In this document: piece after piece, positions 1-64,000 of the stretch | Layout: each line of letters opens with the position of its first letter | Position numbering within the stretch: the first letter of the stretch is position 1 | NCBI RefSeq assembly: GCF_020866845.1 | Contig: NZ_CP086594.1 | Span: forward strand, 2,294,001-2,358,000 | Reading direction: 5' to 3' | Length of the DNA stretch: 64,000 nucleotides | Source: Sphingomonas radiodurans | GTDB taxonomy: Bacteria; Pseudomonadota; Alphaproteobacteria; Sphingomonadales; Sphingomonadaceae | Made by a program: the position numbers and the translations under genes | Notes under the pieces: model-generated | What the model saw: only the letters and a program-made list of their open reading frames with translations | What the model was told of the DNA's origin: nothing | The model's database searches: none

Positions 1-206
1 TTGAGATCGCGCGCGCGCAGCCCAAGCCGCCCATCCCGTTTGCGCGCATCGACCTCGGCGCTCACCTGAGGAAGCACCAAGAGCAGGATCGGGCCATTCG
101 AGATCGTCGACCAGTCGAGCTGGGTCAGCGGACGCGCTTCGAAGATCATCTGCGTATCAAGCGCGAGGAGACGATCGTAGCCGCTTGTATCGAGCCTGGA
201 GTTCAT
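1..206 (-). CDS. PIN-like domain protein, N-terminal part
   Basis: A reading frame starts at an ATG whose first base is 206 on the minus strand and runs off the left edge after 68 codons. The visible protein has an LDTQMIFEARPL segment (an early Asp as in PIN nucleases) and then LLLVLPQVSAEVDARKRDGR, followed by LGLRAR. The 'PQV..E.D..K.DGRLG.RAR' pattern resembles PIN-like RNase families, where the acidic residues bind metal. PIN proteins are usually ribonucleases, and many are toxins. The gene is divergent from the next gene, and the 137-bp gap could hold both promoters. The assignment is inference from motif shape; the catalytic C-terminal half is outside the window. Confidence 0.6.
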   Translation of the reverse strand, partial: MNSRLDTSGYDRLLALDTQMIFEARPLTQLDWSTISNGPILLLVLPQVSAEVDARKRDGRLGLRARDL

Positions 207-343
207 GGGTAGATGTGGCACCAATATCGATGTGCCGGCAAACAGGAACAGTCCGTGCCTCCATTTTCGGCGCGTTCCTACGATATGTTGGACGATAATG
301 TGACGTGCCGATATCGCGCTGCTTCACCGGGAAGATGAGGCTG

Positions 344-1147
344 ATGAAGTTCGATTTTGACACTATCGGCGAATGGGCACCGCGGCTGTCCGCCGCGCTC
401 GATACCCTGGTGCCGGCCGGGCTACGCGAGCGCGTTGCGGCGGGACCGATCGAATGGCTCGAAGACGCGCTCGACATCGTCCTCGAGGAGATCGCGCGCA
501 ACGGCCTTGTCGATGCAACGCGCGAATGGCTGCGCGGCCAGACGATTGTCGCCTATCATGGCTCGCGGCTCTCACCGGAGGAGATCGCCTCCGTCCGTAC
601 TGCTGGGCTGAGGACACTCGATCCTGTGGCGCGCAAAGGCCAGCTCGCGCAGATACTCTCGCGCCATCCGGGTTGGGCGCAAGCTAGTGTCGGACTCGAC
701 GCCGCGATTCGCGACTTTGGCGACGGCCAATTCGGGCGGCGGCAAGGGCAGGCTCATTTGACGATCTCCCGCGGCGCATTGCTTACCGCCTTCAATCACT
801 ATCTCGTCGAGGGATCGGAATTTGATCAGGTCGTCGCGGTCGAACTGCTCGGTAAGGACGCGAGAGCGATTTTGCAGGAGGGCCGGTCGCCTGTGCTGTT
901 TACCGTCGAAGTGCCTGGAGACCGCGCGCTCGATCTCGCTGAGCGATGGCTCCGCAATGGCGAAATGCCCGGCCTAATCCGTCACGCCCTGCAGTTCTGG
1001 GCCAATTGGCTGCACGATCCCGCTCTCGATCCGGGAACGCAGCATGTCGATTTCGGGATGATCTTCTATGAGGGAATTTCGCCCGACTGGATCACAGACG
1101 CAGCGTTGATCGACGAGGCCCGGCTCCTAAAATCCTATCACCGCTGA
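344..1147 (+). CDS. Unrecognised protein with ART-like motif layout
   Basis: A 267-residue soluble protein without a family I can name. I chose the ATG at 344; an upstream in-frame GTG at 305 would add 13 residues of unlikely composition. After a helical N-terminus, residues 68-89 read IVAYHGSRL..EE...VRTAGL. That resembles the first strand and helix of ADP-ribosyltransferase folds ('HGT...I...GL') with His72. Tyr153 and Glu243 (in FYEGISPDWI near the C-terminus) could complete an H-Y-E triad. This is inference from motif spacing only. The small membrane protein that follows 37 bp downstream on the same strand is probably co-transcribed. A divergent PIN-like gene lies upstream, so a toxin or defence setting is possible but unproven. 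Confidence 0.7.
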   Translation: MKFDFDTIGEWAPRLSAALDTLVPAGLRERVAAGPIEWLEDALDIVLEEIARNGLVDATREWLRGQTIVAYHGSRLSPEEIASVRTAGLRTLDPVARKGQLAQILSRHPGWAQASVGLDAAIRDFGDGQFGRRQGQAHLTISRGALLTAFNHYLVEGSEFDQVVAVELLGKDARAILQEGRSPVLFTVEVPGDRALDLAERWLRNGEMPGLIRHALQFWANWLHDPALDPGTQHVDFGMIFYEGISPDWITDAALIDEARLLKSYHR

Positions 1148-1184
1148 GAGTTACGGCTGAGATTATGGATTGGGGGGAACGAGG

Positions 1185-1574
1185 ATGCCCAAACTCAGTG
1201 TCGAAGGACCACAGGCGAGCGAAGCCGGCCGCTGGCTGGTGCGTCTTAATATCCGCCATCGCGCCGGGGTTGAACGCTATGGCGTCGCGCGGCTGACCAA
1301 CAATGCCAATGGCAGCGGACTGGATGTCCTGCTGCTCGGCCACGATCGCGACGACGCGATCTTCATGCCCTATGACATCCGCGAGCGCCTCGGCGTCGCC
1401 AAGGGCGGCGAACTCGATTTCTCGCTGCGCAAGGTCGGGCTCTGGGGCTTACTTCGCTGGTATGTGCGCTCGCCCGATCCCGCCGTGTCCATCCCCGCTT
1501 GGATCGCGGTGATCGGCCTCGCTCTCGCAATCGTGGGGATCGTCCTCGACGCGTTGCCGCTCATCTGCACCTAG
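1185..1574 (+). CDS. Small protein with C-terminal membrane helix
   Basis: A 129-residue protein of unknown function. I prefer the ATG at 1185, preceded by GGGGGGAACGAGG; an upstream in-frame ATG at 1170 adds five residues. The first ~85 residues are soluble, including a stretch (LLGHDRDDAIFMPYDIRERL) that reads like a small beta-rich domain. A basic segment (SLRKVGLWGLLRWYVRS) leads into one hydrophobic helix at about residues 103-125, so the N-terminal domain probably faces the cytoplasm. It follows the ART-like gene by 37 bp, and the two may form an operon. No catalytic motif is visible. Confidence 0.65.
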   Translation: MPKLSVEGPQASEAGRWLVRLNIRHRAGVERYGVARLTNNANGSGLDVLLLGHDRDDAIFMPYDIRERLGVAKGGELDFSLRKVGLWGLLRWYVRSPDPAVSIPAWIAVIGLALAIVGIVLDALPLICT

Positions 1575-2018
1575 CATCCGGTCCTACGCCGTGCTTCACA
1601 TCGCGCGGCCGACGCGACAGACGTTGCGCGACGTAGCTGCGTTTGCCGACGCTGAGGAGATGCTGGCTAGGAGCCAGCTGGGTTATGTCAGCTTCGGGCC
1701 GAGCTGACTCTGCAAGCCGCCAGTCCGCAATCGGCCCAGCTTGAGTCGTAACGCCAGGGCGCGCGAACGTGCGCTGAACGTCGGCTTCTGACAAGAAGCT
1801 GACGCTTAACCTGCGGCATGGGAACGACGGCTTTGTCCCAAAGTCGATCGTTCTCGCTGCGAAGCCGCGCCAGATGAACAAACGGCAGGTTTCGGGATCC
1901 CGGCCGAACGAGCTGAACGGCTGGTTTGGGCGCAAAGCCGCCGGTGCTGCTGTCGAAGGTCAGAGGCTGCACGCGAGAAACTGGGTACCTTATATAGATA
2001 GGCCCGAGCAGTCCGCCT
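1575..2018. other. Gene-poor stretch, 444 bp
   Basis: No convincing gene. Several short open frames on both strands have non-protein-like composition (rich in R, S, P and C) and no ribosome binding site. The base composition is somewhat lower in GC than the neighbours around 1990-2040, near the end of the XRE gene. It may be decayed mobile DNA. Confidence 0.5.
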
Positions 2019-2231
2019 TCACTCGCCTGGACGCAGCAATAATGCCGGCTCCACGCCCAACGCATCAGCCAGCCGACCGAGGGCCCGCACCGACGGGTTC
2101 CTAGTGCCTCGCTCAAGATCGCTGACGTAGCTGCGCTTCATGCCGGCTTCCAGCGACAGCTCCTCCTGCGACATCCCCTTCAGCTTACGCTGACGACGCA
2201 CGTTCGTGCCGAGGAGTTGCACCAGATCCAT
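2019..2231 (-). CDS. XRE-family HTH regulator (small)
   Basis: A 70-residue single-domain DNA-binding protein. The HTH_3/XRE fold spans residues 5-65: LGTNVRRQRKLKGMSQEELS gives helices 1-2, RSYVSDLERGTRNPS the recognition helix, and the LADALGVEP.LLL ending is typical. It has no partner or sensor domain. Proteins of this size act as dimeric repressors, often for mobile elements or toxin-antitoxin operons. It is transcribed leftward, away from the SHOCT/DUF805 gene, with a 233-bp divergent gap. The family assignment is secure; the target is not known. Confidence 0.88.
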   Translation of the reverse strand: MDLVQLLGTNVRRQRKLKGMSQEELSLEAGMKRSYVSDLERGTRNPSVRALGRLADALGVEPALLLRPGE

Positions 2232-2464
2232 CCACGCAAGTGGCCGCAGACGCAGGTCCGCGTCTGTCCACCAAACGTGTCAATTTTGCTTGCTCTATCA
2301 GCTTCTTCAGGCAATCCATCCGTCCTGAAGGGCGGCTCGAAGGTCTGAGCGAAGGTCGCTCCGGAGAGGGGCGGCATCACCATGACAGCATCAACACACC
2401 GTCGGCGCACCCGCGTCTGGCGCGATGCTGCACGTCCATCATCCATCGCAACAGGAGGCTGATC

Positions 2465-3274
2465 ATGGTCGATCAGAACGCATTGAAAAGCATCGAGGAG
2501 TTGCATCGCCTCAAGACCGAGGGCGTCATCTCCGAAGACGACTATGAGAAGGCAAAGGAGCGGCTGCTGTTCGGTGCCAAGCCGGCGGCTCCCGGTGCCG
2601 GCCTCGCCTCGATCCTTCCCACTGCCGGGCCGGTGCCGCGCCCCGCCGAAGACGATCACATCGGTTGGATCACACTGGCGATCAGGCGGTATGCCGACTT
2701 TACAGGTCGCTCCTCCCGCAAAGAGTTCTGGATGTTCCAGCTCGTATTCGTCGCCATCGCGATGATCGCGTTCGCCGGCGGTATCGATCTGTTTGCCGGC
2801 ACCGGTGGGATTGGCGGCCTGACGCTGGTGCTGACTTGGCTGGCGCTGTCGGCGCTGATCGTCCCTCTGCTCGCAGTAGAGGTGCGACGGCTACGGGAGC
2901 ACGTTCGCGACCATCCTGCTGATCCCCGACGATGCCGGCCCGCTGGCCGATCTTTGCCGCCGTCAAACCGGAGACACACTGTGAAAGCAGCAACCCCGTT
3001 CTTTACTGTCCTACTGGTTCTGGCGGTCGCGCAGATCCTCACGAAGGCACTGGTCATAGTACTCTTGATCCTTGGGCTGCTCGGCGCCTTCGCGCTGCCG
3101 CGTCAAACGTTCGGGCTGATCGCTTTGTTCGGACTGGTCACGCTCGCTCAGCAGAAGCCAGCCTACTGCATCGCCGCGCTGGGCGCGATCGGCGTCGTCA
3201 TCGTTATAACCGATCGGCGCCAGCCGACATCCATGCCACCGCCGCTCCTGACCGACCAGCGGGAGGGGCGTTGA
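2465..3274 (+). CDS. SHOCT/DUF805 membrane protein, chimeric C-terminus
   Basis: The start is ATG 2465 after AGGAGGCTGATC. Residues 5-35 form a SHOCT domain (IEELHRLKTEGVISEDDYEKA...). Residues ~70-140 begin a DUF805 domain with the hallmark FTGRSSRKEFW and two membrane helices, and stop at VEVRRL, where DUF805 proteins normally continue 'HD.G.SGWW'. From about base 2885 the frame becomes arginine/proline-rich junk up to base 2980. It then enters a hydrophobic stretch that looks like a separate gene with its own GTG start at 2981, where GTGA overlaps a stop in another frame. That second part encodes about 97 residues with several membrane segments. I read this as a deletion or insertion junction that truncated DUF805 and fused it to mobile-element DNA. 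Confidence 0.6.
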   Translation: MVDQNALKSIEELHRLKTEGVISEDDYEKAKERLLFGAKPAAPGAGLASILPTAGPVPRPAEDDHIGWITLAIRRYADFTGRSSRKEFWMFQLVFVAIAMIAFAGGIDLFAGTGGIGGLTLVLTWLALSALIVPLLAVEVRRLREHVRDHPADPRRCRPAGRSLPPSNRRHTVKAATPFFTVLLVLAVAQILTKALVIVLLILGLLGAFALPRQTFGLIALFGLVTLAQQKPAYCIAALGAIGVVIVITDRRQPTSMPPPLLTDQREGR

Positions 3275-3277
3275 TAC

Positions 3278-3598
3278 CTAAGGAATGGGGACATTTTTCC
3301 CAGATACCCTGAACCCCGAAGTCGAAGCAGCCGGCGTTGAGCATTGCCGGCTGTCCCGCAAGCGCGCGAGCACCTCCTTAGCCGTGATAAGGAACTCCTC
3401 GCCGAAAGGCGAAAGCGTCGCTGGGGACGAGCCGTCGAACAGCGGTGACCCCAACCATCGTTCGAGTGCTTGAACGCGGCGGGTGACTTGCGACTGGTCG
3501 CTCCCAAGCGCCTTTCCCGCAGCCGTGTAAGTGCGCCGCTCCGCTACGGCCACGAACGCGTCGAGGCATGCAATCCGTAGGTCGTCCTGCCCGGCCAT
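3278..3598 (-). CDS. LysR-type DNA-binding domain without effector domain
   Basis: A 106-residue protein. The start is taken at ATG 3598 (MAGQDDLRIACLDAF); in-frame upstream sequence back to 3772 looks non-coding. Residues 6-66 are a LysR HTH: CLDAFVAVAERRTYTAAGKA, then LGSDQSQVTRRVQALERWLG and PLF. A linker helix follows (FGEEFLITAKEVLARL), and the protein then ends after ~20 residues of low similarity, so the ~200-residue inducer-binding domain is absent. Such solo LysR N-domains occur in sphingomonad conjugative regions, from my general knowledge, so this may be a natural short form rather than a simple truncation. It is convergent with the chimeric gene to its left. Confidence 0.7.
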   Translation of the reverse strand: MAGQDDLRIACLDAFVAVAERRTYTAAGKALGSDQSQVTRRVQALERWLGSPLFDGSSPATLSPFGEEFLITAKEVLARLRDSRQCSTPAASTSGFRVSGKNVPIP

Positions 3599-4054
3599 AG
3601 AACCCTTCCGCACCGATTCGCGGCCGCAAAACGCACCGCCACAGCCCTCAATATCAGCGCTGAAAATAAATGTAGTTATGCATAATGCGCATGGCTCTGC
3701 GTTAGGTGGCTCAAAGGTTAGCCATGCAGTAAATGCAGAACAGCGGAAACCCCGCAGCCATTTACAAAGCAAGGTCGCGTCGTACCTAGGTGATGTCTAG
3801 CACGGATGGCGCCGATTACAGTTGTTCGAAGCGTTGTCTGGGTTGGCCTAACACAGGCTAGATCAGCGAATTGAGGCTCGCTGATCAGCCGCTCTTTGAA
3901 ACTGTTAAGAAGCGATATCGCGTACTACGCGGTTGCATTTCGGGCGATCGTGGAATCGATCGTCGGTTGCGACGGCGTGTGCGCAAGCCCGCGGCGATTC
4001 CGTCGTGGGTGAAGTGTCGACCCGATGGGTCGGCCTCAACCTCTGAGGACAGAT
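3599..4054. other. Intergenic stretch with small dyads, 456 bp
   Basis: No convincing gene. Two short perfect inverted repeats are visible: GATCAGCG/CGCTGATC at 3861-3886 (10-base loop) and CGACCC/GGGTCG at 4018-4032, just before the ribosome binding site of the VapE-like gene. Either could be an operator or a small hairpin. The region 3655-3740 is AT-richer than the surroundings and lies upstream of the LysR-domain gene, so it probably holds that promoter. Confidence 0.4.
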
Positions 4055-5059
4055 ATGAATACAAATCGAAAGGTCTTGGACTTCCCGGACCCGCCCGCAC
4101 CGCGTTCGGACCGGCCGCCGGCGACCATCGCGAACGTCGACTGCCTTCTAAAGCACGCGCGCATCACGGTGCGGTACAATGAAGTTTCGAAGCGCGACGA
4201 AATCGAAATTCCCGGACGGGCGGGATCGCGTGATAATGTGGACAATGTGACGCTCACCCATATCGTCAGTCTCGCGGCTGAGTATCACATGCCCACAGGA
4301 AACGTGCCGGGGTTCGTCGAGGCCATTGCAAACCGCGACGCCTATAACCCAGTACGAGACTGGATCATCAGTCGCCCCTGGGACGGGATCGACCGGCTCT
4401 CCCTCGTGTATGCAACCGTGGTCGCACAGGAAGGATACCCGGAGAACCTAAAGGCAACCCTTCTGCGGAAATGGCTCCGCAGCATAGCAGCCGCTGCAAC
4501 GCGAGACAGCTTTCGCAGCCGGGGCGTGCTGACCCTTCAGGGGCCGCAGGGAATAGGTAAGTCGAGCTGGATCAAGTCTTTGATCTCCGACACGGAGCTC
4601 GCCGACGCGGTGATCAAGCTCGGCCATCACATGGATGCCTCGAACAAAGATTCAGTGATCGGGGCGATCGGGTACGCCATCGTGGAGCTTGGCGAGCTCG
4701 ATAGTTCGTTCAAAAAGGATCTCGCCCGATTGAAGGGCTTCCTGACGGACGACACTGACCGTGTCCGGCGGCCATACGACCGGCGGGAATCAAGCTATCC
4801 CCGCCGCACCGTATTCGCCGCCACGGTAAACGAGCATCAGTTCCTCCAGGACCCGACCGGCAACACACGGTTCTGGACCATACCGGTCGCGAGGCTCGAC
4901 TGGCAGCACGGTATCGACATGCAACAGGTGTTCGCTCAGCTTGCGACCGAGGTCGAAGCGGGTGCGCCCTGGTGGCTGCCCGTCGCTATGATCGGCGTGG
5001 CGGTGTCGTCTGTGCGGGCGATTACCAACGCACTGCGGCTGCGGCGGATCGCCCTTTAG
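4055..5059 (+). CDS. VapE-like phage/plasmid helicase, C-terminus replaced
   Basis: The start is ATG 4055 after CTGAGGACAG. The 334-residue protein carries the virulence-associated E (VapE) P-loop domain: Walker A GPQGIGKSSW at about residues 165-174, an acidic AIVELGELD (Walker B region), and the family's late signature FAATVNEHQFLQDPTGNTRF and FWTIP. VapE proteins are primase/helicase-like ATPases of prophages and satellite elements. The domain stops at GAPWWLP, where family members normally continue for ~100 residues. The last ~25 residues (AMIGVAVSSVRAITNALRLR...) instead match the C-terminal signature of heavy-metal P-type ATPases ('AMALSSVSVVxNALRLRR'). It is therefore a truncated gene fused to a relic of a metal ATPase. 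Confidence 0.72.
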   Translation: MNTNRKVLDFPDPPAPRSDRPPATIANVDCLLKHARITVRYNEVSKRDEIEIPGRAGSRDNVDNVTLTHIVSLAAEYHMPTGNVPGFVEAIANRDAYNPVRDWIISRPWDGIDRLSLVYATVVAQEGYPENLKATLLRKWLRSIAAAATRDSFRSRGVLTLQGPQGIGKSSWIKSLISDTELADAVIKLGHHMDASNKDSVIGAIGYAIVELGELDSSFKKDLARLKGFLTDDTDRVRRPYDRRESSYPRRTVFAATVNEHQFLQDPTGNTRFWTIPVARLDWQHGIDMQQVFAQLATEVEAGAPWWLPVAMIGVAVSSVRAITNALRLRRIAL

Positions 5060-5179
5060 CCCAATGGGCCTGACCCTACTCAAGATTGACTTCCTTGGGC
5101 CAAGCTATTGCGCGAAGCGTCAGGCTGCGGTCAGGCTCTGCCGGTATATCCGCGCCCGGAATTGTCCTGTTTGGAAACC

Positions 5180-5854
5180 ATGGCCCGCATTCTCATCGTC
5201 GAAGACAATATGCGCTTGGCGGGGCTCGTTGCGACCGGGCTGCGTGATCAGGGTCACGTTTGTGACCATGTATCGACGCTTGCGGAGGCAACGGCTGCGC
5301 TTGCGACGTATGGCTTCGATGGGATCATTCTCGATCTGGGGCTGCCCGACGGCGACGGCATCGACTGGCTTCGGCATCGTGCAGGCGGGGAGCCACCTGC
5401 GCTCATCCTCACGGCGCGCGATGCGCTTGAAGACCGGGTGAAAGGTCTCGATGCAGGTGCCGACGATTATCTCTCCAAACCATTCGCAATGGATGAACTG
5501 GGGGCACGCCTGCGGGCGATGTTGCGGCGGCCAGGCGCGCGTGGGCAGACCCGGCTGCTGCTTGGCAACGTCGCGTTCGATCCAGCGACGCAATTGGCGG
5601 TGATTGCAACGATCCCGCAGGAATTGACCCGACGAGAAGGCGCGCTGCTCGAACTCCTGCTGCGCCGGAGTGGCGAGGTCATCCGCCGGGGTGTTATCGA
5701 GGACAACCTGTACAAGTTCGACGAGGCGGTGACCCCCAACGCTGTGGAGGCGATCGTATCGCGGTTGCGCCGACGACTGGACGACGCAGGCGCCGACCTG
5801 GACCTGCATACGGTGCGCGGCGTCGGATACATCCTTCGGAAATGCGGCGCGTGA
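5180..5854 (+). CDS. OmpR-family response regulator of metal-efflux cluster
   Basis: The protein has 224 residues from ATG 5180 (MARILIVEDN). The receiver domain, residues 1-115, has the acidic pair in VEDN, phospho-acceptor Asp52 in LDLGLPDGDG, and the conserved Lys in SKPF. The winged-helix DNA-binding domain, residues ~125-220, ends with VSRLRRRL and TVRGVGYIL, typical of OmpR/PhoB. It overlaps the sensor kinase start by 13 bp, so the two are translationally coupled. It sits directly upstream of a CzcBA-type efflux operon in the same orientation, so by analogy with CzcRS/CusRS it probably activates efflux genes in response to metal. The inducing ion cannot be read from sequence. Confidence 0.92.
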   Translation: MARILIVEDNMRLAGLVATGLRDQGHVCDHVSTLAEATAALATYGFDGIILDLGLPDGDGIDWLRHRAGGEPPALILTARDALEDRVKGLDAGADDYLSKPFAMDELGARLRAMLRRPGARGQTRLLLGNVAFDPATQLAVIATIPQELTRREGALLELLLRRSGEVIRRGVIEDNLYKFDEAVTPNAVEAIVSRLRRRLDDAGADLDLHTVRGVGYILRKCGA

Positions 5855-6867
5855 TCCGGGAGCCATCGATCACCCGCCGCCTGACGCGCAGCCTGGCAAT
5901 CGTCGGAGGCCTCGGCGCGCTGCTGCTGCTCGTCGTGATCGGAATCGAATACCGACTGTCGTTCAGCCATCTGTCGGGCGGCGACGCGGTTGAGCTGGCA
6001 CTGCACGAACTTGCCGAGCACGTCTTGTTGCCGATGGCTGTCCTGATCATCCCCATGGCATTGGCCGGACGCTGGGCAATCCGCCGTGCCATGGAACCGT
6101 TGCGGATCGCGGCGGAAGAAATCGACGCCCGCACTTGCGAGGTGCGCGGTGTTCGGGTTTCGGCCAGCGCTCTGCCGCAGGAGGCGCGTCCATTCGCCGA
6201 GGCGATCAACCGCACGCTTGAACGCGTCGATCATGCCGCCTCCATGCACGAGGCCTTTGCCGCAGATATCGCGCATGAACTGCGCACGCCGCTGACACTG
6301 TTGTCGCTCGAACTCGACAGCCTGGACGCGCCCCAAGCGGCGCAGTTGCGGGAAGACGTCGCCCAGATGCGGCGTCTGATCGATCAGCTGATGCTGCTGG
6401 CGCAGGTCGAGGCCGACGCCGCATCGCAAACGTCACCGAGTCGAGTCGATCTGACCGATCTGTCCGGCGACGTGGTCGCGCGAATGGCACCCATTGCCCT
6501 CGACCGCGCCGTGAACCTTGAGCTTGTTTCCGAAGCGCCCGTCTGGACCTCAGGCCGCCGCGAGGCAATCGGAGCCGCACTCCGAAATTTGTTGGAAAAT
6601 GCGCTGCGCGTGACGCCGGAAGGCGGAACGATCGTCGTGCGCGTCACGTCCGACGGGACGATCGCGGTGCGCGACGAAGGCCCTGGACTGGATGCGGCAT
6701 CCCTGGCGGCGCTGGTCCAACGGCATCGTCGCGCCGATCACGCCAGCCGGGACGGCGCAGGGCTTGGCCTGGCGATCGTCGATCGCATCATGAAGGCGCA
6801 CGGCGGCACGCTGAGCGCCGCCCCGGATCACCGCGAAATCCGACTGAACCTGCCCGTGTCAGGCTGA
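5842..6867 (+). CDS. Sensor histidine kinase of metal-efflux cluster
   Basis: A 341-residue membrane kinase. Two transmembrane helices (about residues 18-36 and 60-80) flank a very short periplasmic loop (~25 residues, containing His43, His55 and His60), which leaves little room for a classical sensor domain. A HAMP-like linker leads to the HisKA box with His145 in AADIAHELRTPLTLLSLELD. The ATPase domain has an N-box (LRNLLENALRVTP) and G-boxes (VRDEGPGLD, GAGLGLAIVDRIM). Its start overlaps the response regulator, and the efflux adaptor follows 30 bp downstream. The histidines in the small loop could bind metal; this is inference. Confidence 0.9.
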   Translation: MRRVIREPSITRRLTRSLAIVGGLGALLLLVVIGIEYRLSFSHLSGGDAVELALHELAEHVLLPMAVLIIPMALAGRWAIRRAMEPLRIAAEEIDARTCEVRGVRVSASALPQEARPFAEAINRTLERVDHAASMHEAFAADIAHELRTPLTLLSLELDSLDAPQAAQLREDVAQMRRLIDQLMLLAQVEADAASQTSPSRVDLTDLSGDVVARMAPIALDRAVNLELVSEAPVWTSGRREAIGAALRNLLENALRVTPEGGTIVVRVTSDGTIAVRDEGPGLDAASLAALVQRHRRADHASRDGAGLGLAIVDRIMKAHGGTLSAAPDHREIRLNLPVSG

Positions 6868-6897
6868 CGTCAGACTGGGCCGGTAGCGGTGCTGGCC

Positions 6898-8010
6898 ATG
6901 AAGCATCGAAACATGATCCTGGGCGGCGGCGCGGTGGCCGCGATAGGGGCAGCGGCATGGCTGCTGTTGCCCGGCATTGAGGCCGAGGCGCCGCCAGCGA
7001 AGGAAAGCCAGCCAACCGCCAAATCGGGTCAAATCATCCTGTCCGGTGCCCAGCTCAAAAGCCTGGGGATAGAGATCGCCGCCGTAGAGCCGGCAGAGAC
7101 GATCGCGCTGGCGACCCTGCCCGCGCAGATCGCGCCGCCGCCCAACGCGCGGGTTGCCGTCGCTGCTCAGCTTCCGGGCGTCATCACGCGCATCTTCGTG
7201 GTTGATGGCCAGACGGTGTCCAAAGGCCAGGCGCTCGCCACGGTCGCCAGCCGCGACGTCGTCAGCCTGAGCGCCGATCTGGCGCGGGCGCGATCGCGCA
7301 ATGCCGCGGCCAGCGCACAAGCCGGTCGGCTGCGACAGCTCGCGCGCGAAGGCGTAATCGCGCCATCGCGATCGGACGAGGCTTCGGCACTGGCGCGCCA
7401 AAGCGCTATCGACGTCTCCGAGCAGAACCGCCTTATCGCACTGCTGGGCGGCGGACGCGCCGCCGGCGCGGGCTATACGCTGACGGCGCCGATCGCAGGC
7501 CGGATCAGCAGCATGACGGGCGAAACGGGCAAGATGGTCGATCCCGCATCGGCACCCTTCGTCATTGACGGTTCCGGCGTGTTGCAGGTGACCGCGCAAG
7601 TGCCACAGCGGTTGATCGGCTCGGTACGTCCCGGGATGCAGGTCAGGATCGGTGCCGACGGCGTCGGCACGGTGATCGCGGTTGGAAGCACGATCGATCC
7701 GACGACACGATCGGCAACACTTACGGCGAATGTCCCGCCGGCACCGGGCATCTCGGCAGGAAGCGCGACGAGCGTCGTTGTCGAGGGGCCCGCCCCCCCG
7801 GGGACGGTGCGTGTGCCGGCTGCCGCCATCACCGAGATCGATGGTCGGAAGGTCGTCTTTCTCGTCGTCCGCGGCGGGGTGTCGGTTCGACCGGTATCGA
7901 TCGCGGAAGGGTCGGGCGATCACGTGGTTGTGACGCGCGGTCTGACGCGCGGGCAGCGGGTGGTCACGCGCGGTATCAGCGAGCTCAAGACGCTCGCCGG
8001 CGCGAACTGA
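6898..8010 (+). CDS. RND efflux periplasmic adaptor, CzcB/CusB type
   Basis: The protein has 370 residues from ATG 6898. A hydrophobic N-terminal segment (about residues 5-22) serves as signal or anchor. The membrane-fusion order follows: a barrel-sandwich/lipoyl half (AQLPGVITRIFVVDGQTVSK), an alpha-hairpin (~residues 120-180), the second lipoyl half (YTLTAPIAGRISSMTGETGK), a beta-barrel (VTAQVPQRLIGSVRPGMQV) and a membrane-proximal domain. It would link the inner-membrane pump encoded next to the TolC-like channel encoded third. There is no N-terminal metal-binding extension rich in His or Met, unlike some CusB proteins. It lies 13 bp upstream of the pump gene. Confidence 0.9.
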   Translation: MKHRNMILGGGAVAAIGAAAWLLLPGIEAEAPPAKESQPTAKSGQIILSGAQLKSLGIEIAAVEPAETIALATLPAQIAPPPNARVAVAAQLPGVITRIFVVDGQTVSKGQALATVASRDVVSLSADLARARSRNAAASAQAGRLRQLAREGVIAPSRSDEASALARQSAIDVSEQNRLIALLGGGRAAGAGYTLTAPIAGRISSMTGETGKMVDPASAPFVIDGSGVLQVTAQVPQRLIGSVRPGMQVRIGADGVGTVIAVGSTIDPTTRSATLTANVPPAPGISAGSATSVVVEGPAPPGTVRVPAAAITEIDGRKVVFLVVRGGVSVRPVSIAEGSGDHVVVTRGLTRGQRVVTRGISELKTLAGAN

Positions 8011-8023
8011 CAGGGCGCGAACA

Positions 8024-11000
8024 ATGCTGCGGACCCTTCTCGCCCGGGCACTTTCGTACCGGCTGTTCGTGATTGCCGCCGCGGTCGCGCTGGCCGGCCT
8101 TGGCGGATGGGCGTTCGTCACGCTCCCGATCGATGCGTATCCCGACATCGCGCCGACTCAGGTCAAGATGATCCTGAAGGCGCCGGGGATGACGCCGAAC
8201 GAAGTCGAAACGCGAATCCTCGCGCCCATCGAGCAGGAAATGCTCGGCATTCCCAAACAGTCCATACTGCGCGCCACCGCAAAATACGCCATCGCGGACA
8301 TCACGATCGACTTTGCCGACGGCACCGACATCTACTGGGCGCGGCAACAGGTCAGCGAGCGGCTCGCCGGTGTAATGGGTGACCTGCCGGCAGGCGTGAC
8401 GGGCGGCCTCGCGCCGATTTCCACTCCGCTGTCCGAGATGTTCATGTTCACCATCGACGGGCCACAGTCGCTGCAGGATCGGCGGACGCTGCTCGACTGG
8501 ACGATCCGCCCGGCGCTGCGCACGGTGCCCGGTGTCGCCGACGTGAACGCGCTTGGCGGCTTCGCGCGGACGTTCGAGGTCCGGCCCGATCCGATCGCCA
8601 CCGCCGCCGCCGGACTGACGTTCACGGACATCCGCGCGGCGATCGACCGTGGCAATCGCAACGACGGCGCGGGCCGGCTGGCCGATGGCGAGAATGCGCT
8701 GATCGTGCGCGCGGTCGGTGCGATCGCCACGGTAGGGGACCTGCAGGCGCTGGTCCTGCGCACCAACGATGGACAAGTGCTGCGACTGGGCGACGTTGCC
8801 ACCGTGACGATCGGCAGCCTCACCCGATACGGCGCGGTCAGCAGCGACGGGCGCGGCGAAACGGTCGAGGGACTGGTCATTGCGCTGCGCGGTTCGGATG
8901 CGCGCCAGGTCGTCGCCGGAGTGAAGGCGAAGCTCGCCGACCTGACCCGCACACTGCCCGCCGGCACCACCATCAACGTCTTCTACGACCGTTCCGACCT
9001 GATCACCCGCGCAGTCGGCACCGTGGAGAAGGCGCTGGTCGAGGCGACGATCCTCGTCGTCATCCTGCTGATCCTCTTCCTGGGCGACTGGCGGGCCGCT
9101 GCGATCGTCGCCGTGACGCTGCCAATGGCGGCGTTGATGACGTTCATGCTGATGCGCGGCTGGGGCCTGACGGCCAATCTGATGAGCCTCGGCGGGCTGG
9201 CGATTGCCATCGGCATGCTGGTCGACGGTGCGGTCGTCGTGATCGAAAACGTCGTCGAGCGATTGTCGCAGACAAATGACGGCGACGAGACCCCCCGGCT
9301 CAATCAAATCTTCCGGGCCACGAGCGATGTCATCGTTCCTGTCTCGGCCGGGCTGCTGATCATCGCCCTCGTCTTTCTGCCGCTCGTGTCGCTCGAAGGG
9401 CTGGAGGGCAAGCTCTTCGCGCCGGTCGCATTGACGATCATGTTTGCGCTGGCGGCCGCGCTGTTCCTGACGCTGACGTTGGTACCGGTGCTCGCCTCGC
9501 TGGGCTTGAAATCGCACGCGCACGGCGAGCCCTGGATCATGCGTCAACTTTCCCCGCGCTATCACGCGCTGCTGGGTGGAGCCTTTGCGCGCAAGCGGCT
9601 CGTCTACGGCCTGTCCGCCGCCGGGCTGGCCGTCGCCGTGATCGCCTATGGCGCCGTCGGCAAGACCTTCATGCCGCAGATGGACGAAGGCTCTGTCGTG
9701 ATGCAGCTGGTCAAGAGCCCCAGCATCGGACTCGATCATTCGGTGCGCGGCGACCTGGCCGCCCAGCGTGTCCTGCTGAACACCGTGCCGGAGGTGCAGC
9801 GCGTGATCGCCCGGGTCGGCTCGGACGAGCTCGGACTCGATCCAATGGGCCTCAACGAAACGGACACATTCATCGCCCTCAAGCCTCGCGCCGACTGGCG
9901 TGGGAACAAGGACACGGTGGTCGAGGCGATGCGAAAGGCGATGACGCAACTTCCCGGCATCGAGGCGAGCTTCACCCAGCCGATCGAAATGAGGGTTTCC
10001 GAGATGCTGACCGGCGCACGCGGTGACCTGGCGATCAAGATCTTCGGGCCGGATAGCGCAACGCTGGGCACGCTGGCAGGAAAGATCCAGTCGGTGCTCG
10101 AATCGACAAGCGGCGCGACCGAGGTGATGACCGTCGCGAACGACCGGGTCGACTACCTCCAGCTCGATATCGATCGGCTCGCTGCCGGTCGCGCCGGGCT
10201 AACGGTGGACGAAATCGAGGACGGACTGCGCAGCCAGCTTGAGGGCATCCGCGCCGGGATCGTTGCGGAGAGCAACCGGCGGACACCGATCGTCATCCGG
10301 GGTGCCGAGGGCGTCCGGAGCAGTCCCGCGCTGTTCGCCGACCTGTTGCTGCGATCCTCTACAGGCCAGACCGTCAGGCTTAGCGACATCGCGACGATCC
10401 GACCGGTCGCTGGTCCGGTGAAGATCGATCATGAGAACGGCGCCCGTTATGCGCTGGTTCAGGCGTTCGTTTCCGGCCGTGACCTGGTCGGCTATGTCGA
10501 TGAGGCAAAGACAGGGGTCGCTGCGAAGGTCCCGCTGCCGGCCGGCTATCGCCTGGTCTGGGGCGGGCAGTTCGAGAACCAGCAGCGTGCGGCCGCGAGG
10601 TTGTCGCTGGTCGTGCCGATCGCGATCCTGCTGATCTTCTTGGTCCTGCTCGCCACCCTGCGGTCGCTCCGGGCGTCCTTGCTGATCCTCGTCAACATTC
10701 CCTTCGCGATGGTCGGCGGGATCGTCGCGCTGTGGGCGACCGGCCAGTATGTGTCGGTGCCCGCTTCGGTCGGCTTCATCGCCCTGCTCGGCATCGCCGT
10801 CCTCAATGGTCTCGTCCTGATCGCCTACTTCCGGCAGTTGCGCGAAGAGGGCGTACCGATGGCTGAGGCCGTTCGGACAGGTGCCGAGCGTCGCCTGCGC
10901 CCCGTGCTGATGACCGCCAGCATCACCGCGTTCGGCCTCGTCCCCCTGCTGTTCGCCAGCGGGCCGGGATCGGAAATCCAGCGCCCGCTGGCGATCGTCG

Positions 11001-11101
11001 TGATCGGGGGCCTCGTCACCTCCACGCTGCTGACGCTGATCCTTCTGCCGATCCTGTTCGAGCGCTTCGGCGAAAGTCGACGGGAGATGGTCAATGGTTG
11101 A
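8024..11101 (+). CDS. Heavy-metal RND efflux pump, CzcA/CusA family
   Basis: A 1025-residue inner-membrane proton antiporter with the usual 12-helix plan: TM1 near residues 14-30, a periplasmic loop, a TM2-6 block at ~340-490, a second loop, and a TM8-12 block at ~865-1015. The TM4 motif reads AIGMLVDGAVVVIEN, giving Asp401 and Glu408. The first Asp of the CzcA 'DFGxxxD' motif is Ala395, so the proton-relay set is only partly CzcA-like and resembles the Cu/Ag 'AIG' type at that position. DPMGLNETDTF in the second loop is CzcA-like, and the CusA methionine triad is not evident. Substrate (Zn/Co/Cd/Ni or Cu) is therefore undecided. The 3' end overlaps the DUF3240 gene by 8 bp. Confidence 0.93.
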   Translation: MLRTLLARALSYRLFVIAAAVALAGLGGWAFVTLPIDAYPDIAPTQVKMILKAPGMTPNEVETRILAPIEQEMLGIPKQSILRATAKYAIADITIDFADGTDIYWARQQVSERLAGVMGDLPAGVTGGLAPISTPLSEMFMFTIDGPQSLQDRRTLLDWTIRPALRTVPGVADVNALGGFARTFEVRPDPIATAAAGLTFTDIRAAIDRGNRNDGAGRLADGENALIVRAVGAIATVGDLQALVLRTNDGQVLRLGDVATVTIGSLTRYGAVSSDGRGETVEGLVIALRGSDARQVVAGVKAKLADLTRTLPAGTTINVFYDRSDLITRAVGTVEKALVEATILVVILLILFLGDWRAAAIVAVTLPMAALMTFMLMRGWGLTANLMSLGGLAIAIGMLVDGAVVVIENVVERLSQTNDGDETPRLNQIFRATSDVIVPVSAGLLIIALVFLPLVSLEGLEGKLFAPVALTIMFALAAALFLTLTLVPVLASLGLKSHAHGEPWIMRQLSPRYHALLGGAFARKRLVYGLSAAGLAVAVIAYGAVGKTFMPQMDEGSVVMQLVKSPSIGLDHSVRGDLAAQRVLLNTVPEVQRVIARVGSDELGLDPMGLNETDTFIALKPRADWRGNKDTVVEAMRKAMTQLPGIEASFTQPIEMRVSEMLTGARGDLAIKIFGPDSATLGTLAGKIQSVLESTSGATEVMTVANDRVDYLQLDIDRLAAGRAGLTVDEIEDGLRSQLEGIRAGIVAESNRRTPIVIRGAEGVRSSPALFADLLLRSSTGQTVRLSDIATIRPVAGPVKIDHENGARYALVQAFVSGRDLVGYVDEAKTGVAAKVPLPAGYRLVWGGQFENQQRAAARLSLVVPIAILLIFLVLLATLRSLRASLLILVNIPFAMVGGIVALWATGQYVSVPASVGFIALLGIAVLNGLVLIAYFRQLREEGVPMAEAVRTGAERRLRPVLMTASITAFGLVPLLFASGPGSEIQRPLAIVVIGGLVTSTLLTLILLPILFERFGESRREMVNG

Positions 11102-11393
11102 GCTTTTGCTGACCTTTCACGCCGGCAAGATCGATGCAGCGGCGATCGGCGACGCGCTACGCGTCGTGCTGCGTGTCCCGGTCCATATCCGTGACGAGGC
11201 CGTGCTTGGTCTCGACTTTTCGGACGCGACTACCGCTGAACGGGTGACCGGGTCACTGAACCGCACCGCGATCGAACTGATCGTTGAAGCAGACGGTATG
11301 CAGGACGTGATCGCGATCGTCGAGCGCACCAAGCGCAGTGGCCCGGTGCGGTGGCAAGCCATTCCAATTTCTGCGCGAGGCCGGCTGTCATGA
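11094..11393 (+). CDS. DUF3240-like protein linked to the efflux pump
   Basis: A 99-residue soluble protein starting inside the pump gene (8-bp overlap) and ending in an ATGA overlap with the outer-membrane channel gene, so it is translationally coupled to both. Its size, position and start (VELLLTFHAGKIDAAAIGDAL) fit the DUF3240 family, whose members accompany CusA/CzcA genes. DUF3240 proteins are predicted to have a ferredoxin/PII-like fold and may sense or modulate metal; their role is not established. Several His/Asp/Glu residues are present, but no clear metal motif. Confidence 0.7.
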   Translation: MVELLLTFHAGKIDAAAIGDALRVVLRVPVHIRDEAVLGLDFSDATTAERVTGSLNRTAIELIVEADGMQDVIAIVERTKRSGPVRWQAIPISARGRLS

Positions 11394-12649
11394 TCCGATA
11401 CACGATATCCATGGGGCTCGCCCTGTGCGTGCTTGCCGCGCCTGCGCGTGCGCAGCAGCTTGACGAGCGCCCTGATCTGCCTCCGCCCGCGATGGTCACC
11501 ACCGCGCTTGACGAACACCCTTCGGTGCTCGCCGCCGGCGCACGCGTCACCGCGGCGCAGGCGCAGGCCGGTGCCCTGACAAAGGGGGCGCATGAATTCA
11601 CCGTCACCGGATCCGCGATACGGCGCAGCGTCGATCGCGAGGGAAGCTATAAGGAGTTCGACGCCACCGTCTCGCGACCGTTCAGACTGCCGGGCAAGGC
11701 GGCGCTCGACCGGAAGACCGGCACCGCTGGCATCGCCGCCGCACAGAACCGCATGGCCGATGCCCGCCATCAGGCAGCGCTGGAGCTATCGCGACTCTGG
11801 TTCGACTGGATCGGCGCGGGCGCAACCGCGGACACAGACGCGAGCAACGTCGCCAACCTGGAACGCGCGTTGGCCGCGGTGCGCCGCCGGGCGCAACTCA
11901 GGGACGCCTCGACCCTCGATGTCGAGCAGGCACAGTCGGCACTCTCCCGCGCGCGGGGTCAACATGCAGACTCGCGCGCGCTGATGGCAGAGGCGCAAGC
12001 CCGGCTGCGCGCGACCTATCCGACGATACTGCTTTCGGTAGCTCCGCCGCAGCCCGGTATCCCTGCCGAACCGACGGTCAGCTTTCCCGCGCTGGGTCGA
12101 TTGGTGATCGAGCGCAGCCACGAAATCGCCGCAGCCCAGGCTGACGCCGATCGCCTCGGCTTTGCAGCGCAGCGTGCGCGCGCGGACCGCATCGCCGACC
12201 CAAGCCTGGGCATCCGTGCGTTCAGCGAGCGCAGCGGGATGGAACGCGGCCTTGGTATGGTCGCCACGATGCCGCTTGGCGGGGGATATCGGCGGCTGGT
12301 GGCCGCCGAGGCGGTCGCTCAAGCGGGTGCAGCGGTGCAGGAGGTCGTTGCCGTCCGCCGGTCTGTCGAGGCGACAGCGGCGGCCGATGTCGCGCTGGCC
12401 CAAGCGCGCCTGGATAGCTGGAACGCGGTACGCGAAGCAGCTTCAAGCGCGGAATCGGTGGCCGCCCGAACGCTGTCGGGCAATCGGCTGGGTGCCATCG
12501 AACTTGGCGATCTGCTGTATGCACAGCGCCAGGCCAATGACGCACGCCGCGAAGAAGTGCGTGCGCGCGTCGAAGCACTCCGCGCGATCCTGAAACTGGA
12601 AATCGATTCGCACGTCGTCTGGATCGATACCGACGATCACGACGCGTGA
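11390..12649 (+). CDS. TolC-family outer-membrane channel of metal efflux
   Basis: The protein has 419 residues. The start at ATG 11390 gives a good signal peptide (residues 1-20, cleavage after APARAQ). The remainder has the repeated long helical hairpins of outer membrane efflux proteins (OEP fold), with the duplicated pattern of Ala/Arg/Glu-rich coiled-coil segments at ~residues 110-190 and 305-405. It completes the tripartite pump with the adaptor and RND protein. The C-terminus ends HVVWIDTDDHDA, a small acidic/His cluster. Confidence 0.88.
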   Translation: MIRYTISMGLALCVLAAPARAQQLDERPDLPPPAMVTTALDEHPSVLAAGARVTAAQAQAGALTKGAHEFTVTGSAIRRSVDREGSYKEFDATVSRPFRLPGKAALDRKTGTAGIAAAQNRMADARHQAALELSRLWFDWIGAGATADTDASNVANLERALAAVRRRAQLRDASTLDVEQAQSALSRARGQHADSRALMAEAQARLRATYPTILLSVAPPQPGIPAEPTVSFPALGRLVIERSHEIAAAQADADRLGFAAQRARADRIADPSLGIRAFSERSGMERGLGMVATMPLGGGYRRLVAAEAVAQAGAAVQEVVAVRRSVEATAAADVALAQARLDSWNAVREAASSAESVAARTLSGNRLGAIELGDLLYAQRQANDARREEVRARVEALRAILKLEIDSHVVWIDTDDHDA

Positions 12650-12777
12650 CCGTCCAAAGCGCTGCCCGGACGCCTGCGGTAAACCCGCATAGCGTCGTAA
12701 CTGAAAGGGCCGCATCGCAGCCGTCAGGCCAAGGTCAGGATCGATCCCTACCGCAGTCTCCAGAAAGGAGATCGAGC

Positions 12778-13497
12778 ATGACCGGTATAACGATCGCAGC
12801 AGCGCCCGGAGTCAAAACCATCAAGGTCTGGGATCTTCCCGTCCGCCTGTTCCACTGGCTGCTGGTCGCGACCATCCTCGTCGCGTTTCTCTCCGCCGAG
12901 GAAGGCAGCCCCCTTTCCGCCTGGCACATCCCAGCCGGTTGGATCGCAGCGGTCCTGATCGCCTTCCGCCTGGTGTGGGGCCTTGTCGGTGGCGAGCATG
13001 CGCGGTTTGCCGATTTCCTCAAGCCTGGGCGCATCGGTCACCATCTTGCGGGTCTCTTCTCGGGCAGACCGGAGCGCTCGATCGGGCATAACGCCCTTGG
13101 CGGGGTGGCAATCATCGCGCTGCTCGGGACGGTCGCTGGCATCATCTACACCGGTGCGACGATGCGGGGCGATACCGGCGAGGAACTGCACGAAGCACTC
13201 GGCAACATCCTGCTCGGCCTGATCGCGCTGCACGTCGTTGCCGTCATCGCGATGTCGATGCTCACCAGGGACAATCTGATCGCGGCGTTCATCACCGGGC
13301 GCAAGCGTGCCGATCTGCATCCGGGCGTCCCCGATGCGCGCGCGCCCATCAATCTCGCCATCCCTGTCGCGATAGTGGCCATCGGGGGTGCCGCTTACGG
13401 CATCACATCGATCGATCCGCTCGCTTTCAACTCTGGTGCGCATAGCGAGGCCGGTGAAGCGGAGGGCGGCGAAACAGGCGGGGGCGACGATGACTAG
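12778..13497 (+). CDS. Cytochrome b561-family membrane protein
   Basis: The protein has 239 residues from ATG 12778 after a strong AAAGGAG site. It has four main transmembrane helices with the cytochrome b561/Ni-Fe-hydrogenase b-type layout: WDLPVRLFHWLLV (first heme His in helix 1), a helix ending WGLVGGEHARFADF, HNALGGVAIIALLG, and LHEALGNILLGLIALHVVAV with two further candidate heme ligands. A fifth hydrophobic stretch and a tail rich in Glu, Asp, Gly and His (HSEAGEAEGGETGGGDDD) follow. Such proteins carry electrons across the inner membrane and are sometimes linked to metal reduction. Its stop overlaps the next gene's start. Confidence 0.88.
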   Translation: MTGITIAAAPGVKTIKVWDLPVRLFHWLLVATILVAFLSAEEGSPLSAWHIPAGWIAAVLIAFRLVWGLVGGEHARFADFLKPGRIGHHLAGLFSGRPERSIGHNALGGVAIIALLGTVAGIIYTGATMRGDTGEELHEALGNILLGLIALHVVAVIAMSMLTRDNLIAAFITGRKRADLHPGVPDARAPINLAIPVAIVAIGGAAYGITSIDPLAFNSGAHSEAGEAEGGETGGGDDD

Positions 13498-14191
13498 AAT
13501 GGCGGTCCACCGCGAACGTCATCTCGTCTCGCGCATCGGCTGGCTTCGTGCCGCGGTGCTTGGGGCGAACGACGGGATCGTCTCTACGGCAAGCCTCATC
13601 ATCGGCGTGGCAGCGGCTGCGGCAAAGCCCGGCGACATCCTGATTGCCGGTGCCGCAGGGCTTGTCGCGGGTGCGATGTCGATGGCGGCAGGCGAATACG
13701 TCTCTGTCAGTTCACAGTCCGATACCGAGCAGGCCGATCTGGCGCGCGAACGGGCCGAGCTGGCGGATGACGTCGACGCCGAGATCGCAGAACTTGCGGG
13801 CATCTACGTCAGGCGCGGCGTTGATCCGGAAACCGCCGACACGGTGGCGCGGCAGTTGATGGCGAAAGACGCGCTCGCGGCACACGCCCACGACGAACTC
13901 GGAATTTCTGATATGACGACGGCGCGGCCGATCCACGCTGCCCTGACTTCGGCTGCGACCTTTACGGCGGGCGCTGCCCTGCCGCTGGCGATGGTGTTTG
14001 TCGCGCCCAGCGAGTGGCTGGTCACGATCGTCGCCGCAGCATCTTTGCTGTTCCTTGCTTTACTTGGAAGCATTGGCGCACGCGCGGGTGGTGCACCGAT
14101 TGCCGCCGCTACGGCTCGTGTCACTTTCTGGGGCGCGCTGGCGATGGCGCTGACGGCGGGGATCGGGATGCTGGTCGGCACGGCGGTGTGA
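13490..14191 (+). CDS. VIT/CCC1-family iron/manganese transporter
   Basis: The protein has 233 residues, starting at ATG 13490 inside the end of the cytochrome gene (8-bp overlap). The VIT1/CCC1 signature GANDGIVSTASLIIGV is in the first helix, GAMSMAAGEYVSVSSQSD in the second, and a long cytoplasmic acidic helix follows (ERAELADDVDAEIAEL, then DELGI), which binds metal in VIT1. Three more helices form the C-terminal half. VIT proteins move Fe2+ or Mn2+ out of the cytosol. Coupling to a b561 protein and the Czc-type pump suggests the cluster deals with several transition metals; that link is inference. Confidence 0.9.
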   Translation: MTRMAVHRERHLVSRIGWLRAAVLGANDGIVSTASLIIGVAAAAAKPGDILIAGAAGLVAGAMSMAAGEYVSVSSQSDTEQADLARERAELADDVDAEIAELAGIYVRRGVDPETADTVARQLMAKDALAAHAHDELGISDMTTARPIHAALTSAATFTAGAALPLAMVFVAPSEWLVTIVAAASLLFLALLGSIGARAGGAPIAAATARVTFWGALAMALTAGIGMLVGTAV

Positions 14192-14372
14192 TCGCCAACC
14201 CAGCCTACTCGTCGCCGCCGTCAGGATCGCGTCGGACCGAAGCCCTGGTCGGCGCATAGCGGCGGGGGATAGACTTAGCACTGCGTTTCAGAAGCAGTTG
14301 TCACTCAGCCTGTGCCGCAAAATCGACGGTTACACCCCGGAATTCAGTTCACGAGCAGCAGGGCCGGTCAAA

Positions 14373-14834
14373 ATGATCAAACCACAGACGATGAAGCAGA
14401 TCCGCCGCGTCCACTATTACGTCGGTGTGTTCTTCACCCCGGCGATTCTGCTGTTTGCACTCAGCGGCGCGCTGCAGACGTTCCGACTGCAGGAAGAAAA
14501 GGGTTATGGCGGGACGCCGCCGGCGTGGATTGTCTGGATGGCGAGCGTGCATAAAGACTCATCGACGCCGCGAAATCAAAGCACGGAGCACAGGGATGAG
14601 CGCCCTGTTGCAAAGACGATCGAAAAGGTCGGGCCGACCGCAAACGTTCCGCCGGCAAAACCAGCGCCCTCCCGGCTGCCGATGCGAATCTTCGTAGCCT
14701 TGTTATCAATCGGGCTTATCGTATCGTCATTGCTCGGCTCTATGATCGCGCTGAACAACAAGACGACGCGGCGCACGTCGATCCTGATGCTCGGAGCCGG
14801 AACGATCCTGCCGCTGCTGCTAATGATGGGCTAG
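14373..14834 (+). CDS. PepSY-associated membrane protein (short)
   Basis: The protein has 153 residues from ATG 14373 (MIKPQTMKQIRRVHYYVGVF). It has two transmembrane helices (about residues 15-35 and 108-130) and a short third hydrophobic end (~138-153). RRVHYYVGVFFTPAILLFALSG is the usual start of PepSY_TM/DUF3325-like proteins that sit near iron reduction and siderophore genes. The loop between helices (HKDSSTPRNQSTEHRDER) is charged and low in complexity. It follows the VIT gene by 181 bp in the same direction, so it may have its own promoter. The function is unknown. Confidence 0.7.
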   Translation: MIKPQTMKQIRRVHYYVGVFFTPAILLFALSGALQTFRLQEEKGYGGTPPAWIVWMASVHKDSSTPRNQSTEHRDERPVAKTIEKVGPTANVPPAKPAPSRLPMRIFVALLSIGLIVSSLLGSMIALNNKTTRRTSILMLGAGTILPLLLMMG

Positions 14835-15270
14835 CGATATCGCCGAGCAGCATTAACGCTCGTTTCAAGTGGCGTCAGGGTGGTCGGTGCGCGACGGCGG
14901 CTCGTAGGCGGGAAGGACTTAAATCGAATGCATCAGGCTCGCGGCACGCAGATTTTCCAAAAATCTGAGTGCCCATCTTTGTCCCCTATGGGGCCGCTTA
15001 CAGGACTCGAACCTGTGACCCCCGCATTACGAATTCCTGTCTTGCACCCTTAATAGTCGTTATAATTCAGATGGTTGTGAGGGTCTGACGTTCATCCCTA
15101 GGTTCAACCCACGCCCTTCCCAGCTGTATGGAATATCCCATCGATACAGTTGCCTGCTGAAAGGCCCTTCGCCGGGAGAAGACGCAAAACTCGACCTGCG
15201 CTAGACCCGGAACTCCGGTAGGGGTACGAGATCCGTAGGGCAGCAATCGTCCTCGTTGGGGAACGTCCAA
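14835..15270. other. Intergenic island junction, 436 bp
   Basis: There is no protein gene. It contains a small hairpin CAGATTTT/AAAAATCTG at 14949-14967, a CCCC-TAT-GGGG palindrome at 14983-14993, and a partial tRNA sequence (separate entry). The stretch 15036-15250 is lower in GC than the efflux cluster and leads into the nuclease gene, whose promoter it probably holds. Confidence 0.6.
14989..15035 (-). other. 3' fragment of tRNA-Thr(CGU), attachment-site scar
   Basis: Read on the minus strand, the sequence contains ATTCGTAATGCGG (anticodon loop with CGT plus the 3' anticodon stem), a five-base variable loop, a perfect T-arm (ACAGG TTCGAGT CCTGT), the 3' acceptor strand AAGCGGC and CCA. The 5' half of a tRNA is absent: bases upstream cannot pair with TGCGG, and there is no D-arm. 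Similarity begins at the anticodon loop, where many tyrosine integrases cross over. It therefore looks like an att duplicate left by an integrating element rather than a functional tRNA. The discriminator base is C, unusual for tRNA-Thr. Confidence 0.75.
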
Positions 15271-16389
15271 ATGCCCAGCCTGTATAGCCGGCTCTTTACC
15301 TATCGCGAGCGGCGCGACCGAAGCCCCTTGGAGGACTTTTTAACCGAGGGGCTCGCCGACCTGCTGAACCGGTTTCCGGAGCCTCTCGCTCGAAGCGTTG
15401 TCTCCTTTTTGCTTTCGAACAATGCTGAGGCAATCGCGAACGTTGGAAAGCGATGGCGCTGCGGCGCATCGGTTATTTGGACGACCCAAAAAATCATCGA
15501 CGGCGGACGGATTCTAGATCTCTTGCTGGAGATTGATGGGATGCCCATCATGGTAGTCGAGAACAAGATTGGTGCTGGATTCCAGCACCACCAGCCCGAT
15601 CCCGAACAAGCAGATGGTTCAGGCGTCCAGCATCAACTGGCCACCTACGGACACTGGCTCGCACGAGAGACGGATGCAGAGTGGGGAGGAGCGCTAGTTC
15701 TCCTCACTCACTGGACCCCCGCCCCCGCCGACTTCGCACGCGGGGCCGAAGTTTTTGGGTGCAGATACCGCAGTACGATCCGATGGGCAGAGCTCTCGCG
15801 GTGGTTGAAGCGGTCCTCGGAGAGCGCTGAGCATGGAGAATCGGACTGGGCGCGCCTGTCGGCGGAGATGAACTCTTTTCTGAAGGAGCAAAAGATGGAT
15901 AGCGAGTTGGCGACCGGGCAAGACCTAGCTGCTTTACGGATTTACGTAGCGTCAGCTGACAGGGTTCGAAATTCGGTAGAGAGCATCTGGGAAGGTGCAA
16001 AGTCTTTCTGGCGGCCGATATGTCAAAATGCAGCTGTTCCTATTGAGGTGTCAACGGCCTATGGCTGCGTCTGGAAGTACCGTTATTTAGCTCGATCGGA
16101 CCTGAGAAGTAGCTACTTGGCTGTCGGCATTCGATACCCAGACATTGGAAGCTACTCGTCCGATTTTTCTACGGATGGTGGACCATATTTTTTCGTCGAG
16201 ATTGGTTCTGACGATGATGGCTCTGCTGTAAACGACTTAGCCTTACCCGACGGTTGGCTCGTGCGGGATGACATGCGAATGGCAACTCTTCCATTACGTG
16301 AACTGTCGTCGCACGCTGAGCTACAGGTCGCTGAGGCAGAAAAATGGGTCCGCAGTCGCTTGGGTGAGGTAGTAAGTGCACTCACGTAA
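15271..16389 (+). CDS. PD-(D/E)XK nuclease-family protein
   Basis: The protein has 372 residues from ATG 15271. The N-terminal ~130 residues have the PDDEXK_4-type layout: Glu21 in SPLEDFLTEGLADLL, Asp83 in GGRILDLLLE, the core VVENKI with Glu97 and Lys99, then Gln122 and Tyr126 in HQLATYGHWL. This set is the usual metal-dependent nuclease site. Residues ~190-372 form a C-terminal domain I cannot name, with WEGAKSFW and FFVEIGSD. Codon use is less GC-rich than in the surrounding core genes, suggesting transfer. It stands alone between an attachment scar and a recombinase fragment, a typical place for a cargo defence gene; that role is inference. Confidence 0.8.
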   Translation: MPSLYSRLFTYRERRDRSPLEDFLTEGLADLLNRFPEPLARSVVSFLLSNNAEAIANVGKRWRCGASVIWTTQKIIDGGRILDLLLEIDGMPIMVVENKIGAGFQHHQPDPEQADGSGVQHQLATYGHWLARETDAEWGGALVLLTHWTPAPADFARGAEVFGCRYRSTIRWAELSRWLKRSSESAEHGESDWARLSAEMNSFLKEQKMDSELATGQDLAALRIYVASADRVRNSVESIWEGAKSFWRPICQNAAVPIEVSTAYGCVWKYRYLARSDLRSSYLAVGIRYPDIGSYSSDFSTDGGPYFFVEIGSDDDGSAVNDLALPDGWLVRDDMRMATLPLRELSSHAELQVAEAEKWVRSRLGEVVSALT

Positions 16390-16463
16390 AAAAATATAGG
16401 TCGCAAGGTGCCCTCCGGTGACCTGGGGGTCACTGGAGAGCTAGCTTGGTCTGCTTTGCAGTT

Positions 16464-17177
16464 TTAAGCGGCAGCAGCACTGATTTTTAGGTTAGCCGCT
16501 CCTGCCTCTACAATCGCCATAAGACGGCTGTTCGAGACATGAGAATAGCGCGCAGTGCTTGCGTGTGACTGATGCCCTAAAACCTTCCCGAGGCTATGAA
16601 GATCGAAACCTGCGTCAATAGCCGATGACGCGAAAGTATGTCTTAAATCGTGGATCCTGGTGTCTGGCAGCTTGGCTTCTGCTCGCGCGGTCTGCCAAGC
16701 ATGCTTAATGGTCGTAAGATGCTTGGTTGGATCGGACGTGTTTGGGAACAGGTATTTACCGCCGTCGACCTTGGGTATGAGTTCTATCATCTCGATCGCT
16801 GCGGCGCTTAGGAGCCTCGAACTAACGACCGGTTTCGACGACGGTCGCATGAACGATGCGAGGGCCAACGCCCTCATGAAGCCGCCCGCCGTTCCTTGCG
16901 AAAGCCGTCCCAGCTCGGACCCACGTGGGTTCTCAAGCCAAAGCCCCTTCGCCTCAGCCGCCGCCGTTTCCCTTGTGGAAGTGCCATAAAGAAGGTGGTG
17001 CACCACTTTCTTTATAGCACTTCCAGCAGGAAACCGGGGCTGAGGCGAAAAGGCTTCGGCTTTGAAGCGCACGTAAGTCCTGGCTGGAATAGCTTTCAGT
17101 AAGGAGGCGGGCGGTTTCATGAATGCGTCGGCCCTGGCATCGATCATGCACGGAGAGTTAGGCGTACCAAGGCGCAA
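16464..17177 (-). pseudogene. Tyrosine recombinase, catalytic C-terminal fragment
   Basis: The open frame has 237 codons, but only the last ~125 residues are recognisable. They include LSAAAIEMI, a YLFP strand, RIHDLRHTFASSAIDAG (box II His/Arg), LGKVLGHQ and the nucleophile Tyr in TARYSHVS. The upstream core-binding region and the first catalytic Arg are missing. From base 16847 upward the frame runs through an inverted-repeat element (separate entry) and gives unrelated sequence. I read this as an integrase whose 5' part was replaced or interrupted, so it is probably inactive. Its location next to a tRNA-Thr scar fits an integrase that targeted that tRNA. Confidence 0.75.
16847..17152. repeat. 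Large imperfect inverted repeat, ~306 bp
   Basis: Two arms of ~154 bp meet head to head at 17000/17001, with GTGGTG|CACCAC at the centre and no spacer. Reading outward from the centre, both arms carry similar blocks in the same order: TTCTTTAT, GCACTTCC, GGCTGAGGCGAA, GGCTT, CACGT, GGCGGGCGG followed by TTCATGA, GCGT.GGCCCT, GCATCG.TCATGC. By eye the identity is roughly three quarters, with small gaps. The arms differ enough to be old. The structure could fold into a long cruciform or hairpin. It resembles a MITE or a palindromic insertion and lies within the recombinase locus. Confidence 0.75.
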
Positions 17178-17484
17178 TGGAGCGCGCTGATAAGGTCGAC
17201 TCGGATGCGCTAGGTCTAGATCGAGATGCTACCCAAGCACGACACTCGCCGGCATTAAAGAGCTAACCCCGGCGGTGCCCGGTTCGGCCTGCAAGGCTCT
17301 TATTCAGCGCGGGTTTGCGAGGCTGTCTACTTCTACGGCTTCGCTGCCTAAAACACCCTTGCCATTGTTGGCGGCAAATAAAGAATGATCGTTATTCGGC
17401 GACAATCATCTCGATTGCGCCAGTGCGAGTGAGACCACTAGGAAGCCGGGCGCCGATCGCCCCATAACGCTAGCAGCGCAGAGC
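17153..17484. other. Intergenic stretch right of the inverted repeat
   Basis: I see no gene. The sequence contains no obvious remainder of the recombinase 5' end. A relatively AT-rich patch at 17360-17410 follows GGCGGCAAATAAAG. It ends at the stop codon of the leftward receiver gene, so it may carry that gene's terminator, but no clear GC stem with a T-run was found. Confidence 0.4.
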
Positions 17485-17913
17485 TCAGCTCGGACGATAT
17501 TGCCCGAAGCCGGCTTGTCGGCGGTGCGGTGTCGGGGAGGTCTTGGCCTTTTTTGCCAGTAGCTCATCAACCCTGAAGAGCAGTTCGGCCGGGTCGAACG
17601 GCTTCGTCATGTAATCGTCTGCACCTTCGTAATATCCGAGATCGACATCCTTGCCGCTCGTCCGTCCCGTTAGGAGCAGGACCGGTAGCTCGCAGAATTC
17701 GATCGAATTGCGCAATTCGCGCAGCACCAGCAGCCCGCTGAGGCCGGGCATGTTGCAATCGAGAATCACCAGATCGGGTTGTCTCGCGCGAATCGCGTTG
17801 AGCGCGTCGCGCCCGTCCGGCAAAACCCCGGCGGCGTGGCCGCCGGCGATGAGCGCCTCACAGGCGATCTCACCCACAATCTCGTCGTCTTCCGCGATGA
17901 TGATCCGCGCCAT
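17485..17913 (-). CDS. Single-domain response regulator
   Basis: The protein has 142 residues from ATG 17913 (MARIIIAEDDEIVGEIACEA). It is a receiver domain only: acidic pair in AEDDE, phospho-acceptor Asp52 in ILDCNMPGLSG, Thr in LLLTGRTSG and Lys in TKPFDP. A basic tail (KKAKTSPTPHRRQAGFGQYR) replaces any output domain. It is 79 bp downstream of the hybrid histidine kinase on the same strand and is probably its partner in a phosphorelay through the kinase's Hpt domain, much like DivK- or Sma0114-type receivers. The output target is not encoded here. Confidence 0.88.
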   Translation of the reverse strand: MARIIIAEDDEIVGEIACEALIAGGHAAGVLPDGRDALNAIRARQPDLVILDCNMPGLSGLLVLRELRNSIEFCELPVLLLTGRTSGKDVDLGYYEGADDYMTKPFDPAELLFRVDELLAKKAKTSPTPHRRQAGFGQYRPS

Positions 17914-17992
17914 GTTTGATCCAACTCCGCTGATGTCGATGTAACCCGCCACCGCGAACGTCATAATGCTAGGAAAAGATTAACATCTTGAC

Positions 17993-20900
17993 TCAGGCCG
18001 CCGCCAGAAGCGCCGCCAGCGCATCGGGCAACTTGTTGTCGCGCTCCGCACCGCTCCATGTGCGCATGCCAAGTTCCAGATCGCGCGCGCGCTCGCCCAA
18101 GGCCGGATCGCCGAACATCGCCGCCGTTCCGGCAAGTTTGTGCATCATCTCCGCCAGCTCCGTGAAATCGACATGCTCGAAGCTGCCAGACCGAAGCAAG
18201 GCGCCGATCGTCTCCAGCGCGTCGTTTCGGCGTCTCGCATAGCGTTCGCGGACATTCGCGCTCAGCGCCGGAATGGTCGCGGCGGGCCTGACGGTCAGCT
18301 CGGTCCATCGAGTCAGCGCCGAGCGAAGCTCGTCCAGATGAACCGGCTTGGCGAGATGGGCTTGCATTCCGGCATCGAGGCAGATCGCGATATCATCGGC
18401 ATAGGCATTGGCAGTCAGGGCGACGATCGGCAGCCGATCAGCGGCGATGCCGCTGTCGCGAATGGCGCGGGTCGCATCGATGCCACCAAGCACCGGCATC
18501 TGCATGTCCATCAGCACGATGGCATAAGGATTGCCGGCAACAGCGGCGTCGCGGACCATCGTCACGGCTTGTGCGCCATCGGCGGCGATGTCGCAGTGGT
18601 AGCCAAGCTGCCGCAGCATGGCGCTCATCAGCAACTGATTCACGTCGTGATCCTCCGCAACCAGGACTCGTTTGGCGTTCTCGTCCGTGGATACTGCAGC
18701 AATCGGTTCAGCGGTCGATGTGACATGACGGGCGGCTGCGCGGCGCTCGACGGCAGCTTCCAGCGGCAGCGTCAAATAGAAGCGGCTCCCTTCGCCCGGC
18801 GCGCTTTCCAGCTTCACCGAGGCGTTCATCAGACGCGCCAGCTGAACGCTGATTGCAAGGCCGAGCCCGGTGCCGCCGAATCTCGAGACGATGCCGCTGT
18901 CGGCTTGGACGAATTGTTCGAAGATCGCCTCCTGACGGCTCGCATCGATGCCGATGCCGGTATCTTCGACCGCGATGATCACCTCGGACCCGACCCCTGA
19001 CCATGCGCGCAACGAGACGCTGCCGCGTTCGGTGAATTTGATCGCATTCCCGAGCAGGTTGAGCACGATCTGCCGCAGGCGCAGGCCATCTCCCATCACC
19101 AAGGGCGGTAACGTCGATGAGAGATCGATCTCGCCGCGCAGCCCCTTCTTTGCGATGGCAGGGGCGACGAGCTTCATGCAGGCGTTGAGCGCATGCGTGA
19201 GATCGAATGGCTCGTGCGCGATCTTCATCTGATTGGCCTCGACCTTGGATAGGTCGAGAATGTCGTTGAGCAAGCGCATCATCGCACGACCCGAGTCAGC
19301 GATCAGTTCGACCTGCTTGCGCTGTTCGGGGTGCAGATCGCTTTCGCGAAGCAGCTCGGTGAAGCCGATGACGCCGTTCATCGGCGTGCGGATCTCGTGG
19401 CTCATGTTCGCGAGGAAGTTCGCTTTCGCGCTTACTGCCGCCTCGGCCTGCAGGCGTGCTTCGCGAAGCTCGTCGTCGGCACGGACCTGGTCGGTTACGT
19501 CGCGACATACCGAAACGACGCGCGGCGAATCCTGGTACGCGGCAATGCGCGCGGAAACGTCGATCCAGACGTACACCCCATCCTTCCGTCGCATCCGGAA
19601 GCGCAGCGTGACCACTTCACCGGCCGGCCGCGATCTCAGCTCGCTCCATTGCCGGTCAAGCAGGGCACGATCCTCGACCGGCGCATAATGATACGGTGTG
19701 GTCCCAATCATCTCATCGGGCGCATAGCCGAGCACATTGCGTGACGAGGGCGAGACGAAGACCAGTCTTCCCTGTTCGTCGGTGATGACGATGAGATCGC
19801 TCGCTTCTTCGCTGATTAGGCGATATTGCGCGTCTTGCGCATGCCGCTGGGCCTCAGCCGTCACCTGCTCGGTAACGTCCTGCAAAACGCCGAACAGACC
19901 GATCGGCACGCCATCCGGATCAAGTTCAATTTCGGCGCGTGTGAGGACATGGACGATTGCACCGTCCGATCGGATGACACGTGACCGCGAGGTGAATCCC
20001 GTCGCGCTCGCCAGTGCTTCCGTGACAGTCGCTTTGACATGATCGATGTCGTCCGGGTGGTACACGGCCAGCGCGGCTTCGAGCGTCGGCTCGACCCCCG
20101 GCGCGAAGCCGTAGATGCGCAGGATTTCCTCGGACCAGAACATCTTGCGGGTGGTACGATCCAGCCGCCAATGACCGAGCTGCCCCATCGCTTCGGCCAT
20201 CGTCAGCAAGCGATTGCTTTCGCTGACGCGCCGACTGGCCTCAAGAAGAGCAATTTCGGATTCAACCGCCGGTGTTACGTCCTGCAACACACCGAACAAT
20301 GCGCTGATCGTGCCGGTCTCGGACCGCTCCACGCGCCCCCGCGTGACGATGTGACGAACCGAACCGTCCCGGTTGATGAGTCGCGCTTTCAGATCGAAGT
20401 CAGCACCTTGCGAAATTGAACGATCAAGCGCTTGCATGACGCGCGCGCGGTCGTCTGGATGATATGCCGCGACGGCCTCATCCACGGTCGGTACGTGGTC
20501 AGCCGGAACGCCGTGGATCGAGCATACGACTTCGGACCAGAACAGACGCTTTTCGGCGACATCGAGCCGCCAGTGGCCGATTTGCGCGACGGTTTCGGTC
20601 ATCGTGAGCAGCCGGTTCGCCTCGCCCAGCGTGACCAATGCCGAACGTGACACCGTCTCCGCCTGCTCGAGCTTGGCATTGTCGCACTCGAGCTGCGCGA
20701 TCGCCGCCGCCAGCATCCGCATGCGCCGGCGACGATCGAAGAATGCGGCGCCTGCCAGCACGATCGCGAGCGCGAGGCTGGCGATCACGACAACGCGGGC
20801 GATCGCCTGGAGCCGGGTCGATTTGCTAAGTCGACGGCGGAGTAGGCGATCTTCGGCTTGCCGAAACTGGGTGAGCGTCTCTCGAATGATCTGCGTGGCC

Positions 20901-21316
20901 GATTGGGGCGTCTTGCCACGCACTCCGATGCCCGCCGCAGACGGGATCGACTGACTGGTGAGCGTCATATCGACGCAGCGTCGTAGCTGGAGAAGGCGAG
21001 CGTGATGGTCAGGATTGTCACGCGTCTGCTGCGCCAGTTTCTCGACCGCAACTGAGAGGTTCCGACGACCACCGGCAAGGCCGGAAGCGTCGTCACCTTG
21101 CTTGGGAATCGCATACCTGCGCTGCTCCACCTCAATCAGCGTCGTGGCCATTTCTACGCGGTCGAGGAGAGCCTTCACCGTAAAGGTGTGCCGGACCCAG
21201 CTATCGGCGGTTCGCTGTTGCCGGTTCAGCCACACCGCCGATATGCCGCAGCAAATCAGCAGCGCAAAACCAAGCACCAAAATGGTTCGCGTGATCCAAG
21301 GCGTTCGACCTACCAT
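17993..21316 (-). CDS. Hybrid histidine kinase with PAS, receiver and Hpt domains
   Basis: A 1107-residue sensor. Transmembrane helices at ~9-29 and ~172-193 flank a periplasmic helical domain resembling CHASE3. A short coiled coil leads to three PAS domains (about 235-345, 360-485 and 490-615). The first two are similar in sequence to each other (each has IGHWRLD or LGHWRLD, then FWSE and YHPDD), suggesting duplication. Then come HisKA (His640 in NMSHEIRTP), the ATPase domain (N-box LLGNAIKFT, G-box GTGLGLAIS), a receiver (Asp937 in IVLMDMQMP) and Hpt (His1059 in MMHKLAGTAA). It can run a full His-Asp-His relay, probably to the single-domain receiver encoded downstream. Confidence 0.93.
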   Translation of the reverse strand: MVGRTPWITRTILVLGFALLICCGISAVWLNRQQRTADSWVRHTFTVKALLDRVEMATTLIEVEQRRYAIPKQGDDASGLAGGRRNLSVAVEKLAQQTRDNPDHHARLLQLRRCVDMTLTSQSIPSAAGIGVRGKTPQSATQIIRETLTQFRQAEDRLLRRRLSKSTRLQAIARVVVIASLALAIVLAGAAFFDRRRRMRMLAAAIAQLECDNAKLEQAETVSRSALVTLGEANRLLTMTETVAQIGHWRLDVAEKRLFWSEVVCSIHGVPADHVPTVDEAVAAYHPDDRARVMQALDRSISQGADFDLKARLINRDGSVRHIVTRGRVERSETGTISALFGVLQDVTPAVESEIALLEASRRVSESNRLLTMAEAMGQLGHWRLDRTTRKMFWSEEILRIYGFAPGVEPTLEAALAVYHPDDIDHVKATVTEALASATGFTSRSRVIRSDGAIVHVLTRAEIELDPDGVPIGLFGVLQDVTEQVTAEAQRHAQDAQYRLISEEASDLIVITDEQGRLVFVSPSSRNVLGYAPDEMIGTTPYHYAPVEDRALLDRQWSELRSRPAGEVVTLRFRMRRKDGVYVWIDVSARIAAYQDSPRVVSVCRDVTDQVRADDELREARLQAEAAVSAKANFLANMSHEIRTPMNGVIGFTELLRESDLHPEQRKQVELIADSGRAMMRLLNDILDLSKVEANQMKIAHEPFDLTHALNACMKLVAPAIAKKGLRGEIDLSSTLPPLVMGDGLRLRQIVLNLLGNAIKFTERGSVSLRAWSGVGSEVIIAVEDTGIGIDASRQEAIFEQFVQADSGIVSRFGGTGLGLAISVQLARLMNASVKLESAPGEGSRFYLTLPLEAAVERRAAARHVTSTAEPIAAVSTDENAKRVLVAEDHDVNQLLMSAMLRQLGYHCDIAADGAQAVTMVRDAAVAGNPYAIVLMDMQMPVLGGIDATRAIRDSGIAADRLPIVALTANAYADDIAICLDAGMQAHLAKPVHLDELRSALTRWTELTVRPAATIPALSANVRERYARRRNDALETIGALLRSGSFEHVDFTELAEMMHKLAGTAAMFGDPALGERARDLELGMRTWSGAERDNKLPDALAALLAAA

Positions 21317-21674
21317 ATCGCGCTTCCCAGCCTGATCATCGATCAGGCTTAGCGGCGATTTGCTTAACTAGTTGTGCGTCAGGTCATCTCCCTGGAGGCC
21401 GCTCCCGTTCGATTCGCGGCGCGCCGCCGCAAGAAGACGCGGCTGGCAGACGGCCCGTGACGCCGCTGGGCTCCCCGATTTACGGGCTCACGACCTGGCT
21501 CCTGAGGCGCGGTTCTGAGTTGCCAACGGTGTCCCCGCTATACGCAAAACATATGCGGAATGCCGGGAATCGCGCTCGAATAGCTATCGCGGCCGGCCTT
21601 ATTTGACGTCCCACTATTCGCTGCGTCGGCGTCATTTCCCGCGGCCGCGAGCGGTAGCGTGGAGACCAAGTACC
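21317..21674. other. Divergent promoter region, 358 bp
   Basis: It lies between the leftward hybrid kinase and the rightward TorF/kdp genes. No convincing gene is present. The stretch 21330-21400 (TTTGCTTAACTAGTTGTGCG) is AT-richer and lies directly upstream of the kinase; 21530-21600 is upstream of the porin. I could not identify a KdpE box with confidence. Confidence 0.45.
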
Positions 21675-22526
21675 GTGCCGATCCGATATATTACCGCCGC
21701 CGTTGCGGCGACTTTTGCCTCCGCCAGCGCCACGCTGGCGCAATCGACGGACACTTCCTCCCCGCCCGTCACGGTCAGTGGATCGGCAACGATCGCGTCC
21801 GACTACCGCTTTCGCGGCGTGTCGCAGACTGATCGCGAGATGACGGTCCAAGGCGGCGTCACCGTCGCTCACGACAGCGGGGTCTACGCCGGCTTGTGGG
21901 GATCGAACCTCGCAGGCTGGGGAACGTTCGGCGGGGCGAATGCGGAGCTCGATCTGATCGCAGGCTACCGCACAAAGCTAAGCGACAGCGCGACGCTCGA
22001 CCTCGGCGCGGTCTGGTACATGTATCCCGGCGGCGCGGACAAAACCGACTTCGTCGAACCCTTCGCCAAGCTGACGGGAACGACTGGCCAAGCGACACTG
22101 ACCGCCGGCGTCGCTTATGCCCCGAAGCAGGAGGCGCTGGGCCGCTGGTATTTCACTGGTGCCGATGCCGCCGCCGGGGTCTTCAACGATCCGGGCGCGA
22201 AGGACGATAACCTCTACCTCTGGGGCGACGCGTCGGTCGGCGTTGCCGGCACGCCGCTGACCGCCAAGGCACATCTCGGCTATTCGGATGGCAATCCGGG
22301 GCTTGGCCCGAACGCAACTAGCGTCGCACCGACGGGGCGTTATTGGGACTGGTCGGTCGGTCTCGACGCGGGCTGGCACGGGCTGGTGCTGGGCGTCGCC
22401 TATGTCGGGACAGACATCTCGGATCGCGACGCCGCTTATCTGCGGCCAAGCTTCAGCAAGGGACAGGACGGCACCGGTAATATCGCCGGCGGCACCGCGC
22501 TCGTCTCGCTGACCGCTGCGTTCTGA
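21675..22526 (+). CDS. TorF-family putative porin
   Basis: The protein has 283 residues. I chose GTG 21675, preceded by GTGGAGACC, because it gives a normal signal peptide (AAVAATFASASATLAQ). The mature protein starts with a GSATIASDYRFRGVSQT motif typical of the TIGR02001/TorF family, and alternates beta-strands and glycine-rich turns to a C-terminal aromatic residue (SLTAAF), as outer-membrane barrels do. It precedes kdpF by ~100 bp on the same strand, with the 27-codon ORF between them. It may be an outer-membrane entry route for potassium co-regulated with Kdp; that function is inference from position. Confidence 0.85.
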   Translation: MPIRYITAAVAATFASASATLAQSTDTSSPPVTVSGSATIASDYRFRGVSQTDREMTVQGGVTVAHDSGVYAGLWGSNLAGWGTFGGANAELDLIAGYRTKLSDSATLDLGAVWYMYPGGADKTDFVEPFAKLTGTTGQATLTAGVAYAPKQEALGRWYFTGADAAAGVFNDPGAKDDNLYLWGDASVGVAGTPLTAKAHLGYSDGNPGLGPNATSVAPTGRYWDWSVGLDAGWHGLVLGVAYVGTDISDRDAAYLRPSFSKGQDGTGNIAGGTALVSLTAAF

Positions 22527-22536
22527 GGGGACCGCG

Positions 22537-22620
22537 ATGCAAGACATGATCTGGCTGTCGATCCTCGGCGGGCTGGTGGCGCTGACGCTCGCCTACGCCC
22601 GCCTGTGCGACCGCGCGTGA
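22537..22620 (+). CDS. 27-residue membrane peptide before kdpF
   Basis: A short ORF with ATG at 22537 (upstream GAGGGGACCGCG) and stop at 22620. The peptide MQDMIWLSILGGLVALTLAY plus seven residues forms one hydrophobic helix and ends in a charged tail (ARLCDRA). It sits 10 bp after the TorF stop and 10 bp before kdpF, so it is within the likely transcript. KdpF itself is the next ORF, so this would be a second small single-helix protein. It may stabilise the pump or be a duplicate of kdpF. The evidence is spacing, ribosome site and hydrophobic pattern only. Confidence 0.6.
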   Translation: MQDMIWLSILGGLVALTLAYARLCDRA

Positions 22621-22630
22621 GGAGCCCGCG

Positions 22631-22720
22631 ATGACCATCGACCTCTGGCTCGCCGCGCTCTGCGCCGCCGGGCTGCTCGCCTATCTAGTGGCGGTCCTCC
22701 TCCGCCCCGAACGCTTCTAG
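22631..22720 (+). CDS. kdpF: KdpF, small potassium-pump subunit
   Basis: A 29-residue peptide beginning [20 protein letters not shown], a single membrane helix ending with LLRPERF. The 'YL...LLRPE.F' end is typical of KdpF, which stabilises the KdpABC complex in the inner membrane. A GGAG sequence lies 6 bp before the ATG, and KdpA follows 14 bp after the stop with its own AAAGGAG site. Confidence 0.9.
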
Positions 22721-22734
22721 AAAGGAGCGATCCA

Positions 22735-24438
22735 ATGACCATTCAGGGTTGGGGCCTAATCCTCGCCTTCGTCGCCGCGCTGCTGGCGCTCGCCAAGCCG
22801 ACCGGCTTGTGGCTGTTCGCGCTATACGAAGGACGCCGCACGCCGTTGCATGCAGTGCTCGGCCCCGTCGAGCGCGGCTTCTACGCTCTTGCCGGGGTCG
22901 ATCCCGCGCAGGAGCAGGGCTGGCGTCGTTATGCCGTGCACATGCTGGCATTCAATGTTGCGATGCTGGCGCTAACTTATGCGGTGCTGCGATTGCAGGG
23001 GATGCTGCCGCTCAATCCGCTGGGCCGCGACGGCATTGGCGCGGACGGTGCGTTCAACACCGCCATCAGCTTCACCACCAACACCAATTGGCAATGGTAT
23101 TCTGGCGAGGCCGCGCTGTCGAACCTCAGCCAGATGCTGGCGCTGACCGTACAGAACTTCACCAGTGCGGCGACTGGCATTGCGCTGGCCTTCGCGCTGT
23201 TCCGTGGCTTCGCGCGACGCGAGGCGGCGGCGATCGGCAATTTCTGGGCCGATATGACGCGGGTGACATTGTATCTGCTGCTGCCGGTCTGCGTCGTCTA
23301 CGCGCTGTTCCTGGTCGCGAGCGGCGTGCCGCAGACGCTGGCCGGATCGATCGACGTCACCACATTGGAAGGTGTTCGTCAGACGCTCGCGCTCGGGCCG
23401 GTTGCCAGTCAGGAAGCGATCAAGATGCTCGGCACCAATGGTGGCGGGTTCTTCAACGCCAATTCGGCGCATCCGTTCGAGAACCCCGGCGCGCTGACGA
23501 ACTTCGTGCAGATGCTGTCGATCTTCGTGATCGGCACCGGGCTGACGTGGACGTTTGGCAAGGCGGTCGGCGACACGCGTCAGGGGTGGGCGATCCTTAG
23601 CGCAATGATGCTGCTGTTCCTGGCGGGGGTCGGCATCACCTATGCGCAGGAAGCTGCGGGCAATCCCGTGCTGCACGGGCTCGGCGTTGCTGGCGGCAAC
23701 ATGGAAGGAAAAGAGGTCCGCTTTGGCATCGCCGCGAGCGCGCTGTTCTCGGTCGTCACCACCGCGGCGTCGTGCGGCGCGGTCAACGCGATGCACGACA
23801 GCTTTACGCCATTGGGCGGCATGATCCCGCTGCTGAACATCCAACTGGGCGAGGTGGTGATCGGCGGCGTCGGGGCGGGCATCTACGGCTTCCTGCTGTT
23901 CGCGATCCTGGCGGTGTTCGTCGCCGGGCTGATGGTTGGGCGCACGCCCGAATATGTCGGCAAGAAGATCGAGGCGCGCGAGGTGAAGCTGGCGGTGCTC
24001 GCGATCGCCATCCTGCCGCTGTTCATCCTCGGCGGAACGGCACTGTCGGTGGTGGGCGAGGCCGGGCTCGCCGGCCCGCTCAACAAGGGGCCGCACGGGT
24101 TCAGCGAGATCCTTTACGGCTTCACCAGCGCGGTCGGCAACAACGGCTCGGCCTTCGCCGGGCTCACCGCCGGCACGCCCTGGTACAACGGCCTGCTGGG
24201 AGTCGCGATGTGGTTCGGGCGGTTCTTCGTGATCGTGCCGATGCTGGCGATCGCCGGCAGCCTAGCGGCCAAGCGCCACACCCCTAGCGGCGCGGGATCG
24301 TTCCCGACCACCGGCGGCCTGTGGATCGGCCTGCTCGTCGGCATCATCCTGGTGCTCGGCGGCCTCACCTTCCTGCCGAGCCTCGCGCTCGGTCCCATCG
24401 CCGATCATCTAGCGATGATCCGCGGCCAGCTTTCGTAA
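22735..24438 (+). CDS. kdpA: KdpA, potassium-binding channel subunit
   Basis: A 567-residue inner-membrane protein, close to the E. coli length (557). It has the ten-helix architecture with four selectivity-filter-like segments: [34 protein letters not shown], a repeat around [17 protein letters not shown], and [14 protein letters not shown]. KdpA is the channel-like subunit that selects K+ and passes it to the ATPase KdpB. The operon order kdpF-A-B-C-D-E is complete. The TGTGG or GTG alternatives were rejected because the ATG at 22735 has an ideal ribosome site. Confidence 0.97.
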
Positions 24439-24449
24439 GGGACGCCGTC

Positions 24450-26477
24450 ATGGCCAACGCCCAAAGCCTGTTCACCGCCGACCTGATCGTGCCTGCGATC
24501 GGCGGCGCCTTTCACAAACTCGATCCGCGCCAGTTGATCCGCAACCCCGTCATGTTCACGACGGCGGTGGTCGCGATACTGGTGACTGTGCTGCTCCTCA
24601 TCGGGCAGGATGATCTTTCCACCGGCTTCAAGCTGCAGCTCGCCGGATGGTTGTGGCTGACCGTTCTGTTCGGCACGTTCGCCGAAGCGCTCGCCGAAGG
24701 ACGCGGCAAGGCGCAGGCGGCAAGCTTGCGCGATACCAAGGCCGAGTTGAAGGCCAAGCGATTGATCGGCGTCGGCGATACCTGGGAACTGGTTCCAGCG
24801 ACGCGCCTCTCGGTCGGCGACGTCGTGGTGGTTGAAACTGGGGACCTGATCCCGTCCGACGGCGACGTGGTCGCGGGCGTCGCGTCGGTGAACGAAGCGG
24901 CAATCACCGGTGAAAGCGCGCCGGTGATCCGTGAAGCCGGCGGTGACCGGTCGGCGGTCACCGCGGGCACGCGCGTCATCTCCGATGCGATCCACGTCCG
25001 CGTGACGGTCGAGCCGGGCCAGGGCTTCCTTGATCGGATGATCGCGCTGGTCGAAGGCGCGGAGCGGCAGAAGACGCCTAACGAAGTCGCGCTGACGATC
25101 CTGCTCGTCGGGCTGACGATCATCTTCCTGATCGCGGTCGGGACGATTCCCGGCTTCGCGTCGTACGCAGGCGGATCAATCCCCGTCGTCGTGCTGGCGG
25201 CGCTGTTCATCACGCTGATCCCGACGACGATCGCCGCGCTGCTGTCGGCGATCGGCATCGCGGGCATGGACCGGCTGGTGCGGTTCAACGTGCTCGCGAA
25301 GTCAGGCCGTGCGGTCGAGGCGGCCGGCGACATCGACGTGCTGCTGCTCGACAAGACCGGCACGATCACGATCGGCGACCGTCAGGCGAGCGAGTTCCGA
25401 CCGGTCGGCGGCGCGAGCGTCGAGGAATTGGCCGATGCCGCGCTGTTCGCCAGCCTGGCGGACGAAACGCCAGAGGGCCGCTCGATCGCTGCCCTAGCCC
25501 GTGACCGCTACAGCCTGTCGCGCGAATTGCCTTCCGACGCCGAGGTCATTCCCTTCACCGCGCAGACCCGCGTCTCGGGCGTGCGCACCGCTGACATGCT
25601 CGTACAGAAAGGTGCGGTAGATTCGATTCTGCGCGCCAATCCAGGCTCCGGCGAAACCGCCGCTGCGACCGAGTTGCGCCGCATCACCGACGAGATCGCC
25701 CGCGCCGGTGGCACGCCGCTGGCGGTAGCGAAGGACGGGCGGCTGCTCGGCGCGATCTTCCTCAAGGACGTGGTCAAGGCCGGTATCCGTGAACGCTTCG
25801 GCGAATTGCGCGCGATGGGCATCCGCACCGTCATGATCACCGGCGACAATCCGCTGACCGCTGCAGCCATCGCCGCCGAGGCCGGGGTCGACGATTTCCT
25901 CGCTCAGGCCACGCCCGAGGACAAATTGGAGCTGATCCGCAAGGAACAGCAGGGCGGACGGCTGGTCGCGATGTGTGGCGATGGCACCAATGATGCACCC
26001 GCGCTCGCCCAGGCCGATGTCGGCGTCGCGATGAACACCGGCACGCAGGCCGCGCGCGAGGCAGGCAACATGGTCGACCTCGACAGCGACCCGACCAAGC
26101 TGATCGAGGTCGTGGGCCTAGGCAAGCAATTGCTGATGACGCGCGGGAGCCTCACGACCTTTTCGGTCGCCAACGACGTCGCCAAGTATTTCGCGATCAT
26201 CCCGGCGATCTTCGTCGCGCTCTATCCTGGTCTCGGCGTACTCAATGTGATGGGGCTATCGAGCCCGACCAGCGCGATCCTAGCCGCGATCATCTTCAAT
26301 GCGCTGGTCATCCCTGCGCTGGTGCCGCTGGCGCTCAAGGGCGTCGCCTATAAGCCGATGGGCGCCGGGCCGCTGCTAGCGCGCAATCTCGGCATTTACG
26401 GCCTTGGCGGCCTCGTCGCGCCGTTCATCGGCATAAAGCTGATCGACCTCGTGGTCGCCGGCCTCGGACTTGCGTAA
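24450..26477 (+). CDS. kdpB: KdpB, potassium-transporting P-type ATPase
   Basis: The protein has 675 residues from ATG 24450, 11 bp after kdpA. It is a P-type ATPase: actuator motif ITGESAPV, phosphorylation Asp301 in [11 protein letters not shown], hinge [19 protein letters not shown], and nucleotide-domain [10 protein letters not shown]. It is smaller than most P-type ATPases and has the seven-helix Kdp arrangement. It hydrolyses ATP to drive K+ uptake through KdpA. Confidence 0.97.
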
Positions 26478-26489
26478 GGAATTGGAACG

Positions 26490-27062
26490 ATGAATCAGGA
26501 TTTCACTTCGGCACTGCGCCCGGCGATCGTCATGACGTTGTTGCTGACCGGGCTGCTCGGCCTGGCCTATCCGCTGGCGATCACAGGCGTCGGGCAGGCG
26601 CTGTTTGCCCACCAGGCGAACGGCAGCCTGATCGAGCGCGACGGCCGCGTCATCGGGTCGACTGTCGTCGGCCAGGCCTTTGCCAGCGACCGCTACTTTC
26701 AGACGCGTCCGTCGGCGGCCGGCAGTGGCTATGATGGTCTGGCATCGAGCGGATCGAACCTTGGCCCAACGAGCCAGGCCCTCGCCGATCGCGTCGCCGC
26801 CGATGTCGCGACGCGGCGTGCGCAGGGTGTGACCGGACCACTTCCCGCCGACCTCGTCACCGCGAGCGGATCGGGGCTCGATCCCGACCTGTCGCCCGCC
26901 GCCGCGCTGGTGCAGGTGCCCCGTATTGCGCGCGCGCGCGGGCTTGCCCAAAGTCGGGTGCGCGCGCTGGTGGAGGCCGCAATCGAACGCCCGCTGCTCG
27001 GCGAGCCGCATGTCAACGTGCTCGCGCTCAATCGCGCGGTTGATGCCGCGGGAGGCCGATGA
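26490..27062 (+). CDS. kdpC: KdpC, potassium-pump assembly subunit
   Basis: A 190-residue protein, the same length as in E. coli. One N-terminal membrane helix (about residues 8-30) is followed by a periplasmic domain with the family motifs [21 protein letters not shown] and [20 protein letters not shown], and ends in [14 protein letters not shown]. KdpC bridges KdpA and KdpB and raises ATP affinity. Its stop overlaps the kdpD start (ATGA). Confidence 0.96.
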
Positions 27063-29725
27063 ACGCACCCCGGCCCGATCCCGAGGCCCTGCTGCGCCAC
27101 GCGGCGCAGGAGGGGCGCGGGCGGCTCAAGATTTTCCTCGGCGCCGCGCCCGGCGTCGGCAAGACGTTCGAGATGCTATCCGAGGGACAGGCGCGGCGCC
27201 GCGAGGGCGTCGATCTTGTAGTCGGTGTGGTCGAGACGCATGGCCGCGCAGAGACTGAGGCGCTGACCCGCGGGCTGGAAATCGTGCCCCGCCGCGCCGT
27301 GCCGCATGAGAGCCACGTCCTACACGAGATGGACCTGGACGCGGTACTGGCGCGCGCGCCGCGGCTGGTGCTGGTCGACGAGCTTGCACACAGCAATGCT
27401 CCCGGCAGTCGCCACCCCAAACGCTACCAGGACGTCGAGGAACTGCTCGCGGCGGGGATCGACGTCTATTCGACGATCAACATCCAGCATGTCGAAAGCC
27501 TCAACGACATCGTCGCCGGCTTCACCCGGGTCCGCGTCCGCGAGACCGTCCCCGACCGCGTACTGGAAGCTGCCGACATCGAGGTCGTCGATATCCCGCC
27601 CGACGAGCTGATCGAGCGGCTGAAAGCCGGCAAGGTCTATCTGCCGCACGAGGCGACGCGTGCGCTTGACCACTTTTTTTCGAAATCAAACCTGTCGGCG
27701 CTGCGCGAACTGGCGCTGACGCGGGCGGCGCAAGCGGTCGATGCGCAGATGCTCGACCATGTCCGCGCTATGGGTCTCGGTGGTACCTGGGCAGGCGCAG
27801 AGCGGATCGTCGTTGCGATCAACGAGCTAGCTGGGGCGGATGGCCTTGTCCGCGCGGCCAAGCGGGTCGCGGATGCCATGCGTGGCCCATGGACGGCTCT
27901 GTTCATCGAAACGCCGCGTGTTGCGGGTTTCGTCGATGCCCAGCATGCGCGGGTCGCCGCGACGATGACACTGGCGACGCAGCTCGGTGCGACGGTCGCC
28001 GTCGTACCGGCCGCCACCGTGGTCGATGGGATCAAGGCGTTCCTCGTCGATGCGCGCGCCACCCAACTGGTGGTCGGCAAATCGCAGCGATCGCGCTGGT
28101 TCGAGTGGCGTCACGGCTCGGTTGTCGACCGGCTGGTGCGCGAGACGCCGAGTGTCGCGGTTCATGTCCTCCCGATCGACGCCGACCACGCAGCGCCGAT
28201 CGCTGAACGCCAACGCAGCGCGGTTTGGGGATCGTCCGGTGGCTATGTCCTGACCACGGCGATGGTCGCCGGCATTACGGCGGTCGCCAGCGCACTGTTC
28301 CAAGTGCTCAACCTCGGCAATGTCGCGCTGTTATACCTCCTTCCGGTGATGGCAGCGGCAAGCCTTTACGGGCTGCGTACCGGGCTGTTCGCCGGCATCG
28401 CTTCCAGCCTAGCGTACAACTTCTTTTTCTTGCCGCCCACGGGCACGCTGACCGTCAGTAATCCGGAGAATGTCGTATCGATCTTCGTCCTGCTGGGCGT
28501 TGCCGTCGCGACCAGTCAGCTGACCTCTCGTGTGCGTTCCCAGGCCGACCTCGCCGCGTCGAGCGCGCGGACCAACGCAGCCCTGACCGGGTTCCTGCGC
28601 CGTCTGACCGAAATCAACGATCCTGAGACGATCGGCCGCGAAATCTGCGCCGAAATCGCGCGCGTTCTCGACACGCACACCATCCTTCTCGCACCGCAGA
28701 CCAGCCGTGCGATGACATTGGAGGCCGCCGATGCCGAGGGATATTCGCTCGGCACGCTCGACTTTGCCGCGGCGCAGTGGGCCTATGACAATGCGATGGT
28801 CACCGGGCGAGGATCGGCGACGCTGACGGCATCGGACTGGGTCTTCCACCCGCTGGTCCATCGCGGTCGCACGCTCGCCGTTTTAGGCCTCGCGCGCGAT
28901 GGCAGCGCCGATCCGGTGCGCGCCGACAGGCTGCCGCTGCTGACGAGCCTGCTCGACCAGGGCGCGCTCGTCCTCGAACGCATGCGGCTCGAGAGCGAGA
29001 TGCGTGACGTCGAGACCGTCCGCACGCGCGACCGGCTGCGCGGCGCGCTGCTGTCCTCGGTCAGCCACGACTTACGCACGCCATTGACCGTGGTGCGCGC
29101 CGCGGCTGCCGAGCTGCGCCATGGCGTCACACCTGAGCTCGTCGCCACGATCGAGCAGGAGACCCGGCGGCTTGACCGCTTCGTTGCCAATTTGCTCGAC
29201 ATGGCGCGGATTGAATCCGGGGCGCTCAACCTCGCGATCGAGCCGATCGACCTCAGCGATGCCGTAGCTGGCGCATCGCACGACGCGCGCGCGGCTTTAA
29301 CCGGGCACCCTATTCTTCTAGACGTTCCGCCTGTCCTGCCGCTGGTGCGCTGCGATCCACAATTGCTGCACCATTGCTTGCTGAACCTGCTCGACAATGC
29401 GGGGCGCTACGCCGATCCAGGCAGCGAGATCCGCATCGCGGGCGAAAATCGCCACGGTAACCTGCGGCTGTCGGTCATCGACACCGGCCCCGGGCTGCCG
29501 CCGGGCGAAGAACAGGCGGTCTTCGATACCTTCCGTCGCTTCGACGGATCGGATCGATCGACCGGCGGCACCGGCCTCGGCCTTGCGATCGTCAAGGCGT
29601 TCGCCGAGGGGATGGGACTGTCGGTCGAGGCGCGGAACCGTGACTCGGACGAAGGCGCAGTTTTTACACTCGTTTTTCCAGCGAGCGCAGTCGTCCGCAC
29701 GACCGCCGGGGAAGGGGACATCTGA
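27059..29725 (+). CDS. kdpD: KdpD, sensor kinase for potassium/osmotic stress
   Basis: The protein has 888 residues. The N-terminal KdpD domain has Walker [10 protein letters not shown] (28-36) and [17 protein letters not shown] universal-stress-like segment follows (~residues 250-370), then four closely spaced membrane helices (~395-480), a GAF-like domain, HisKA with His670 in [13 protein letters not shown], and the ATPase domain ([25 protein letters not shown]). Overlap with kdpC (4 bp) and kdpE (1 bp) shows tight coupling. It phosphorylates KdpE when potassium is limiting. Confidence 0.96.
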
Positions 29726-30399
29726 TGGCGCTGGTCCTGGTCGTCGACGATGATGCCGCCATCCGCCGCCTGCTGCACCAGACGCTGGAGCGCGCGGGCT
29801 ACAACGTGATCGACGCCGACGACGCACGTTCAGCGATGACGGCCGTCGATCATCACGATCCCGACGCTGTGCTGCTCGACCTCGGCCTGCCGGGCCGTGA
29901 CGGGCTGGAACTCGTGCCGCTAATAGCCCGCCGACCGGCGACGGCGCTGCTGGTCGTCTCGGCCCGCGAAGGCACGGATGACAAGGTCGCTGCGCTCGAC
30001 CTCGGCGCCGACGACTATGTCACCAAGCCGTTCGACAGCGAAGAGCTGCTCGCGCGACTACGCGTCGCGCTGCGGCGGCGCGATACGGTGACCGGACGAC
30101 AGATTCAGGTGGGCGATCTTTCGATCGATCTTGCCGATCATCTCGTGCGGCGCCGCGGCACCGAGGTACACCTGACGCGCAAGGAATATGAGGTGCTGAC
30201 GATGCTCGCCGAGCATCCGGGCCGGGTGGTGACGCACAGGCAGCTGCTGGAGCGGATTTGGGGCAAAGCCGATCCCCGCGTCGAATATCTGCGCATCGTA
30301 ATCAGAAACCTCCGCCAGAAGATCGAGGCGCCGGATCCGATCGGTAGCCTGGTCCAGAACGAGCTGGGAATAGGGTATCGACTGAAGTGCGACACTTGA
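29725..30399 (+). CDS. kdpE: KdpE, response regulator of the kdp operon
   Basis: A 224-residue OmpR-family regulator. The receiver has VVDDD, Asp52 in LLDLGLPGRDG and Lys in TKPFD. The winged helix ends VIRNLRQKIE and ELGIGYRLK. The start ATG uses the last base of the kdpD stop (TGATG). It activates the kdp promoter in other bacteria; here the operon promoter would lie upstream of kdpF or of the TorF gene. Confidence 0.96.
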   Translation: MALVLVVDDDAAIRRLLHQTLERAGYNVIDADDARSAMTAVDHHDPDAVLLDLGLPGRDGLELVPLIARRPATALLVVSAREGTDDKVAALDLGADDYVTKPFDSEELLARLRVALRRRDTVTGRQIQVGDLSIDLADHLVRRRGTEVHLTRKEYEVLTMLAEHPGRVVTHRQLLERIWGKADPRVEYLRIVIRNLRQKIEAPDPIGSLVQNELGIGYRLKCDT

Positions 30400-30618
30400 A
30401 GTGTTGCCTCGCTGAATAGCGGACGATGTCATGGATAAGGGTGCTCTTCGGATGGCGACCATTTCGCGCACCAGGGCCGGCTGCTCGCCGCGGCGCTGCC
30501 GGTGCCGATGCAGCAGGAGCATATTCGGTGTGCAGACCCCCGATATCCGCAGCTTCTCGGATGTCAGGCGGCGCGGCGACGTAGCTGCGCCTCGTCGTCG
30601 ACCGTGAAGTGCCGAAGG

Positions 30619-31434
30619 TCAGCGCATCGTCACCGGCCAGCGATCAATCGACATTGTACCGATGCCGGACACCGGCTCAACGCCCAGTGCGATCCCGGAC
30701 ATCCACTCGTTACCACTAATGCGCCCCTTCTGCTGCAGCCAGCGTAGCACCGGCAGCATATCGAGCGTTCCGGTCATCGGCAGATCCTGCGGTTGCTCCG
30801 GCGCGATCATGCAGAATTTCTCGCCAATCCGCACCATCCAGCGCCGGCCCTGTTCATCGACGTACCGCCCGACCGGCGTTGCCGAGTCAAAATAGGCCCT
30901 AGTGTTAGGCGGCATATGGAAGAACCAACCGATCTCGATTACCTTCGCATGCACATTGGTGGTGCTCGATCGCAGGTAGAATTCGGTCAACACATTGCCA
31001 TCGCCGAACCGGTTGGACAGGCGAAAACTGTAGCTCTGACGCAGTTCTTTGAGGTCGCGCACGCGGATCGGTGCAACCGGCTTTTCCGGCACACCGCCAT
31101 CATAATTGCCGTACATCACGGCGTTATAGCCCCATACACCAAGGCCGAAGTGCGGCACCAGCGGCGGCCAGCGCCAATGCACGACGGATTTGTTCGGGAA
31201 TTCGCTAAGGTTCAACACCACGGCGTCCGCATGCGGTGCCCATGGCTTCAAGATCGTAACCGTCTCGCCCGCCCACGGCATGGCGAAGGCGAAGAACCGG
31301 CCTTTGGTGAAGGGCGTCTTGGATGGGAGGACGATCTGGTCGGAGCCTGCTGACGGCCGGGTAGCCCAGATCGTCAAGGCCAGCCCAAGGAACACGACGA
31401 AGATGGCAATCGTCGCGATGCGCAACCACTTCAC
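30619..31434 (-). CDS. GH12-like beta-glucanase-fold protein, membrane-anchored
   Basis: The protein has 271 residues with one N-terminal membrane helix (~6-25), so it is exported and probably anchored. The rest follows glycoside hydrolase family 12 order: GVWGYNAVMYGNYDGG (cleft strand), RQSYSFRLSN, KVIEIGWFF with Glu167 where GH12 has the nucleophile, GRRWMVRIGEKFCMIAP, and SGIALGVEPVSGIG with Glu253 where GH12 has the acid/base. GH12 enzymes cut beta-1,4-glucans or xyloglucan. Both catalytic Glu positions appear kept, but the assignment is by eye. It is followed on the same strand's upstream side by an acyltransferase gene, hinting at glycan work. Confidence 0.6.
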   Translation of the reverse strand: MKWLRIATIAIFVVFLGLALTIWATRPSAGSDQIVLPSKTPFTKGRFFAFAMPWAGETVTILKPWAPHADAVVLNLSEFPNKSVVHWRWPPLVPHFGLGVWGYNAVMYGNYDGGVPEKPVAPIRVRDLKELRQSYSFRLSNRFGDGNVLTEFYLRSSTTNVHAKVIEIGWFFHMPPNTRAYFDSATPVGRYVDEQGRRWMVRIGEKFCMIAPEQPQDLPMTGTLDMLPVLRWLQQKGRISGNEWMSGIALGVEPVSGIGTMSIDRWPVTMR

Positions 31435-31495
31435 GTTTTAACTCCGGCGCTGCGATGGTGATGCCGTCGATCTGGTAAAATCGCGGGCGGGACGA

Positions 31496-32587
31496 TCAAT
31501 CAACCAGCGGCGGATGATCTGCGGATGCGTTTGCCGGATAGCGTCGCTTGGTCGCTCTGGTCAACAATGCCCGGGCGGCCGAAGTCAGTGGCACCTCACA
31601 GAAATAATAGGCGAATAGCCCAAGTGCGATCGATGCGGCGATGAGCAAGATGGCAATGGGCAGCGCCAAGGCGTCAGCGACGACGATCGGTGTCAATGTT
31701 GCCAGGATCAGCGGATGTACGAGGTAGAGGCTATAGCTGGACTTGCCCAATTGATCGAGAACGCCGATCCGTCGCCGGCTACTTGCGGGCTCGCAGATTA
31801 TCGTGCCCATCACAATAAGGACCGCGAGCGGCGCGAAGAAAATGAATCTGGGCACAGCGGGGTCGAACAGCGCGAGCGCCAACAGCGCAGATACGATCGC
31901 GCCTATACCAAGAAGGCGAGGTGCGCGCATGATGATGCTTCTATAGCGGCCAATCACCATCCCGGCCACGAATTCTAGCGGCATCGGGCTGGTCATGCGG
32001 ACAAGGATGGTGTTGTCCGGCGGCACGACAAGACGCAGGCTTGCGATTAGGATGAACAACGTGGCGATTACGATGATGCGCCGCGTGACTGGCACTCTGA
32101 GAAACGCCGCGAAAACTAGGTAGAAATAGATTTCGTAGTTCAGCGTCCACCCAGGCCCCAAAACCGGACTGATTTCATTTACGCGTGGATTGAAGTGAAA
32201 GATGAAGAACAATGACTTGAGCAGTTCATCGAACGAAGGAAGCAGCTGGCCGCGAACGTAAAGGATGGCGACCATGATCATGGTTGCCATCCAATAGAGC
32301 GGCGCAACCCGGGATAAGCGCGATATCATAAAGCTCTTGGGGTCGACCGGACGCCCCGAGGTGGACACGACCATCACAAAGCCACTGATGACGAAGAAGA
32401 TGTCTACGCCGGAGGCGAGCCAATGCGCCCTGCCGTACTCCGTCACGAAATGCAGATCGTAGCCGACGTGGTACAGCACGATCATGAAGGATGCGACGCC
32501 GCGGAGATACTGAACGGAAATGAACACGCTGTCGTGACAGGTGCTTGGGACGTGGTCGTTAGCGCCAATTCCCCGGCGAAGCGTCAT
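31496..32587 (-). CDS. Acyltransferase 3 family membrane protein
   Basis: The protein has 363 residues; ATG 32587 was chosen because GGAGG precedes it by eight bases. It has about ten membrane helices with family motifs: QYLRGVASFMIVLYHVGYD (catalytic His in the first helix), VDIFFVISGFVM, SRLSRVAPLYW, GPGWTLNYEIYFYLVF and SYSLYLVHPL. Members of this family (OafA/NodX/ExoZ type) O-acylate exopolysaccharide, LPS or other glycans. The closest overall pattern is ExoZ-like. The donor and acceptor are not determinable. The gene lies 61 bp upstream of the GH12-like gene on the minus strand and the two may be co-transcribed. Confidence 0.9.
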   Translation of the reverse strand: MTLRRGIGANDHVPSTCHDSVFISVQYLRGVASFMIVLYHVGYDLHFVTEYGRAHWLASGVDIFFVISGFVMVVSTSGRPVDPKSFMISRLSRVAPLYWMATMIMVAILYVRGQLLPSFDELLKSLFFIFHFNPRVNEISPVLGPGWTLNYEIYFYLVFAAFLRVPVTRRIIVIATLFILIASLRLVVPPDNTILVRMTSPMPLEFVAGMVIGRYRSIIMRAPRLLGIGAIVSALLALALFDPAVPRFIFFAPLAVLIVMGTIICEPASSRRRIGVLDQLGKSSYSLYLVHPLILATLTPIVVADALALPIAILLIAASIALGLFAYYFCEVPLTSAARALLTRATKRRYPANASADHPPLVD

Positions 32588-32833
32588 CCAGGCATCCTCC
32601 AATCGTCGTGCGGACCTGAGCGGCACGATTGTCTCGCCCCGCCGGCCGACATTCGGGCACACTAGCTGGAAAGGCGATCGAGGGCTTAAGGCTTGCGGTG
32701 GCGATTACCTAGGGTGCAATCCGCTCCCGGTCGTGTAGATGAGGATAAGGGTGGTCAATGATCACTCTGACGCTTCAGTACCATCGGCGGCGGCAATGCA
32801 TTGGTCGGAACGTCGCTGCTCAAGGAGTGTAAG

Positions 32834-32965
32834 ATGGCAAAAGGTCAGCAAAAGTCGAGCAAGGAGCTTCGCAAGCCGAAGGCCGAGAAGCCGCCGAAGC
32901 AGAACGCGTCGAACCCGTCGACCAAGGGGACGCCTGCCGAGCAATCGCCGGCACAGCGCAAGTGA
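32834..32965 (+). CDS. 43-residue Lys/Pro-rich small protein
   Basis: A short ORF with an AAGGAGTGTAAG site before ATG 32834. The product (MAKGQQKSSKELRKPKAEKP and so on) is almost entirely Lys, Pro, Ser, Gln and Asn, with no hydrophobic core, so it is disordered and strongly basic. Small proteins starting MAKGQ...SNKE..KPK are common in sphingomonads from general knowledge; their function is unknown. Codon use and the ribosome site support translation. Confidence 0.65.
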   Translation: MAKGQQKSSKELRKPKAEKPPKQNASNPSTKGTPAEQSPAQRK

Positions 32966-32997
32966 AGTCGGTCGTAAGTCCAGGTGGAATTTAAGCT

Positions 32998-33216
32998 ATG
33001 CGGTTTGTTCAAATCGAAATTGCGCCTTCAGGCAAGGCGCTGATTGATATCGACAAGCTTACCCATGCGGTGCCGCAGGAGCAGGGCACGCGGCTGTTCC
33101 TTGGCGCGCAGTATCTCGACGTGCCGCACTCGCTCGACGAACTGGAGAATGTTCTTGCGGGACGCGAGCGGACCAATGCCGGTGAAGGCGGCATGGCGGG
33201 TTTCCACGTGCGCTGA
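32998..33216 (+). CDS. Hypothetical 72-residue protein
   Basis: It starts at ATG 32998, 32 bases after the previous ORF. The product MRFVQIEIAPSGKALIDIDK continues with a mixed alpha/beta pattern and an acidic helix near its end (LDELENVLAGRE). No family recognised. The GC pattern at third positions supports coding. It could share a transcript with the Lys/Pro-rich gene. Confidence 0.55.
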   Translation: MRFVQIEIAPSGKALIDIDKLTHAVPQEQGTRLFLGAQYLDVPHSLDELENVLAGRERTNAGEGGMAGFHVR

Positions 33217-33471
33217 GGCGCGGAATGACCTTTGATACTGTTTAATGTCGTCCGCGGACATTGTTTATCAAGGCTACCGTCGAGCGCGTCAGCGCGTTTG
33301 ACTCAACCTCGCACGCGCAGTTGTGCTGTACAGTTTCAAGCGTTGATTACCTAACAAGTTGCAGTCCGGAATTTTGCCGTTTGCAAGGTAAAAGCATATT
33401 ACCACCGAAACGAATTTAATTCGACTTAGAATCTTCGAGCTGTTATTCGACTTATGCAATTGTAAATTAGA

Positions 33472-33756
33472 GTGACTGTTTCGGGGGGGGGTACGCTTTT
33501 GCTGAAGCCGCTTAAGGGCAAAGGGGCATCGATCGCGCGCGCGCTTGATTTCGGCGCGTCGGACGCGACCGCATTTGTTGACGTTTGCTATCATGCGATC
33601 CTGGGGCGTGCGCCGGATCAAAAGGGTTCGGCAAGCTACGCCGAAATGATCACGAGCGCCCCTGACCGGGAGACGCTGATCGCAGTCGTGCGCTCGATCG
33701 CAATGAGCGAGGAAGCGCGCGACTATCGTGAGCATCACTTGGCTTCACGGCGCTGA
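33472..33756 (+). CDS. DUF4214-like domain protein with G9 tract at start
   Basis: The frame opens at GTG 33472 and crosses nine consecutive G bases (33483-33491). A TTG at 33499, seven bases after the G-run, is an alternative start, with the run acting as a purine-rich ribosome site. The recognisable part (DATAFVDVCYHAILGRAPDQ, then a short helix and IAVVRSIAMSEEARDY) matches the DUF4214 repeat, which in other proteins is attached to exported or glycan-related enzymes. Here it stands alone in ~85 residues. The G-run could slip during replication and change the frame if the GTG is the true start. Confidence 0.55.
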   Translation: MTVSGGGTLLLKPLKGKGASIARALDFGASDATAFVDVCYHAILGRAPDQKGSASYAEMITSAPDRETLIAVVRSIAMSEEARDYREHHLASRR

Positions 33757-33765
33757 CGGCCAGAC

Positions 33766-33864
33766 TTACAGCGTGACGGCGTGAGCCAGAGAAGCCAGCG
33801 ACACAGCCAAGAGCAACCCCAGGTTCAGCCACATCAACTGCTTTGAATTGTCGCTGTCACGCAT
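33766..33864 (-). CDS. Putative 32-residue membrane peptide
   Basis: A short minus-strand ORF, ATG at 33864 and stop at 33766. The product is MRDSDNSKQLMWLNLGLLLA plus 12 residues ending SLAHAVTL: a polar start and one hydrophobic helix. An AGG lies five bases upstream. It is convergent with the DUF4214-like gene, 9 bp apart. No family known; the support is composition and a plausible ribosome site. Confidence 0.35.
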   Translation of the reverse strand: MRDSDNSKQLMWLNLGLLLAVSLASLAHAVTL

Positions 33865-34160
33865 TGCCTGAAATCCCGTTGAACGGGACGGCGCTACTGC
33901 GGACGCAGCGCTGTCGCGACGCACAGTCGCTTAAGAATCGACTAACCGGGCGAAGCCGAAACTTTCGTCTTGCCGCCAGGAAACACGATTTGGCGAACGA
34001 GTCGGGTGTCGGCATTAAAATAGATTGACTAAACAAGAATTCTACTCGCCTTCGAAAATTGATCTCGCGGCCTGATATTCATTGAATATTTAATCCATGT
34101 GGGCGAACCAACGAGCTATTTTCGCTCTACTCTCATGACCAGGCTTGGAGTCGTGGGACT

Positions 34161-34385
34161 ATGGATACGACCGACGATCATACTTATTTTTCACGTCGCG
34201 CAGACCGTGAACTGGACATGGCGCAGCGTGCGACATCGCCCCAGGCGGTGAAGGCGCATTACGCGTTGGCGACCTTCTATCTTGGTCGCGTTCATGGCCT
34301 CCCGGATCGTCACGATCTGAAGGGTTTTCAGTTTCGGGCGGACAGCGGTGGCAACCCGGATGGCATCGCGTCTCACGAACATTGA
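34161..34385 (+). CDS. Hypothetical 74-residue protein
   Basis: It starts at ATG 34161. MDTTDDHTYFSRRADRELDM continues with AQRATSPQAVKAHYALATFYLGRV, two amphipathic helices. Short proteins with a 'YF.RRA..EL.MAQ.A..P.AV..HY.LA' pattern recur in sphingomonads, from general knowledge; their function is unknown. It is preceded by an AT-rich gap, 33865-34160, which has a small CCCGTT/AACGGG dyad near 33882 but no other gene. Confidence 0.6.
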   Translation: MDTTDDHTYFSRRADRELDMAQRATSPQAVKAHYALATFYLGRVHGLPDRHDLKGFQFRADSGGNPDGIASHEH

Positions 34386-34484
34386 CGGTCCGGCGTTTTT
34401 TCCTCGTAGCGTCAGTGGTTTCTTTCGGCACGAAGCCACGCGGCGAACGTTGATGTCGGACAGCACCACGAAACTTTGGAGCCT

Positions 34485-34730
34485 ATGATGTCCGACAAGC
34501 AACCAATGCAGGCGAGTGGAGCGGGCACGCCGCGAGATGGGCCCGAAAGCGATCGTGAGCCCAACGATCAAGACGGCGCATCGCAGGGCGGCGCCTATCC
34601 GAATCCGCACACTGGCAAGAAGGGTGGCCATTTCGACGGCGGCCAAACTGGGCAGGGCTATCATGGGACGGGGCAGCTCGGCGCCCAGAAGACCGGCGAG
34701 CAGCCGAATGCCGGGTCGACTGCGGAGTAG
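34485..34730 (+). CDS. Low-complexity Gly/Gln-rich hypothetical protein
   Basis: The start is ATG 34485 or the adjacent ATG 34488. The ~80 residues are disordered: MSDKQPMQASGAGTPRDGPE, later YPNPHTGKKGGHFDGGQTGQ and GYHGTGQLG. There is no hydrophobic segment and no recognised domain. The composition (Gly, Gln, Asp, His) resembles hydrophilic stress-type proteins; that is inference only. Confidence 0.55.
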   Translation: MMSDKQPMQASGAGTPRDGPESDREPNDQDGASQGGAYPNPHTGKKGGHFDGGQTGQGYHGTGQLGAQKTGEQPNAGSTAE

Positions 34731-34859
34731 CTTGACGGGTACGCGCCGGCCGCGGCCGGCGGCGCTTGAAGGATACGACACATCGGTATAGCTCGATCAC
34801 GAGGCGCAAGGCACGCCATCGCAACCGAAACACCTGTTTCGCGATCGAGAGGAAAGTCG

Positions 34860-35495
34860 ATGCTCGTCGTCCACCATTTAGGACTATCGCAGTCAGAACG
34901 TATCGTCTGGTTGTGCGAAGAACTTGAGCTCGAATACGAACTTAAGCGATATGACCGCCGGGCCGACAATCGCCTCGCCCCGGACAAATACAAGTCTTTG
35001 CATCCGATGGGTGTCGCGCCGGTAATCACGGTGGACGACTTCGTGCTCGGCGAAAGCGGCGCGATCTGCGAATTCATCAACAGCCGCTTCGGGTCGGGGC
35101 GGCTGGCGCCAGCGCCATCGGATCCCGATTACCCGGAGCATCTCTTCTGGTTTCATTGGTCGAACGCGACCTACATGGCGACGAAGATGATGGGGATGGT
35201 GCTAGGATTGGGTGGTAGCGATCCGGGGCGCGTGCCGTTCGTCGCGGCGCGGGCGGATCGCAGCAGTGAGATGATGGAGCAGCGGCTGGGCACGGTGCCG
35301 TTCTTTGGTGGCCAGCATCTGACACTCGCCGATATCATGATGGTATACACACTCACGACATCGCGGGCGTTCGGCGGCGCGCCACTGACGGGCATGCCGA
35401 ATGTTCAGGCTTACCTGCGACGCATTGCCGAGCGGGCAGCTTACCAGCGCGCGATGGCCAAAGCCGAGCCGGGCATGACGCCAATGATCGACTGA
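34860..35495 (+). CDS. Glutathione S-transferase family protein
   Basis: A 211-residue two-domain protein. The thioredoxin-like N-terminal half (residues 1-80) begins MLVVHHLGLSQSERIVWLCE, with Ser10 or Ser12 as candidate glutathione-activating residue, and contains GVAPVITVDD and the ESGAICEFI segment that binds the gamma-glutamyl group. The helical C-terminal half ends with LTLADIMMVYTL and YLRRIAERAAYQRAM. It conjugates or reduces with glutathione in the cytosol; the natural substrate is unknown. It stands alone. Confidence 0.92.
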   Translation: MLVVHHLGLSQSERIVWLCEELELEYELKRYDRRADNRLAPDKYKSLHPMGVAPVITVDDFVLGESGAICEFINSRFGSGRLAPAPSDPDYPEHLFWFHWSNATYMATKMMGMVLGLGGSDPGRVPFVAARADRSSEMMEQRLGTVPFFGGQHLTLADIMMVYTLTTSRAFGGAPLTGMPNVQAYLRRIAERAAYQRAMAKAEPGMTPMID

Positions 35496-35552
35496 TTCCG
35501 GCCACGCGATGCGTGTGTCCTCAGCCAACGAGGGCAGCGGCTGCTACGCGCG

Positions 35553-35771
35553 TCAGATCGTCGATAACGGATGAATGCTATCATGGCGGCTAGTCGAATA
35601 AGCCGTCATCACACTTTCAACCCGGCTTTCCACGCAATCCAAAGCATGGGCCAGTCGGGCAGAAATCAAGAGCTCCTCGGAGAGGTCCGATAAATCAATA
35701 ATCTGCTTCAACTGATCACGGATAATACGCAGCGTTGCGAGCTTTTGATCATGCTGATTAATCGCGTCCAC
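35553..35771 (-). CDS. Hypothetical 72-residue helical protein
   Basis: The protein starts at ATG 35771. MDAINQHDQKLATLRIIRDQ continues as two predicted amphipathic helices (LKQIIDLSDLSEELLISARL; HALDCVESRVESVMTAY). No family recognised. The composition is protein-like on this strand, and lower GC than neighbours suggests an accessory gene. Confidence 0.5.
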   Translation of the reverse strand: MDAINQHDQKLATLRIIRDQLKQIIDLSDLSEELLISARLAHALDCVESRVESVMTAYSTSRHDSIHPLSTI

Positions 35772-36097
35772 GTCGTGATCATGCGGCGTTGGGCAGTCGA
35801 AATCATTTACCTGTGTTAGCCGCAGTTTTGATGTATTGGGGTTGCGGTGCTCTTACCATGACATGTGCGACGACTAGCACAGGTTATAGCCGCCAGGGGA
35901 CGGCGCCTTACACCCGACGCTGGGCGGCCCCCGTACAAGATCCCGCGAATGGGGGAACTGCTTTGATCGAAAGCGCTGGCGTATCGCCGAAGACGGTACG
36001 ACAATCGTTAGCCGATAGCGGCAATGTAAGCCGGTCGGCACGTGTTTCTTCATTGCTCAGGGCGGCCGCGGGTCGGCCGTAGGAAAAGGGATTTGCA
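35772..36097. other. Intergenic region before an orphan receiver, 326 bp
   Basis: A 97-codon frame on the plus strand (35789-36082) covers most of it, but its composition is not protein-like and it has no ribosome site. I see no RNA gene. The promoter of the receiver gene at 36098 should lie here. Confidence 0.4.
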
Positions 36098-36475
36098 GTG
36101 ACCAGCCCATCGTTGAAGGGGCGGCGAATCCTGATCGTGGAGGACGAGTATTTCATCGCCTCCGACCTGAAGCGCGTGCTGGAAAGCGTCGAAGCCGACG
36201 TGATCGGCCCTGTGGGCGATCTTGCGTCCGGGTTGGACCTCGCGCATCGCGAAGCGCTCGATGCCGCGATCCTCGATGTGAACCTGGAGGGGACGCTTTC
36301 CTACCGGCTCGCTGACTATCTGGAGCAGCAGCACGTGCCGCATGCCTTTGTGACCGGCTATGATGGCTGGTCGATGCCGGAAGTGTACCGTGATCGGCCG
36401 CGGATCACGAAGCCGTTTACCGATGCTAGCGTGCTGGCGGCCGTCGCTGCGCTGTGCGGCAACGCGAGCCGCTGA
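36098..36475 (+). CDS. Orphan single-domain response regulator
   Basis: A 125-residue receiver: ILIVEDEYFIASDLKRVLES gives the acidic pair, Asp60 in AAILDVNLEG is the phospho-acceptor, and RITKPFTD holds the conserved Lys. FIASDLKRVLE and the VNLEG loop are typical of the FATGUY/MrrA-like receivers in alphaproteobacteria. There is no output domain and no kinase next to it. It is convergent with purK, with one base between their ends. Confidence 0.87.
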   Translation: MTSPSLKGRRILIVEDEYFIASDLKRVLESVEADVIGPVGDLASGLDLAHREALDAAILDVNLEGTLSYRLADYLEQQHVPHAFVTGYDGWSMPEVYRDRPRITKPFTDASVLAAVAALCGNASR

Positions 36476-37546
36476 TCAGCTGCGCTGGACGCGCGTCACA
36501 TGACCCATCTTGCGGCCCGGGCGAACCTCGCGCTTGCCGTAGAGGTGAAGGTGCGCGCCCGACTCGGCGAGCAAGTCGGCCCAGCGGTCGACATCGTGGC
36601 CGATCAGATTTTCCATGGTCACGCCGGCACCGACCAGCGCGGTATCGCCGAGTGGTAGTCCACAGATCGCGCGGACGTGGTTCTCGAATTGCGAGGTCAC
36701 CGCGCCCTCGATGGTCCAATGGCCCGAGTTGTGGACGCGTGGCGCCATTTCGTTGAACACCGGGCCGTCGGGCGTGGCGAAATATTCGCACGTCAGCACG
36801 CCCACGTGGCCGAGCGCGTCGGCGATGCGCCCGGTCAGCGCCGCGGCCTCGGTCCACAGCGACGCGATCTGTGCTGGCGCCGGCACCGTGGAGCGGGCGA
36901 GGATCGAATCCTCATGCTCGTTCCATGGCGGGGGGTAGCTCACCATCCGCCCGTCGCAATCGCGCACCAGCACGATGGAGAATTCATGGCTGAAATCGAC
37001 GAACGCCTCGAGCACGGCGGGGCCGGCGATCGACTCCCAGGCGCCATCGGCATCGGCCGGGGATTGCAGCCGGACCTGGCCCTTGCCATCGTAGCCCATG
37101 CGGGTCGTCTTGAGCACCGCCGGCGTACCGATCTCCGCGATTGCCGCGTCCAGCGAGACGCGTGAATCGACCGCCGCCCAGCGCGCCGGCGTGCCGCCGA
37201 CGTTGGAGACGAACTCCTTTTCGGCGATGCGATCCTGCGCGACGCGCAGGCTGGCGGGCGAGGGGTGGACGGGCACACGGTCGGCGAGCCATTCGACCGG
37301 AACTGCCGAGATGTTCTCGAACTCGTAGGTCACTACGTCGCATTGCGCGGCGAAATCGGCGAGCACGATTCGGTTGTGGTAATCGGCGCGGGTGAGCGCC
37401 GAAGCGGTCTGCGCGGCGACGCTCTCGCGATCGGGCGCGAGGACATGGGTGCGATAGCCGAGCTGCGCGGCAGCGGTCGCGATCATCCGGCCGAGCTGCC
37501 CGCCGCCGAGAATGCCAATTGTCGATCCGGGCGGTAACGGCGTCAT
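36476..37546 (-). CDS. purK: PurK, N5-carboxyaminoimidazole ribonucleotide synthase
   Basis: The protein has 356 residues from ATG 37546. The ATP-grasp start [20 protein letters not shown] is characteristic of PurK. Later motifs are [23 protein letters not shown] and [17 protein letters not shown]. It makes N5-CAIR from AIR, ATP and bicarbonate in purine synthesis. Its start overlaps the purE stop by four bases (ATGA), giving a purE-purK operon read leftward. Confidence 0.96.
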
Positions 37547-38019
37547 TCGGGTGTCTCCGCGACTCGCTCGGTCTGCGCCGCGCGCCATGCCTTCAGCCGC
37601 GTCGTGAGCGCCGCGTCGCTGGTAGCGAGGATCGCGGCGGCGAGCAGCCCCGCGTTGATCGCACCAGGCTTCCCGATCGCGAGCGTGCCGACCGGGATGC
37701 CGCCGGGCATCTGGACGATCGAAAGCAGGCTATCCATGCCCTTCAGCGCCTTGGATTCGACCGGGACGCCGAGCACCGGCAAGTGTGTCATCGCTGCCGC
37801 CATGCCGGGCAAATGCGCTGCCCCGCCCGCGCCAGCGATGATCACTTTGAGCCCGCGGTCGGCGGCCTGCGTCGCATAGTCGTAAAGGCGTTGCGGGGTG
37901 CGGTGCGCGGAGACGACGCGCGTTTCGTGCGCGACGCCGAGCGCGTCGAGCGTCTCGGCCGCATGGCGCATCGTTTCCCAATCGGACGTGGAGCCCATGA
38001 TGATGCCGACGTGCGCCAT
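37543..38019 (-). CDS. purE: PurE, N5-CAIR mutase
   Basis: The protein has 158 residues; ATG 38019 was chosen over an adjacent TTG. It contains the class I PurE signature [13 protein letters not shown], the phosphate/CO2-binding SAHRTP loop and [12 protein letters not shown], then [20 protein letters not shown]. It converts N5-CAIR to CAIR, following PurK. It is an octamer in other bacteria. Confidence 0.97.
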
Positions 38020-38100
38020 CAAAGGCGGTTAGCGAGGAGGGAAGAGGAGGGCAACAAGGGACTTGGTTAAGCCGGGCCGCCCGACGAGAAGACCTGTCGC

Positions 38101-38676
38101 TTACTGACGCTGGAGCGGGTGCAGCGCCAGAATGCGTTCGATGTCACGCTCGACCACCTTCGCGGTCACGCGCTCGACCAACCGCTGGGCGCTGCGCCAC
38201 GAAAGCAAGTCACCCTTGCGCTGGCGATGACCGTCGATCAGGCGGCTGCCCCAGCTTTCGATCGCGCTGACCGGCGCGGAGGCGGCGTCGCCGGCAAGCA
38301 CTAGCGAGGGAAACGGCAGAGCCACCGCGGGAGACGCGAATGCCTCACGGGTGCCTGCACCCGCTGCGGGTGGATCGAAGAGCAGCGCGCCGGCGACCCG
38401 CGACACATAGCTGCGCGGGGTGAGTCGCGCCCACCATGACGCCGCATGGCAGCCGATCCCCTCCGCCACCAGCACAACCGCGCGATCGGCGCGGATCACC
38501 GCAGCATCGAGTTGCGCTGCCCAGATCCCGCGCCGGTCGCCGGGTTCGAGCGCAACGTGATCGTCGCCAAAGCTAGGCCAACGCAACCGCGCGTTCCATG
38601 CGGGCGATTCGATCCCCGGCGCTGCGATCGTGATGATCGAGAAACGGCTCGGCATCTCCAGCTCGGCGGTTGACAT
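38101..38676 (-). CDS. RBBP9/YdeN-type alpha/beta hydrolase lacking nucleophile
   Basis: The protein has 191 residues from ATG 38676. The layout follows the RBBP9/YdeN (DUF1749-like) fold: an early PG.E.P.WN..L.WPS segment, ALEPGDRRGIWAAQLDAAV, then AVVLVAEGIGCHAASWWA where active members have 'LVAHSLGC'. The catalytic Ser is Gly73 and the preceding His is Glu72. LPFPSLVLAGD and SWGSRLIDGH follow as in the family. Without Ser it is unlikely to hydrolyse esters and may be a structural or binding relic. The gene runs leftward toward purE. Confidence 0.75.
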   Translation of the reverse strand: MSTAELEMPSRFSIITIAAPGIESPAWNARLRWPSFGDDHVALEPGDRRGIWAAQLDAAVIRADRAVVLVAEGIGCHAASWWARLTPRSYVSRVAGALLFDPPAAGAGTREAFASPAVALPFPSLVLAGDAASAPVSAIESWGSRLIDGHRQRKGDLLSWRSAQRLVERVTAKVVERDIERILALHPLQRQ

Positions 38677-38808
38677 GCGTTGCACCCTTGTTCGTACCCC
38701 GTGACGATCATGCCACGCTGCGGCAGATCGCAGCAATGACGATCAGCGTGGCGGTTGCCCAATCGCCGCCGACGCGGCACGGTCCGTCGCTCATAACAGG
38801 GGAAGCAC

Positions 38809-40221
38809 ATGTTCGGGCCGCGCAAGTCGCTGGAGTCGGTTACGCAGCACGCACACGGACAGGCGCTCGCCAAGACCTTGTCGTGGCCGCACCTGATCGC
38901 GTTGGGGGTCGGTGCGATTGTCGGCACGGGGATCTACACGCTGACCGGCGTCGGTGCGGAGCGCGCCGGGCCGGCGGTGATCCTCGCCTTCGCGATCGCG
39001 GGCGCGGTGTGCGCCTGTGCGGCGCTGGCCTATGCCGAACTCGCTACGATGATACCGGCCGCGGGCAGCGCTTATACGTTCAGCTATACCGCGCTCGGTG
39101 AGGCGCTGGCGTGGATCGTGGGATGGAGCCTGATCCTCGAATATTCGCTGGCCTGCGCGACGGTGGCGGTAGGTTGGTCGGGTTATCTCGTCGGCTGGAT
39201 TCAATCGGCGGGCATCGTACTACCGCCGGCGTTGCTCAGCGGGCCGCATGGTGGCGGGATCGTCAACCTGCCCGCGGTCATGGTCGCGCTGGGGGTGATG
39301 GGAATGCTGATCGCTGGCACGCGCGAGAGTGCGACGCTCAACATCGTGCTGGTCGTCATCAAGCTTACCGCGCTTGGCGTGTTCATCGCCTTCGCGCTGC
39401 CGGCGTTCAATGCCGACAATCTGCATCCGTTCATGCCCTATGGCTTCGGATCGGTGGAAACGGGCGGCGAGAAGCGGGGTGTGATGGCGGCGGCGGCGAT
39501 CGTGTTCTTCGCCTTCTACGGCTTTGATGCGGTGGCGACATCGGCGGAGGAGGCGAAGAACCCGGGGCGGGATCTGACGATCGGGATCGTAGGATCGATG
39601 CTGGTCTGCACGGTGATCTACATGCTCGTGGCGGTGACCGCGATCGGCGCCATGCCGTTCCTGCAGCTCGCCAATTCGCCCGAGCCGCTTGCGCTGGTAC
39701 TGCGATCGCTCGGCCAGCCGGTGGCGGCGTATCTGATCGCGCTGGCGGCGATCATCGCGCTGCCGTCGGTGATCCTCGTGATGATGTACGGGCAGAGCCG
39801 CGTCTTCTTTACGATGGCGCGCGACGGGCTGCTGCCGCGCCGGCTTGCGACCGTCAGCCCGCGGACGGGCGCACCGACGCTGATCACCCTGGTAACGGGC
39901 GTGTCGATCGCGATCGTTGCTGGTATCTTCCGGCTCGACGAGATCGCTGAGCTGGCCAATGCCGGGACGCTGCTGGCGTTCATCGCTGTCGGCGCGTGCT
40001 TGATGGTGCTGCGCAAGCGTGCGCCCGGTGCGGAGCGGCTGTTCCGTTGTCCACAACCTTATGTCGTGGGCACGCTGGCGATCCTGGGCTGCCTGTATTT
40101 GCTGTTCAGCCTGCCATCGTCGACTATCGTGCGGTTCGTGATCTGGAACGTGATCGGGCTGGCGATCTACTTTCTCTATGGTCGGCGGCACAGCGTGGAG
40201 GGTCGGGTCACCGCCAGCTGA
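38809..40221 (+). CDS. APC-family amino-acid permease
   Basis: A 470-residue inner-membrane protein with about 12 helices. LIALGVGAIVGTGIYTLTGV in the first helix is the APC substrate/sodium-binding motif, and GPAVILAFAIAG, AYAELATMIPAAGSAYTFSY and FFAFYGFDAVATSAEEAKNP are typical of the cationic amino-acid transporter (YfnA/CAT) group. LIALPSVILVMMYGQSRVFF is in helix 8. It takes up amino acids with H+ or exchanges them; the exact substrate is not known. The 3' end overlaps the convergent NRDE gene by 14 bp. Confidence 0.92.
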   Translation: MFGPRKSLESVTQHAHGQALAKTLSWPHLIALGVGAIVGTGIYTLTGVGAERAGPAVILAFAIAGAVCACAALAYAELATMIPAAGSAYTFSYTALGEALAWIVGWSLILEYSLACATVAVGWSGYLVGWIQSAGIVLPPALLSGPHGGGIVNLPAVMVALGVMGMLIAGTRESATLNIVLVVIKLTALGVFIAFALPAFNADNLHPFMPYGFGSVETGGEKRGVMAAAAIVFFAFYGFDAVATSAEEAKNPGRDLTIGIVGSMLVCTVIYMLVAVTAIGAMPFLQLANSPEPLALVLRSLGQPVAAYLIALAAIIALPSVILVMMYGQSRVFFTMARDGLLPRRLATVSPRTGAPTLITLVTGVSIAIVAGIFRLDEIAELANAGTLLAFIAVGACLMVLRKRAPGAERLFRCPQPYVVGTLAILGCLYLLFSLPSSTIVRFVIWNVIGLAIYFLYGRRHSVEGRVTAS

Positions 40222-40900
40222 AGTCGAGGCGGGTTTCGCCATCGGGCACGCCCGCCGGGCCGAAGCGGCGCTCGACGATCATGCCGTTGCCTGCCGTATC
40301 CACTGCGATCACGGTGCTGCACCGTGTGCCGTAGACGCCGTCGCGGATGAATACCGGGCGTTCGCCGGCTGGCGCTTCGTCGGCGAGCAGATCGAGCACG
40401 GCGGAGGCCGGGCGGGTCGAGGCGATCCATTCGGCCAGCGCCATCGTCAGCGTGCGCGTGCGCGGTGACGGCGGATCGAGTGGGCCGTTCGCGATTCCGT
40501 GCAGCCCCGGTGCGAGCGGGCGACGCTCGATCGCGGGACGGTTGGTGCGGAAGCTCGCATCGTCCCCGATCGTCAGCAGGCTGAACCCGCCGAAGGCGCC
40601 GAGCATGTCGTCCGCCGGCAAGCTGCCGTCGCGCAGGTAATCCGCGACCAGCGCGCCGCGCGAAGGCGCGTCGCCGTCGCGTGGGTAGCCCGCGACGTTC
40701 GTGACGACGGCGAACCGCCGCGCGTCCGATACGCCGATCCACCCGCCGCCCGACACGAGATCGCGACCCGATAGGACGTGTGGTGCGTCAGTCCAGCGGG
40801 CGAGCGGGGCGGCGGCGCGGGTGTGAAATTCGTCGCGGTTGCCGGCGACGACGAGCTGCCACTTCGGGTGGGCGGCAAGGGCCAGCGCCACGACGCACAT
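40208..40900 (-). CDS. NRDE/TANGO2-family protein
   Basis: A 230-residue protein of the TANGO2/NRDE family. The N-terminus MCVVALALAAHPKWQLVVAG ends in GNRDEFHTRA, carrying the name motif and Cys2, which is processed in Ntn-type relatives. GGGWIGVSDARRFAVVTNV and SRGALVADYL follow. The molecular role is unsettled (heme or lipid handling has been suggested for animal members). It lies 10 bp downstream of folP on the same strand. Confidence 0.9.
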   Translation of the reverse strand: MCVVALALAAHPKWQLVVAGNRDEFHTRAAAPLARWTDAPHVLSGRDLVSGGGWIGVSDARRFAVVTNVAGYPRDGDAPSRGALVADYLRDGSLPADDMLGAFGGFSLLTIGDDASFRTNRPAIERRPLAPGLHGIANGPLDPPSPRTRTLTMALAEWIASTRPASAVLDLLADEAPAGERPVFIRDGVYGTRCSTVIAVDTAGNGMIVERRFGPAGVPDGETRLDFSWR

Positions 40901-40910
40901 CAGCGTGTAC

Positions 40911-41957
40911 TCACCCCACGAAGGCCCGGTCGCGCAGGCCGCGCCAGACGCGCAGCGCCTGCACCGTTTCCGGCACGTCGTGGACGCGCAGCAATTGCAC
41001 CCCGGCCTCCGCCCCCTTCAGCGCGAGCGCCACCGAGCCACCGAGCCGCTCGCCCGCCGGCGCTTCGTTCGACAAGGCGCCGATCAGTCGCTTGCGGCTC
41101 GCCCCTAGCATGACCGGGCAGCCGAGACCGTGGAAGATCGTCAGCGCGTTGATCAGCGCGAGATTGTCCTGCAGCGACTTGCCAAAGCCGATCCCGGGAT
41201 CGACGATCACGCGCGAGCGCTCCACGCCGGCCGCGACCACCGCCTCGATGCGTGCTTCGAGCCAGTCGAAGACGTCGGTCACTACATTGCGATAGCCATC
41301 GCCGCCGTGCGGCCCCTTGGTTGGGTCGGGCGAGTGCATCAGGATCACGGGGCAGCCGGTGCGCGCGACGACGTCGAGCGCGCGCGTGTCCCACAGCAGA
41401 GCTGACACGTCATTTACGATCGCGGCGCCTGCGGCGAGCGCGCGCTCCATCACCAACGCCTTGCGTGTGTCGATCGACACGAGCGCGCCAGCCGCCGCCA
41501 GCCGCTTGATGACGGGCACGACGCGCTTGGCTTCGTCCTCCTCCCAGACAAGCGTCGCGCCCGGCCGAGTTGATTCACCCCCGACGTCGATCAGCGCGGC
41601 GCCGGTGCCGGCCATCGTCATGCCGGCCGCGGCTGCGGCAGTGGGATCGTCGCTATGCGCGCCGCCGTCGGAGAAGCTGTCAGGTGTGAGGTTGAGGATG
41701 CCGGCGACCACGGGCTGGTCGAACCGCAACGTGCGTGGGCCGAGGGTGAGCGCCGGTCGCGGTGCGGTGATGCGGCCGTGTAGGGTGACTGCTCGCTCGC
41801 CAAGTGACGCAACCTCGGCAACCGGGACGACGCGCTTTGTGGCGGCTTCGGTAACCTCATAGGCGGCGAACCACTGCATCCCGCCGGCCAGCCGCTCGAC
41901 TGCGCCATCAGGATACGCGAACGGCGCATCGACGAACTGGACCGGGAGTAGGTGCAT
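40911..41957 (-). CDS. folP: FolP, dihydropteroate synthase
   Basis: The protein has 348 residues, longer than the ~280 typical, with an ~80-residue N-terminal extension (LLPVQFVDAPFAYPDGAVER) before the TIM barrel, common in alphaproteobacteria. Barrel motifs: VAGILNLTPDSFSDGG (pyrophosphate loop), IDVGGESTRPGA, VSIDTRKA, IVNDVSAL and GIGFGKSLQDNL, ending with RVHDVPE. It joins 6-hydroxymethyl-dihydropterin pyrophosphate and p-aminobenzoate in folate synthesis. It follows ccrM by 11 bp on the minus strand. Confidence 0.96.
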   Translation of the reverse strand: MHLLPVQFVDAPFAYPDGAVERLAGGMQWFAAYEVTEAATKRVVPVAEVASLGERAVTLHGRITAPRPALTLGPRTLRFDQPVVAGILNLTPDSFSDGGAHSDDPTAAAAAGMTMAGTGAALIDVGGESTRPGATLVWEEDEAKRVVPVIKRLAAAGALVSIDTRKALVMERALAAGAAIVNDVSALLWDTRALDVVARTGCPVILMHSPDPTKGPHGGDGYRNVVTDVFDWLEARIEAVVAAGVERSRVIVDPGIGFGKSLQDNLALINALTIFHGLGCPVMLGASRKRLIGALSNEAPAGERLGGSVALALKGAEAGVQLLRVHDVPETVQALRVWRGLRDRAFVG

Positions 41958-41968
41958 GACGGCGGAGA

Positions 41969-43242
<1,274 letters not shown>

Positions 43243-43288
43243 CCGCGCGCCGGCAGGCCTCAAGCGGTGGGGTGTGGCGCAAAAGACT

Positions 43289-43897
43289 CTAGAATTGCAG
43301 AACCGTCTGCGCGACCGGTGCGAAACTGCGACGGTGGAGCGGGCAGGGGCCATGTTCGGCCAAAGCGCGGCGATGCGCGGGCGCGCCATAGCCCTTGTTC
43401 GACGCCCAATCGTACTGCGGATATGATTCGTGGTGCTGGAGCATGATCGTGTCGCGGGTGTGCTTCGCGACGATCGAGGCGGCGGCGATCGAGCGGCTGA
43501 GCGCGTCGCCGCCGACGATCGGGGTGGACGCATAGCCCCAGCGCGGCAGGCGATTGCCATCGACCAAGACGTGACCGGGCGCGCAGCCGAGTTTGGTTGC
43601 GATCTGATCGACCGCGATCGTCATCGCCTTCATCGTCGCCCAATAGATGTTGAGCGTGTCGATTTCGTCGGCCTCGACGATCCCGACGCCGACGATCGCG
43701 CAGTCGGTGATCCGTGCGCAGAGGCGGGCGCGCTCGGTGGCGGGGAGCTTCTTCGAATCGTCGATGCCTCTGGGGACGTTTCTCGCCGGCAGGATGACGG
43801 CCGCGGCGACGACAGGGCCGGCGAGCGGGCCGCGGCCGGCCTCGTCCACTCCGGCGACAGGGGCGAGATAGAGGCGTTCGTGTTTCAATCCGGGCAT
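43289..43897 (-). CDS. rnhB: RnhB, ribonuclease HII
   Basis: The protein has 202 residues from ATG 43897 (MPGLKHERLYL); an alternative in-frame ATG at 43909 adds four. The catalytic motif VAGVDEAGRGPLAGPVV gives the first Asp-Glu pair; DDSKKL follows and DGNRLPRWG later, then ALSRSIAAASIVAKHTRD. It removes RNA from RNA-DNA hybrids, including single ribonucleotides. Its start overlaps the thiD 3' end by 13 bp. The order thiD-rnhB-ccrM-folP-NRDE on the minus strand could be one transcription unit with an internal ccrM promoter. Confidence 0.96.
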   Translation of the reverse strand: MPGLKHERLYLAPVAGVDEAGRGPLAGPVVAAAVILPARNVPRGIDDSKKLPATERARLCARITDCAIVGVGIVEADEIDTLNIYWATMKAMTIAVDQIATKLGCAPGHVLVDGNRLPRWGYASTPIVGGDALSRSIAAASIVAKHTRDTIMLQHHESYPQYDWASNKGYGAPAHRRALAEHGPCPLHRRSFAPVAQTVLQF

Positions 43898-45126
43898 GTC
43901 AGCCGCCATGGCGGGAAGCGGCGGTTCTCGCCAGCGGTGTAGAGACGAAGCGCGTTGCCGGCGGGGTCGGAGAGTCGGGCTTCGCGCCAGCCCCAGCTCT
44001 GGTCGATCGGATCGGTGACCGCGATCCCGTGCGCGCGGGCGGCTGTTACGGCGACGTCGAGGTCGGCGACTTCGAGGAAGAGGATCGGTTTTGCATCGAT
44101 CTCGTCGGCGGCCTCGATCGAAAGCGTGGTGCCGCCGGCGCTTTCGAAGCGGGCATAGCGGCCGTCGCTGTCGACGATCGGAGTGAGGCCGAGTTCTTTG
44201 TAGAAGGCGAAGCTTGCGGCGTGGTTGGTGGCGGGGAGGGTGATCTGGTTGGGGGTCGCGCCGCCGACGTCGCTGTCGAGGCGGACCTTTTGGTGGCCCA
44301 TCGGGCCGTGTCCGGCACCGAGACCCGGGGCTTCGCGGAGTGCGATGCGGACGAACCGGCGGGCGCGGGCGGTCGCTTGCGGAAGGGGGAGGCCGCGGCC
44401 GAGGCCTTCGGCGATCGCGCTGGCGAGGGTGCAGCCGGTGCCGTGGGTGTGCGGGGTGTCGATGCGGGGGGCTGTCCAGCTGGTGACCTCACCGCTCTGG
44501 TCGAGCAGGCGGTCAGTAATCTTGTCGCCTTCGGCGTGGCCGCCTTTCACGAGGAGCGCTGCGCCGGTTTCCAGCACCGCGCCCTTGCCGCCAAGTGCGA
44601 CGAGTTCGGGGAGGTTGGGGGTGACCAGCGTCGCCAGGCGCATCAGGCGGTCGAAGGCAGTGATCGTGTCGGCGTCGGCGAGGATCGAACCGGAGGTGGC
44701 GATCATCACTGGGTCGAAGACGATCGGAAGCCCTCTCCCCTTCAGGGGAGAGGGTTGGGAGAGGGGGAGGGCGGCGGACGGGGTGGCTTGGGACTGCCCC
44801 TCTCCCCGGCCCTCTCCCCGCGAGCGGGGAGAGGGAGATAGGGTTTCCAGCACGTCCGCTACCGCATGCGCCGTCGCGGCCGAGCCGATCATGCCGATCT
44901 TGACCGCGTCGACGCCGATGTCGTCGATGCAGGAGCGCATCTGCTGGACGACCATTTCGGTCGGGATCGGGTGGACGCCCTGCACGCCCACTGTGTTCTG
45001 CGCGGTGATGGCCGTCACGGCTGTCATCGCGTGGCCGCCGAGCATCGTGACGGTCTTGATGTCGGCCTGAATGCCGGCGCCGCCGCCGGAATCGGAACCT
45101 GCGATGATTAGGATCCGGGCTGTCAT
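43885..45126 (-). CDS. thiD: ThiD kinase fused to a VOC domain, with repeat-derived insert
   Basis: The protein has 413 residues from ATG 45126. Residues 1-~270 are hydroxymethylpyrimidine/phosphomethylpyrimidine kinase: IAGSDSGGGAGIQADIKT, VKIGMIGSAA, FDPVMIATSGS and HTHGTGCTLASAIAEGLG. It phosphorylates HMP to HMP-PP for thiamine synthesis. Between residues ~95 and ~132 there is a low-complexity insert (SPSPRSRGEGRGEG, later LSQPSPLKGRG) encoded by a palindromic repeat (separate entry), just before the active-site strand. Residues ~285-413 form a glyoxalase/VOC domain (FYKELGLTPIVDSDGRYARF, LSDPAGNALRLYT), an unusual fusion. The kinase motifs themselves are intact. Confidence 0.93.
   Translation of the reverse strand: MTARILIIAGSDSGGGAGIQADIKTVTMLGGHAMTAVTAITAQNTVGVQGVHPIPTEMVVQQMRSCIDDIGVDAVKIGMIGSAATAHAVADVLETLSPSPRSRGEGRGEGQSQATPSAALPLSQPSPLKGRGLPIVFDPVMIATSGSILADADTITAFDRLMRLATLVTPNLPELVALGGKGAVLETGAALLVKGGHAEGDKITDRLLDQSGEVTSWTAPRIDTPHTHGTGCTLASAIAEGLGRGLPLPQATARARRFVRIALREAPGLGAGHGPMGHQKVRLDSDVGGATPNQITLPATNHAASFAFYKELGLTPIVDSDGRYARFESAGGTTLSIEAADEIDAKPILFLEVADLDVAVTAARAHGIAVTDPIDQSWGWREARLSDPAGNALRLYTAGENRRFPPWRLTCPD
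44731..44844. repeat. Palindromic repeat inserted in frame within thiD
   Basis: Two perfect hairpins lie 55 bp apart: CCCTCTCCCC-TTCA-GGGGAGAGGG (44731-44754) and CCCTCTCCCCGC-GA-GCGGGGAGAGGG (44810-44835). The intervening bases are also GC-rich and G/C-asymmetric. The block is ~114 bp (38 codons) with no stop in the thiD frame. A related CCCTCCCCC.../CGGGAGGGG copy lies in an intergenic gap at 45310-45344, which shows this is a dispersed repeat family rather than normal thiD sequence. Confidence 0.85.
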
Positions 45127-45140
45127 CGACGATTGCAAAA

Positions 45141-45201
45141 AACGAATGTTGAGTAAGTTGAGGCTGTGGCGCGTTTTTCTCCAACAGCCTCAACATTCGT
45201 T
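45141..45201. repeat. Long hairpin upstream of thiD
   Basis: The left arm AACGAATGTTGAG, a 9-base insertion and GCTGT pair with the right arm ACAGCCTCAACATTCGTT around a GGCGCGTTTTTCTCC loop, giving a stem of about 18 bp. The left arm carries TAAGTTGAG as an apparent near-duplicate of TGTTGAG. It could terminate transcription or form the 5' leader of thiD. No TPP-riboswitch core was seen. Confidence 0.65.
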
Positions 45202-45309
45202 GGGGTGATGGGAGAGGGCGTAGGGAGGCGGACGATGCTCATCGGCTGCGATTAGATCATGATCGGGCAGAGTAGGACAGCCATTGCGGCGTGGTTCTCT
45301 TCGGGCAGG

Positions 45310-45344
45310 CCCTCCCCCGACCCCTCCCGCAAACGGGAGGGGAG
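45310..45344. repeat. Intergenic copy of the CCCTCCCC palindrome
   Basis: Contains CCCCTCCCG-CAAA-CGGGAGGGG (45321-45342), preceded by CCCTCCCCCGA. It resembles the hairpins inside thiD in base content and layout. It lies just downstream of the DUF1272 gene's stop and could also act as a terminator for that gene, although there is no T-run. Confidence 0.65.
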
Positions 45345-45351
45345 ATTAGGA

Positions 45352-45576
45352 TCAACTGGCGAAGTGGCGCTTCGTCGAGGCGGGATGCTTCTTCAGCGAG
45401 GCGCCGATGCGGGCGGGGCGGTCGAGGAGTTCGCCGCCGCAATTGAGGCAGCGTTCGTCCATTGCCTCGGCGCAGTCGGCGCAGAAGGTGCATTCGAACG
45501 AGCAGATGAACGCGCCGCCCTGATCGGCGGGAAGATCGGTGCCGCAGCGTTCGCAGTCGGGGCGCATGTCGAGCAT
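45352..45576 (-). CDS. DUF1272 zinc-ribbon-like protein
   Basis: A 74-residue protein of the DUF1272 family. It has eight Cys in a zinc-binding pattern: MRPDCERCGTDLPAD, then FICSFECTFCADCA and CLNCGGEL. C-terminal residues are basic (SLKKHPASTKRHFAS). The family has no known function; the Cys pairs should bind two zinc ions. It lies 10 bp downstream of the thioesterase gene on the minus strand. Confidence 0.93.
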   Translation of the reverse strand: MLDMRPDCERCGTDLPADQGGAFICSFECTFCADCAEAMDERCLNCGGELLDRPARIGASLKKHPASTKRHFAS

Positions 45577-45586
45577 GTCGGTTGCC

Positions 45587-46030
45587 TTACGCGACGCGAT
45601 CGGGCTGTGCCACCATCAGCGCATTCAGGAACTGGCGGACGTCGCCCTCGATCGGGACCGGGCGGCCGGTCGGCAGATGGACGTTGACGCTGACCAGCTC
45701 GATCACGTTGCACAGATCGCCGTGCTGGTTGGCGAGATCGAAGCGCTTGGTGATGCTCGAAGTGCCCATCCGCTCGATCCGCACAGATGCTTCGACGGTG
45801 TCGCCGAGCACCAGCGGTTTGAGATAATCGACCGTGGCGCGGCGGACGTGGAATTCCATCTCGCGCCAGGTTTCGCCGAGCGCGGCTTCGATCCCGGTCC
45901 ATTCCCAGAATTCAGTGACGGCGACATCGGCATATTCGAGATAGCGCGAGTTGAAGACGACGCGTTGGCCGTCAATCTCAGCGTAGCGGACCTTGAAGGC
46001 GGTGGAGAAGGCGAAGCCGGGGCGGGGCAT
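45587..46030 (-). CDS. 4HBT-family acyl-CoA thioesterase (YbgC-like)
   Basis: The protein has 147 residues; the start is taken at ATG 46030 because upstream in-frame sequence runs through repeats. FKVRYAEIDGQRVVFNSRYL is the hot-dog fold's catalytic segment with Asp in EIDGQ (the 'D..GH.NN' position, here altered to QRVVFN). REMEFHVRRATVDYLKPLVL and TSSITKRFDL follow. It should hydrolyse acyl-CoA; the substrate is unknown. It is followed by the DUF1272 gene. Confidence 0.9.
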   Translation of the reverse strand: MPRPGFAFSTAFKVRYAEIDGQRVVFNSRYLEYADVAVTEFWEWTGIEAALGETWREMEFHVRRATVDYLKPLVLGDTVEASVRIERMGTSSITKRFDLANQHGDLCNVIELVSVNVHLPTGRPVPIEGDVRQFLNALMVAQPDRVA

Positions 46031-46052
46031 TTGGGTGGTCCTATGTTCATTT

Positions 46053-46250
46053 CCGTTCGTCCCGAGCGAAGTCGAGGGACAAGCCACGTACGGGTTGCTT
46101 TGGGCATGTGCCTCGACTTTGCTCGGCACGAACGGTTTGTCATCTCCCGGTCGCCCTGAGGAGGTGCTGAGCAGAGCGAAGCGCCGTCTCGAAGGACATG
46201 TGCTTCGGGACGGCATTTCGACAAGCTCAATGCCTCCTCAGCACGAACGG
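46053..46250. repeat. Pair of intergenic REP-like palindromes
   Basis: The first unit, 46053-46135, has arms CCGTTCGTCCCGAGCGAAGT... and ...CTTTGCTCGGCACGAACGG around ~35 bp. The second, 46155-46250, has arms CCTGAGGAGG... and ...CCTCCTCAG with an inner GAAGCGCCGTCTCGAAG/CTTCGGGACGGC pairing. Both end in GCACGAACGG. The sequence style (TTTCGACAAGCTCA, CACGAACGG) is common between genes in sphingomonads and xanthomonads. They separate the thioesterase from the TauE-type gene. Confidence 0.8.
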
Positions 46251-46297
46251 GTATGGAGAGGCTAACAAGAATGGGGGGCGGCTAGCAGGGGGGCGTG

Positions 46298-47077
46298 CTA
46301 CAAAATCAGCTTCAGCCCCACCAGCCCGAGCGTCGTCGCGAGGATCGGGGTGAGGACGCGATCGGTGACGCGCGATGCGATCACGCTGCCCAGCACGATG
46401 CCGGGGATCGATCCGGCGAGGAGCGAGGCGAGCAGCATCATGTCGACCGAACCGAGCCACCAATGGCCGAGCCCGGCGATCAGCGTCAGCGGCACGGCGT
46501 GCGCGATGTCGGAGCCGACGAGGCGGTTCACCGGGGCGAGCGGGTAGAGGATGAGCAGCGCGGTCATGCCGAGCGCGCCGGCGCCGACCGAGGTGAACGA
46601 CACCAGCACGCCGAGGATCGCGCCGAGCATCACCGTGAGAGTCGCGAGCCGCCGCTCGCTCATGCCGTCGAAATATGGGGCGACGCGCGCGACGATCCGC
46701 GCGCGGAAGAATGTGGCGAGCGCGGTGAGGACCAGCGCCACGCCGAGGACAACCGCGATCGTCGCGCCGGTCTCCTTCGCCGTTGTGCCGGCACGGCTCA
46801 GCACCAGCAGCGTGAGCAAGGCGGCGGGCAGGCTGCCGGTGGCGAGCCGCCGCACGATTGCCCAATCGACGGTGCCGCGCATGCCATGCACCGCGCTGCC
46901 GACCGTCTTGGTCGCCGAGGCATAGAGTAGGTCGGTGCCGACCGCAGTGGCGGGGTGGAAGCCGAAGGCGATAACCAGCAGCGGCGTCATCAGCGATCCG
47001 CCGCCGACGCCGGTCAGCCCGACGAGCATGCCGACCATGAGGCCGGCGAGCGAATAGAGCGGGTTATAGCCGTCCAT
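46298..47077 (-). CDS. TauE/SafE-family sulfite/anion exporter
   Basis: The protein has 259 residues and about eight membrane helices. Two repeats carry the family motifs: GLMVGMLVGLTGVGGGSLMTPLL near the N-terminus and LGVLVSFTSVGAGALGM in the second half. Both Gly-rich loops are kept. TauE/SafE proteins export sulfite, sulfoacetate or related anions, but many are uncharacterised. It is transcribed leftward, alone, with a palindromic repeat just upstream. Confidence 0.93.
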   Translation of the reverse strand: MDGYNPLYSLAGLMVGMLVGLTGVGGGSLMTPLLVIAFGFHPATAVGTDLLYASATKTVGSAVHGMRGTVDWAIVRRLATGSLPAALLTLLVLSRAGTTAKETGATIAVVLGVALVLTALATFFRARIVARVAPYFDGMSERRLATLTVMLGAILGVLVSFTSVGAGALGMTALLILYPLAPVNRLVGSDIAHAVPLTLIAGLGHWWLGSVDMMLLASLLAGSIPGIVLGSVIASRVTDRVLTPILATTLGLVGLKLIL

Positions 47078-47118
47078 GTGCCCCCGCCGTGCGCGAATCG
47101 GTCGGCGATCTGCTGTCC

Positions 47119-47200
47119 GTCACCCCGGCCTCGGGCCGGGGTCCCGCTGTTTCTCGCAGTGTGAAGAAGAAGCGGGACCCCGGCTCGAGGCCGGGGTGAC
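47119..47200. repeat. GTCACCCCGG palindrome upstream of the exporter gene
   Basis: The arms GTCACCCCGGCCTCGGGCCG(GGGTCCCGC) and (GCGGGACCCCGG)CTCGAGGCCGGGGTGAC pair almost completely around TGTTTCTCGCAGTGTGAAGAA. The stem is ~30 bp. This 'CACCCCGGCC..GGGCCGGGGTCCCGC' sequence is a familiar dispersed repeat in sphingomonads, from general knowledge. It lies in the exporter promoter region. Confidence 0.8.
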
Positions 47201-47248
47201 GGGAGAAAATGGAAGCGATGCGTCGGTGCAGCACCGCGCCGATCGTGC

Positions 47249-48457
47249 TCAACCGGCGTTCCGGGCGGGCGTGTTTACTCCCATGCTGGCGAGATACTTT
47301 CGCACGTTGCGCGCCGCTTGGCGGAGGCGCTGTTCGTTCTCGACCATCGCGATGCGCACGAAGCCCTCGCCATTCTCACCGTAGCCGACGCCAGGCGCGA
47401 CCGCGACCTTGGCGTGGGTGAGCATCTGCTTGGAGAATTCGAGACTGCCAAGGTGCGCGAGCGCTGGCGGCAGCGGCGCCCAGGCGAACATGCTGGCGCG
47501 CGGGGAGGGGATGTCCCAGCCGGCGCGGCCGAAGCTTTCGACCAGCACGTCGCGGCGGCGGTGATACAACCGCCGGTTCTGCTCGACGATGTCCTGCGGG
47601 CCGTTGAGCGCGGCGCAGGCGGCGGCCTGGATCGGGGTGAAGGCGCCGTAATCGAGGTACGACTTCACGCGCGTCATCGCCGCGATCAGCGTCCTGTTGC
47701 CGACCGCGAAGCCGATCCGCCAGCCGGCCATCGAATAGGTCTTCGACAGCGAGGTGAATTCGATCGCGACGTCCTTCGCGCCGGGCACCTGCATGATCGA
47801 GGGGGTCGGGTTCCCGTCGTAATAGAGCTCGGAATAAGCGAGGTCGGAGATGATCCAGACCTTATTCTCGCGTGCCCAGGCGACGAGCCGCTCGTAGAAG
47901 GCGAGGTCGACCGCCTCGGCTGTCGGGTTCGACGGATAGTTGACGACGAGGATGCTCGGACGCGGGACGGTAAATGCCATCGCACGTTCGAGGCTTTCGA
48001 AATAATGCTCGTCGGGGGTGGTCGGCACGGCGCGGATGGTTGCGCCGGCGATGATGAAGCCGAAGGTATGGATCGGGTACGACGGGTTGGGCGCGAGCAC
48101 GACGTCGCCGGGCGCGGTGATCGCGGTGGCGAGGCTGGCGAGCCCTTCTTTCGAGCCCATCGTGACGACGACCTCGGTTTCCGGATCGATGTCGACTCCG
48201 AAGCGGCGGCCGTAATAGTTCGCCTGCGCGCGGCGCAGGCCGGGGATGCCCTTCGAGGCGGAATAGCCGTGCGCGTCGGGCTTGCGCGCGACTTCGATCA
48301 GCTTTTCGATGACGTGCTCGGGCGGCGGCAGATCGGGATTGCCCATGCCGAGATCGATGATGTCCTCGCCGCCCGCGCGCGCCTGCGCCCGCATCGCATT
48401 CACTTCGGCGATGACATAGGGTGGCAGGCGCTTCATGCGGTAGAATTCGTCGGACAT
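47249..48457 (-). CDS. PLP aminotransferase, AlaC/LL-DAP type
   Basis: The protein has 402 residues from ATG 48457. It is a fold-type I class I/II aminotransferase: IDLGMGNPDLPPP, YSASKGIPGLRRA, GSKEGLASLA, PNPSYPIH, NYPSNPTA and the PLP Lys239 in SLSKTYSMAGWRIGF. The LGMGNPDLP and KGIPGLR pattern is typical of AlaC/YfdZ-like alanine transaminases and related LL-diaminopimelate aminotransferases. I cannot separate these by sight. It is convergent-free and divergent from phaC, with a 109-bp gap. Confidence 0.92.
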   Translation of the reverse strand: MSDEFYRMKRLPPYVIAEVNAMRAQARAGGEDIIDLGMGNPDLPPPEHVIEKLIEVARKPDAHGYSASKGIPGLRRAQANYYGRRFGVDIDPETEVVVTMGSKEGLASLATAITAPGDVVLAPNPSYPIHTFGFIIAGATIRAVPTTPDEHYFESLERAMAFTVPRPSILVVNYPSNPTAEAVDLAFYERLVAWARENKVWIISDLAYSELYYDGNPTPSIMQVPGAKDVAIEFTSLSKTYSMAGWRIGFAVGNRTLIAAMTRVKSYLDYGAFTPIQAAACAALNGPQDIVEQNRRLYHRRRDVLVESFGRAGWDIPSPRASMFAWAPLPPALAHLGSLEFSKQMLTHAKVAVAPGVGYGENGEGFVRIAMVENEQRLRQAARNVRKYLASMGVNTPARNAG

Positions 48458-48566
48458 GGCAAGCCTCGTGCTGGGAACAGCGGCATAGACGCTGCGTTGG
48501 CTTAGCGGAAGCAGGCAGGTTTTCGCGGTCACAAAGCCGCGCTATGCTGCTTCGCGAGAGGACGTC

Positions 48567-50303
48567 ATGACCGATCAGCAAGCCACCCCGAACCCGGACG
48601 CGCCGGCACCGGCCACCGCGACGCCGAGCCTGGCGGACCTGCAGCATTGGACGTGGGTGATGGGGCGAGGGCAGCAGATGATGCTCGAGCAGGGGCTCGC
48701 CTCGCTGAAATCGGTGCCGACGTTCGACAATCCGGCGCTGGCGCAAGTGCGTGATTTCTGGACGGACAGCCTGACGCTGTGGCAGCGAATGCTCGATCCC
48801 AAGGCGCCGCGGCCTGAGGAGCCGGCGGCCCAGGCGCGCGACAAACGCTTCAAGGCCGATGCGTGGCGCGAGAACCCGGTGTTCGACTGGATCCGCCAAT
48901 CCTATTTCATGATCTCGGATCATATGCTGCGCAGCATCGACGCGATGGACGGCGTCGACGACAAGCAGAAAGAACAGATGCGCTTTGCCGCGCGCGGGCT
49001 CGTCGATGCGATGAGCCCGTCGAATTTTCCGCTGACCAACCCCGAGGTAATAGCCAAGACGGTCGAGACGCGCGGCGAGAATCTGCTCAAGGGGCTGCAG
49101 CATATGCTCGCGGACATGAGCCGTGGGCAGCTGACGCATACGCCCGGCGATGCGTTCGAGATCGGTCGAAACCTGGCCGTCACGCCGGGCAAGGTGATCC
49201 ACCGCACGGCGCTGTACGAGCTGATCCAGTATACGCCGACGACGCCTGACGTGCTGGCGACGCCGCTCGTCATCTTCCCACCGTGGATCAACCGGTTCTA
49301 CATTCTCGATCTCACGCCCGAGAAGAGCTTCATCCGCTGGTGCGTCGATCAGGGCATCACGGTGTTCATGGTGTCGTGGAAGTCGGCCGACGCGTCGATG
49401 AAGGACGTGGTGTGGGACGATTATGTCGCCGCGCAGGTCGATGCGATCGATACGGTGCGCGCCGTGCTGGATGTGCCCGCGGTCCATGCGATCGGCTATT
49501 GCGTGGCGGGCACCACGCTCGCCGCGACGCTGGCGCTGCTGACCGCGCGCGGCGAGGCGGACAAGGTGAAGAGCGCGACGTTCTTCACCGCGCAGGTCGA
49601 TTTCGCGCAGGCGGGCGAGCTCAAGCATTTCATCGAGGACGATCAGCTGGCGATGGTGCGGTCGCTGTCGTCGGAAGGGTTCCTCGACGGGCGGTATATG
49701 GCGGCGACGTTCAACCTGCTGCGCGGGCGCGACCTGATCTGGAATTACGTCACCAGCAACTATCTGCTCGGCAACGATTATGTGCCGTTCGACCTGCTGC
49801 ACTGGAACGGCGATACGACCAACCTGCCGGCGAAATGGCACCTGAGTTATCTAACCGATCTGTATCGCGACAATCTGCTCGTGACGCCCGGCGCATTGTC
49901 GATCGCGGGGACGCCGATCGACCTGACGATGGTCACGACGCCATCGTACATCCAGGCGGGGCGCGAGGATCATATCGCGCCGGCCGAAAGCGTGTTTGAG
50001 ATCACGCGGCATTTCCGCGGGCCGATGGAGTTCGTGCTGGCCGGATCGGGGCATATCGCTGGCGTCGTCAATCCGCCGGCGGCGCAGAAGTATCAGTATT
50101 GGACCAACGACGCTGCCGTGGATTCGCTCGATGCGTTTGTCGCCGGGGCTTCCGAGACGAAAGGGAGCTGGTGGCCGCATTGGCTTGAGTGGCTGGGCGG
50201 GCATGGCGACGAGCGTGTCGCCCCGGATGGCGCGCGCGTGCCCGGCGGTGGCGCGATGGCGGCGATGGAGGATGCGCCGGGGAGCTACGTGCGTGCCCGC
50301 TGA
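48567..50303 (+). CDS. phaC: PhaC, class I polyhydroxyalkanoate synthase
   Basis: A 578-residue cytosolic/granule protein. N-terminal PhaC_N domain (~90-260), then an alpha/beta hydrolase core with the nucleophile Cys312 in AIGYCVAGTTLA (G-x-C-x-G), the general base region DLTMVTTPSYIQAGREDHIA, and GSGHIAGVVNPP with catalytic His. NRFYILDLTPEKSFIRW is diagnostic of class I synthases. It polymerises (R)-3-hydroxyacyl-CoA. The phasin gene follows after 82 bp with its own promoter. Confidence 0.96.
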   Translation: MTDQQATPNPDAPAPATATPSLADLQHWTWVMGRGQQMMLEQGLASLKSVPTFDNPALAQVRDFWTDSLTLWQRMLDPKAPRPEEPAAQARDKRFKADAWRENPVFDWIRQSYFMISDHMLRSIDAMDGVDDKQKEQMRFAARGLVDAMSPSNFPLTNPEVIAKTVETRGENLLKGLQHMLADMSRGQLTHTPGDAFEIGRNLAVTPGKVIHRTALYELIQYTPTTPDVLATPLVIFPPWINRFYILDLTPEKSFIRWCVDQGITVFMVSWKSADASMKDVVWDDYVAAQVDAIDTVRAVLDVPAVHAIGYCVAGTTLAATLALLTARGEADKVKSATFFTAQVDFAQAGELKHFIEDDQLAMVRSLSSEGFLDGRYMAATFNLLRGRDLIWNYVTSNYLLGNDYVPFDLLHWNGDTTNLPAKWHLSYLTDLYRDNLLVTPGALSIAGTPIDLTMVTTPSYIQAGREDHIAPAESVFEITRHFRGPMEFVLAGSGHIAGVVNPPAAQKYQYWTNDAAVDSLDAFVAGASETKGSWWPHWLEWLGGHGDERVAPDGARVPGGGAMAAMEDAPGSYVRAR

Positions 50304-50309
50304 GGGCAA

Positions 50310-50371
50310 TTGCTGCACTGCACAAAAGTCTTGATTTAGGGCCGACGTTTCACTATTGTGCAGCGCAGCAT
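50310..50371 (+). promoter_or_regulatory. Phasin promoter with TGC-rich operator dyad
   Basis: TTGCTGCACTGCACAA (50310-50325) and TTGTGCAGCGCAGCAT (50356-50371) are inverted copies of each other, 14 of 16 bases matching. Between and into them lies a sigma70-like promoter: TTGATT (50331-50336), a 17-bp spacer and TATTGT (50354-50359), so the second copy overlaps the -10 box. PhaR repressors of PHA granules bind TGC-rich sites in phasin promoters of other alphaproteobacteria; PhaR is the likely regulator here by inference. Confidence 0.75.
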
Positions 50372-50385
50372 AGGGAGCCGTTTGC

Positions 50386-51060
50386 ATGTCCGATACGCCA
50401 GTGACGCCGACCAGCCTCGACGAGATCGTGCTGTCGGCAAGCGCAGAAGGGCCGAGCCCCGTGCCATCGGTGCTGAAGGCGCCGGTGACCAAGACGGCCA
50501 AGAAGCCGGCCCCGGCGGCGAAGATCGCCGCAACGCCAGCGCCAGAGCAGACCAGCGTACCACCGCAGACCGAAATCACGCCCCCCGCCGCTCCGGCGGA
50601 GAGCATCGCAAAGGAATCCAAGATGGTCGAAACGATCCAGATGATCACCGACAAGACCAAGACCGCGTTCGCCGACGTGAACGAGCGTGCCAAGGCGCAG
50701 ATGGAAAAGGGCGCGCAGTCGTTCCAGGAAATGGGCGCGTTCAACAAGGGCAACCTCGAGGCGATGGTCGAATCGTCGAAGATCGCCGCCAAGGGCGTCG
50801 AGAAGATGAGCCAGGACGCGGCGCAATATGCCAAGGCCTCGTTCGAGCATGCGACCAGCGCGTTCAAGTCGATGTCGACCGTCAAGTCGCCGACCGAGCT
50901 GTTCAAGCTGCAGAGCGATTACATGCGCGCCACGTTCGACGCGTTCGTCGCTGAAGCTTCGCGCTCGACGGAAGCCACGCTGAAGCTCGCCGGCGAGATC
51001 GCGCAGCCGATCTCGAACCGCGTCGCGCTGGCCGCCGAGAAGGTAAAGACCGCCGCTTAA
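50386..51060 (+). CDS. Phasin (PHA granule-associated protein)
   Basis: A 224-residue protein. Residues 1-75 are a Pro/Ala/Lys-rich disordered linker (KTAKKPAPAAKIAATPAPEQ). Residues ~80-210 form the phasin_2-type amphipathic helical domain, with MITDKTKTAFADVNERAK, AMVESSKIAAKGVEKM and TELFKLQSDYMRATFDAFVAE. Phasins coat polyhydroxyalkanoate granules and control their size. It follows phaC and carries a dedicated promoter/operator. The start ATG is supported by AGGGAGCCG. Confidence 0.93.
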   Translation: MSDTPVTPTSLDEIVLSASAEGPSPVPSVLKAPVTKTAKKPAPAAKIAATPAPEQTSVPPQTEITPPAAPAESIAKESKMVETIQMITDKTKTAFADVNERAKAQMEKGAQSFQEMGAFNKGNLEAMVESSKIAAKGVEKMSQDAAQYAKASFEHATSAFKSMSTVKSPTELFKLQSDYMRATFDAFVAEASRSTEATLKLAGEIAQPISNRVALAAEKVKTAA

Positions 51061-51082
51061 TAGCGACGGACTTGTGTGAATG

Positions 51083-51120
51083 TGGGGCGGTCGTCGCAAG
51101 ACGGTCGCCCCGTTTTCGTT
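51083..51120 (+). terminator. Rho-independent terminator after phasin
   Basis: GGGGCGGTCGTC-GCAA-GACGGTCGCCCC forms a GC-rich stem with a small internal mismatch, followed by GTTTTCGTTT. It starts 23 bp after the phasin stop and separates phaC/phasin from clpS. Confidence 0.8.
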
Positions 51121-51168
51121 TCAGGCCTTGCCCTTGGCGCCCCGCTTGCCATATTTTGTCGAGTGACG

Positions 51169-51519
51169 ATGACCACCTATTCGATCAGCATGGCCGAGCG
51201 ACGCGACGATGGCGGTGACGAGGGCACCGGCGTCGGCATCGCGACGCGTACGCGCTCCAAGACGAAGCAGCCGACGCCGTATCGTGTGTTAATGCTCAAC
51301 GACGATTACACGCCGATGGAGTTTGTCGTGCTGTGTCTGCAGCGTTTTTTCCGGATGACGTCCGAAGAAGCGACTCGCGTGATGCTGCACGTCCATCAGA
51401 AGGGCGTCGGCGTGTGCGGGGTGTTCAGCTACGAGGTCGCGGAGACGAAGGTGGGCCAGGTGATGGATTTCGCCCGCGCGAATCAGCACCCGCTGCAATG
51501 CACGCTGGAAAAGGCCTGA
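51169..51519 (+). CDS. clpS: ClpS, adaptor for ClpAP protease
   Basis: The protein has 116 residues from ATG 51169; an in-frame ATG at 51190 is also possible. The core reads [40 protein letters not shown] and [26 protein letters not shown] and the H..G hinge build the N-degron pocket. ClpS delivers N-end-rule substrates to ClpAP. clpA is not in the window directly downstream, which is less usual. Confidence 0.96.
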
Positions 51520-51541
51520 TCGCCCGCGGGCGCCGCTTGCC

Positions 51542-51847
51542 ATGATGCTCCTCGCCCTGCTCGCCACCACTGCGGCAGTATCGGTGGGCCCGGCAGCGCC
51601 GGAGCGCACCGCCTGGTATACATGCCTCGAAGATTACGCGCAGGTCGCGATGGCGAGCACGAGTTCTCCTGCGGCGATCGCGATTCAGACCGACCGCGCG
51701 TGCAGCGCCGAGCGCAAGGCGTTCCAGGTCGCGCTGTGGCGTTCGCGCGAGGTGAAGGGTGACGGCGCTGCGCTCAATGCTCGCTTCGCGGTCGAGGACC
51801 GCGCCGCCTATGGGCATGTCATTCGGTTTGTCGAGCGACTGCGCTGA
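51542..51847 (+). CDS. Small secreted hypothetical protein
   Basis: A 101-residue protein with a signal peptide (MMLLALLATTAAVSVGPAAP). The mature part has two Cys (YTCLEDYA and DRACSAER), which could form a disulfide in the periplasm. No family recognised. It is 22 bp downstream of clpS and may share its transcript. Its end overlaps the convergent Crp/Fnr gene by 29 bp. Confidence 0.7.
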   Translation: MMLLALLATTAAVSVGPAAPERTAWYTCLEDYAQVAMASTSSPAAIAIQTDRACSAERKAFQVALWRSREVKGDGAALNARFAVEDRAAYGHVIRFVERLR

Positions 51848-52583
51848 TCGTGGCTGCGGCCGGCAACCACGACAGGTCGATACCCGCCATTCGATCGACA
51901 TAGTTCGCCGCGCGCGCAAGCCGTGGTTCATCGAGAATCGTCACGCGACCCGACTCGCGGGCGATCATTTTCTCGTCCTCGAGTTGCCGCAGCATGCGGT
52001 TGACGTGGACGGCGGTAAGCCCGGTCGCGTCGCCGATCTCCTCCTGGGTCAACCCTGGCACGAAGCTATCGCCCAGCGCGGGATCGATCCGGCGCAACCG
52101 ATCGCGTACCTCTAGCAGGATCGCAGCGACCCGTGCCTTCGCCGAGGTCCGACCGAGGCCTGCCAGACGATCGGTCAGCGCGACGCGCTCGATCTGGTCG
52201 ATCGCGACGATTGCAGCGAACAGCCGCGGTTGTTCGCAAGCGAGCCGTGACATCATCGGCCGATCGAACGGACAAACCACGCTGTCCGACAATGCCGTTA
52301 CCGCCTCGCGCGCGCGCGAATAGGCGAGCGCCGACATCGCGATGATGTCGCCCGGAAACAGGAACTGCAGGATCTGGCGGCTGCCGTCGTCGAGGATGAC
52401 GAAGCTCATCATCATCCCGCGCTTCAGGATGAAAAGCTCGGTCGTCGCGTCCTTCTCGCGCACCAGCGCCGCGCCACGCCGCAGCGTGCGTTCGCGCTCC
52501 TCGATACAGTCGAGCAGCGCATGTTCGGCCTCGGTCAACACGATATACTCGCCGAGACGTTCGGCGAAACAACTACTTGGCAC
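51819..52583 (-). CDS. Crp/Fnr-family transcription regulator
   Basis: A 254-residue regulator. The cyclic-nucleotide-binding beta-roll spans ~20-130 (RGAALVREKDATTELFILKRGMMMSF, then FLFPGDIIAMSALA). The Crp winged helix spans ~155-235 (LTQEEIGDATGLTAVHVNRMLRQL). There is no N-terminal Cys cluster, so it is not an oxygen-sensing FNR. FixK-like or uncharacterised members of this group respond to varied signals. It has its own promoter upstream of 52583, divergent from murA. Confidence 0.9.
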   Translation of the reverse strand: MPSSCFAERLGEYIVLTEAEHALLDCIEERERTLRRGAALVREKDATTELFILKRGMMMSFVILDDGSRQILQFLFPGDIIAMSALAYSRAREAVTALSDSVVCPFDRPMMSRLACEQPRLFAAIVAIDQIERVALTDRLAGLGRTSAKARVAAILLEVRDRLRRIDPALGDSFVPGLTQEEIGDATGLTAVHVNRMLRQLEDEKMIARESGRVTILDEPRLARAANYVDRMAGIDLSWLPAAATISAVARQTE

Positions 52584-52712
52584 GCGGCGGAGGCCCCTGA
52601 TTTTAAGGCCGAGACGCTAGTCACCAAACGGCGCGGCGCGCATTAAAGTCGATCAACCCTGCTGCCCTGCGCATCGCTTGGCGACGACGCCGACCTTCGT
52701 TAGAGCCATGGG

Positions 52713-53996
52713 ATGGACCGTATCCTCATCCGTGGCGGCAATCGGCTGTCGGGCACACTGCCGATCTCGGGCGCAAAGAACGCCGCGCTCACCCTGATGC
52801 CGTGTGCGTTGCTGACCGACGAGCCGGTGACGCTGCGCAACCTGCCGCGACTGGCCGATGTCGATGGCTTCGGCCATTTGCTGAACCAGCTTGGCGCGTC
52901 GACCGCGATCCAGGGGACGCGGCCGGACGAGTTCGGCCGGGTGATGACGATCCGTGCCGGGCAGCTGACCTCGACCGAGGCGCCGTACGACATCGTGCGC
53001 AAGATGCGCGCGTCGATCCTGGTGCTCGGGCCGATCCTGGCGCGCGCTGGCGAGGCGCGCGTTTCGTTGCCGGGCGGGTGCGCGATTGGCAATCGCCCGA
53101 TCGATCTTCATCTGAAGGCGCTGGAAGCGATCGGCGCGGAGCTGGAGATGAGCGCCGGTTACGTCACCGCGCGTGCGCCGGGGGGCAGGCTGCCGGGCGG
53201 GCGTTATCGCTTTCCGGTCGTCTCAGTCGGCGCGACCGAGAATGTCGTGATGGCTGCGGTGACCGCGAAGGGCAGCTCGCGGATCGAGAATGCCGCACGC
53301 GAACCCGAGATCGTCGATCTGTGCAATTGCCTGGTTGCAATGGGCGCGCATATCGATGGCATCGGCACGGAAACGCTCGAGATCGAGGGCGTGCAGCGGC
53401 TCCATGGCGCGACCTATGCCGTGATGCCCGACCGGATCGAGGCGGGCAGCTATGCCTGTGCGGCGGCAATCACTGGCGGCGAACTCGAGCTCACCAACGT
53501 CGATGCCGAGAGCATGGGGGCGACGTTGTCGGCGCTTGTCGATGCAGGGGCGCTGGTGGAGCCGCGCAAGAACAGCGTCTTCATCAAGGCACAGGGCCCA
53601 ATCCAGCCGCTGACGCTGTCGACCGCGCCTTTTCCAGGGTTCGCGACCGACATGCAGGCGCAATTCATGGCGATGCTATGCATGGCGGATGGCGCGAGCA
53701 TGCTGACCGAGACGATTTTCGAGAACCGCTACATGCACGTGCCCGAACTCGCGCGGATGGGCGCGGACATCACGGTAAGCGGGCGTACCGCAGTGGTGCG
53801 CGGCGTTGATCGCCTGATCGGCGCGCCGGTAATGGCGACCGACCTGCGCGCGTCGATGAGCTTGATCCTCGCCGGACTGGTGGCCGATGGCGAGACGTCG
53901 GTGGCGCGGGTGTATCACCTCGATCGCGGCTATGAGCGGCTGGAGGAAAAGCTGAGTGCGGTGGGGGCGGATATCGAGCGGGTTAGCGACGGTTGA
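52713..53996 (+). CDS. murA: MurA, UDP-GlcNAc 1-carboxyvinyltransferase
   Basis: The protein has 427 residues. [20 protein letters not shown] holds Lys22; Cys123 in [17 protein letters not shown] is the active-site Cys that fosfomycin alkylates; later [16 protein letters not shown] and [18 protein letters not shown]. It transfers enolpyruvate from PEP to UDP-GlcNAc, the first committed step of peptidoglycan synthesis. The expected length and all motifs are present. Confidence 0.97.
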
Positions 53997-54017
53997 TCGC
54001 TTCGCGGTGCGTGCCTG

Positions 54018-54725
54018 CTAGGCGGCGACCGCATCCTCAGACCGCGCGCGAACCTTATCGGCCGGCGAGAACTCGCCCTCGTGCGTGTCGGCGTAGACTT
54101 GTGCCTGGCTGACGATCACGTCGTAGGTCTTCTCGTTGTAATAAGCCTTGATGTAGCGTTCGAGCATCGCGTCCGCATCGTCATCGAGCCGGCGGGCGGC
54201 GTTGAGCGGAAAGATAATGCGATGGCAGTAGAAGCTGAGATCGGCATATTCGGCCGAGGCGACGCCGATCGTGCGGACATCTTCGGCAACGCCCTGGATG
54301 AACGCGCAGAATGAATCGAAGCACGTCCGGTACATGTACATGTCAGGATCGCGCCAGTCGGGATCCCGATAGACTTTCAGCGCGCGGATGAAGCGGCCCC
54401 AGTCGATCTCGAAATAGTCGTCGGCGGTGCGATGGCGATCCCAGGCGGGAGCCGTGCGGGATGTGCGCATCGCGGCGAACAGCGGCTGGAACGGCTCGGG
54501 GATACGGGCCGGGCCTTCGCGCCAATCGAGGATGCGCGAGACCAGCGCGATATTCGGATTGTTGACCATTTCCGACAGCAAGGTGCGGACGAACTCGGAT
54601 CGCTTCCAGCGCCGTTCCTCGTCGTGATGTTTACGCGAGATATAGATCTGCGAGCCGGCGAAGATGAAACCGGCGGCAGTCACGAGCGCTCCAATCAGCG
54701 ATGCGGCCGCCGATGGATCGGCCAT
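54018..54725 (-). CDS. Hypothetical membrane-anchored protein
   Basis: The protein has 235 residues from ATG 54725. One N-terminal membrane helix (~8-28: LIGALVTAAGFIFAGSQIYI) is followed by a basic cytosolic start (RKHHDEERRWKRSEFVRTLL) and a helical domain of ~190 residues rich in Tyr, Trp and Asp (RYIKAYYNEKTYDVI). It may belong to the DUF4760-like group of one-helix membrane proteins, but I am not certain. Convergent with murA. Confidence 0.65.
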   Translation of the reverse strand: MADPSAAASLIGALVTAAGFIFAGSQIYISRKHHDEERRWKRSEFVRTLLSEMVNNPNIALVSRILDWREGPARIPEPFQPLFAAMRTSRTAPAWDRHRTADDYFEIDWGRFIRALKVYRDPDWRDPDMYMYRTCFDSFCAFIQGVAEDVRTIGVASAEYADLSFYCHRIIFPLNAARRLDDDADAMLERYIKAYYNEKTYDVIVSQAQVYADTHEGEFSPADKVRARSEDAVAA

Positions 54726-54845
54726 GATCCATTCGATTTTGCAGATCAGCCGTGATGAATATTCACAGGCAAAGCCCTGTGCAACCTTACCCGCCATTCG
54801 TTACGTCCCCCCGGAGCATTCAGCGTACGGATCGCCCGGGGAGGA

Positions 54846-55370
54846 TCAAGCCGCGTGGTGCAGCCGCTTCGCAAAGACGTGGGACACGGTCGCAAAGCCA
54901 TGGCGTTCGAAAAAGCGGTGTGCGCCATGATTGTCGAGCCCGCTTTCGAGAAACAGCCAGTCGATCCCGCGCTCGGCCACCCGTGCTTCGACCGTTGCGA
55001 GCAGCCGTTCGCCGATGCCCAATGATCGCTGCGCCGGATCGACTGCCATATCCTCCAGTACCGCGAAGCGGCGGCGGGCACTTTCTTCCCAGGCGAGCAC
55101 GACCATGCCGACGATCGCGCCGTCAGGGTCGAGCGCGACCAGCAGATCGCGTTCCTCACCGAGATCGAGGAAATCGTCAGCGTATAAAGCCGGCAGGCCA
55201 TCAGCCCAGACCTTGCCGTCCGGGCTGAGGCCAGTCTGGATTTCGCCGTGACTGATATAACGCGTGTCGGAACCGATTACCGCGCCCGCGAACGCCGCGG
55301 CCGCGCGGGCGATTGCCTCCGACTTGTCCCAGCGAAACGAAATCTCGCCATGCTGCAGCGGTTGGCCCAT
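54846..55370 (-). CDS. GNAT-family acetyltransferase
   Basis: A 174-residue protein with the GNAT fold. AVLEDMAVDPAQRSLGIGER carries the acetyl-CoA pyrophosphate loop (Q/R-x-x-G-x-G/A), LLATVEARVAERGIDWLFLE is the next helix-strand, and HRFFERHGFATVSHVFAKRL is the typical motif B end. Acceptor unknown. It stands alone on the minus strand between a membrane protein and a monooxygenase. Confidence 0.9.
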   Translation of the reverse strand: MGQPLQHGEISFRWDKSEAIARAAAAFAGAVIGSDTRYISHGEIQTGLSPDGKVWADGLPALYADDFLDLGEERDLLVALDPDGAIVGMVVLAWEESARRRFAVLEDMAVDPAQRSLGIGERLLATVEARVAERGIDWLFLESGLDNHGAHRFFERHGFATVSHVFAKRLHHAA

Positions 55371-55429
55371 TTCTGCTTATCCCTGTCGGCTTGCCATTGC
55401 GGCGTCGCTAGCAGACCGACCGGGTGCCG

Positions 55430-56890
55430 TCACCGTAGCGCCACGGCCTCGCGGTCGAGCACGGCGGTTTCCTCGGCGTAGCTCGCACAGTCGCCAGCCC
55501 AGTTCTGATACACGCGACCGTTCGCCGCCTTGTACCAGCTGCGGCAATGCGGATCGGCCCAGACGGTGTTCGACAGCAATTGCGTGATCCGCTCGTTGAA
55601 GCGGCGCTGGCCGTCGGGGGTGACCTCTGCCGCCTTCGCTTCTTCGGCTTCGAGTGTCGCGAGCGTCTGGAGCATGTAACCGACCTGCGCCTCGATCATG
55701 AAGCTGATCGAATTATGCCCGAGGTTCGTGTTCGGCCCGTAGAGCATGAACATGTTGGGGAAGCCGGCGACCATGATGCCGAGATATGCTTCGGGGCCGT
55801 CCTTCCAGGTGTCCTTCAGCGTCCGGCCGCCTTCGCCCACGACCTCCATCGACCAATCCCATTGTGTCGTTTCATAGCCGGTCGCGAAGATCAGCACGTC
55901 GAGATCGTGGAAGCCGTCCTTGGTGCGCACGCCATCGGCCTCGATCCGCTCGATCCCGGCGGTTTCCAGCGTGACGTTGTCGCGCATCAGCGCAGGGTAG
56001 AAGTCGTCGGTAATCAGAATGCGTTTGCAGCCGATCGGATAATCGGGGGTCAGCTTCGCGCGGAGCACCGGATCGGGGACTTGCTCTTCGAGCAGGTCGA
56101 GCGCGGTGCGGGTGTAGCCGGCGCGGCCTTCGGGGGTGAATTTGAACGCCTGCCAGAAATACGCGTCCGCGGTGTCGAAGATCATCGCGCGTTGCTGGGC
56201 GCCGAGCTTCATCGCCATCTCGACGTTGGTCGCCAGCAGCATCTTCATTTCGGGCGTGACGTGATGATCGTTGCGCGGCACGACCCAATTGGCGGTGCGC
56301 TGGAAGACGGTGAGATGACCTGCGATTTTCGCGACCTCGGGGATCAGCTGAACTGCGCTGGCAGCAGAGCCGATCACGCCGACGCGCTTGCCGGCAAGGT
56401 CGACGCTGTCGTCCCACTCAGCGGCATGCCACTTGGCGCCCTTGAAGTCGGCGATGCCGGCAATGTCGGGGAAGGTCGGCCGGCTGAGCTGGCCCAGCGC
56501 GGGGACGATCGCGTCGAACGTTTCGGTCGCGCCGGCCTCGGTTTCGATCGTCCAGCTGTTGTCAGTGTCGCTCCACGTTGCGCGGGTGACGTCTTCGTTC
56601 AAGCGCAACGCGTCGGCGAGACCGAACTGATCGACGAGGCCTTTGGTGTAGTCGTGGATCTCGGGACCGCGCGCGTAATGGTGGCTCCAGCCGTGGTTCG
56701 GCGCGAAACTGAACTGGTAGAGGATGGCGGGCACGTCGCAAGCGACGCCCGGGTAGCGGTTCGCCCGCCACGTGCCGCCGACCGAATCGGCATGTTCGAA
56801 GACGGTGACATCATGCCCCGCTTCTCGGCCCTTGATGGCGGCGCATAGCCCGCCCATGCCGGCCCCGATGACCGCGATCCGCTTGCTCAT
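55430..56890 (-). CDS. Type I Baeyer-Villiger/flavin monooxygenase
   Basis: A 486-residue FAD/NADPH enzyme. First Rossmann GxGxxG at residues 9-14 (GAGMGG), then GGTWRANRYPGVACD, which fits the BVMO fingerprint [AG]GxWxxx[FY]PGxxxD. The second fingerprint FKGAKWHAAEWD (149-160) fits FxGxxxHxxxW[PD]. The NADPH Rossmann reads GVIGSAASAVQ. BVMOs insert oxygen into ketones, giving esters or lactones. The substrate is not predictable. The C-terminus ends in a Tyr/Trp-rich helix (CRSWYKAANGRVYQNWAG). Confidence 0.93.
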   Translation of the reverse strand: MSKRIAVIGAGMGGLCAAIKGREAGHDVTVFEHADSVGGTWRANRYPGVACDVPAILYQFSFAPNHGWSHHYARGPEIHDYTKGLVDQFGLADALRLNEDVTRATWSDTDNSWTIETEAGATETFDAIVPALGQLSRPTFPDIAGIADFKGAKWHAAEWDDSVDLAGKRVGVIGSAASAVQLIPEVAKIAGHLTVFQRTANWVVPRNDHHVTPEMKMLLATNVEMAMKLGAQQRAMIFDTADAYFWQAFKFTPEGRAGYTRTALDLLEEQVPDPVLRAKLTPDYPIGCKRILITDDFYPALMRDNVTLETAGIERIEADGVRTKDGFHDLDVLIFATGYETTQWDWSMEVVGEGGRTLKDTWKDGPEAYLGIMVAGFPNMFMLYGPNTNLGHNSISFMIEAQVGYMLQTLATLEAEEAKAAEVTPDGQRRFNERITQLLSNTVWADPHCRSWYKAANGRVYQNWAGDCASYAEETAVLDREAVALR

Positions 56891-57029
56891 TCATACTCTC
56901 CGCTGGCGGACTGTCGCCGCATGGGAGGCAGAATGCCGCGTCGGCGGCGGAGAGGGAAGGGGTATTAAGTCGATCGCGTTAGATTTGCGCGCCGGTCGCT
57001 CCGTGAAGCAACCGGCGCCCAAGGTAACC

Positions 57030-57452
57030 TTAGCGGCAGCGCACGTTGTTATTGTTGCGACCACCGCGATCGACCGACTGGCCAAGCGCTGCGCCGCCGG
57101 CGCCACCGAGCAGGGCGCCGAGCAGGCCTGAGCCGCCGGGTGCCAGCGCGGTGCCCAGGACACCGCCGGCAAGTCCGCCGACGATTAGGCCCGTCGTGCC
57201 GTCGTTACGGCGGCAGTAATAACGCCCGTCCCGGCCGGCGTAGACGCGGTCGTTCTGCGAGAGGCGGCGTTCGCGATAGCGGCGATCGTCACGATAATAA
57301 CGATCGGCTTCGTAGCCGTTGTAAGCCGGATCGGGCCGGTTGTAATCGTAGCCGGCATAATTGTTGCCGCCGCCGAAGCCACCGCCGTTGGTGCCCATGC
57401 ATCCGCTTACCATTACTGCTGCGCTTACCGCGGCCAACGCTACTTTCCGCAT
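57030..57452 (-). CDS. Glycine-zipper lipoprotein-like protein
   Basis: The protein has 140 residues from ATG 57452. A signal segment ends in MVSGCMG, a lipobox (V-S-G-C), so it is probably an outer-membrane lipoprotein. A Tyr/Asp/Arg-rich middle (NNYAGYDYNRPDPAYNGYEA) leads to a glycine-zipper 2TM segment (LIVGGLAGGVLGTALAPGGS, then LLGALLGGAGGAALGQ). Such proteins are envelope-associated. The final Asn/Arg tail is basic. Confidence 0.8.
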   Translation of the reverse strand: MRKVALAAVSAAVMVSGCMGTNGGGFGGGNNYAGYDYNRPDPAYNGYEADRYYRDDRRYRERRLSQNDRVYAGRDGRYYCRRNDGTTGLIVGGLAGGVLGTALAPGGSGLLGALLGGAGGAALGQSVDRGGRNNNNVRCR

Positions 57453-57557
57453 CGCTTCCTCCAAATTCGTTCTAGACGAAGGGGTAATGGCCAGAACCCC
57501 GTGTTGGTTGCGTATCAAAACGTGGCCGCGGCGATGCGGAAAGAGACGCTATAAGGA

Positions 57558-57893
57558 TCAGCGGCGGTTCTGCCGGTCATTCCGCTCGATCTGGACGCGT
57601 GCGCTCAGGCGATTGAAGCGCGTGTTGAGATCGCGCCGCTCGCCCACCGAAAGCCCGCCGCCACTGCGCCGGTAGCGATTTTCCAGATTGCTGAGGTCAC
57701 GGAATTGCGCGCGCAGGCGGAGAGCTTCGGGCCGGGTCAGCGAGCCGTTGCGCACGCCCTGGTCGATCCGCACGTCGATATTGCGCTGACGCTGGTTGAT
57801 CGACTGCCACGCCTGCGCCGAAGCGGGGACGGCAGCGGCGGCCATGCCGAGGCCGGCAAGCGCAAGGCCGATGGTCTTGAACGAGCTCTTCAT
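57558..57893 (-). CDS. Secreted Arg/Gln-rich hypothetical protein
   Basis: The protein has 111 residues from ATG 57893. A clear signal peptide (MKSSFKTIGLALAGLGMAAA, cleavage near ASAQA) precedes a helical domain: QSINQRQRNIDVRIDQGVRN, GSLTRPEALRLRAQFRDLSN, LENRYRRSGGGLS and a mirror-like repeat of 'R.L..RF..L..RVQ'. Similar small proteins recur in sphingomonads, from general knowledge. Function unknown. Confidence 0.75.
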   Translation of the reverse strand: MKSSFKTIGLALAGLGMAAAAVPASAQAWQSINQRQRNIDVRIDQGVRNGSLTRPEALRLRAQFRDLSNLENRYRRSGGGLSVGERRDLNTRFNRLSARVQIERNDRQNRR

Positions 57894-58023
57894 GAAATGT
57901 CTCCTTTTGGTCGTCGCCGTTCGGGCGACAACCAAGGAGATAGGGGGCGAATGTCGCGAACTTGTGCCGCGGTTCGGTGAGAAGTGTAACGAGGCGTCGC
58001 GTGGTCGATGCGATTGTTCAGGT

Positions 58024-60288
58024 TCAGCGTGCGATGCCGCCGGCGGCGAGCACCGCCAGCGTCATGAGGTCGCTTGCGGTCGACGTCATCGGCGCGATCT
58101 GCACCGGCTTTTCCATGCCGATCAGCATCGGCCCGATGACGCTGTCGCCGCCGAGCTCGCGCAGCAGCTTGGCCGAGATATGTGCTGACTGCAGGCCCGG
58201 CATGATCAGCACGTTGGCGGGGCCGGAGAGCCGCGCGAAGGGGTAGTTCGCCAGCTGCTTGGGGTTGAGCGCGACATCGGGCGTCATCTCGCCCTCGTAT
58301 TCGAAGCCGACCTTGCGTCCGTCGAGCACTGTGATCGCCTCGCGCACATTGTCGAGGAACGAGCCCTTGGGATTGCCGAAGGTCGAATAGCTGAGGAAGG
58401 CGACGCGCGGCTCATGCCCCATGCGACGCGCGACGGCGGCGGTCTGTTCGGCGATGTCGGCGAGCTGCACCGCGTTGGGGCGCTCGTTGACTGTCGTATC
58501 GGCGATAAACACCGTGTGGCTCTGGCCGACCATCAGGTGGATGCCGAACGGCGTGCGGCCGGCCTCGGGATCGATCACGCGGCGTACCTCGCGCATCGAT
58601 TGCGCCCAAGTGCGCGTGACGCCCGTGATCATCGCATCGGCGTGGCCCATCTGCAGCAGCACCGCGCCGAACGTGTTGCGATCCTGGTTGATCATCCGCT
58701 CGCAATCGCGGCGCAGATAGCCGCGGCGCTGGAGCCGCTTGTAGAGGAAGTCGACCATCTCGGGCACCAGCGGCGAGACGCGGCTGTTGTGCAGCTCGTA
58801 TTCTTCGGGGTTGGCGATGCCCAAGGCGCGCAGCCGATCGGGCACGTCGTCGCGCCCGACGAGCACCGGCGTGCCGTAGCCGCCTTCCTTGAAATTGACC
58901 GCAGCGCGCAGCACGACCTCTTCCTCGCCCTCGGCAAACAGCACGCGCTTGGGGTGCGCGCGGGCGCCCTCATAGGCGAGGCTGAGCACCGACGTCGTCG
59001 GATTGAGGCGCGCTTTCAGGCTCTGGCGATAGCCCTCCATGTCGAGGATCGGGCGCGTCGCGACGCCCGAATCCATCGCCGCCTTGGCAACCGCGACCGG
59101 CACGATCTCCATGAGGCGCGGATCGAATGGTGCGGGAATGATATATTCGGCGCCGAAGAAATGCTGCACGCCGTAAGCGGCAGCGACTTCCTCGGGCACG
59201 CGTTCGCGCGCGAGCATCGCGATCGCCTGTGCGGCGGCGATCTTCATCTCGTCGTTGATCCCGGTCGCACGCACGTCGAGCGCGCCGCGGAAGATGAACG
59301 GGAAGCCGAGCACGTTGTTGACCTGGTTGGGATAATCCGAGCGGCCAGTGGCGATGATCGCGTCGGGACGCGCGGCCTTGGCGAGTTCGGGGCGGATCTC
59401 GGGCTCGGGATTGGCCATCGCGAAGATGATCGGCGCGGGCGCCATATCCTTCACCATCTCGGGCGCGAGCGCGCCAGCGGCGGAGAGGCCGAGGAACACA
59501 TCGGCGCCGGTCAGCGCCTCGGTCAGCGTGCGTGCCTCGGTCGGCACGGCGTGCGCCGACTGCCACTGGTTCACATTCTCACGGCCCTGGTAGATCACGC
59601 CCTTGCGATCGCACATGATCACATTGTCCTGGCGAACACCCATCGCCTTGATCAGCTCGGTACAGGCGATCGCGGCGGCGCCGGCGCCGTTGACGACGAC
59701 CTTGATGTCGCCGAGCCGGCGATTGGTGAGCAGGCAGGCGTTGATGAGGCCCGCGGCGGTGATGATCGCGGTGCCGTGCTGGTCGTCATGGAAGACGGGA
59801 ATGTTCATCCGCTCGCGCAACGTCTGCTCGATGATGAAGCATTCGGGCGCCTTGATGTCCTCGAGGTTGATCCCGCCGAACGACGGCTCGAGCAAAGCGA
59901 CGCAGTTGATGAAGGCGTCGACGTCTTCGGTATCGACTTCGAGATCGATCGAATCGACGTCGGCGAAGCGCTTGAACAGCACTGCCTTGCCTTCCATCAC
60001 CGGCTTGGATGCGAGCGCGCCGAGATTGCCCATGCCGAGGATCGCGGTGCCGTTGGAGATGACGGCGACGAGATTGCCCTTGGCGGTATAATCATAGGCG
60101 GTCGCGGGATCCTCGTAGATCGCGCGTACCGGGACGGCGACGCCGGGCGAATAAGCAAGCGCGAGATCGCGCTGCGTCGCCATCGGCTTCGACGCGATGA
60201 TCTCGATCTTGCCGGGGCGGCCCTCCGAATGGAAGAGCAGCGCCTCGCGTTCGGAGAACTGGAGGTTGGTGGTGGCTTCGTCGGTCAT
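58024..60288 (-). CDS. maeB: MaeB, NADP-dependent malic enzyme with PTA-like domain
   Basis: The protein has 754 residues from ATG 60288. Malic N-domain and NAD(P)-binding domain in the first ~430 residues: LAYSPGVAVP, DYTAKGNLVAVISNGTA, GLGNLGAL-type loop (ILGMGNLGALASKPVMEGKA), PVFHDDQHGTAI, VVNGAGAAAIAC and FAMANPEPEI. The C-terminal ~320 residues resemble phosphotransacetylase (RVLFAEGEEEVVLRA, QMGHADAMITGVTRTW, NVLIMPGLQSAHISAKLL) but usually lack PTA activity and regulate the enzyme by acetyl-CoA. It decarboxylates malate to pyruvate with NADPH formation. Confidence 0.95.
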   Translation of the reverse strand: MTDEATTNLQFSEREALLFHSEGRPGKIEIIASKPMATQRDLALAYSPGVAVPVRAIYEDPATAYDYTAKGNLVAVISNGTAILGMGNLGALASKPVMEGKAVLFKRFADVDSIDLEVDTEDVDAFINCVALLEPSFGGINLEDIKAPECFIIEQTLRERMNIPVFHDDQHGTAIITAAGLINACLLTNRRLGDIKVVVNGAGAAAIACTELIKAMGVRQDNVIMCDRKGVIYQGRENVNQWQSAHAVPTEARTLTEALTGADVFLGLSAAGALAPEMVKDMAPAPIIFAMANPEPEIRPELAKAARPDAIIATGRSDYPNQVNNVLGFPFIFRGALDVRATGINDEMKIAAAQAIAMLARERVPEEVAAAYGVQHFFGAEYIIPAPFDPRLMEIVPVAVAKAAMDSGVATRPILDMEGYRQSLKARLNPTTSVLSLAYEGARAHPKRVLFAEGEEEVVLRAAVNFKEGGYGTPVLVGRDDVPDRLRALGIANPEEYELHNSRVSPLVPEMVDFLYKRLQRRGYLRRDCERMINQDRNTFGAVLLQMGHADAMITGVTRTWAQSMREVRRVIDPEAGRTPFGIHLMVGQSHTVFIADTTVNERPNAVQLADIAEQTAAVARRMGHEPRVAFLSYSTFGNPKGSFLDNVREAITVLDGRKVGFEYEGEMTPDVALNPKQLANYPFARLSGPANVLIMPGLQSAHISAKLLRELGGDSVIGPMLIGMEKPVQIAPMTSTASDLMTLAVLAAGGIAR

Positions 60289-60338
60289 GGGTCGCTCCGC
60301 GGGGAGGAGGGGTCGCAAGAGCCTTTAGGGGCGGGTCG

Positions 60339-60935
60339 TCACGATGCAACCGTAGGTGCGCGCGGGGCAACCACGGGTGCGCACTGGCGCCGGAAGCAAT
60401 CGGCCTGATGGTCGTTGACGATCCCGACCGCCTGCATCCAGGCGTAGACGATCGTCGGCCCGACAAATTTGAAGCCGCGCGCCTTCATGTCCTTGGAAAT
60501 ACGATCGGACAGCGGCGTCGTGGCTAGCCATTGCGCGCCATCGTTGACGATCGGCGCGCCATCGGTGAAGCCCCAGCAATAATCGTGGAACGCCTGTGGC
60601 CCCATTTCGAGATAAAGTTGCGCGCCGCGGATCGTGGCGACGATCTTGGCGCGAGCGCGCACGATGCCGGGATCGGCCATGAGGCGTTCGATGTCGGCAT
60701 CGTCGAAAGCGGCGACTTTTGCGGGATCGAAGCCGGCGAAGGCGGCGCGGAAGCCCTCGCGCTTGTTGAGGATGATCTGCCACGACAGGCCGGCCTGGAA
60801 GCCTTCGAGCATCAGCATTTCCCACAGCATCCGTGGGTCGTGCTGCGGCACGCCCCATTCGGTATCGTGATAGACGCGCATGAGATCATTGGCCTGCGCC
60901 CACGAGCAGCGCGTCACCACCTGCTGCGCGGTCAT
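60339..60935 (-). CDS. tag: Tag, DNA-3-methyladenine glycosylase I
   Basis: The protein has 198 residues from ATG 60935. TRCSWAQANDLMRVYHDTEW, GVPQHDPRMLWEMLMLEGFQ and AGLSWQIILNKREGFRAAF are Tag signatures, including the zinc-binding Cys and His; the C-terminal FKFVGPTIVYAWMQAVGIVN and CFR complete the zinc snap. It removes 3-methyladenine from DNA. The ATG overlaps the ogt stop by four bases, coupling the two alkylation-repair genes. Confidence 0.96.
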   Translation of the reverse strand: MTAQQVVTRCSWAQANDLMRVYHDTEWGVPQHDPRMLWEMLMLEGFQAGLSWQIILNKREGFRAAFAGFDPAKVAAFDDADIERLMADPGIVRARAKIVATIRGAQLYLEMGPQAFHDYCWGFTDGAPIVNDGAQWLATTPLSDRISKDMKARGFKFVGPTIVYAWMQAVGIVNDHQADCFRRQCAPVVAPRAPTVAS

Positions 60936-61435
60936 GCCGCTTCCCGCGACGTGAGGACGCGGCGTTCCAGCGCGAGCAGGAGCTGCTTGTTGGGCAGACC
61001 GCCGCCGAAGCCGGTGAGCGCGCCGTTGGCACCGATCACGCGGTGGCACGGCGCGATGATCGGCAGCGGATTGCGCCCGTTCGCCGCGCCGACCGCGCGC
61101 GTCGCCGTCGGCCGGCCGATCGCGCGCGCGATGTCGCGGTAGCTGCGCGTCTCGCCGTAGGGGATGGCGAGCAACGTGGTCCACACAGCGCGCTGGAACT
61201 CAGTGCCGGTGGGGTCGAGCGGTACGTCGAATGCAGTGCGTGTGCCGGCGAAATATTCGTTGAGCTGGCGCGTGGCGGCGGCGATCACCGGATGATCGGG
61301 CGCCGCGACGCGCGGGGCGTAGCGCGCCTGCATCCGCGCATCGTCGTCCCACAGGATCGCGGCGAGCCCGGCGTCGGTGGCGACCAGCGTGAGATCGCCG
61401 GTGGGGGAGGGGATTTTATCGGTGGCGTAGGGCAT
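60932..61435 (-). CDS. ogt: Ogt, methylated-DNA-protein cysteine methyltransferase
   Basis: A 167-residue protein. Acceptor Cys130 lies in PIIAPCHRVIGANGALTGFG. The upstream helix-turn-helix reads TEFQRAVWTTLLAIPYGETR and SYRDIARAIGRP. It takes the methyl group from O6-methylguanine in a suicide reaction. There is no Ada N-terminal domain, so it is the Ogt/MGMT type. It is the first gene of the ogt-tag pair. Confidence 0.96.
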   Translation of the reverse strand: MPYATDKIPSPTGDLTLVATDAGLAAILWDDDARMQARYAPRVAAPDHPVIAAATRQLNEYFAGTRTAFDVPLDPTGTEFQRAVWTTLLAIPYGETRSYRDIARAIGRPTATRAVGAANGRNPLPIIAPCHRVIGANGALTGFGGGLPNKQLLLALERRVLTSREAA

Positions 61436-61544
61436 CGTTCGGCTCCTTGCGGGCGACGATATCGCAGGTTTGCGGCGGCTGCATCCCGGGACTTGCGATC
61501 AACACTGACTCGCCAAGGCGGGCGGTGGAGGTTAATGTGCGCAT

Positions 61545-61721
61545 ATGAAGCACGAGCCCGGAATTTTCGAGAATCCCGATCCGGAAGCGGAAGCCGCCGC
61601 AGACGCGCGCGCGGAGGCGGACATTGCGGCAGGCCGCATCTACCAGCACGAAGAGGTTGTTGCGTGGCTTCGTACTTGGGGCACGCCGGACCGTCTGCCG
61701 TTCCATAAATGGCGAACGTGA
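61545..61721 (+). CDS. Antitoxin of a ParE-type pair
   Basis: A 58-residue ORF with ATG at 61545. MKHEPGIFENPDPEAEAAAD is followed by ARAEADIAAGRIYQHEEVVA and WLRTWGTP: an acidic N-terminus and a C-terminal 'ADI.AGR...HEEV..WL..WG' pattern typical of antitoxins that act with ParE/RelE toxins. It overlaps the toxin start by 13 bp, as toxin-antitoxin operons do. It neutralises the toxin by C-terminal binding. Confidence 0.82.
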   Translation: MKHEPGIFENPDPEAEAAADARAEADIAAGRIYQHEEVVAWLRTWGTPDRLPFHKWRT

Positions 61722-61984
61722 TTTGGACCGACGAGGCGCTCACCAACCTGGAGCTGATCGTCGACTATATCGAGCAGTTCGATCCTCAGGCTGCCGTGCG
61801 GATGGCGCTTCGGCTCATCAGCGCGAGCGAGAGTCTACGCGACTTTCCGAACCGTGGCCGCCCTGCCGGTGAGACCTTTCGTGAGCTACCGGGCGTTCGG
61901 CCGTACGTGATCCGTTACAGAGTAGCAGCCGAGATCGTTTACATCATCCGCATCCGCCACGGTGCTCGTCGGCCTGAAGACTAA
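61709..61984 (+). CDS. ParE/RelE-superfamily toxin
   Basis: A 91-residue protein starting at ATG 61709 within the antitoxin gene. VIWTDEALTNLELIVDYIEQ, SLRDFPNRGRPAGETFREL and YVIRYRVAAEIVYIIRIRHG follow the ParE layout (RelE/ParE fold with the C-terminal IxRIRHGxR). ParE toxins target DNA gyrase; RelE toxins cut ribosome-bound mRNA. The sequence fits the ParE side. The pair sits 21 bp before the mutS start. Confidence 0.9.
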   Translation: MANVIWTDEALTNLELIVDYIEQFDPQAAVRMALRLISASESLRDFPNRGRPAGETFRELPGVRPYVIRYRVAAEIVYIIRIRHGARRPED

Positions 61985-62005
61985 GCGCCATGAGCTTGAA
62001 CCTGC

Positions 62006-64000
62006 GTGGCTGACCCCACTGCCCCCACGCCGATGATGGCGCAATATCTCGCGCTCAAGGACGAGGCGGGGGATTGTCTGCTGTTCTATCGCATGGGCGA
62101 TTTCTTCGAGCTGTTCTTCGAGGATGCGCGGATCGCGAGCGGGGTGCTCGACATCGCGCTGACCGCACGCGGCGAGCATGAGGGCACCAAGATCCCGATG
62201 TGCGGCGTGCCGGTGCATGCCGCGACAGCGTATCTCCAGCGACTGATCAAGGCCGGGCATCGCGTCGCGATCGCCGAGCAGACCGAAAGCCCCGAGGCGG
62301 CGCGCAAGGCGCGGGGCAGCAAGGCGCTGGTCAATCGCGCGATCGTGCGGTTTGTCACGGCGGGCACGCTGACCGAGGAGGCGTTGCTCGATGCGCGCGC
62401 GGCGAACTGGTGCGTCGCGGTGGGCGAGGCGGGCGGCGCGGTGGGCATCGCGGCGGCGGATATCTCGACCGGGCGGTTCGAGGTGATTGCCTGTTCGGCG
62501 CAGACGCTGGGAGCGGAGCTGGCGCGGCTTGGCGCGGCGGAAGTGATCGCAGCCGAGGACAGCGACGTTCCCGCGACCGTGTGGCGCCCGCGCGGCGATT
62601 TCGACAGTGCGCGCGGCGAGGAGCGGCTGAAGCGTCTGCACGGTGTGGCGACGCTCGACGGGTTCGGGCAGTTCGACCGGGCGATGCTTGCGGCGGCGGG
62701 CGGGCTGGTCGCGTATCTCGACCATAATGGGAAGGGCACGCTGCCGTTCCTGCGCGCGCCGGTGATCCGGCGGTCGGCGGAGGCGATGGCGATCGACGCA
62801 GCGACGCGTGACAGCCTGGAGCTGACCTGCGCGACGGGGGGCATGCGCAAGGGCAGCCTGCTCGACGCGGTCGATCGGACGGTGACCGGCGCGGGCGCGC
62901 GGCTGCTCGCGGCGGACATCGGCGCGCCACTGATGGATCGCGGCGCGATCGAGGCGCGGCTCGCGCTGGTCGGGCGGTTCCACGACGACAGCGACATGCG
63001 CGTCCGGCTGCGCGAACGGTTGCGCGCGCTGCCCGACATTGGCCGCGCGCTGGGGCGGCTCGCGGCGGGGCGGGGGAGCCCGCGCGATCTGGGGCAGTTG
63101 CGCGATGGGCTGGACGGCGCGTGGCTGCTCGGCGAGACGCTGAACTCGGCCGGTGGCGCACTGGTCGACGGGCACGCGGACGATCTGCTCGCGCACCTCG
63201 CGCCGCGCTTGCGCGGGCATGGCGAATTGATCGACCTGCTCAAGCGTGCGCTCGTCCCCTCGCCGCCGATCGATGCGGCGAACGGCGGGTATATTGCGGA
63301 GGGCTATGATGCCGCACTCGACGATCTGCGCGATGCGGGATCGGGCGGGCGGCGAGCGATTGCAGCGCTCGAAGCGCGATATCGCAGCGAGACCGGGATC
63401 AACGCGCTCAAGATCCGCCACAACAATGTGCTCGGCTATCATGTCGAGGTGCCGGCGAAGAACGGCGATGCGCTGATGAAGCCCGACAGCGGCTTCACGC
63501 ACCGCCAGACGATGGCGGGGGCGGTGCGCTTCAACGCGCCCGATCTCCACGAGGTCGCGAGCCGCGTGACGCAAGCCGGCGCGCATGCGGTCGCCGCAGA
63601 GGCGGCGCATCTCGAGGATCTGGTTGCCGCGGCACTGACGCAGGCCGAGCCGATCGCGGCGACCGCGGACGCGCTGGCGCGGCTCGATGTCGCGGCGGGG
63701 CTCGCCGAGCGCGCGGCGGAGGGGGGCTGGGCGCGGCCGGCGATCGTCAATCACCCATGTTTCGAGATCGTCGGTGGGCGGCATCCGGTGGTCGAGACAG
63801 CGGTGGCAAAGTCGGGTGAGCGATTTGTCGCGAACGATTGCGCGCTGTCGGAGCGGTCGCGGCTGTGGCTCGTGACGGGGCCGAACATGGGCGGCAAATC
63901 GACCTTCCTGCGGCAGAATGCGCTGATTGCGGTGCTCGCGCAGGCGGGCAGCTACGTCCCCGCGACGAGCGCGACGCTGGGGCTGGTCGATCGGTTGTTC
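62006..64000 (+). CDS. mutS: MutS, DNA mismatch repair protein, N-terminal part
   Basis: The frame runs open from GTG 62006 (or ATG 62033/62036) to the right edge, 665 codons. Mismatch-binding domain I carries CLLFYRMGDFFELFFEDA (Phe-x-Glu motif), then GTKIPMCGVPVHA and VAIAEQTE. The connector, core lever and clamp domains follow. The ATPase Walker A GPNMGGKSTFLRQN is visible near residue 628. The C-terminal part of the ATPase lies beyond the window. It recognises mismatches after replication. The GTG start has a weak ribosome site; the ATG at 62033 is an alternative. Confidence 0.96.
   Translation, partial: MADPTAPTPMMAQYLALKDEAGDCLLFYRMGDFFELFFEDARIASGVLDIALTARGEHEGTKIPMCGVPVHAATAYLQRLIKAGHRVAIAEQTESPEAARKARGSKALVNRAIVRFVTAGTLTEEALLDARAANWCVAVGEAGGAVGIAAADISTGRFEVIACSAQTLGAELARLGAAEVIAAEDSDVPATVWRPRGDFDSARGEERLKRLHGVATLDGFGQFDRAMLAAAGGLVAYLDHNGKGTLPFLRAPVIRRSAEAMAIDAATRDSLELTCATGGMRKGSLLDAVDRTVTGAGARLLAADIGAPLMDRGAIEARLALVGRFHDDSDMRVRLRERLRALPDIGRALGRLAAGRGSPRDLGQLRDGLDGAWLLGETLNSAGGALVDGHADDLLAHLAPRLRGHGELIDLLKRALVPSPPIDAANGGYIAEGYDAALDDLRDAGSGGRRAIAALEARYRSETGINALKIRHNNVLGYHVEVPAKNGDALMKPDSGFTHRQTMAGAVRFNAPDLHEVASRVTQAGAHAVAAEAAHLEDLVAAALTQAEPIAATADALARLDVAAGLAERAAEGGWARPAIVNHPCFEIVGGRHPVVETAVAKSGERFVANDCALSERSRLWLVTGPNMGGKSTFLRQNALIAVLAQAGSYVPATSATLGLVDRLF

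What the first reader, a model, noticed from the sequence alone, without database searches (positions are those of the whole stretch)
16847..17152. Near-perfectly centred 306-bp inverted repeat in the recombinase locus
Two ~154-bp arms face each other with zero spacer, and similarity blocks persist to both ends (CATCG.TCATGC). Zero-spacer palindromes of this size are unstable in bacteria unless the arms diverge, as here. It seems to have replaced the integrase 5' region and could be a MITE-like element or a duplicated gene segment joined head to head.
Basis: seen in the sequence. Interest (0 to 1): 0.62.

Follow-up and report, generated by a model that had tools for sequence, protein, structure and literature searches.

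The report
Two island end-sites fused head-to-head
The large palindrome is a genomic scar: two copies of the end-piece of mobile DNA islands that insert into a threonine tRNA gene lie back to back, so it is mostly an ordinary by-product of repeated island insertion and decay rather than a new mobile element.

Summary
The inverted repeat is real (fold z -16.8; arms 77% identical). It is not a MITE. Each arm is one complete ~155-bp unit found singly elsewhere in this genome and in 54 of 295 genus genomes. In 30 of 50 units read, the unit sits directly behind the 3' half of tRNA-Thr(CGT). It is best read as the P' arm (left attachment-site arm) of tyrosine-integrase islands that target this tRNA. 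The unit co-occurs with the integrase whose C-terminus lies beside the palindrome (18 of 23 against 23 of 178 genomes, p 1.8e-10). P' units and the opposite P arm share a paired motif, TGGG-N7-TGGG (31 of 50 and 12 of 13; shuffles 0.56 and 0.04). The window holds an inverted, internally deleted island remnant at 14989-17002 (P arm and tRNA core, integrase C-terminus, left arm), with a second, decayed arm joined head to head at the tRNA 3' end (GGTGGT|GCACCAC). The arms share no derived changes beyond the centre base, so a recent inverted duplication is unlikely. How the two ends were joined is unresolved. Known kind of locus, unusual scar.

The parts
16847..17002 (-). Left arm (winL): one complete P'-arm unit, near the family consensus, reading leftwards from the tRNA 3' end; paired motif TGGG-N7-TGGG kept at 16909-16923 (-)
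   Evidence: unit model match 135.9 bits; 85% to single copies in own genome; motif list
16999..17149 (+). Right arm (winR): second P'-arm unit, more diverged, paired motif lost
   Evidence: unit model match 103.2 bits; 29 of 132 consensus columns changed against 7 for winL; motif absent
16995..17006 (.). Palindrome centre GTGGTGCACCAC: the last bases (GCACCA) of two tRNA-Thr 3' ends back to back
   Evidence: sequence compared with tRNA-Thr(CGT) ...TAAGCGGCACCA followed by the unit
16800..16838 (-). Island left-end DNA continuing past the arm, shared with a relative whose unit follows an intact tRNA-Thr
   Evidence: 90% over 40 nt to L030/L088, which are probably one assembly
16464..16811 (-). 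C-terminal fragment of the tyrosine integrase; N-terminal arm-binding and core-binding parts missing
   Evidence: PF00589 profile 85-170 of 172; tblastn to intact own integrase residues 372-475, 58%
16464..17177 (-). 237-codon open frame running from the palindrome into the integrase fragment; probably a fortuitous fusion
   Evidence: the ORF listing; another copy of the unit is also open in one frame (ORF 2285090-2285566)
15256..16389 (+). 377-aa ORF of unknown family between integrase fragment and P arm; restriction-like nuclease is my guess from its text, no library match
   Evidence: no Pfam, PADLOC or PHROG match
15108..15203 (-). P arm of the same island family: TAGCGCAGGTCGAGTTT at 15203-15187 and TGGG-N7-TGGG at 15122-15108
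   Evidence: block at 169-171 nt from the core in 13 of 18 internal cores, window included; motif at 89-90 nt in 12 of 13
14989..15034 (-). Displaced 3' half of tRNA-Thr(CGT) (45 of 46 nt): attR core of the inverted island remnant
   Evidence: sequence
14937..14986 (-). Sequence just past the core; by eye resembles (13 nt) the end of large-serine-recombinase elements at the same tRNA, and 84% over 50 nt to G418:C9

Best explanation
The palindrome is a recombination scar inside a tRNA-Thr(CGT) island-insertion hotspot. Each arm is a P' arm: the ~155 bp that a family of tyrosine-integrase islands brings next to the 3' end of tRNA-Thr when it integrates. An intact island reads tRNA-Thr / P' arm / cargo / integrase / P arm / displaced tRNA 3' half. 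In the window one such island lies inverted and gutted: left arm at 16847-17002, then an internal deletion that joins the island's left end to the last third of its integrase (around 16800-16811), then a P arm and tRNA core at 14989-15203. A second, decayed P' arm in the normal orientation abuts the first at the tRNA 3' end. Shown: identity of the arms, their tRNA context, the P arm and core, and the truncated integrase. Inferred: that the unit binds the integrase (arm-type sites), that the remnant was inverted in place, and that the head-to-head join is an illegitimate event at the shared GCACCA end.
For: Single units stand elsewhere in the genome, six of six in the + orientation; one directly follows intact tRNA-Thr(CGT) at 2249 kb and one follows a 45-nt tRNA 3' half at 2285 kb. 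30 of 50 distinct units have the tRNA 3' half at their start (4 duplicate fragments dropped). Unit and close integrase co-occur in 18 of 23 genomes against 23 of 178 (Fisher p 1.8e-10), and where both are on one contig they lie 3-20 kb apart on the same strand. Tandem islands each have their own unit (G326, G470). P arm block at fixed distance in 13 of 18 internal cores. TGGG-N7-TGGG in 31 of 50 P' units and 12 of 13 P arms, shuffled means 0.56 and 0.04; motif kept in 26 of 30 units with full core against 5 of 20 with decayed core (p 1.6e-5). The intact own integrase has an Arm-DNA-bind_3 domain. winL and winR share 1 derived letter (the axis base), 1.5 expected by chance.
Against: The P and P' arms are not clearly inverted repeats of each other: 1 of 500 shuffles reached the observed score in the own island, but 50, 276, 40 and 450 of 500 in the other four comparisons. 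20 of 50 units have truncated or decayed cores, so tRNA linkage is not universal. Five of the 23 genomes with the close integrase lack a detected unit. The remnant's orientation is opposite to the intact tRNA, which needs an inversion whose reciprocal junction was not found. The arm tree is poorly resolved (5 of 28 inner branches supported). No binding or recombination was tested.
Confidence: 0.82

Rival explanations
1. The palindrome arose in place by an inverted duplication of one arm (replication template switch at the short palindrome GTGCAC); winR then decayed as a long palindrome is selected against.
For: winL-winR is winR's best identity (77% by tree alignment; 0.79 against 0.70-0.73 to others); zero spacer and a 2-6 nt palindromic join fit a fold-back.
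Against: winR carries 1 of 7 winL-specific letters (the axis base) but shares 6 and 5 derived letters with two copies in G351; both arms end at the natural end of the unit (model position 157), which a fold-back copy would hit only by chance.
Confidence: 0.12
2. A large serine recombinase that uses the same tRNA 3' end joined the two ends: its crossover dinucleotide would be the palindromic GC of GCGGC/ACCA, so sites can pair in either orientation and give head-to-head junctions.
For: Large serine recombinase genes run into the tRNA-Thr 3' end in G470, G501 and G271; G418:C9 has a similar head-to-head join at the same spot; window 14937-14986 resembles the end of such an element.
Against: Own genome has no close copy of this recombinase (G000 0 matches); lengths of the retained tRNA ends at truncated units vary (6 to 13 nt, counted by eye), not a fixed crossover; G418:C9 is a 5.3-kb contig of a fragmented assembly (88% complete, 640 contigs); orientation loss with palindromic dinucleotides is recalled, not looked up.
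Confidence: 0.08
3. A MITE-like or REPIN-like mobile palindrome inserted into the integrase gene.
For: Multi-copy unit with a hairpin-forming end (GCAT...ATGC) and copies away from the tRNA (1913, 2946 and 2948 kb).
Against: No second head-to-head copy in the matches listed for 295 genus genomes; no target duplication seen; left flank is island DNA rather than integrase gene; no integrase 5' part on the other side in the ORF list.
Confidence: 0.03

Closest known systems
tRNA/tmRNA-gene genomic islands with tyrosine integrases (as catalogued by Islander, PMC4383910; abstract and passages seen)
   Same: Island restores the tRNA and leaves a displaced 3' fragment starting in the anticodon loop; integrase in the island; tandem arrays occur (own 2249-2285 kb, G326, G470).
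   Different: The window's remnant has an inverted fragment, no intact integrase and its left arm fused to another left arm.
ssrA genomic islands of Dehalococcoides with serine recombinase DsiB (PMC3146451; passages seen)
   Same: Many tandem islands and direct repeats at one RNA gene; attachment repeat embedded in the recombinase gene, as in the serine-recombinase elements at this tRNA-Thr.
   Different: There the integrase is a serine recombinase; here the arm units go with a tyrosine integrase, and a serine type shares the site.
Cis-mobilizable elements / accretion (term seen in PMC3146451 passages and in the search listing)
   Same: Arrays of attachment-site arms without their own integrase, 0.5-2.4 kb apart (G446, G336, own 2285/2287 kb).
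   Different: Most such arms here have decayed cores and motifs, so they look dead; mobilization untested.
Lambda-type attP with arm-type integrase sites (recalled)
   Same: Two arms around a core, short paired motif about one helical turn apart in both arms, integrase with an arm-binding domain.
   Different: Motif found only by comparison; binding untested; inverted-repeat test mostly negative.
pPDL2, an integrative mobilizable element of Sphingobium fuliginis (PMC3516476; abstract and passages seen)
   Same: Sphingomonad element with integrase and attP matching a tRNA 3' end.
   Different: Targets tRNA-Ser; no link to this unit was seen.

Membership tests
tRNA-gene genomic island (tyrosine integrase) | Displaced tRNA 3' fragment marking the island end | tested here: met
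   45 of 46 nt at 14989-15034
tRNA-gene genomic island (tyrosine integrase) | Fragment in the same orientation as the intact tRNA gene | tested here: not met
   window core is on -, intact tRNA-Thr at 2249 kb on +; so the window holds a rearranged remnant, not an intact island
tRNA-gene genomic island (tyrosine integrase) | Integrase gene inside | tested here: inconclusive
   C-terminal fragment only in the window; complete genes in relatives and own island at 2249-2285 kb
Arm-type attP architecture | Same short motif repeated in P and P' arms at fixed positions | tested here: met
   TGGG-N7-TGGG, 31 of 50 P' units and 12 of 13 P arms
Arm-type attP architecture | Integrase binds these sites | not testable with these tools
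   needs footprinting; only the Arm-DNA-bind_3 domain was found
MITE / REPIN | Many full-length copies of the palindrome | tested here: not met
   one head-to-head pair among listed matches in 295 genomes; at most 10 candidates per genome were scored
MITE / REPIN | Target-site duplication | tested here: not met
   by eye; left flank is island DNA
Cis-mobilizable element | Working attL/attR without own integrase | not testable with these tools
   arrays seen, activity unknown

The most novel reading that the evidence does not exclude
Two unrelated recombinases, an arm-binding tyrosine integrase (crossover at the anticodon loop) and a large serine recombinase (crossover at the acceptor end, palindromic GC), share one tRNA-Thr gene. 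The serine enzyme's lack of orientation preference repeatedly cuts the tyrosine islands' attachment sites and rejoins their P' arms head to head, so this palindrome would be a product of site-specific, not illegitimate, recombination.
Probability: 0.07. Interest if true: 0.5.

Novelty: new member of a known kind. Interest (0 to 1): 0.3.

Why it matters
It explains a striking large palindrome without invoking a new mobile element. It also gives a marker (a 155-bp arm with TGGG-N7-TGGG) for a family of tRNA-Thr(CGT) islands found in about a fifth of the sampled genus genomes (54 of 295). Such a marker lets one find island ends, including dead ones far from the tRNA, that integrase searches miss. 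If the serine-recombinase reading held, it would show how two recombinase classes at one target scramble attachment sites.

Tried and rejected
MITE/REPIN reading: rejected (no further palindromic copies listed, no target duplication, island DNA on the flank). RNA gene reading: Rfam matches to the palindrome were all below gathering score and to animal RNAs. The consensus fold of 8 units had a positive (unfavourable) covariation term and one pair changed on both sides, so no support for a conserved RNA. Native tRNA 3' flank: considered after L030, where the unit follows tRNA-Thr. Disfavoured because most of the 24 tRNA-Thr loci lack the unit, tandem islands each have their own, and unit and integrase co-occur. 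Phage or plasmid origin: no blastn match in either collection. Inverted arms between P and P': mostly negative. Identifying what follows winR on the right: no match in 17 other unit-bearing genomes (18 searched with the own genome). An NYN-domain gene next to the unit in L030 was tested as a fixed neighbour; the own genome has only a distant one elsewhere. PADLOC and PHROG gave nothing for ORF 15256-16389. Literature: searches listed no paper on this unit or on tRNA-Thr islands of sphingomonads; that is the only basis for calling it unreported.

Full report
What was checked. The inverted repeat at 16847-17152 is real. Three inverted blocks tile it, the whole matches its own reverse complement at 77% over 303 nt, and as one strand it folds at -217.5 kcal/mol against -116.2 +/- 6.0 for shuffles (z -16.8). 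The genome is one complete 3.68-Mb contig, and the arms differ by about 23%, so an assembly fold-back is unlikely.

The arms are a repeat unit. A search of the own genome with the palindrome found single arms at 1913, 2249, 2285, 2287 and 2948 kb; a model added a partial copy at 2947 kb. All six lie on + in the sense tRNA-end to far end; the left arm of the palindrome is the only copy on -. The copy at 2249 kb begins right after an intact tRNA-Thr(CGT). The copy at 2285 kb begins after a perfect 45-nt 3' half of that tRNA, starting in the anticodon loop. The centre of the palindrome, GGTGGTGCACCAC, is therefore two tRNA 3' ends (GCACCA) back to back.

Distribution. A sequence-only model from 8 units (R1) found the unit in 54 of 295 genus genomes at E <= 0.01 (at most 10 candidates per genome were scored) and in 12 of 397 family genomes, 10 of 96 genera, at E <= 0.001. 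Exact-pattern search of the genome-contig collection gave 4 loci, of which only a Sphingomonas MAG (L030) has the tRNA context. No match in phage or plasmid collections. Of 54 rows extracted from loci held at that point, 4 were fragments of copies already counted. Of the other 50, 30 have the tRNA 3' half at their start and 20 have a truncated or decayed one.

Link to the integrase. The ORF beside the palindrome ends in the C-terminal half of a phage-integrase domain. Its close family (E <= 2.6e-26) is in 23 of 201 genus genomes. Of these 23, 18 have the unit, against 23 of the other 178 (p 1.8e-10). Where both lie on one contig they are 3-20 kb apart on the same strand. G326 and G470 carry tandem islands, each starting with core plus unit. 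The intact own integrase at 2268280-2269725 has an Arm-DNA-bind_3 domain and a full integrase domain.

The other arm. Upstream of 13 of 18 internal tRNA cores, the window's included, a conserved block begins 169-171 nt before the core. This is the right-hand end (P arm) of the islands. Both arms carry TGGG-N7-TGGG: 31 of 50 P' units and 12 of 13 P arms, the latter at 89-90 nt from the core. Shuffled sequences gave means of 0.56 and 0.04, and spacings of 3-5 or 10-15 gave nearly none (6, 8 and 9 gave 9, 14 and 8 units). Units with a full core keep the motif in 26 of 30 cases, those with a decayed core in 5 of 20 (p 1.6e-5; 25 of 28 against 3 of 12 for units whose match spans model positions 4-97). 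This is what one expects of arm-type integrase sites that decay once the attachment site is dead. Against this, P and P' are not clearly inverted repeats of each other: 1 of 500 shuffles for the own island but 50, 276, 40 and 450 of 500 for the other four comparisons, the last of which paired a core's upstream with the unit that follows it.

What lies in the window. On the - strand, from the palindrome leftwards: left arm (17002-16847); 39 bp of island left-end DNA shared with L030/L088 (16838-16800); integrase C-terminus (16811-16464); a 377-aa ORF on the other strand with no match in Pfam, PADLOC or PHROGs; P arm (15203-15108); tRNA core (15034-14989). This is one island, inverted relative to the tRNA gene and deleted between its left end and the last third of its integrase. 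The right arm (16999-17149) is a second left end, in normal orientation, followed by DNA with no match in 17 other unit-bearing genomes.

Origin of the two arms. In 132 columns with a clear consensus, winL differs at 7 and winR at 29. They share one derived letter, the axis base, with 1.5 expected by chance, while winR shares 6 and 5 with two copies of G351. Both end at the natural unit end. The simplest reading is two old, separate units fused at the tRNA end, but a tree of 31 units has only 5 of 28 supported inner branches, so an ancient duplication is not excluded.

How they were joined. Unknown. The join is at the last bases of the tRNA, not at the anticodon-loop crossover of these islands, so it is not a normal product of their integrase. 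Illegitimate joining at the short palindrome is the default. A second enzyme is at hand in the genus: large serine recombinases whose genes run into the tRNA-Thr 3' end (matches in 74 of 295 genomes at E <= 1e-20, not all shown to be at this tRNA), and G418:C9 shows a comparable head-to-head join at the same place. The own genome has none of these genes, retained tRNA ends vary in length, and the G418 contig is short and from a fragmented assembly. I give this 7-8%.

Compared with what is known. Islander describes tRNA islands, their displaced fragments, tandem arrays, and crossovers at the anticodon loop or near the T/acceptor junction (PMC4383910, passages). Dehalococcoides ssrA islands show the same accretion at one RNA gene, with the repeat inside a serine recombinase gene (PMC3146451, passages). 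The locus fits these kinds; the head-to-head arms are an odd scar. Searches listed nothing on this unit.

Noticed in passing
genome 2249168-2285423 (L013-L015): A 36-kb island with intact tyrosine integrase between tRNA-Thr(CGT) and a perfect 45-nt tRNA 3' half; it also holds a serine recombinase (2283179-2284780) next to the P arm, with homologues beside attachment cores in G501 and G351.
   Followed up: partly
L120 9026-10389 (G446), L121 1766-3519 (G336): Arrays of three P'-arm units 0.5-1 kb apart, two of three and three of three with decayed tRNA cores; looks like repeated insertion and decay or small cassettes.
   Followed up: partly
L151 around 4040-4105 (G418:C9): Sequence resembling window 14937-14986 joined head to head with GGCACCAC plus a P'-arm unit, at the same tRNA end as the window palindrome.
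   Followed up: partly
G470:C8:265901-266797, G501:C7, G271:C180:71099-71995: Large serine recombinase genes whose 3' end runs into the tRNA-Thr 3' end; the G470 copy appears interrupted by a transposase gene.
   Followed up: partly
genome 1913503-1913658 and 2946930-2947065: Two solitary units far from the tRNA share about 60 bp of following sequence, so a piece of island end was copied or moved with them.
   Followed up: no
window 31001-36000: A second low-GC stretch (0.56-0.60 against about 0.66) that may be another island.
   Followed up: no
the eight units of alignment A2: The far end of the unit is a small conserved stem GCAT-N5-ATGC in 7 of 8 units, function unknown.
   Followed up: no

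Follow-up and report, generated by a model that had tools for sequence, protein, structure and literature searches.

The thiD locus of Sphingomonas radiodurans

The window analysed here is a stretch of 64,000 nucleotides of the S. radiodurans genome, and coordinates given without a locus handle are positions within it. The genome is 3.68 Mb in size, consists of a single contig and contains only one thiD gene. The reading frame of thiD is open throughout, including a GC-rich block that an earlier note, made from the sequence alone, had described as a palindromic repeat inserted in frame. This description was correct, with both perfect hairpins present, and the kinase motifs around the insert are intact as had been claimed; Pfam Phos_pyr_kin matches on both sides of it (E 5e-70). 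The originally proposed bounds of 44731-44844 are off by a few bases compared to those set against relatives without the insert. A relative of the palindrome, reported near 45310, is indeed found in the intergenic region. The features are given below, with residues counted from the ATG at 45126.

43885..45126, minus strand: thiD; its product, 413 aa when counted from the ATG, is a phosphomethylpyrimidine kinase that carries a glyoxalase-like domain at the C-terminus
44728..44838, minus strand: in-frame insert of 37 codons, SPSPRSRGEGRGEGQSQATPSAALPLSQPSPLKGRGL, residues 97-133, missing in most relatives and predicted to be disordered
44731..44754: palindrome 1, CCCTCTCCCC-TTCA-GGGGAGAGGG, perfect 10-bp stem with a 4-nt loop
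44733..44831: the two REP units as an outer inverted pair, separated by a 45-nt spacer (REPIN/BIME-like)
44810..44835: palindrome 2, CCCTCTCCCCGC-GA-GCGGGGAGAGGG, perfect 12-bp stem with a 2-nt loop
45321..45342: related single palindrome, CCCCTCCCG-CAAA-CGGGAGGGG, intergenic, upstream of thiD

Compared to insert-free relatives, the net gain is ~34-35 codons. Matches comparable to the two hairpins occurred on average 0.02 and 0.00 times in shuffled windows. The arms of the outer inverted pair (44733-44759 and 44805-44831) are 74% complementary. The predicted RNA fold of the insert region is very stable (-74.7 kcal/mol), and the region exceeds 200 shuffles in fold stability both as RNA (z -2.9) and as DNA (z -2.8). 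An AlphaFold2 model based on 50 sequences has a confident kinase core, which agrees with solved structures of ThiD (TM 0.83-0.84, normalised by target length). The modelled insert sits between the helix of residues 83-94 and the strand of residues 135-137, with pLDDT under 50 at residues 101-129. Because the insert is of low confidence and the core matches solved ThiD, a tolerated, disordered loop on an intact kinase core appears to be the simplest reading of the model.

Several other features were observed around the gene. The C-terminal glyoxalase/VOC-like domain corresponds to Pfam PF00903 (43945-44250), and the ThiD-VOC fusion is present in many, though not all, relatives in the genus, where matches reach residue 413-417 or end near 283. 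An inverted repeat with 20-nt arms (AACGAATGTTGAG...CTCAACATTCGTT) lies just upstream of thiD at 45141-45201 and has no Rfam match. Neither a TPP riboswitch nor any other Rfam RNA scored above the cut-off near thiD. Palindrome 1 gave a weak score to whalefall-1 RNA (44731-44772, 21.7 bits with a cut-off of 37), a family that may itself resemble a REP hairpin. Two more repeat-like palindromic stretches (CGAGCGAAGTCGAGG.. and ..CTGAGCAGAGCGAAGC..) were seen by eye where the neighbouring thioesterase-like gene begins (46056-46200).

A dispersed repeat family in the genome

The repeat in thiD has at least 39 copies genome-wide: 90 matches collapse to ~39 distinct sites besides thiD, which is a lower bound (40 candidates were scored, and copies were read as stretches around the matches). 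Among these sites, five are in frame in Pfam-supported genes and two are at gene starts. A genome-wide search for copies within genes, which the earlier note had proposed, uncovered in-frame copies in MurD, DnaE2, RNase R and, near the N-terminus, GspE. The copies by Ddl and RecG adjoin the gene start. At the other sites tested, no Pfam-supported gene was found in the frame of the repeat, with Pfam applied to longer ORFs only.

Several properties of REP/BIME (REPIN) elements are displayed by this repeat. It is a short palindrome present in many dispersed copies, mainly extragenic, and its units are paired in inverted orientation with a spacer; the full-length two-unit architecture is seen again at several copies in the same genome. 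A resident RAYT is lacking, as the Pfam Y1 transposase PF01797 is absent from the genome. This transposase scored above cut-off in 15 of 151 genomes of the genus and is rare also among insert carriers. A resident RAYT was therefore rejected as the mover. RAYT association holds for REPIN/RAYT systems, and orphan REPs are known. Neither tag of the GTAG/CGTC superfamily stands beside the stem of the S. radiodurans element; CGTC was seen by eye beside the stem in three types of ThiD insert of relatives (D, E and F, below). The element is inserted in frame in a protein gene without destroying it, as are Rickettsia palindromic elements (RPEs), to which it had been likened. The resemblance holds for the way it works, but the class is that of a sphingomonad REP/BIME-type dispersed palindrome, and nothing found assigns it to the RPEs.

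Inserts in ThiD of relatives

The stretch from KIGM to FDPVM comprises 66 residues in S. radiodurans ThiD and mostly 30-36 in relatives. Among the matches listed, at least 36 of the 282 Sphingomonas genomes with a match carry an insert at the same helix-strand loop, and the inserts are roughly 15-45 residues long across the genus. The site is not unique to S. radiodurans: several unrelated palindromes occupy it across many species, which makes it a hot spot. An order-wide sample contained one genome outside the genus with a clear gap at the site (G348, ~19 codons), and a class-wide sample contained none. A scan of named genomes added Chakrabartia godavariana and Sphingobium phenoxybenzoativorans as carriers. 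Conservation of the insert at the protein level across the family had been named as the result that would contradict a repeat insertion; the comparison did not show this, most ThiD proteins of Sphingomonadales being insert-free at that position. A conserved ancestral loop was rejected, as the insert is missing in most relatives. We take the empty site as ancestral because, in the genomes compared, it is the common state, in other orders too. Sphingopyxis indica (L101) has an insert that is non-palindromic.

Another loop of ThiD, around alignment position 150, is a weaker insertion site. It holds a different palindrome family (GTTCGCCCTGAGC..GTCGAAGGGC) in L125, L175, L177 and L052, and an A-like palindrome in L134. 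In Sphingomonas immobilis (L125), both loops are occupied.

Four or more palindrome types, with no detectable DNA similarity between them, occupy the main loop. Type labels were assigned by hand.

Types A and B: CCCCTCCCC/GGGGAGGGG palindromes
Types C and D: CCCGCGAAGGCGGG palindromes
Type E: CACCCCGGCCTTGTGCCGGGG palindrome (L129)
Type F: GGCCCCGGCCTCCGCCGGGGC palindrome (L127)

The longest perfect short-loop hairpin exceeded that of shuffles in most A inserts and partly in B, but not in C or D, for which the test is a poor summary, their arms being imperfect or far apart. On a tree of 148 kinase domains with the insert left out, presence and absence need 14 changes, of which well-supported branches alone force 9, and all insert types together need 24. 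Within Sphingomonas, several unrelated palindrome families have repeatedly settled in this ThiD loop. A tree of flanking DNA from a clade of 25 species shows types B and C in a seemingly shuffled distribution among sister species, and an AU test rejected monophyly of the B type there (p=1.4e-7). Of six genomes searched, four have both the B and the C repeat family in abundance, and the two genomes without the B repeat both have C in ThiD. This scatter is compatible with short-tract exchange between relatives or with repeated arrival, and the data do not separate the two. Elements can also undergo partial in-frame deletion: in L057 one B hairpin is left after a deletion between repeats, and in L181 the C element is reduced to FSRE. 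No clean empty site with a target-site duplication was seen among the nearest filled/empty pairs, which are too diverged.

Synonymous-site conservation of the hairpins

In the core of 12 C-type inserts, divergence at fourfold-degenerate sites is 0.00 per pair, whereas amino-acid differences amount to 7.5%. By the same measure, the gene upstream of the insert diverges by 0.354 and the insert's own tail by 0.37. Both hairpins of 8 B-type inserts likewise show 0.00 fourfold divergence, although 7 and 19% of their amino acids differ; upstream the value is 0.33. No flank window of the same size fell below 0.048. Each pair provides ~6-10 sites for this test, so that the estimates are coarse. The palindrome is maintained as DNA, because the hairpin cores gather no synonymous changes despite amino-acid changes in the insert. 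Selection on the protein alone would not give zero fourfold divergence. Possible causes are homogenisation by other copies, hairpin selection and fresh insertion; the diverged tail of the C type argues against its recent insertion.

Further hot spots in MurD and DnaE2

The in-frame repeat copy in S. radiodurans MurD (L192:1045-2847) also lies at a shared site, and among the matches listed, those of about 57 of 149 Sphingomonas genomes span the insert. The 52 MurD loci that were read comprise at least three palindrome types at the site and 16 empty sites. The MurD protein tree was too poorly resolved, and a DNA tree was therefore used, on which well-supported branches force at least 5-6 changes. 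Synonymous divergence is 0.043 in one MurD hairpin and 0.144 in the other, compared to 0.32 downstream. DnaE2 inserts at one site are similarly of differing type. By these sequence comparisons, MurD and DnaE2 contain hot spots comparable to that of ThiD. In MurD of two species (L328 and L329), the short stretches LFPLPHTGEDL and ILPAHGEDL resemble what a deleted palindromic insert would leave behind.

Discussion

The earlier proposal that ThiD tolerates a repeat-derived in-frame insert is supported. The explanation we prefer, and regard as probable, is that a REPIN/BIME-type element, two inverted REP hairpins with a spacer, landed in frame in a permissive surface loop, that this loop was colonised repeatedly, and that the palindromes were then kept up at the DNA level. 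The landing loop would be the one that joins the helix to the strand running into the FDPVM active-site segment. Insertions may be widespread, with those in genes surviving only where a tolerant loop receives them in frame and without stop codons, and the hot spot would then reflect tolerance more than targeting. Afterwards, the palindrome may be kept as DNA by conversion from other copies or by hairpin selection, and alleles may be swapped among related species via homologous recombination. A benefit to ThiD would not be required. Against this explanation stand the dominance of one loop, which tolerance alone does not obviously explain, the lack of a clean empty site with a target duplication among the nearest pairs, and the absence of the Pfam Y1 transposase (RAYT) family from this genome as a source of mobility.

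Targeted insertion, in which an enzyme recognises thiD DNA or structure and places any palindromic element at a landing pad, would account for the same few codons being struck repeatedly in many species and for unrelated elements sharing one site. We consider it unlikely, given that hairpin starts differ by up to ~8 codons between insert families, that the MurD and DnaE2 sites lie in other sequence contexts, that the second ThiD loop is used too, and that Y1 transposases are missing from this genome and from most of the genus. It is doubtful that the hairpin is kept for a role in thiD, such as ribosome pausing between the protein halves or control of mRNA stability: most species are insert-free, the elements differ in sequence and size, some have been trimmed to remnants, and the same repeats are high-copy elsewhere. 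The absence of fourfold divergence in the hairpin cores, the very stable RNA fold and the independent recurrence do agree with such a role. C-type alleles align gap-free over 99 nt in 12 species, and each type can thus be old within its clade; a single ancient insertion that later diverged into all present types is nevertheless very improbable, as the types lack DNA similarity, carry different genome-wide repeats and are interspersed with insert-free lineages. A pseudogene, frame error or assembly artefact, in favour of which nothing was found, is scarcely credible for an intact, sole thiD in a single-contig genome, with a branch length (0.18) similar to that of its neighbours and the pattern repeated in many independent assemblies.

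In-frame landing of REPIN/BIME-type elements in a tolerant loop has parallels in known systems. RPEs insert in frame in Rickettsia protein genes, and in R. japonica and its relatives, orthologues carry RPE groups 4, 6 and 7 at the same loci; the authors discussed both a hot spot and a common origin and favoured the latter (PMC3767692). The Sphingomonas inserts share with RPEs the palindromic repeats of ~100-150 bp lying in frame in housekeeping genes. They differ in belonging to another bacterial order with larger genomes, in deriving from high-copy, mostly intergenic REP/BIME repeats, and in that the several unrelated families, with empty sites in between, point to repeated arrival. Di Nocera et al. 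(2013) documented REPs inside ORFs of free-living bacteria, including sphingomonads, with DnaE2 as an example in some species, and noted that two Xanthomonas species have REPs at nearly the same position of recB (PMC3733652). The main text of that study contains no occurrence of thiD, and ThiD and MurD hot spots are likewise absent there (PMC3733652). GTAG/CGTC REPs differ from the S. radiodurans element in their tag, although CGTC accompanies types D, E and F. The two inverted hairpins with a spacer and the dispersed copies are those of REPINs/BIMEs with RAYTs (PMC3116915, PMC8266576); the differences are the missing RAYT and the position of some inserts inside conserved housekeeping genes. 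Intragenic REPs and differing repeats at one site consequently have published precedents. Within the open-licence literature, to which the search was confined, four aspects appear to be new, with priority uncertain: the number of lineages, the recurrence of multiple families at one site, the shuffling of alleles and the lack of synonymous divergence.

Whether a broader statement holds is evenly balanced in our judgement: that ThiD, MurD and DnaE2 hold standing landing sites for unrelated palindromes that are gained, swapped between species and lost, and that repeats resident in the coding frame undergo concerted evolution as DNA with the other repeats of the genome, irrespective of which amino acids they specify. 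The inserts provide a natural replicate series on the entry of palindromic repeats into proteins, with dozens of species, empty and filled sites, several families and assayable enzymes. Synonymous sites separate DNA-level maintenance from protein-level constraint, and ThiD and MurD supply candidate permissive insertion sites. In these bacteria, short hairpin repeats colonise the same loops of housekeeping proteins again and again.
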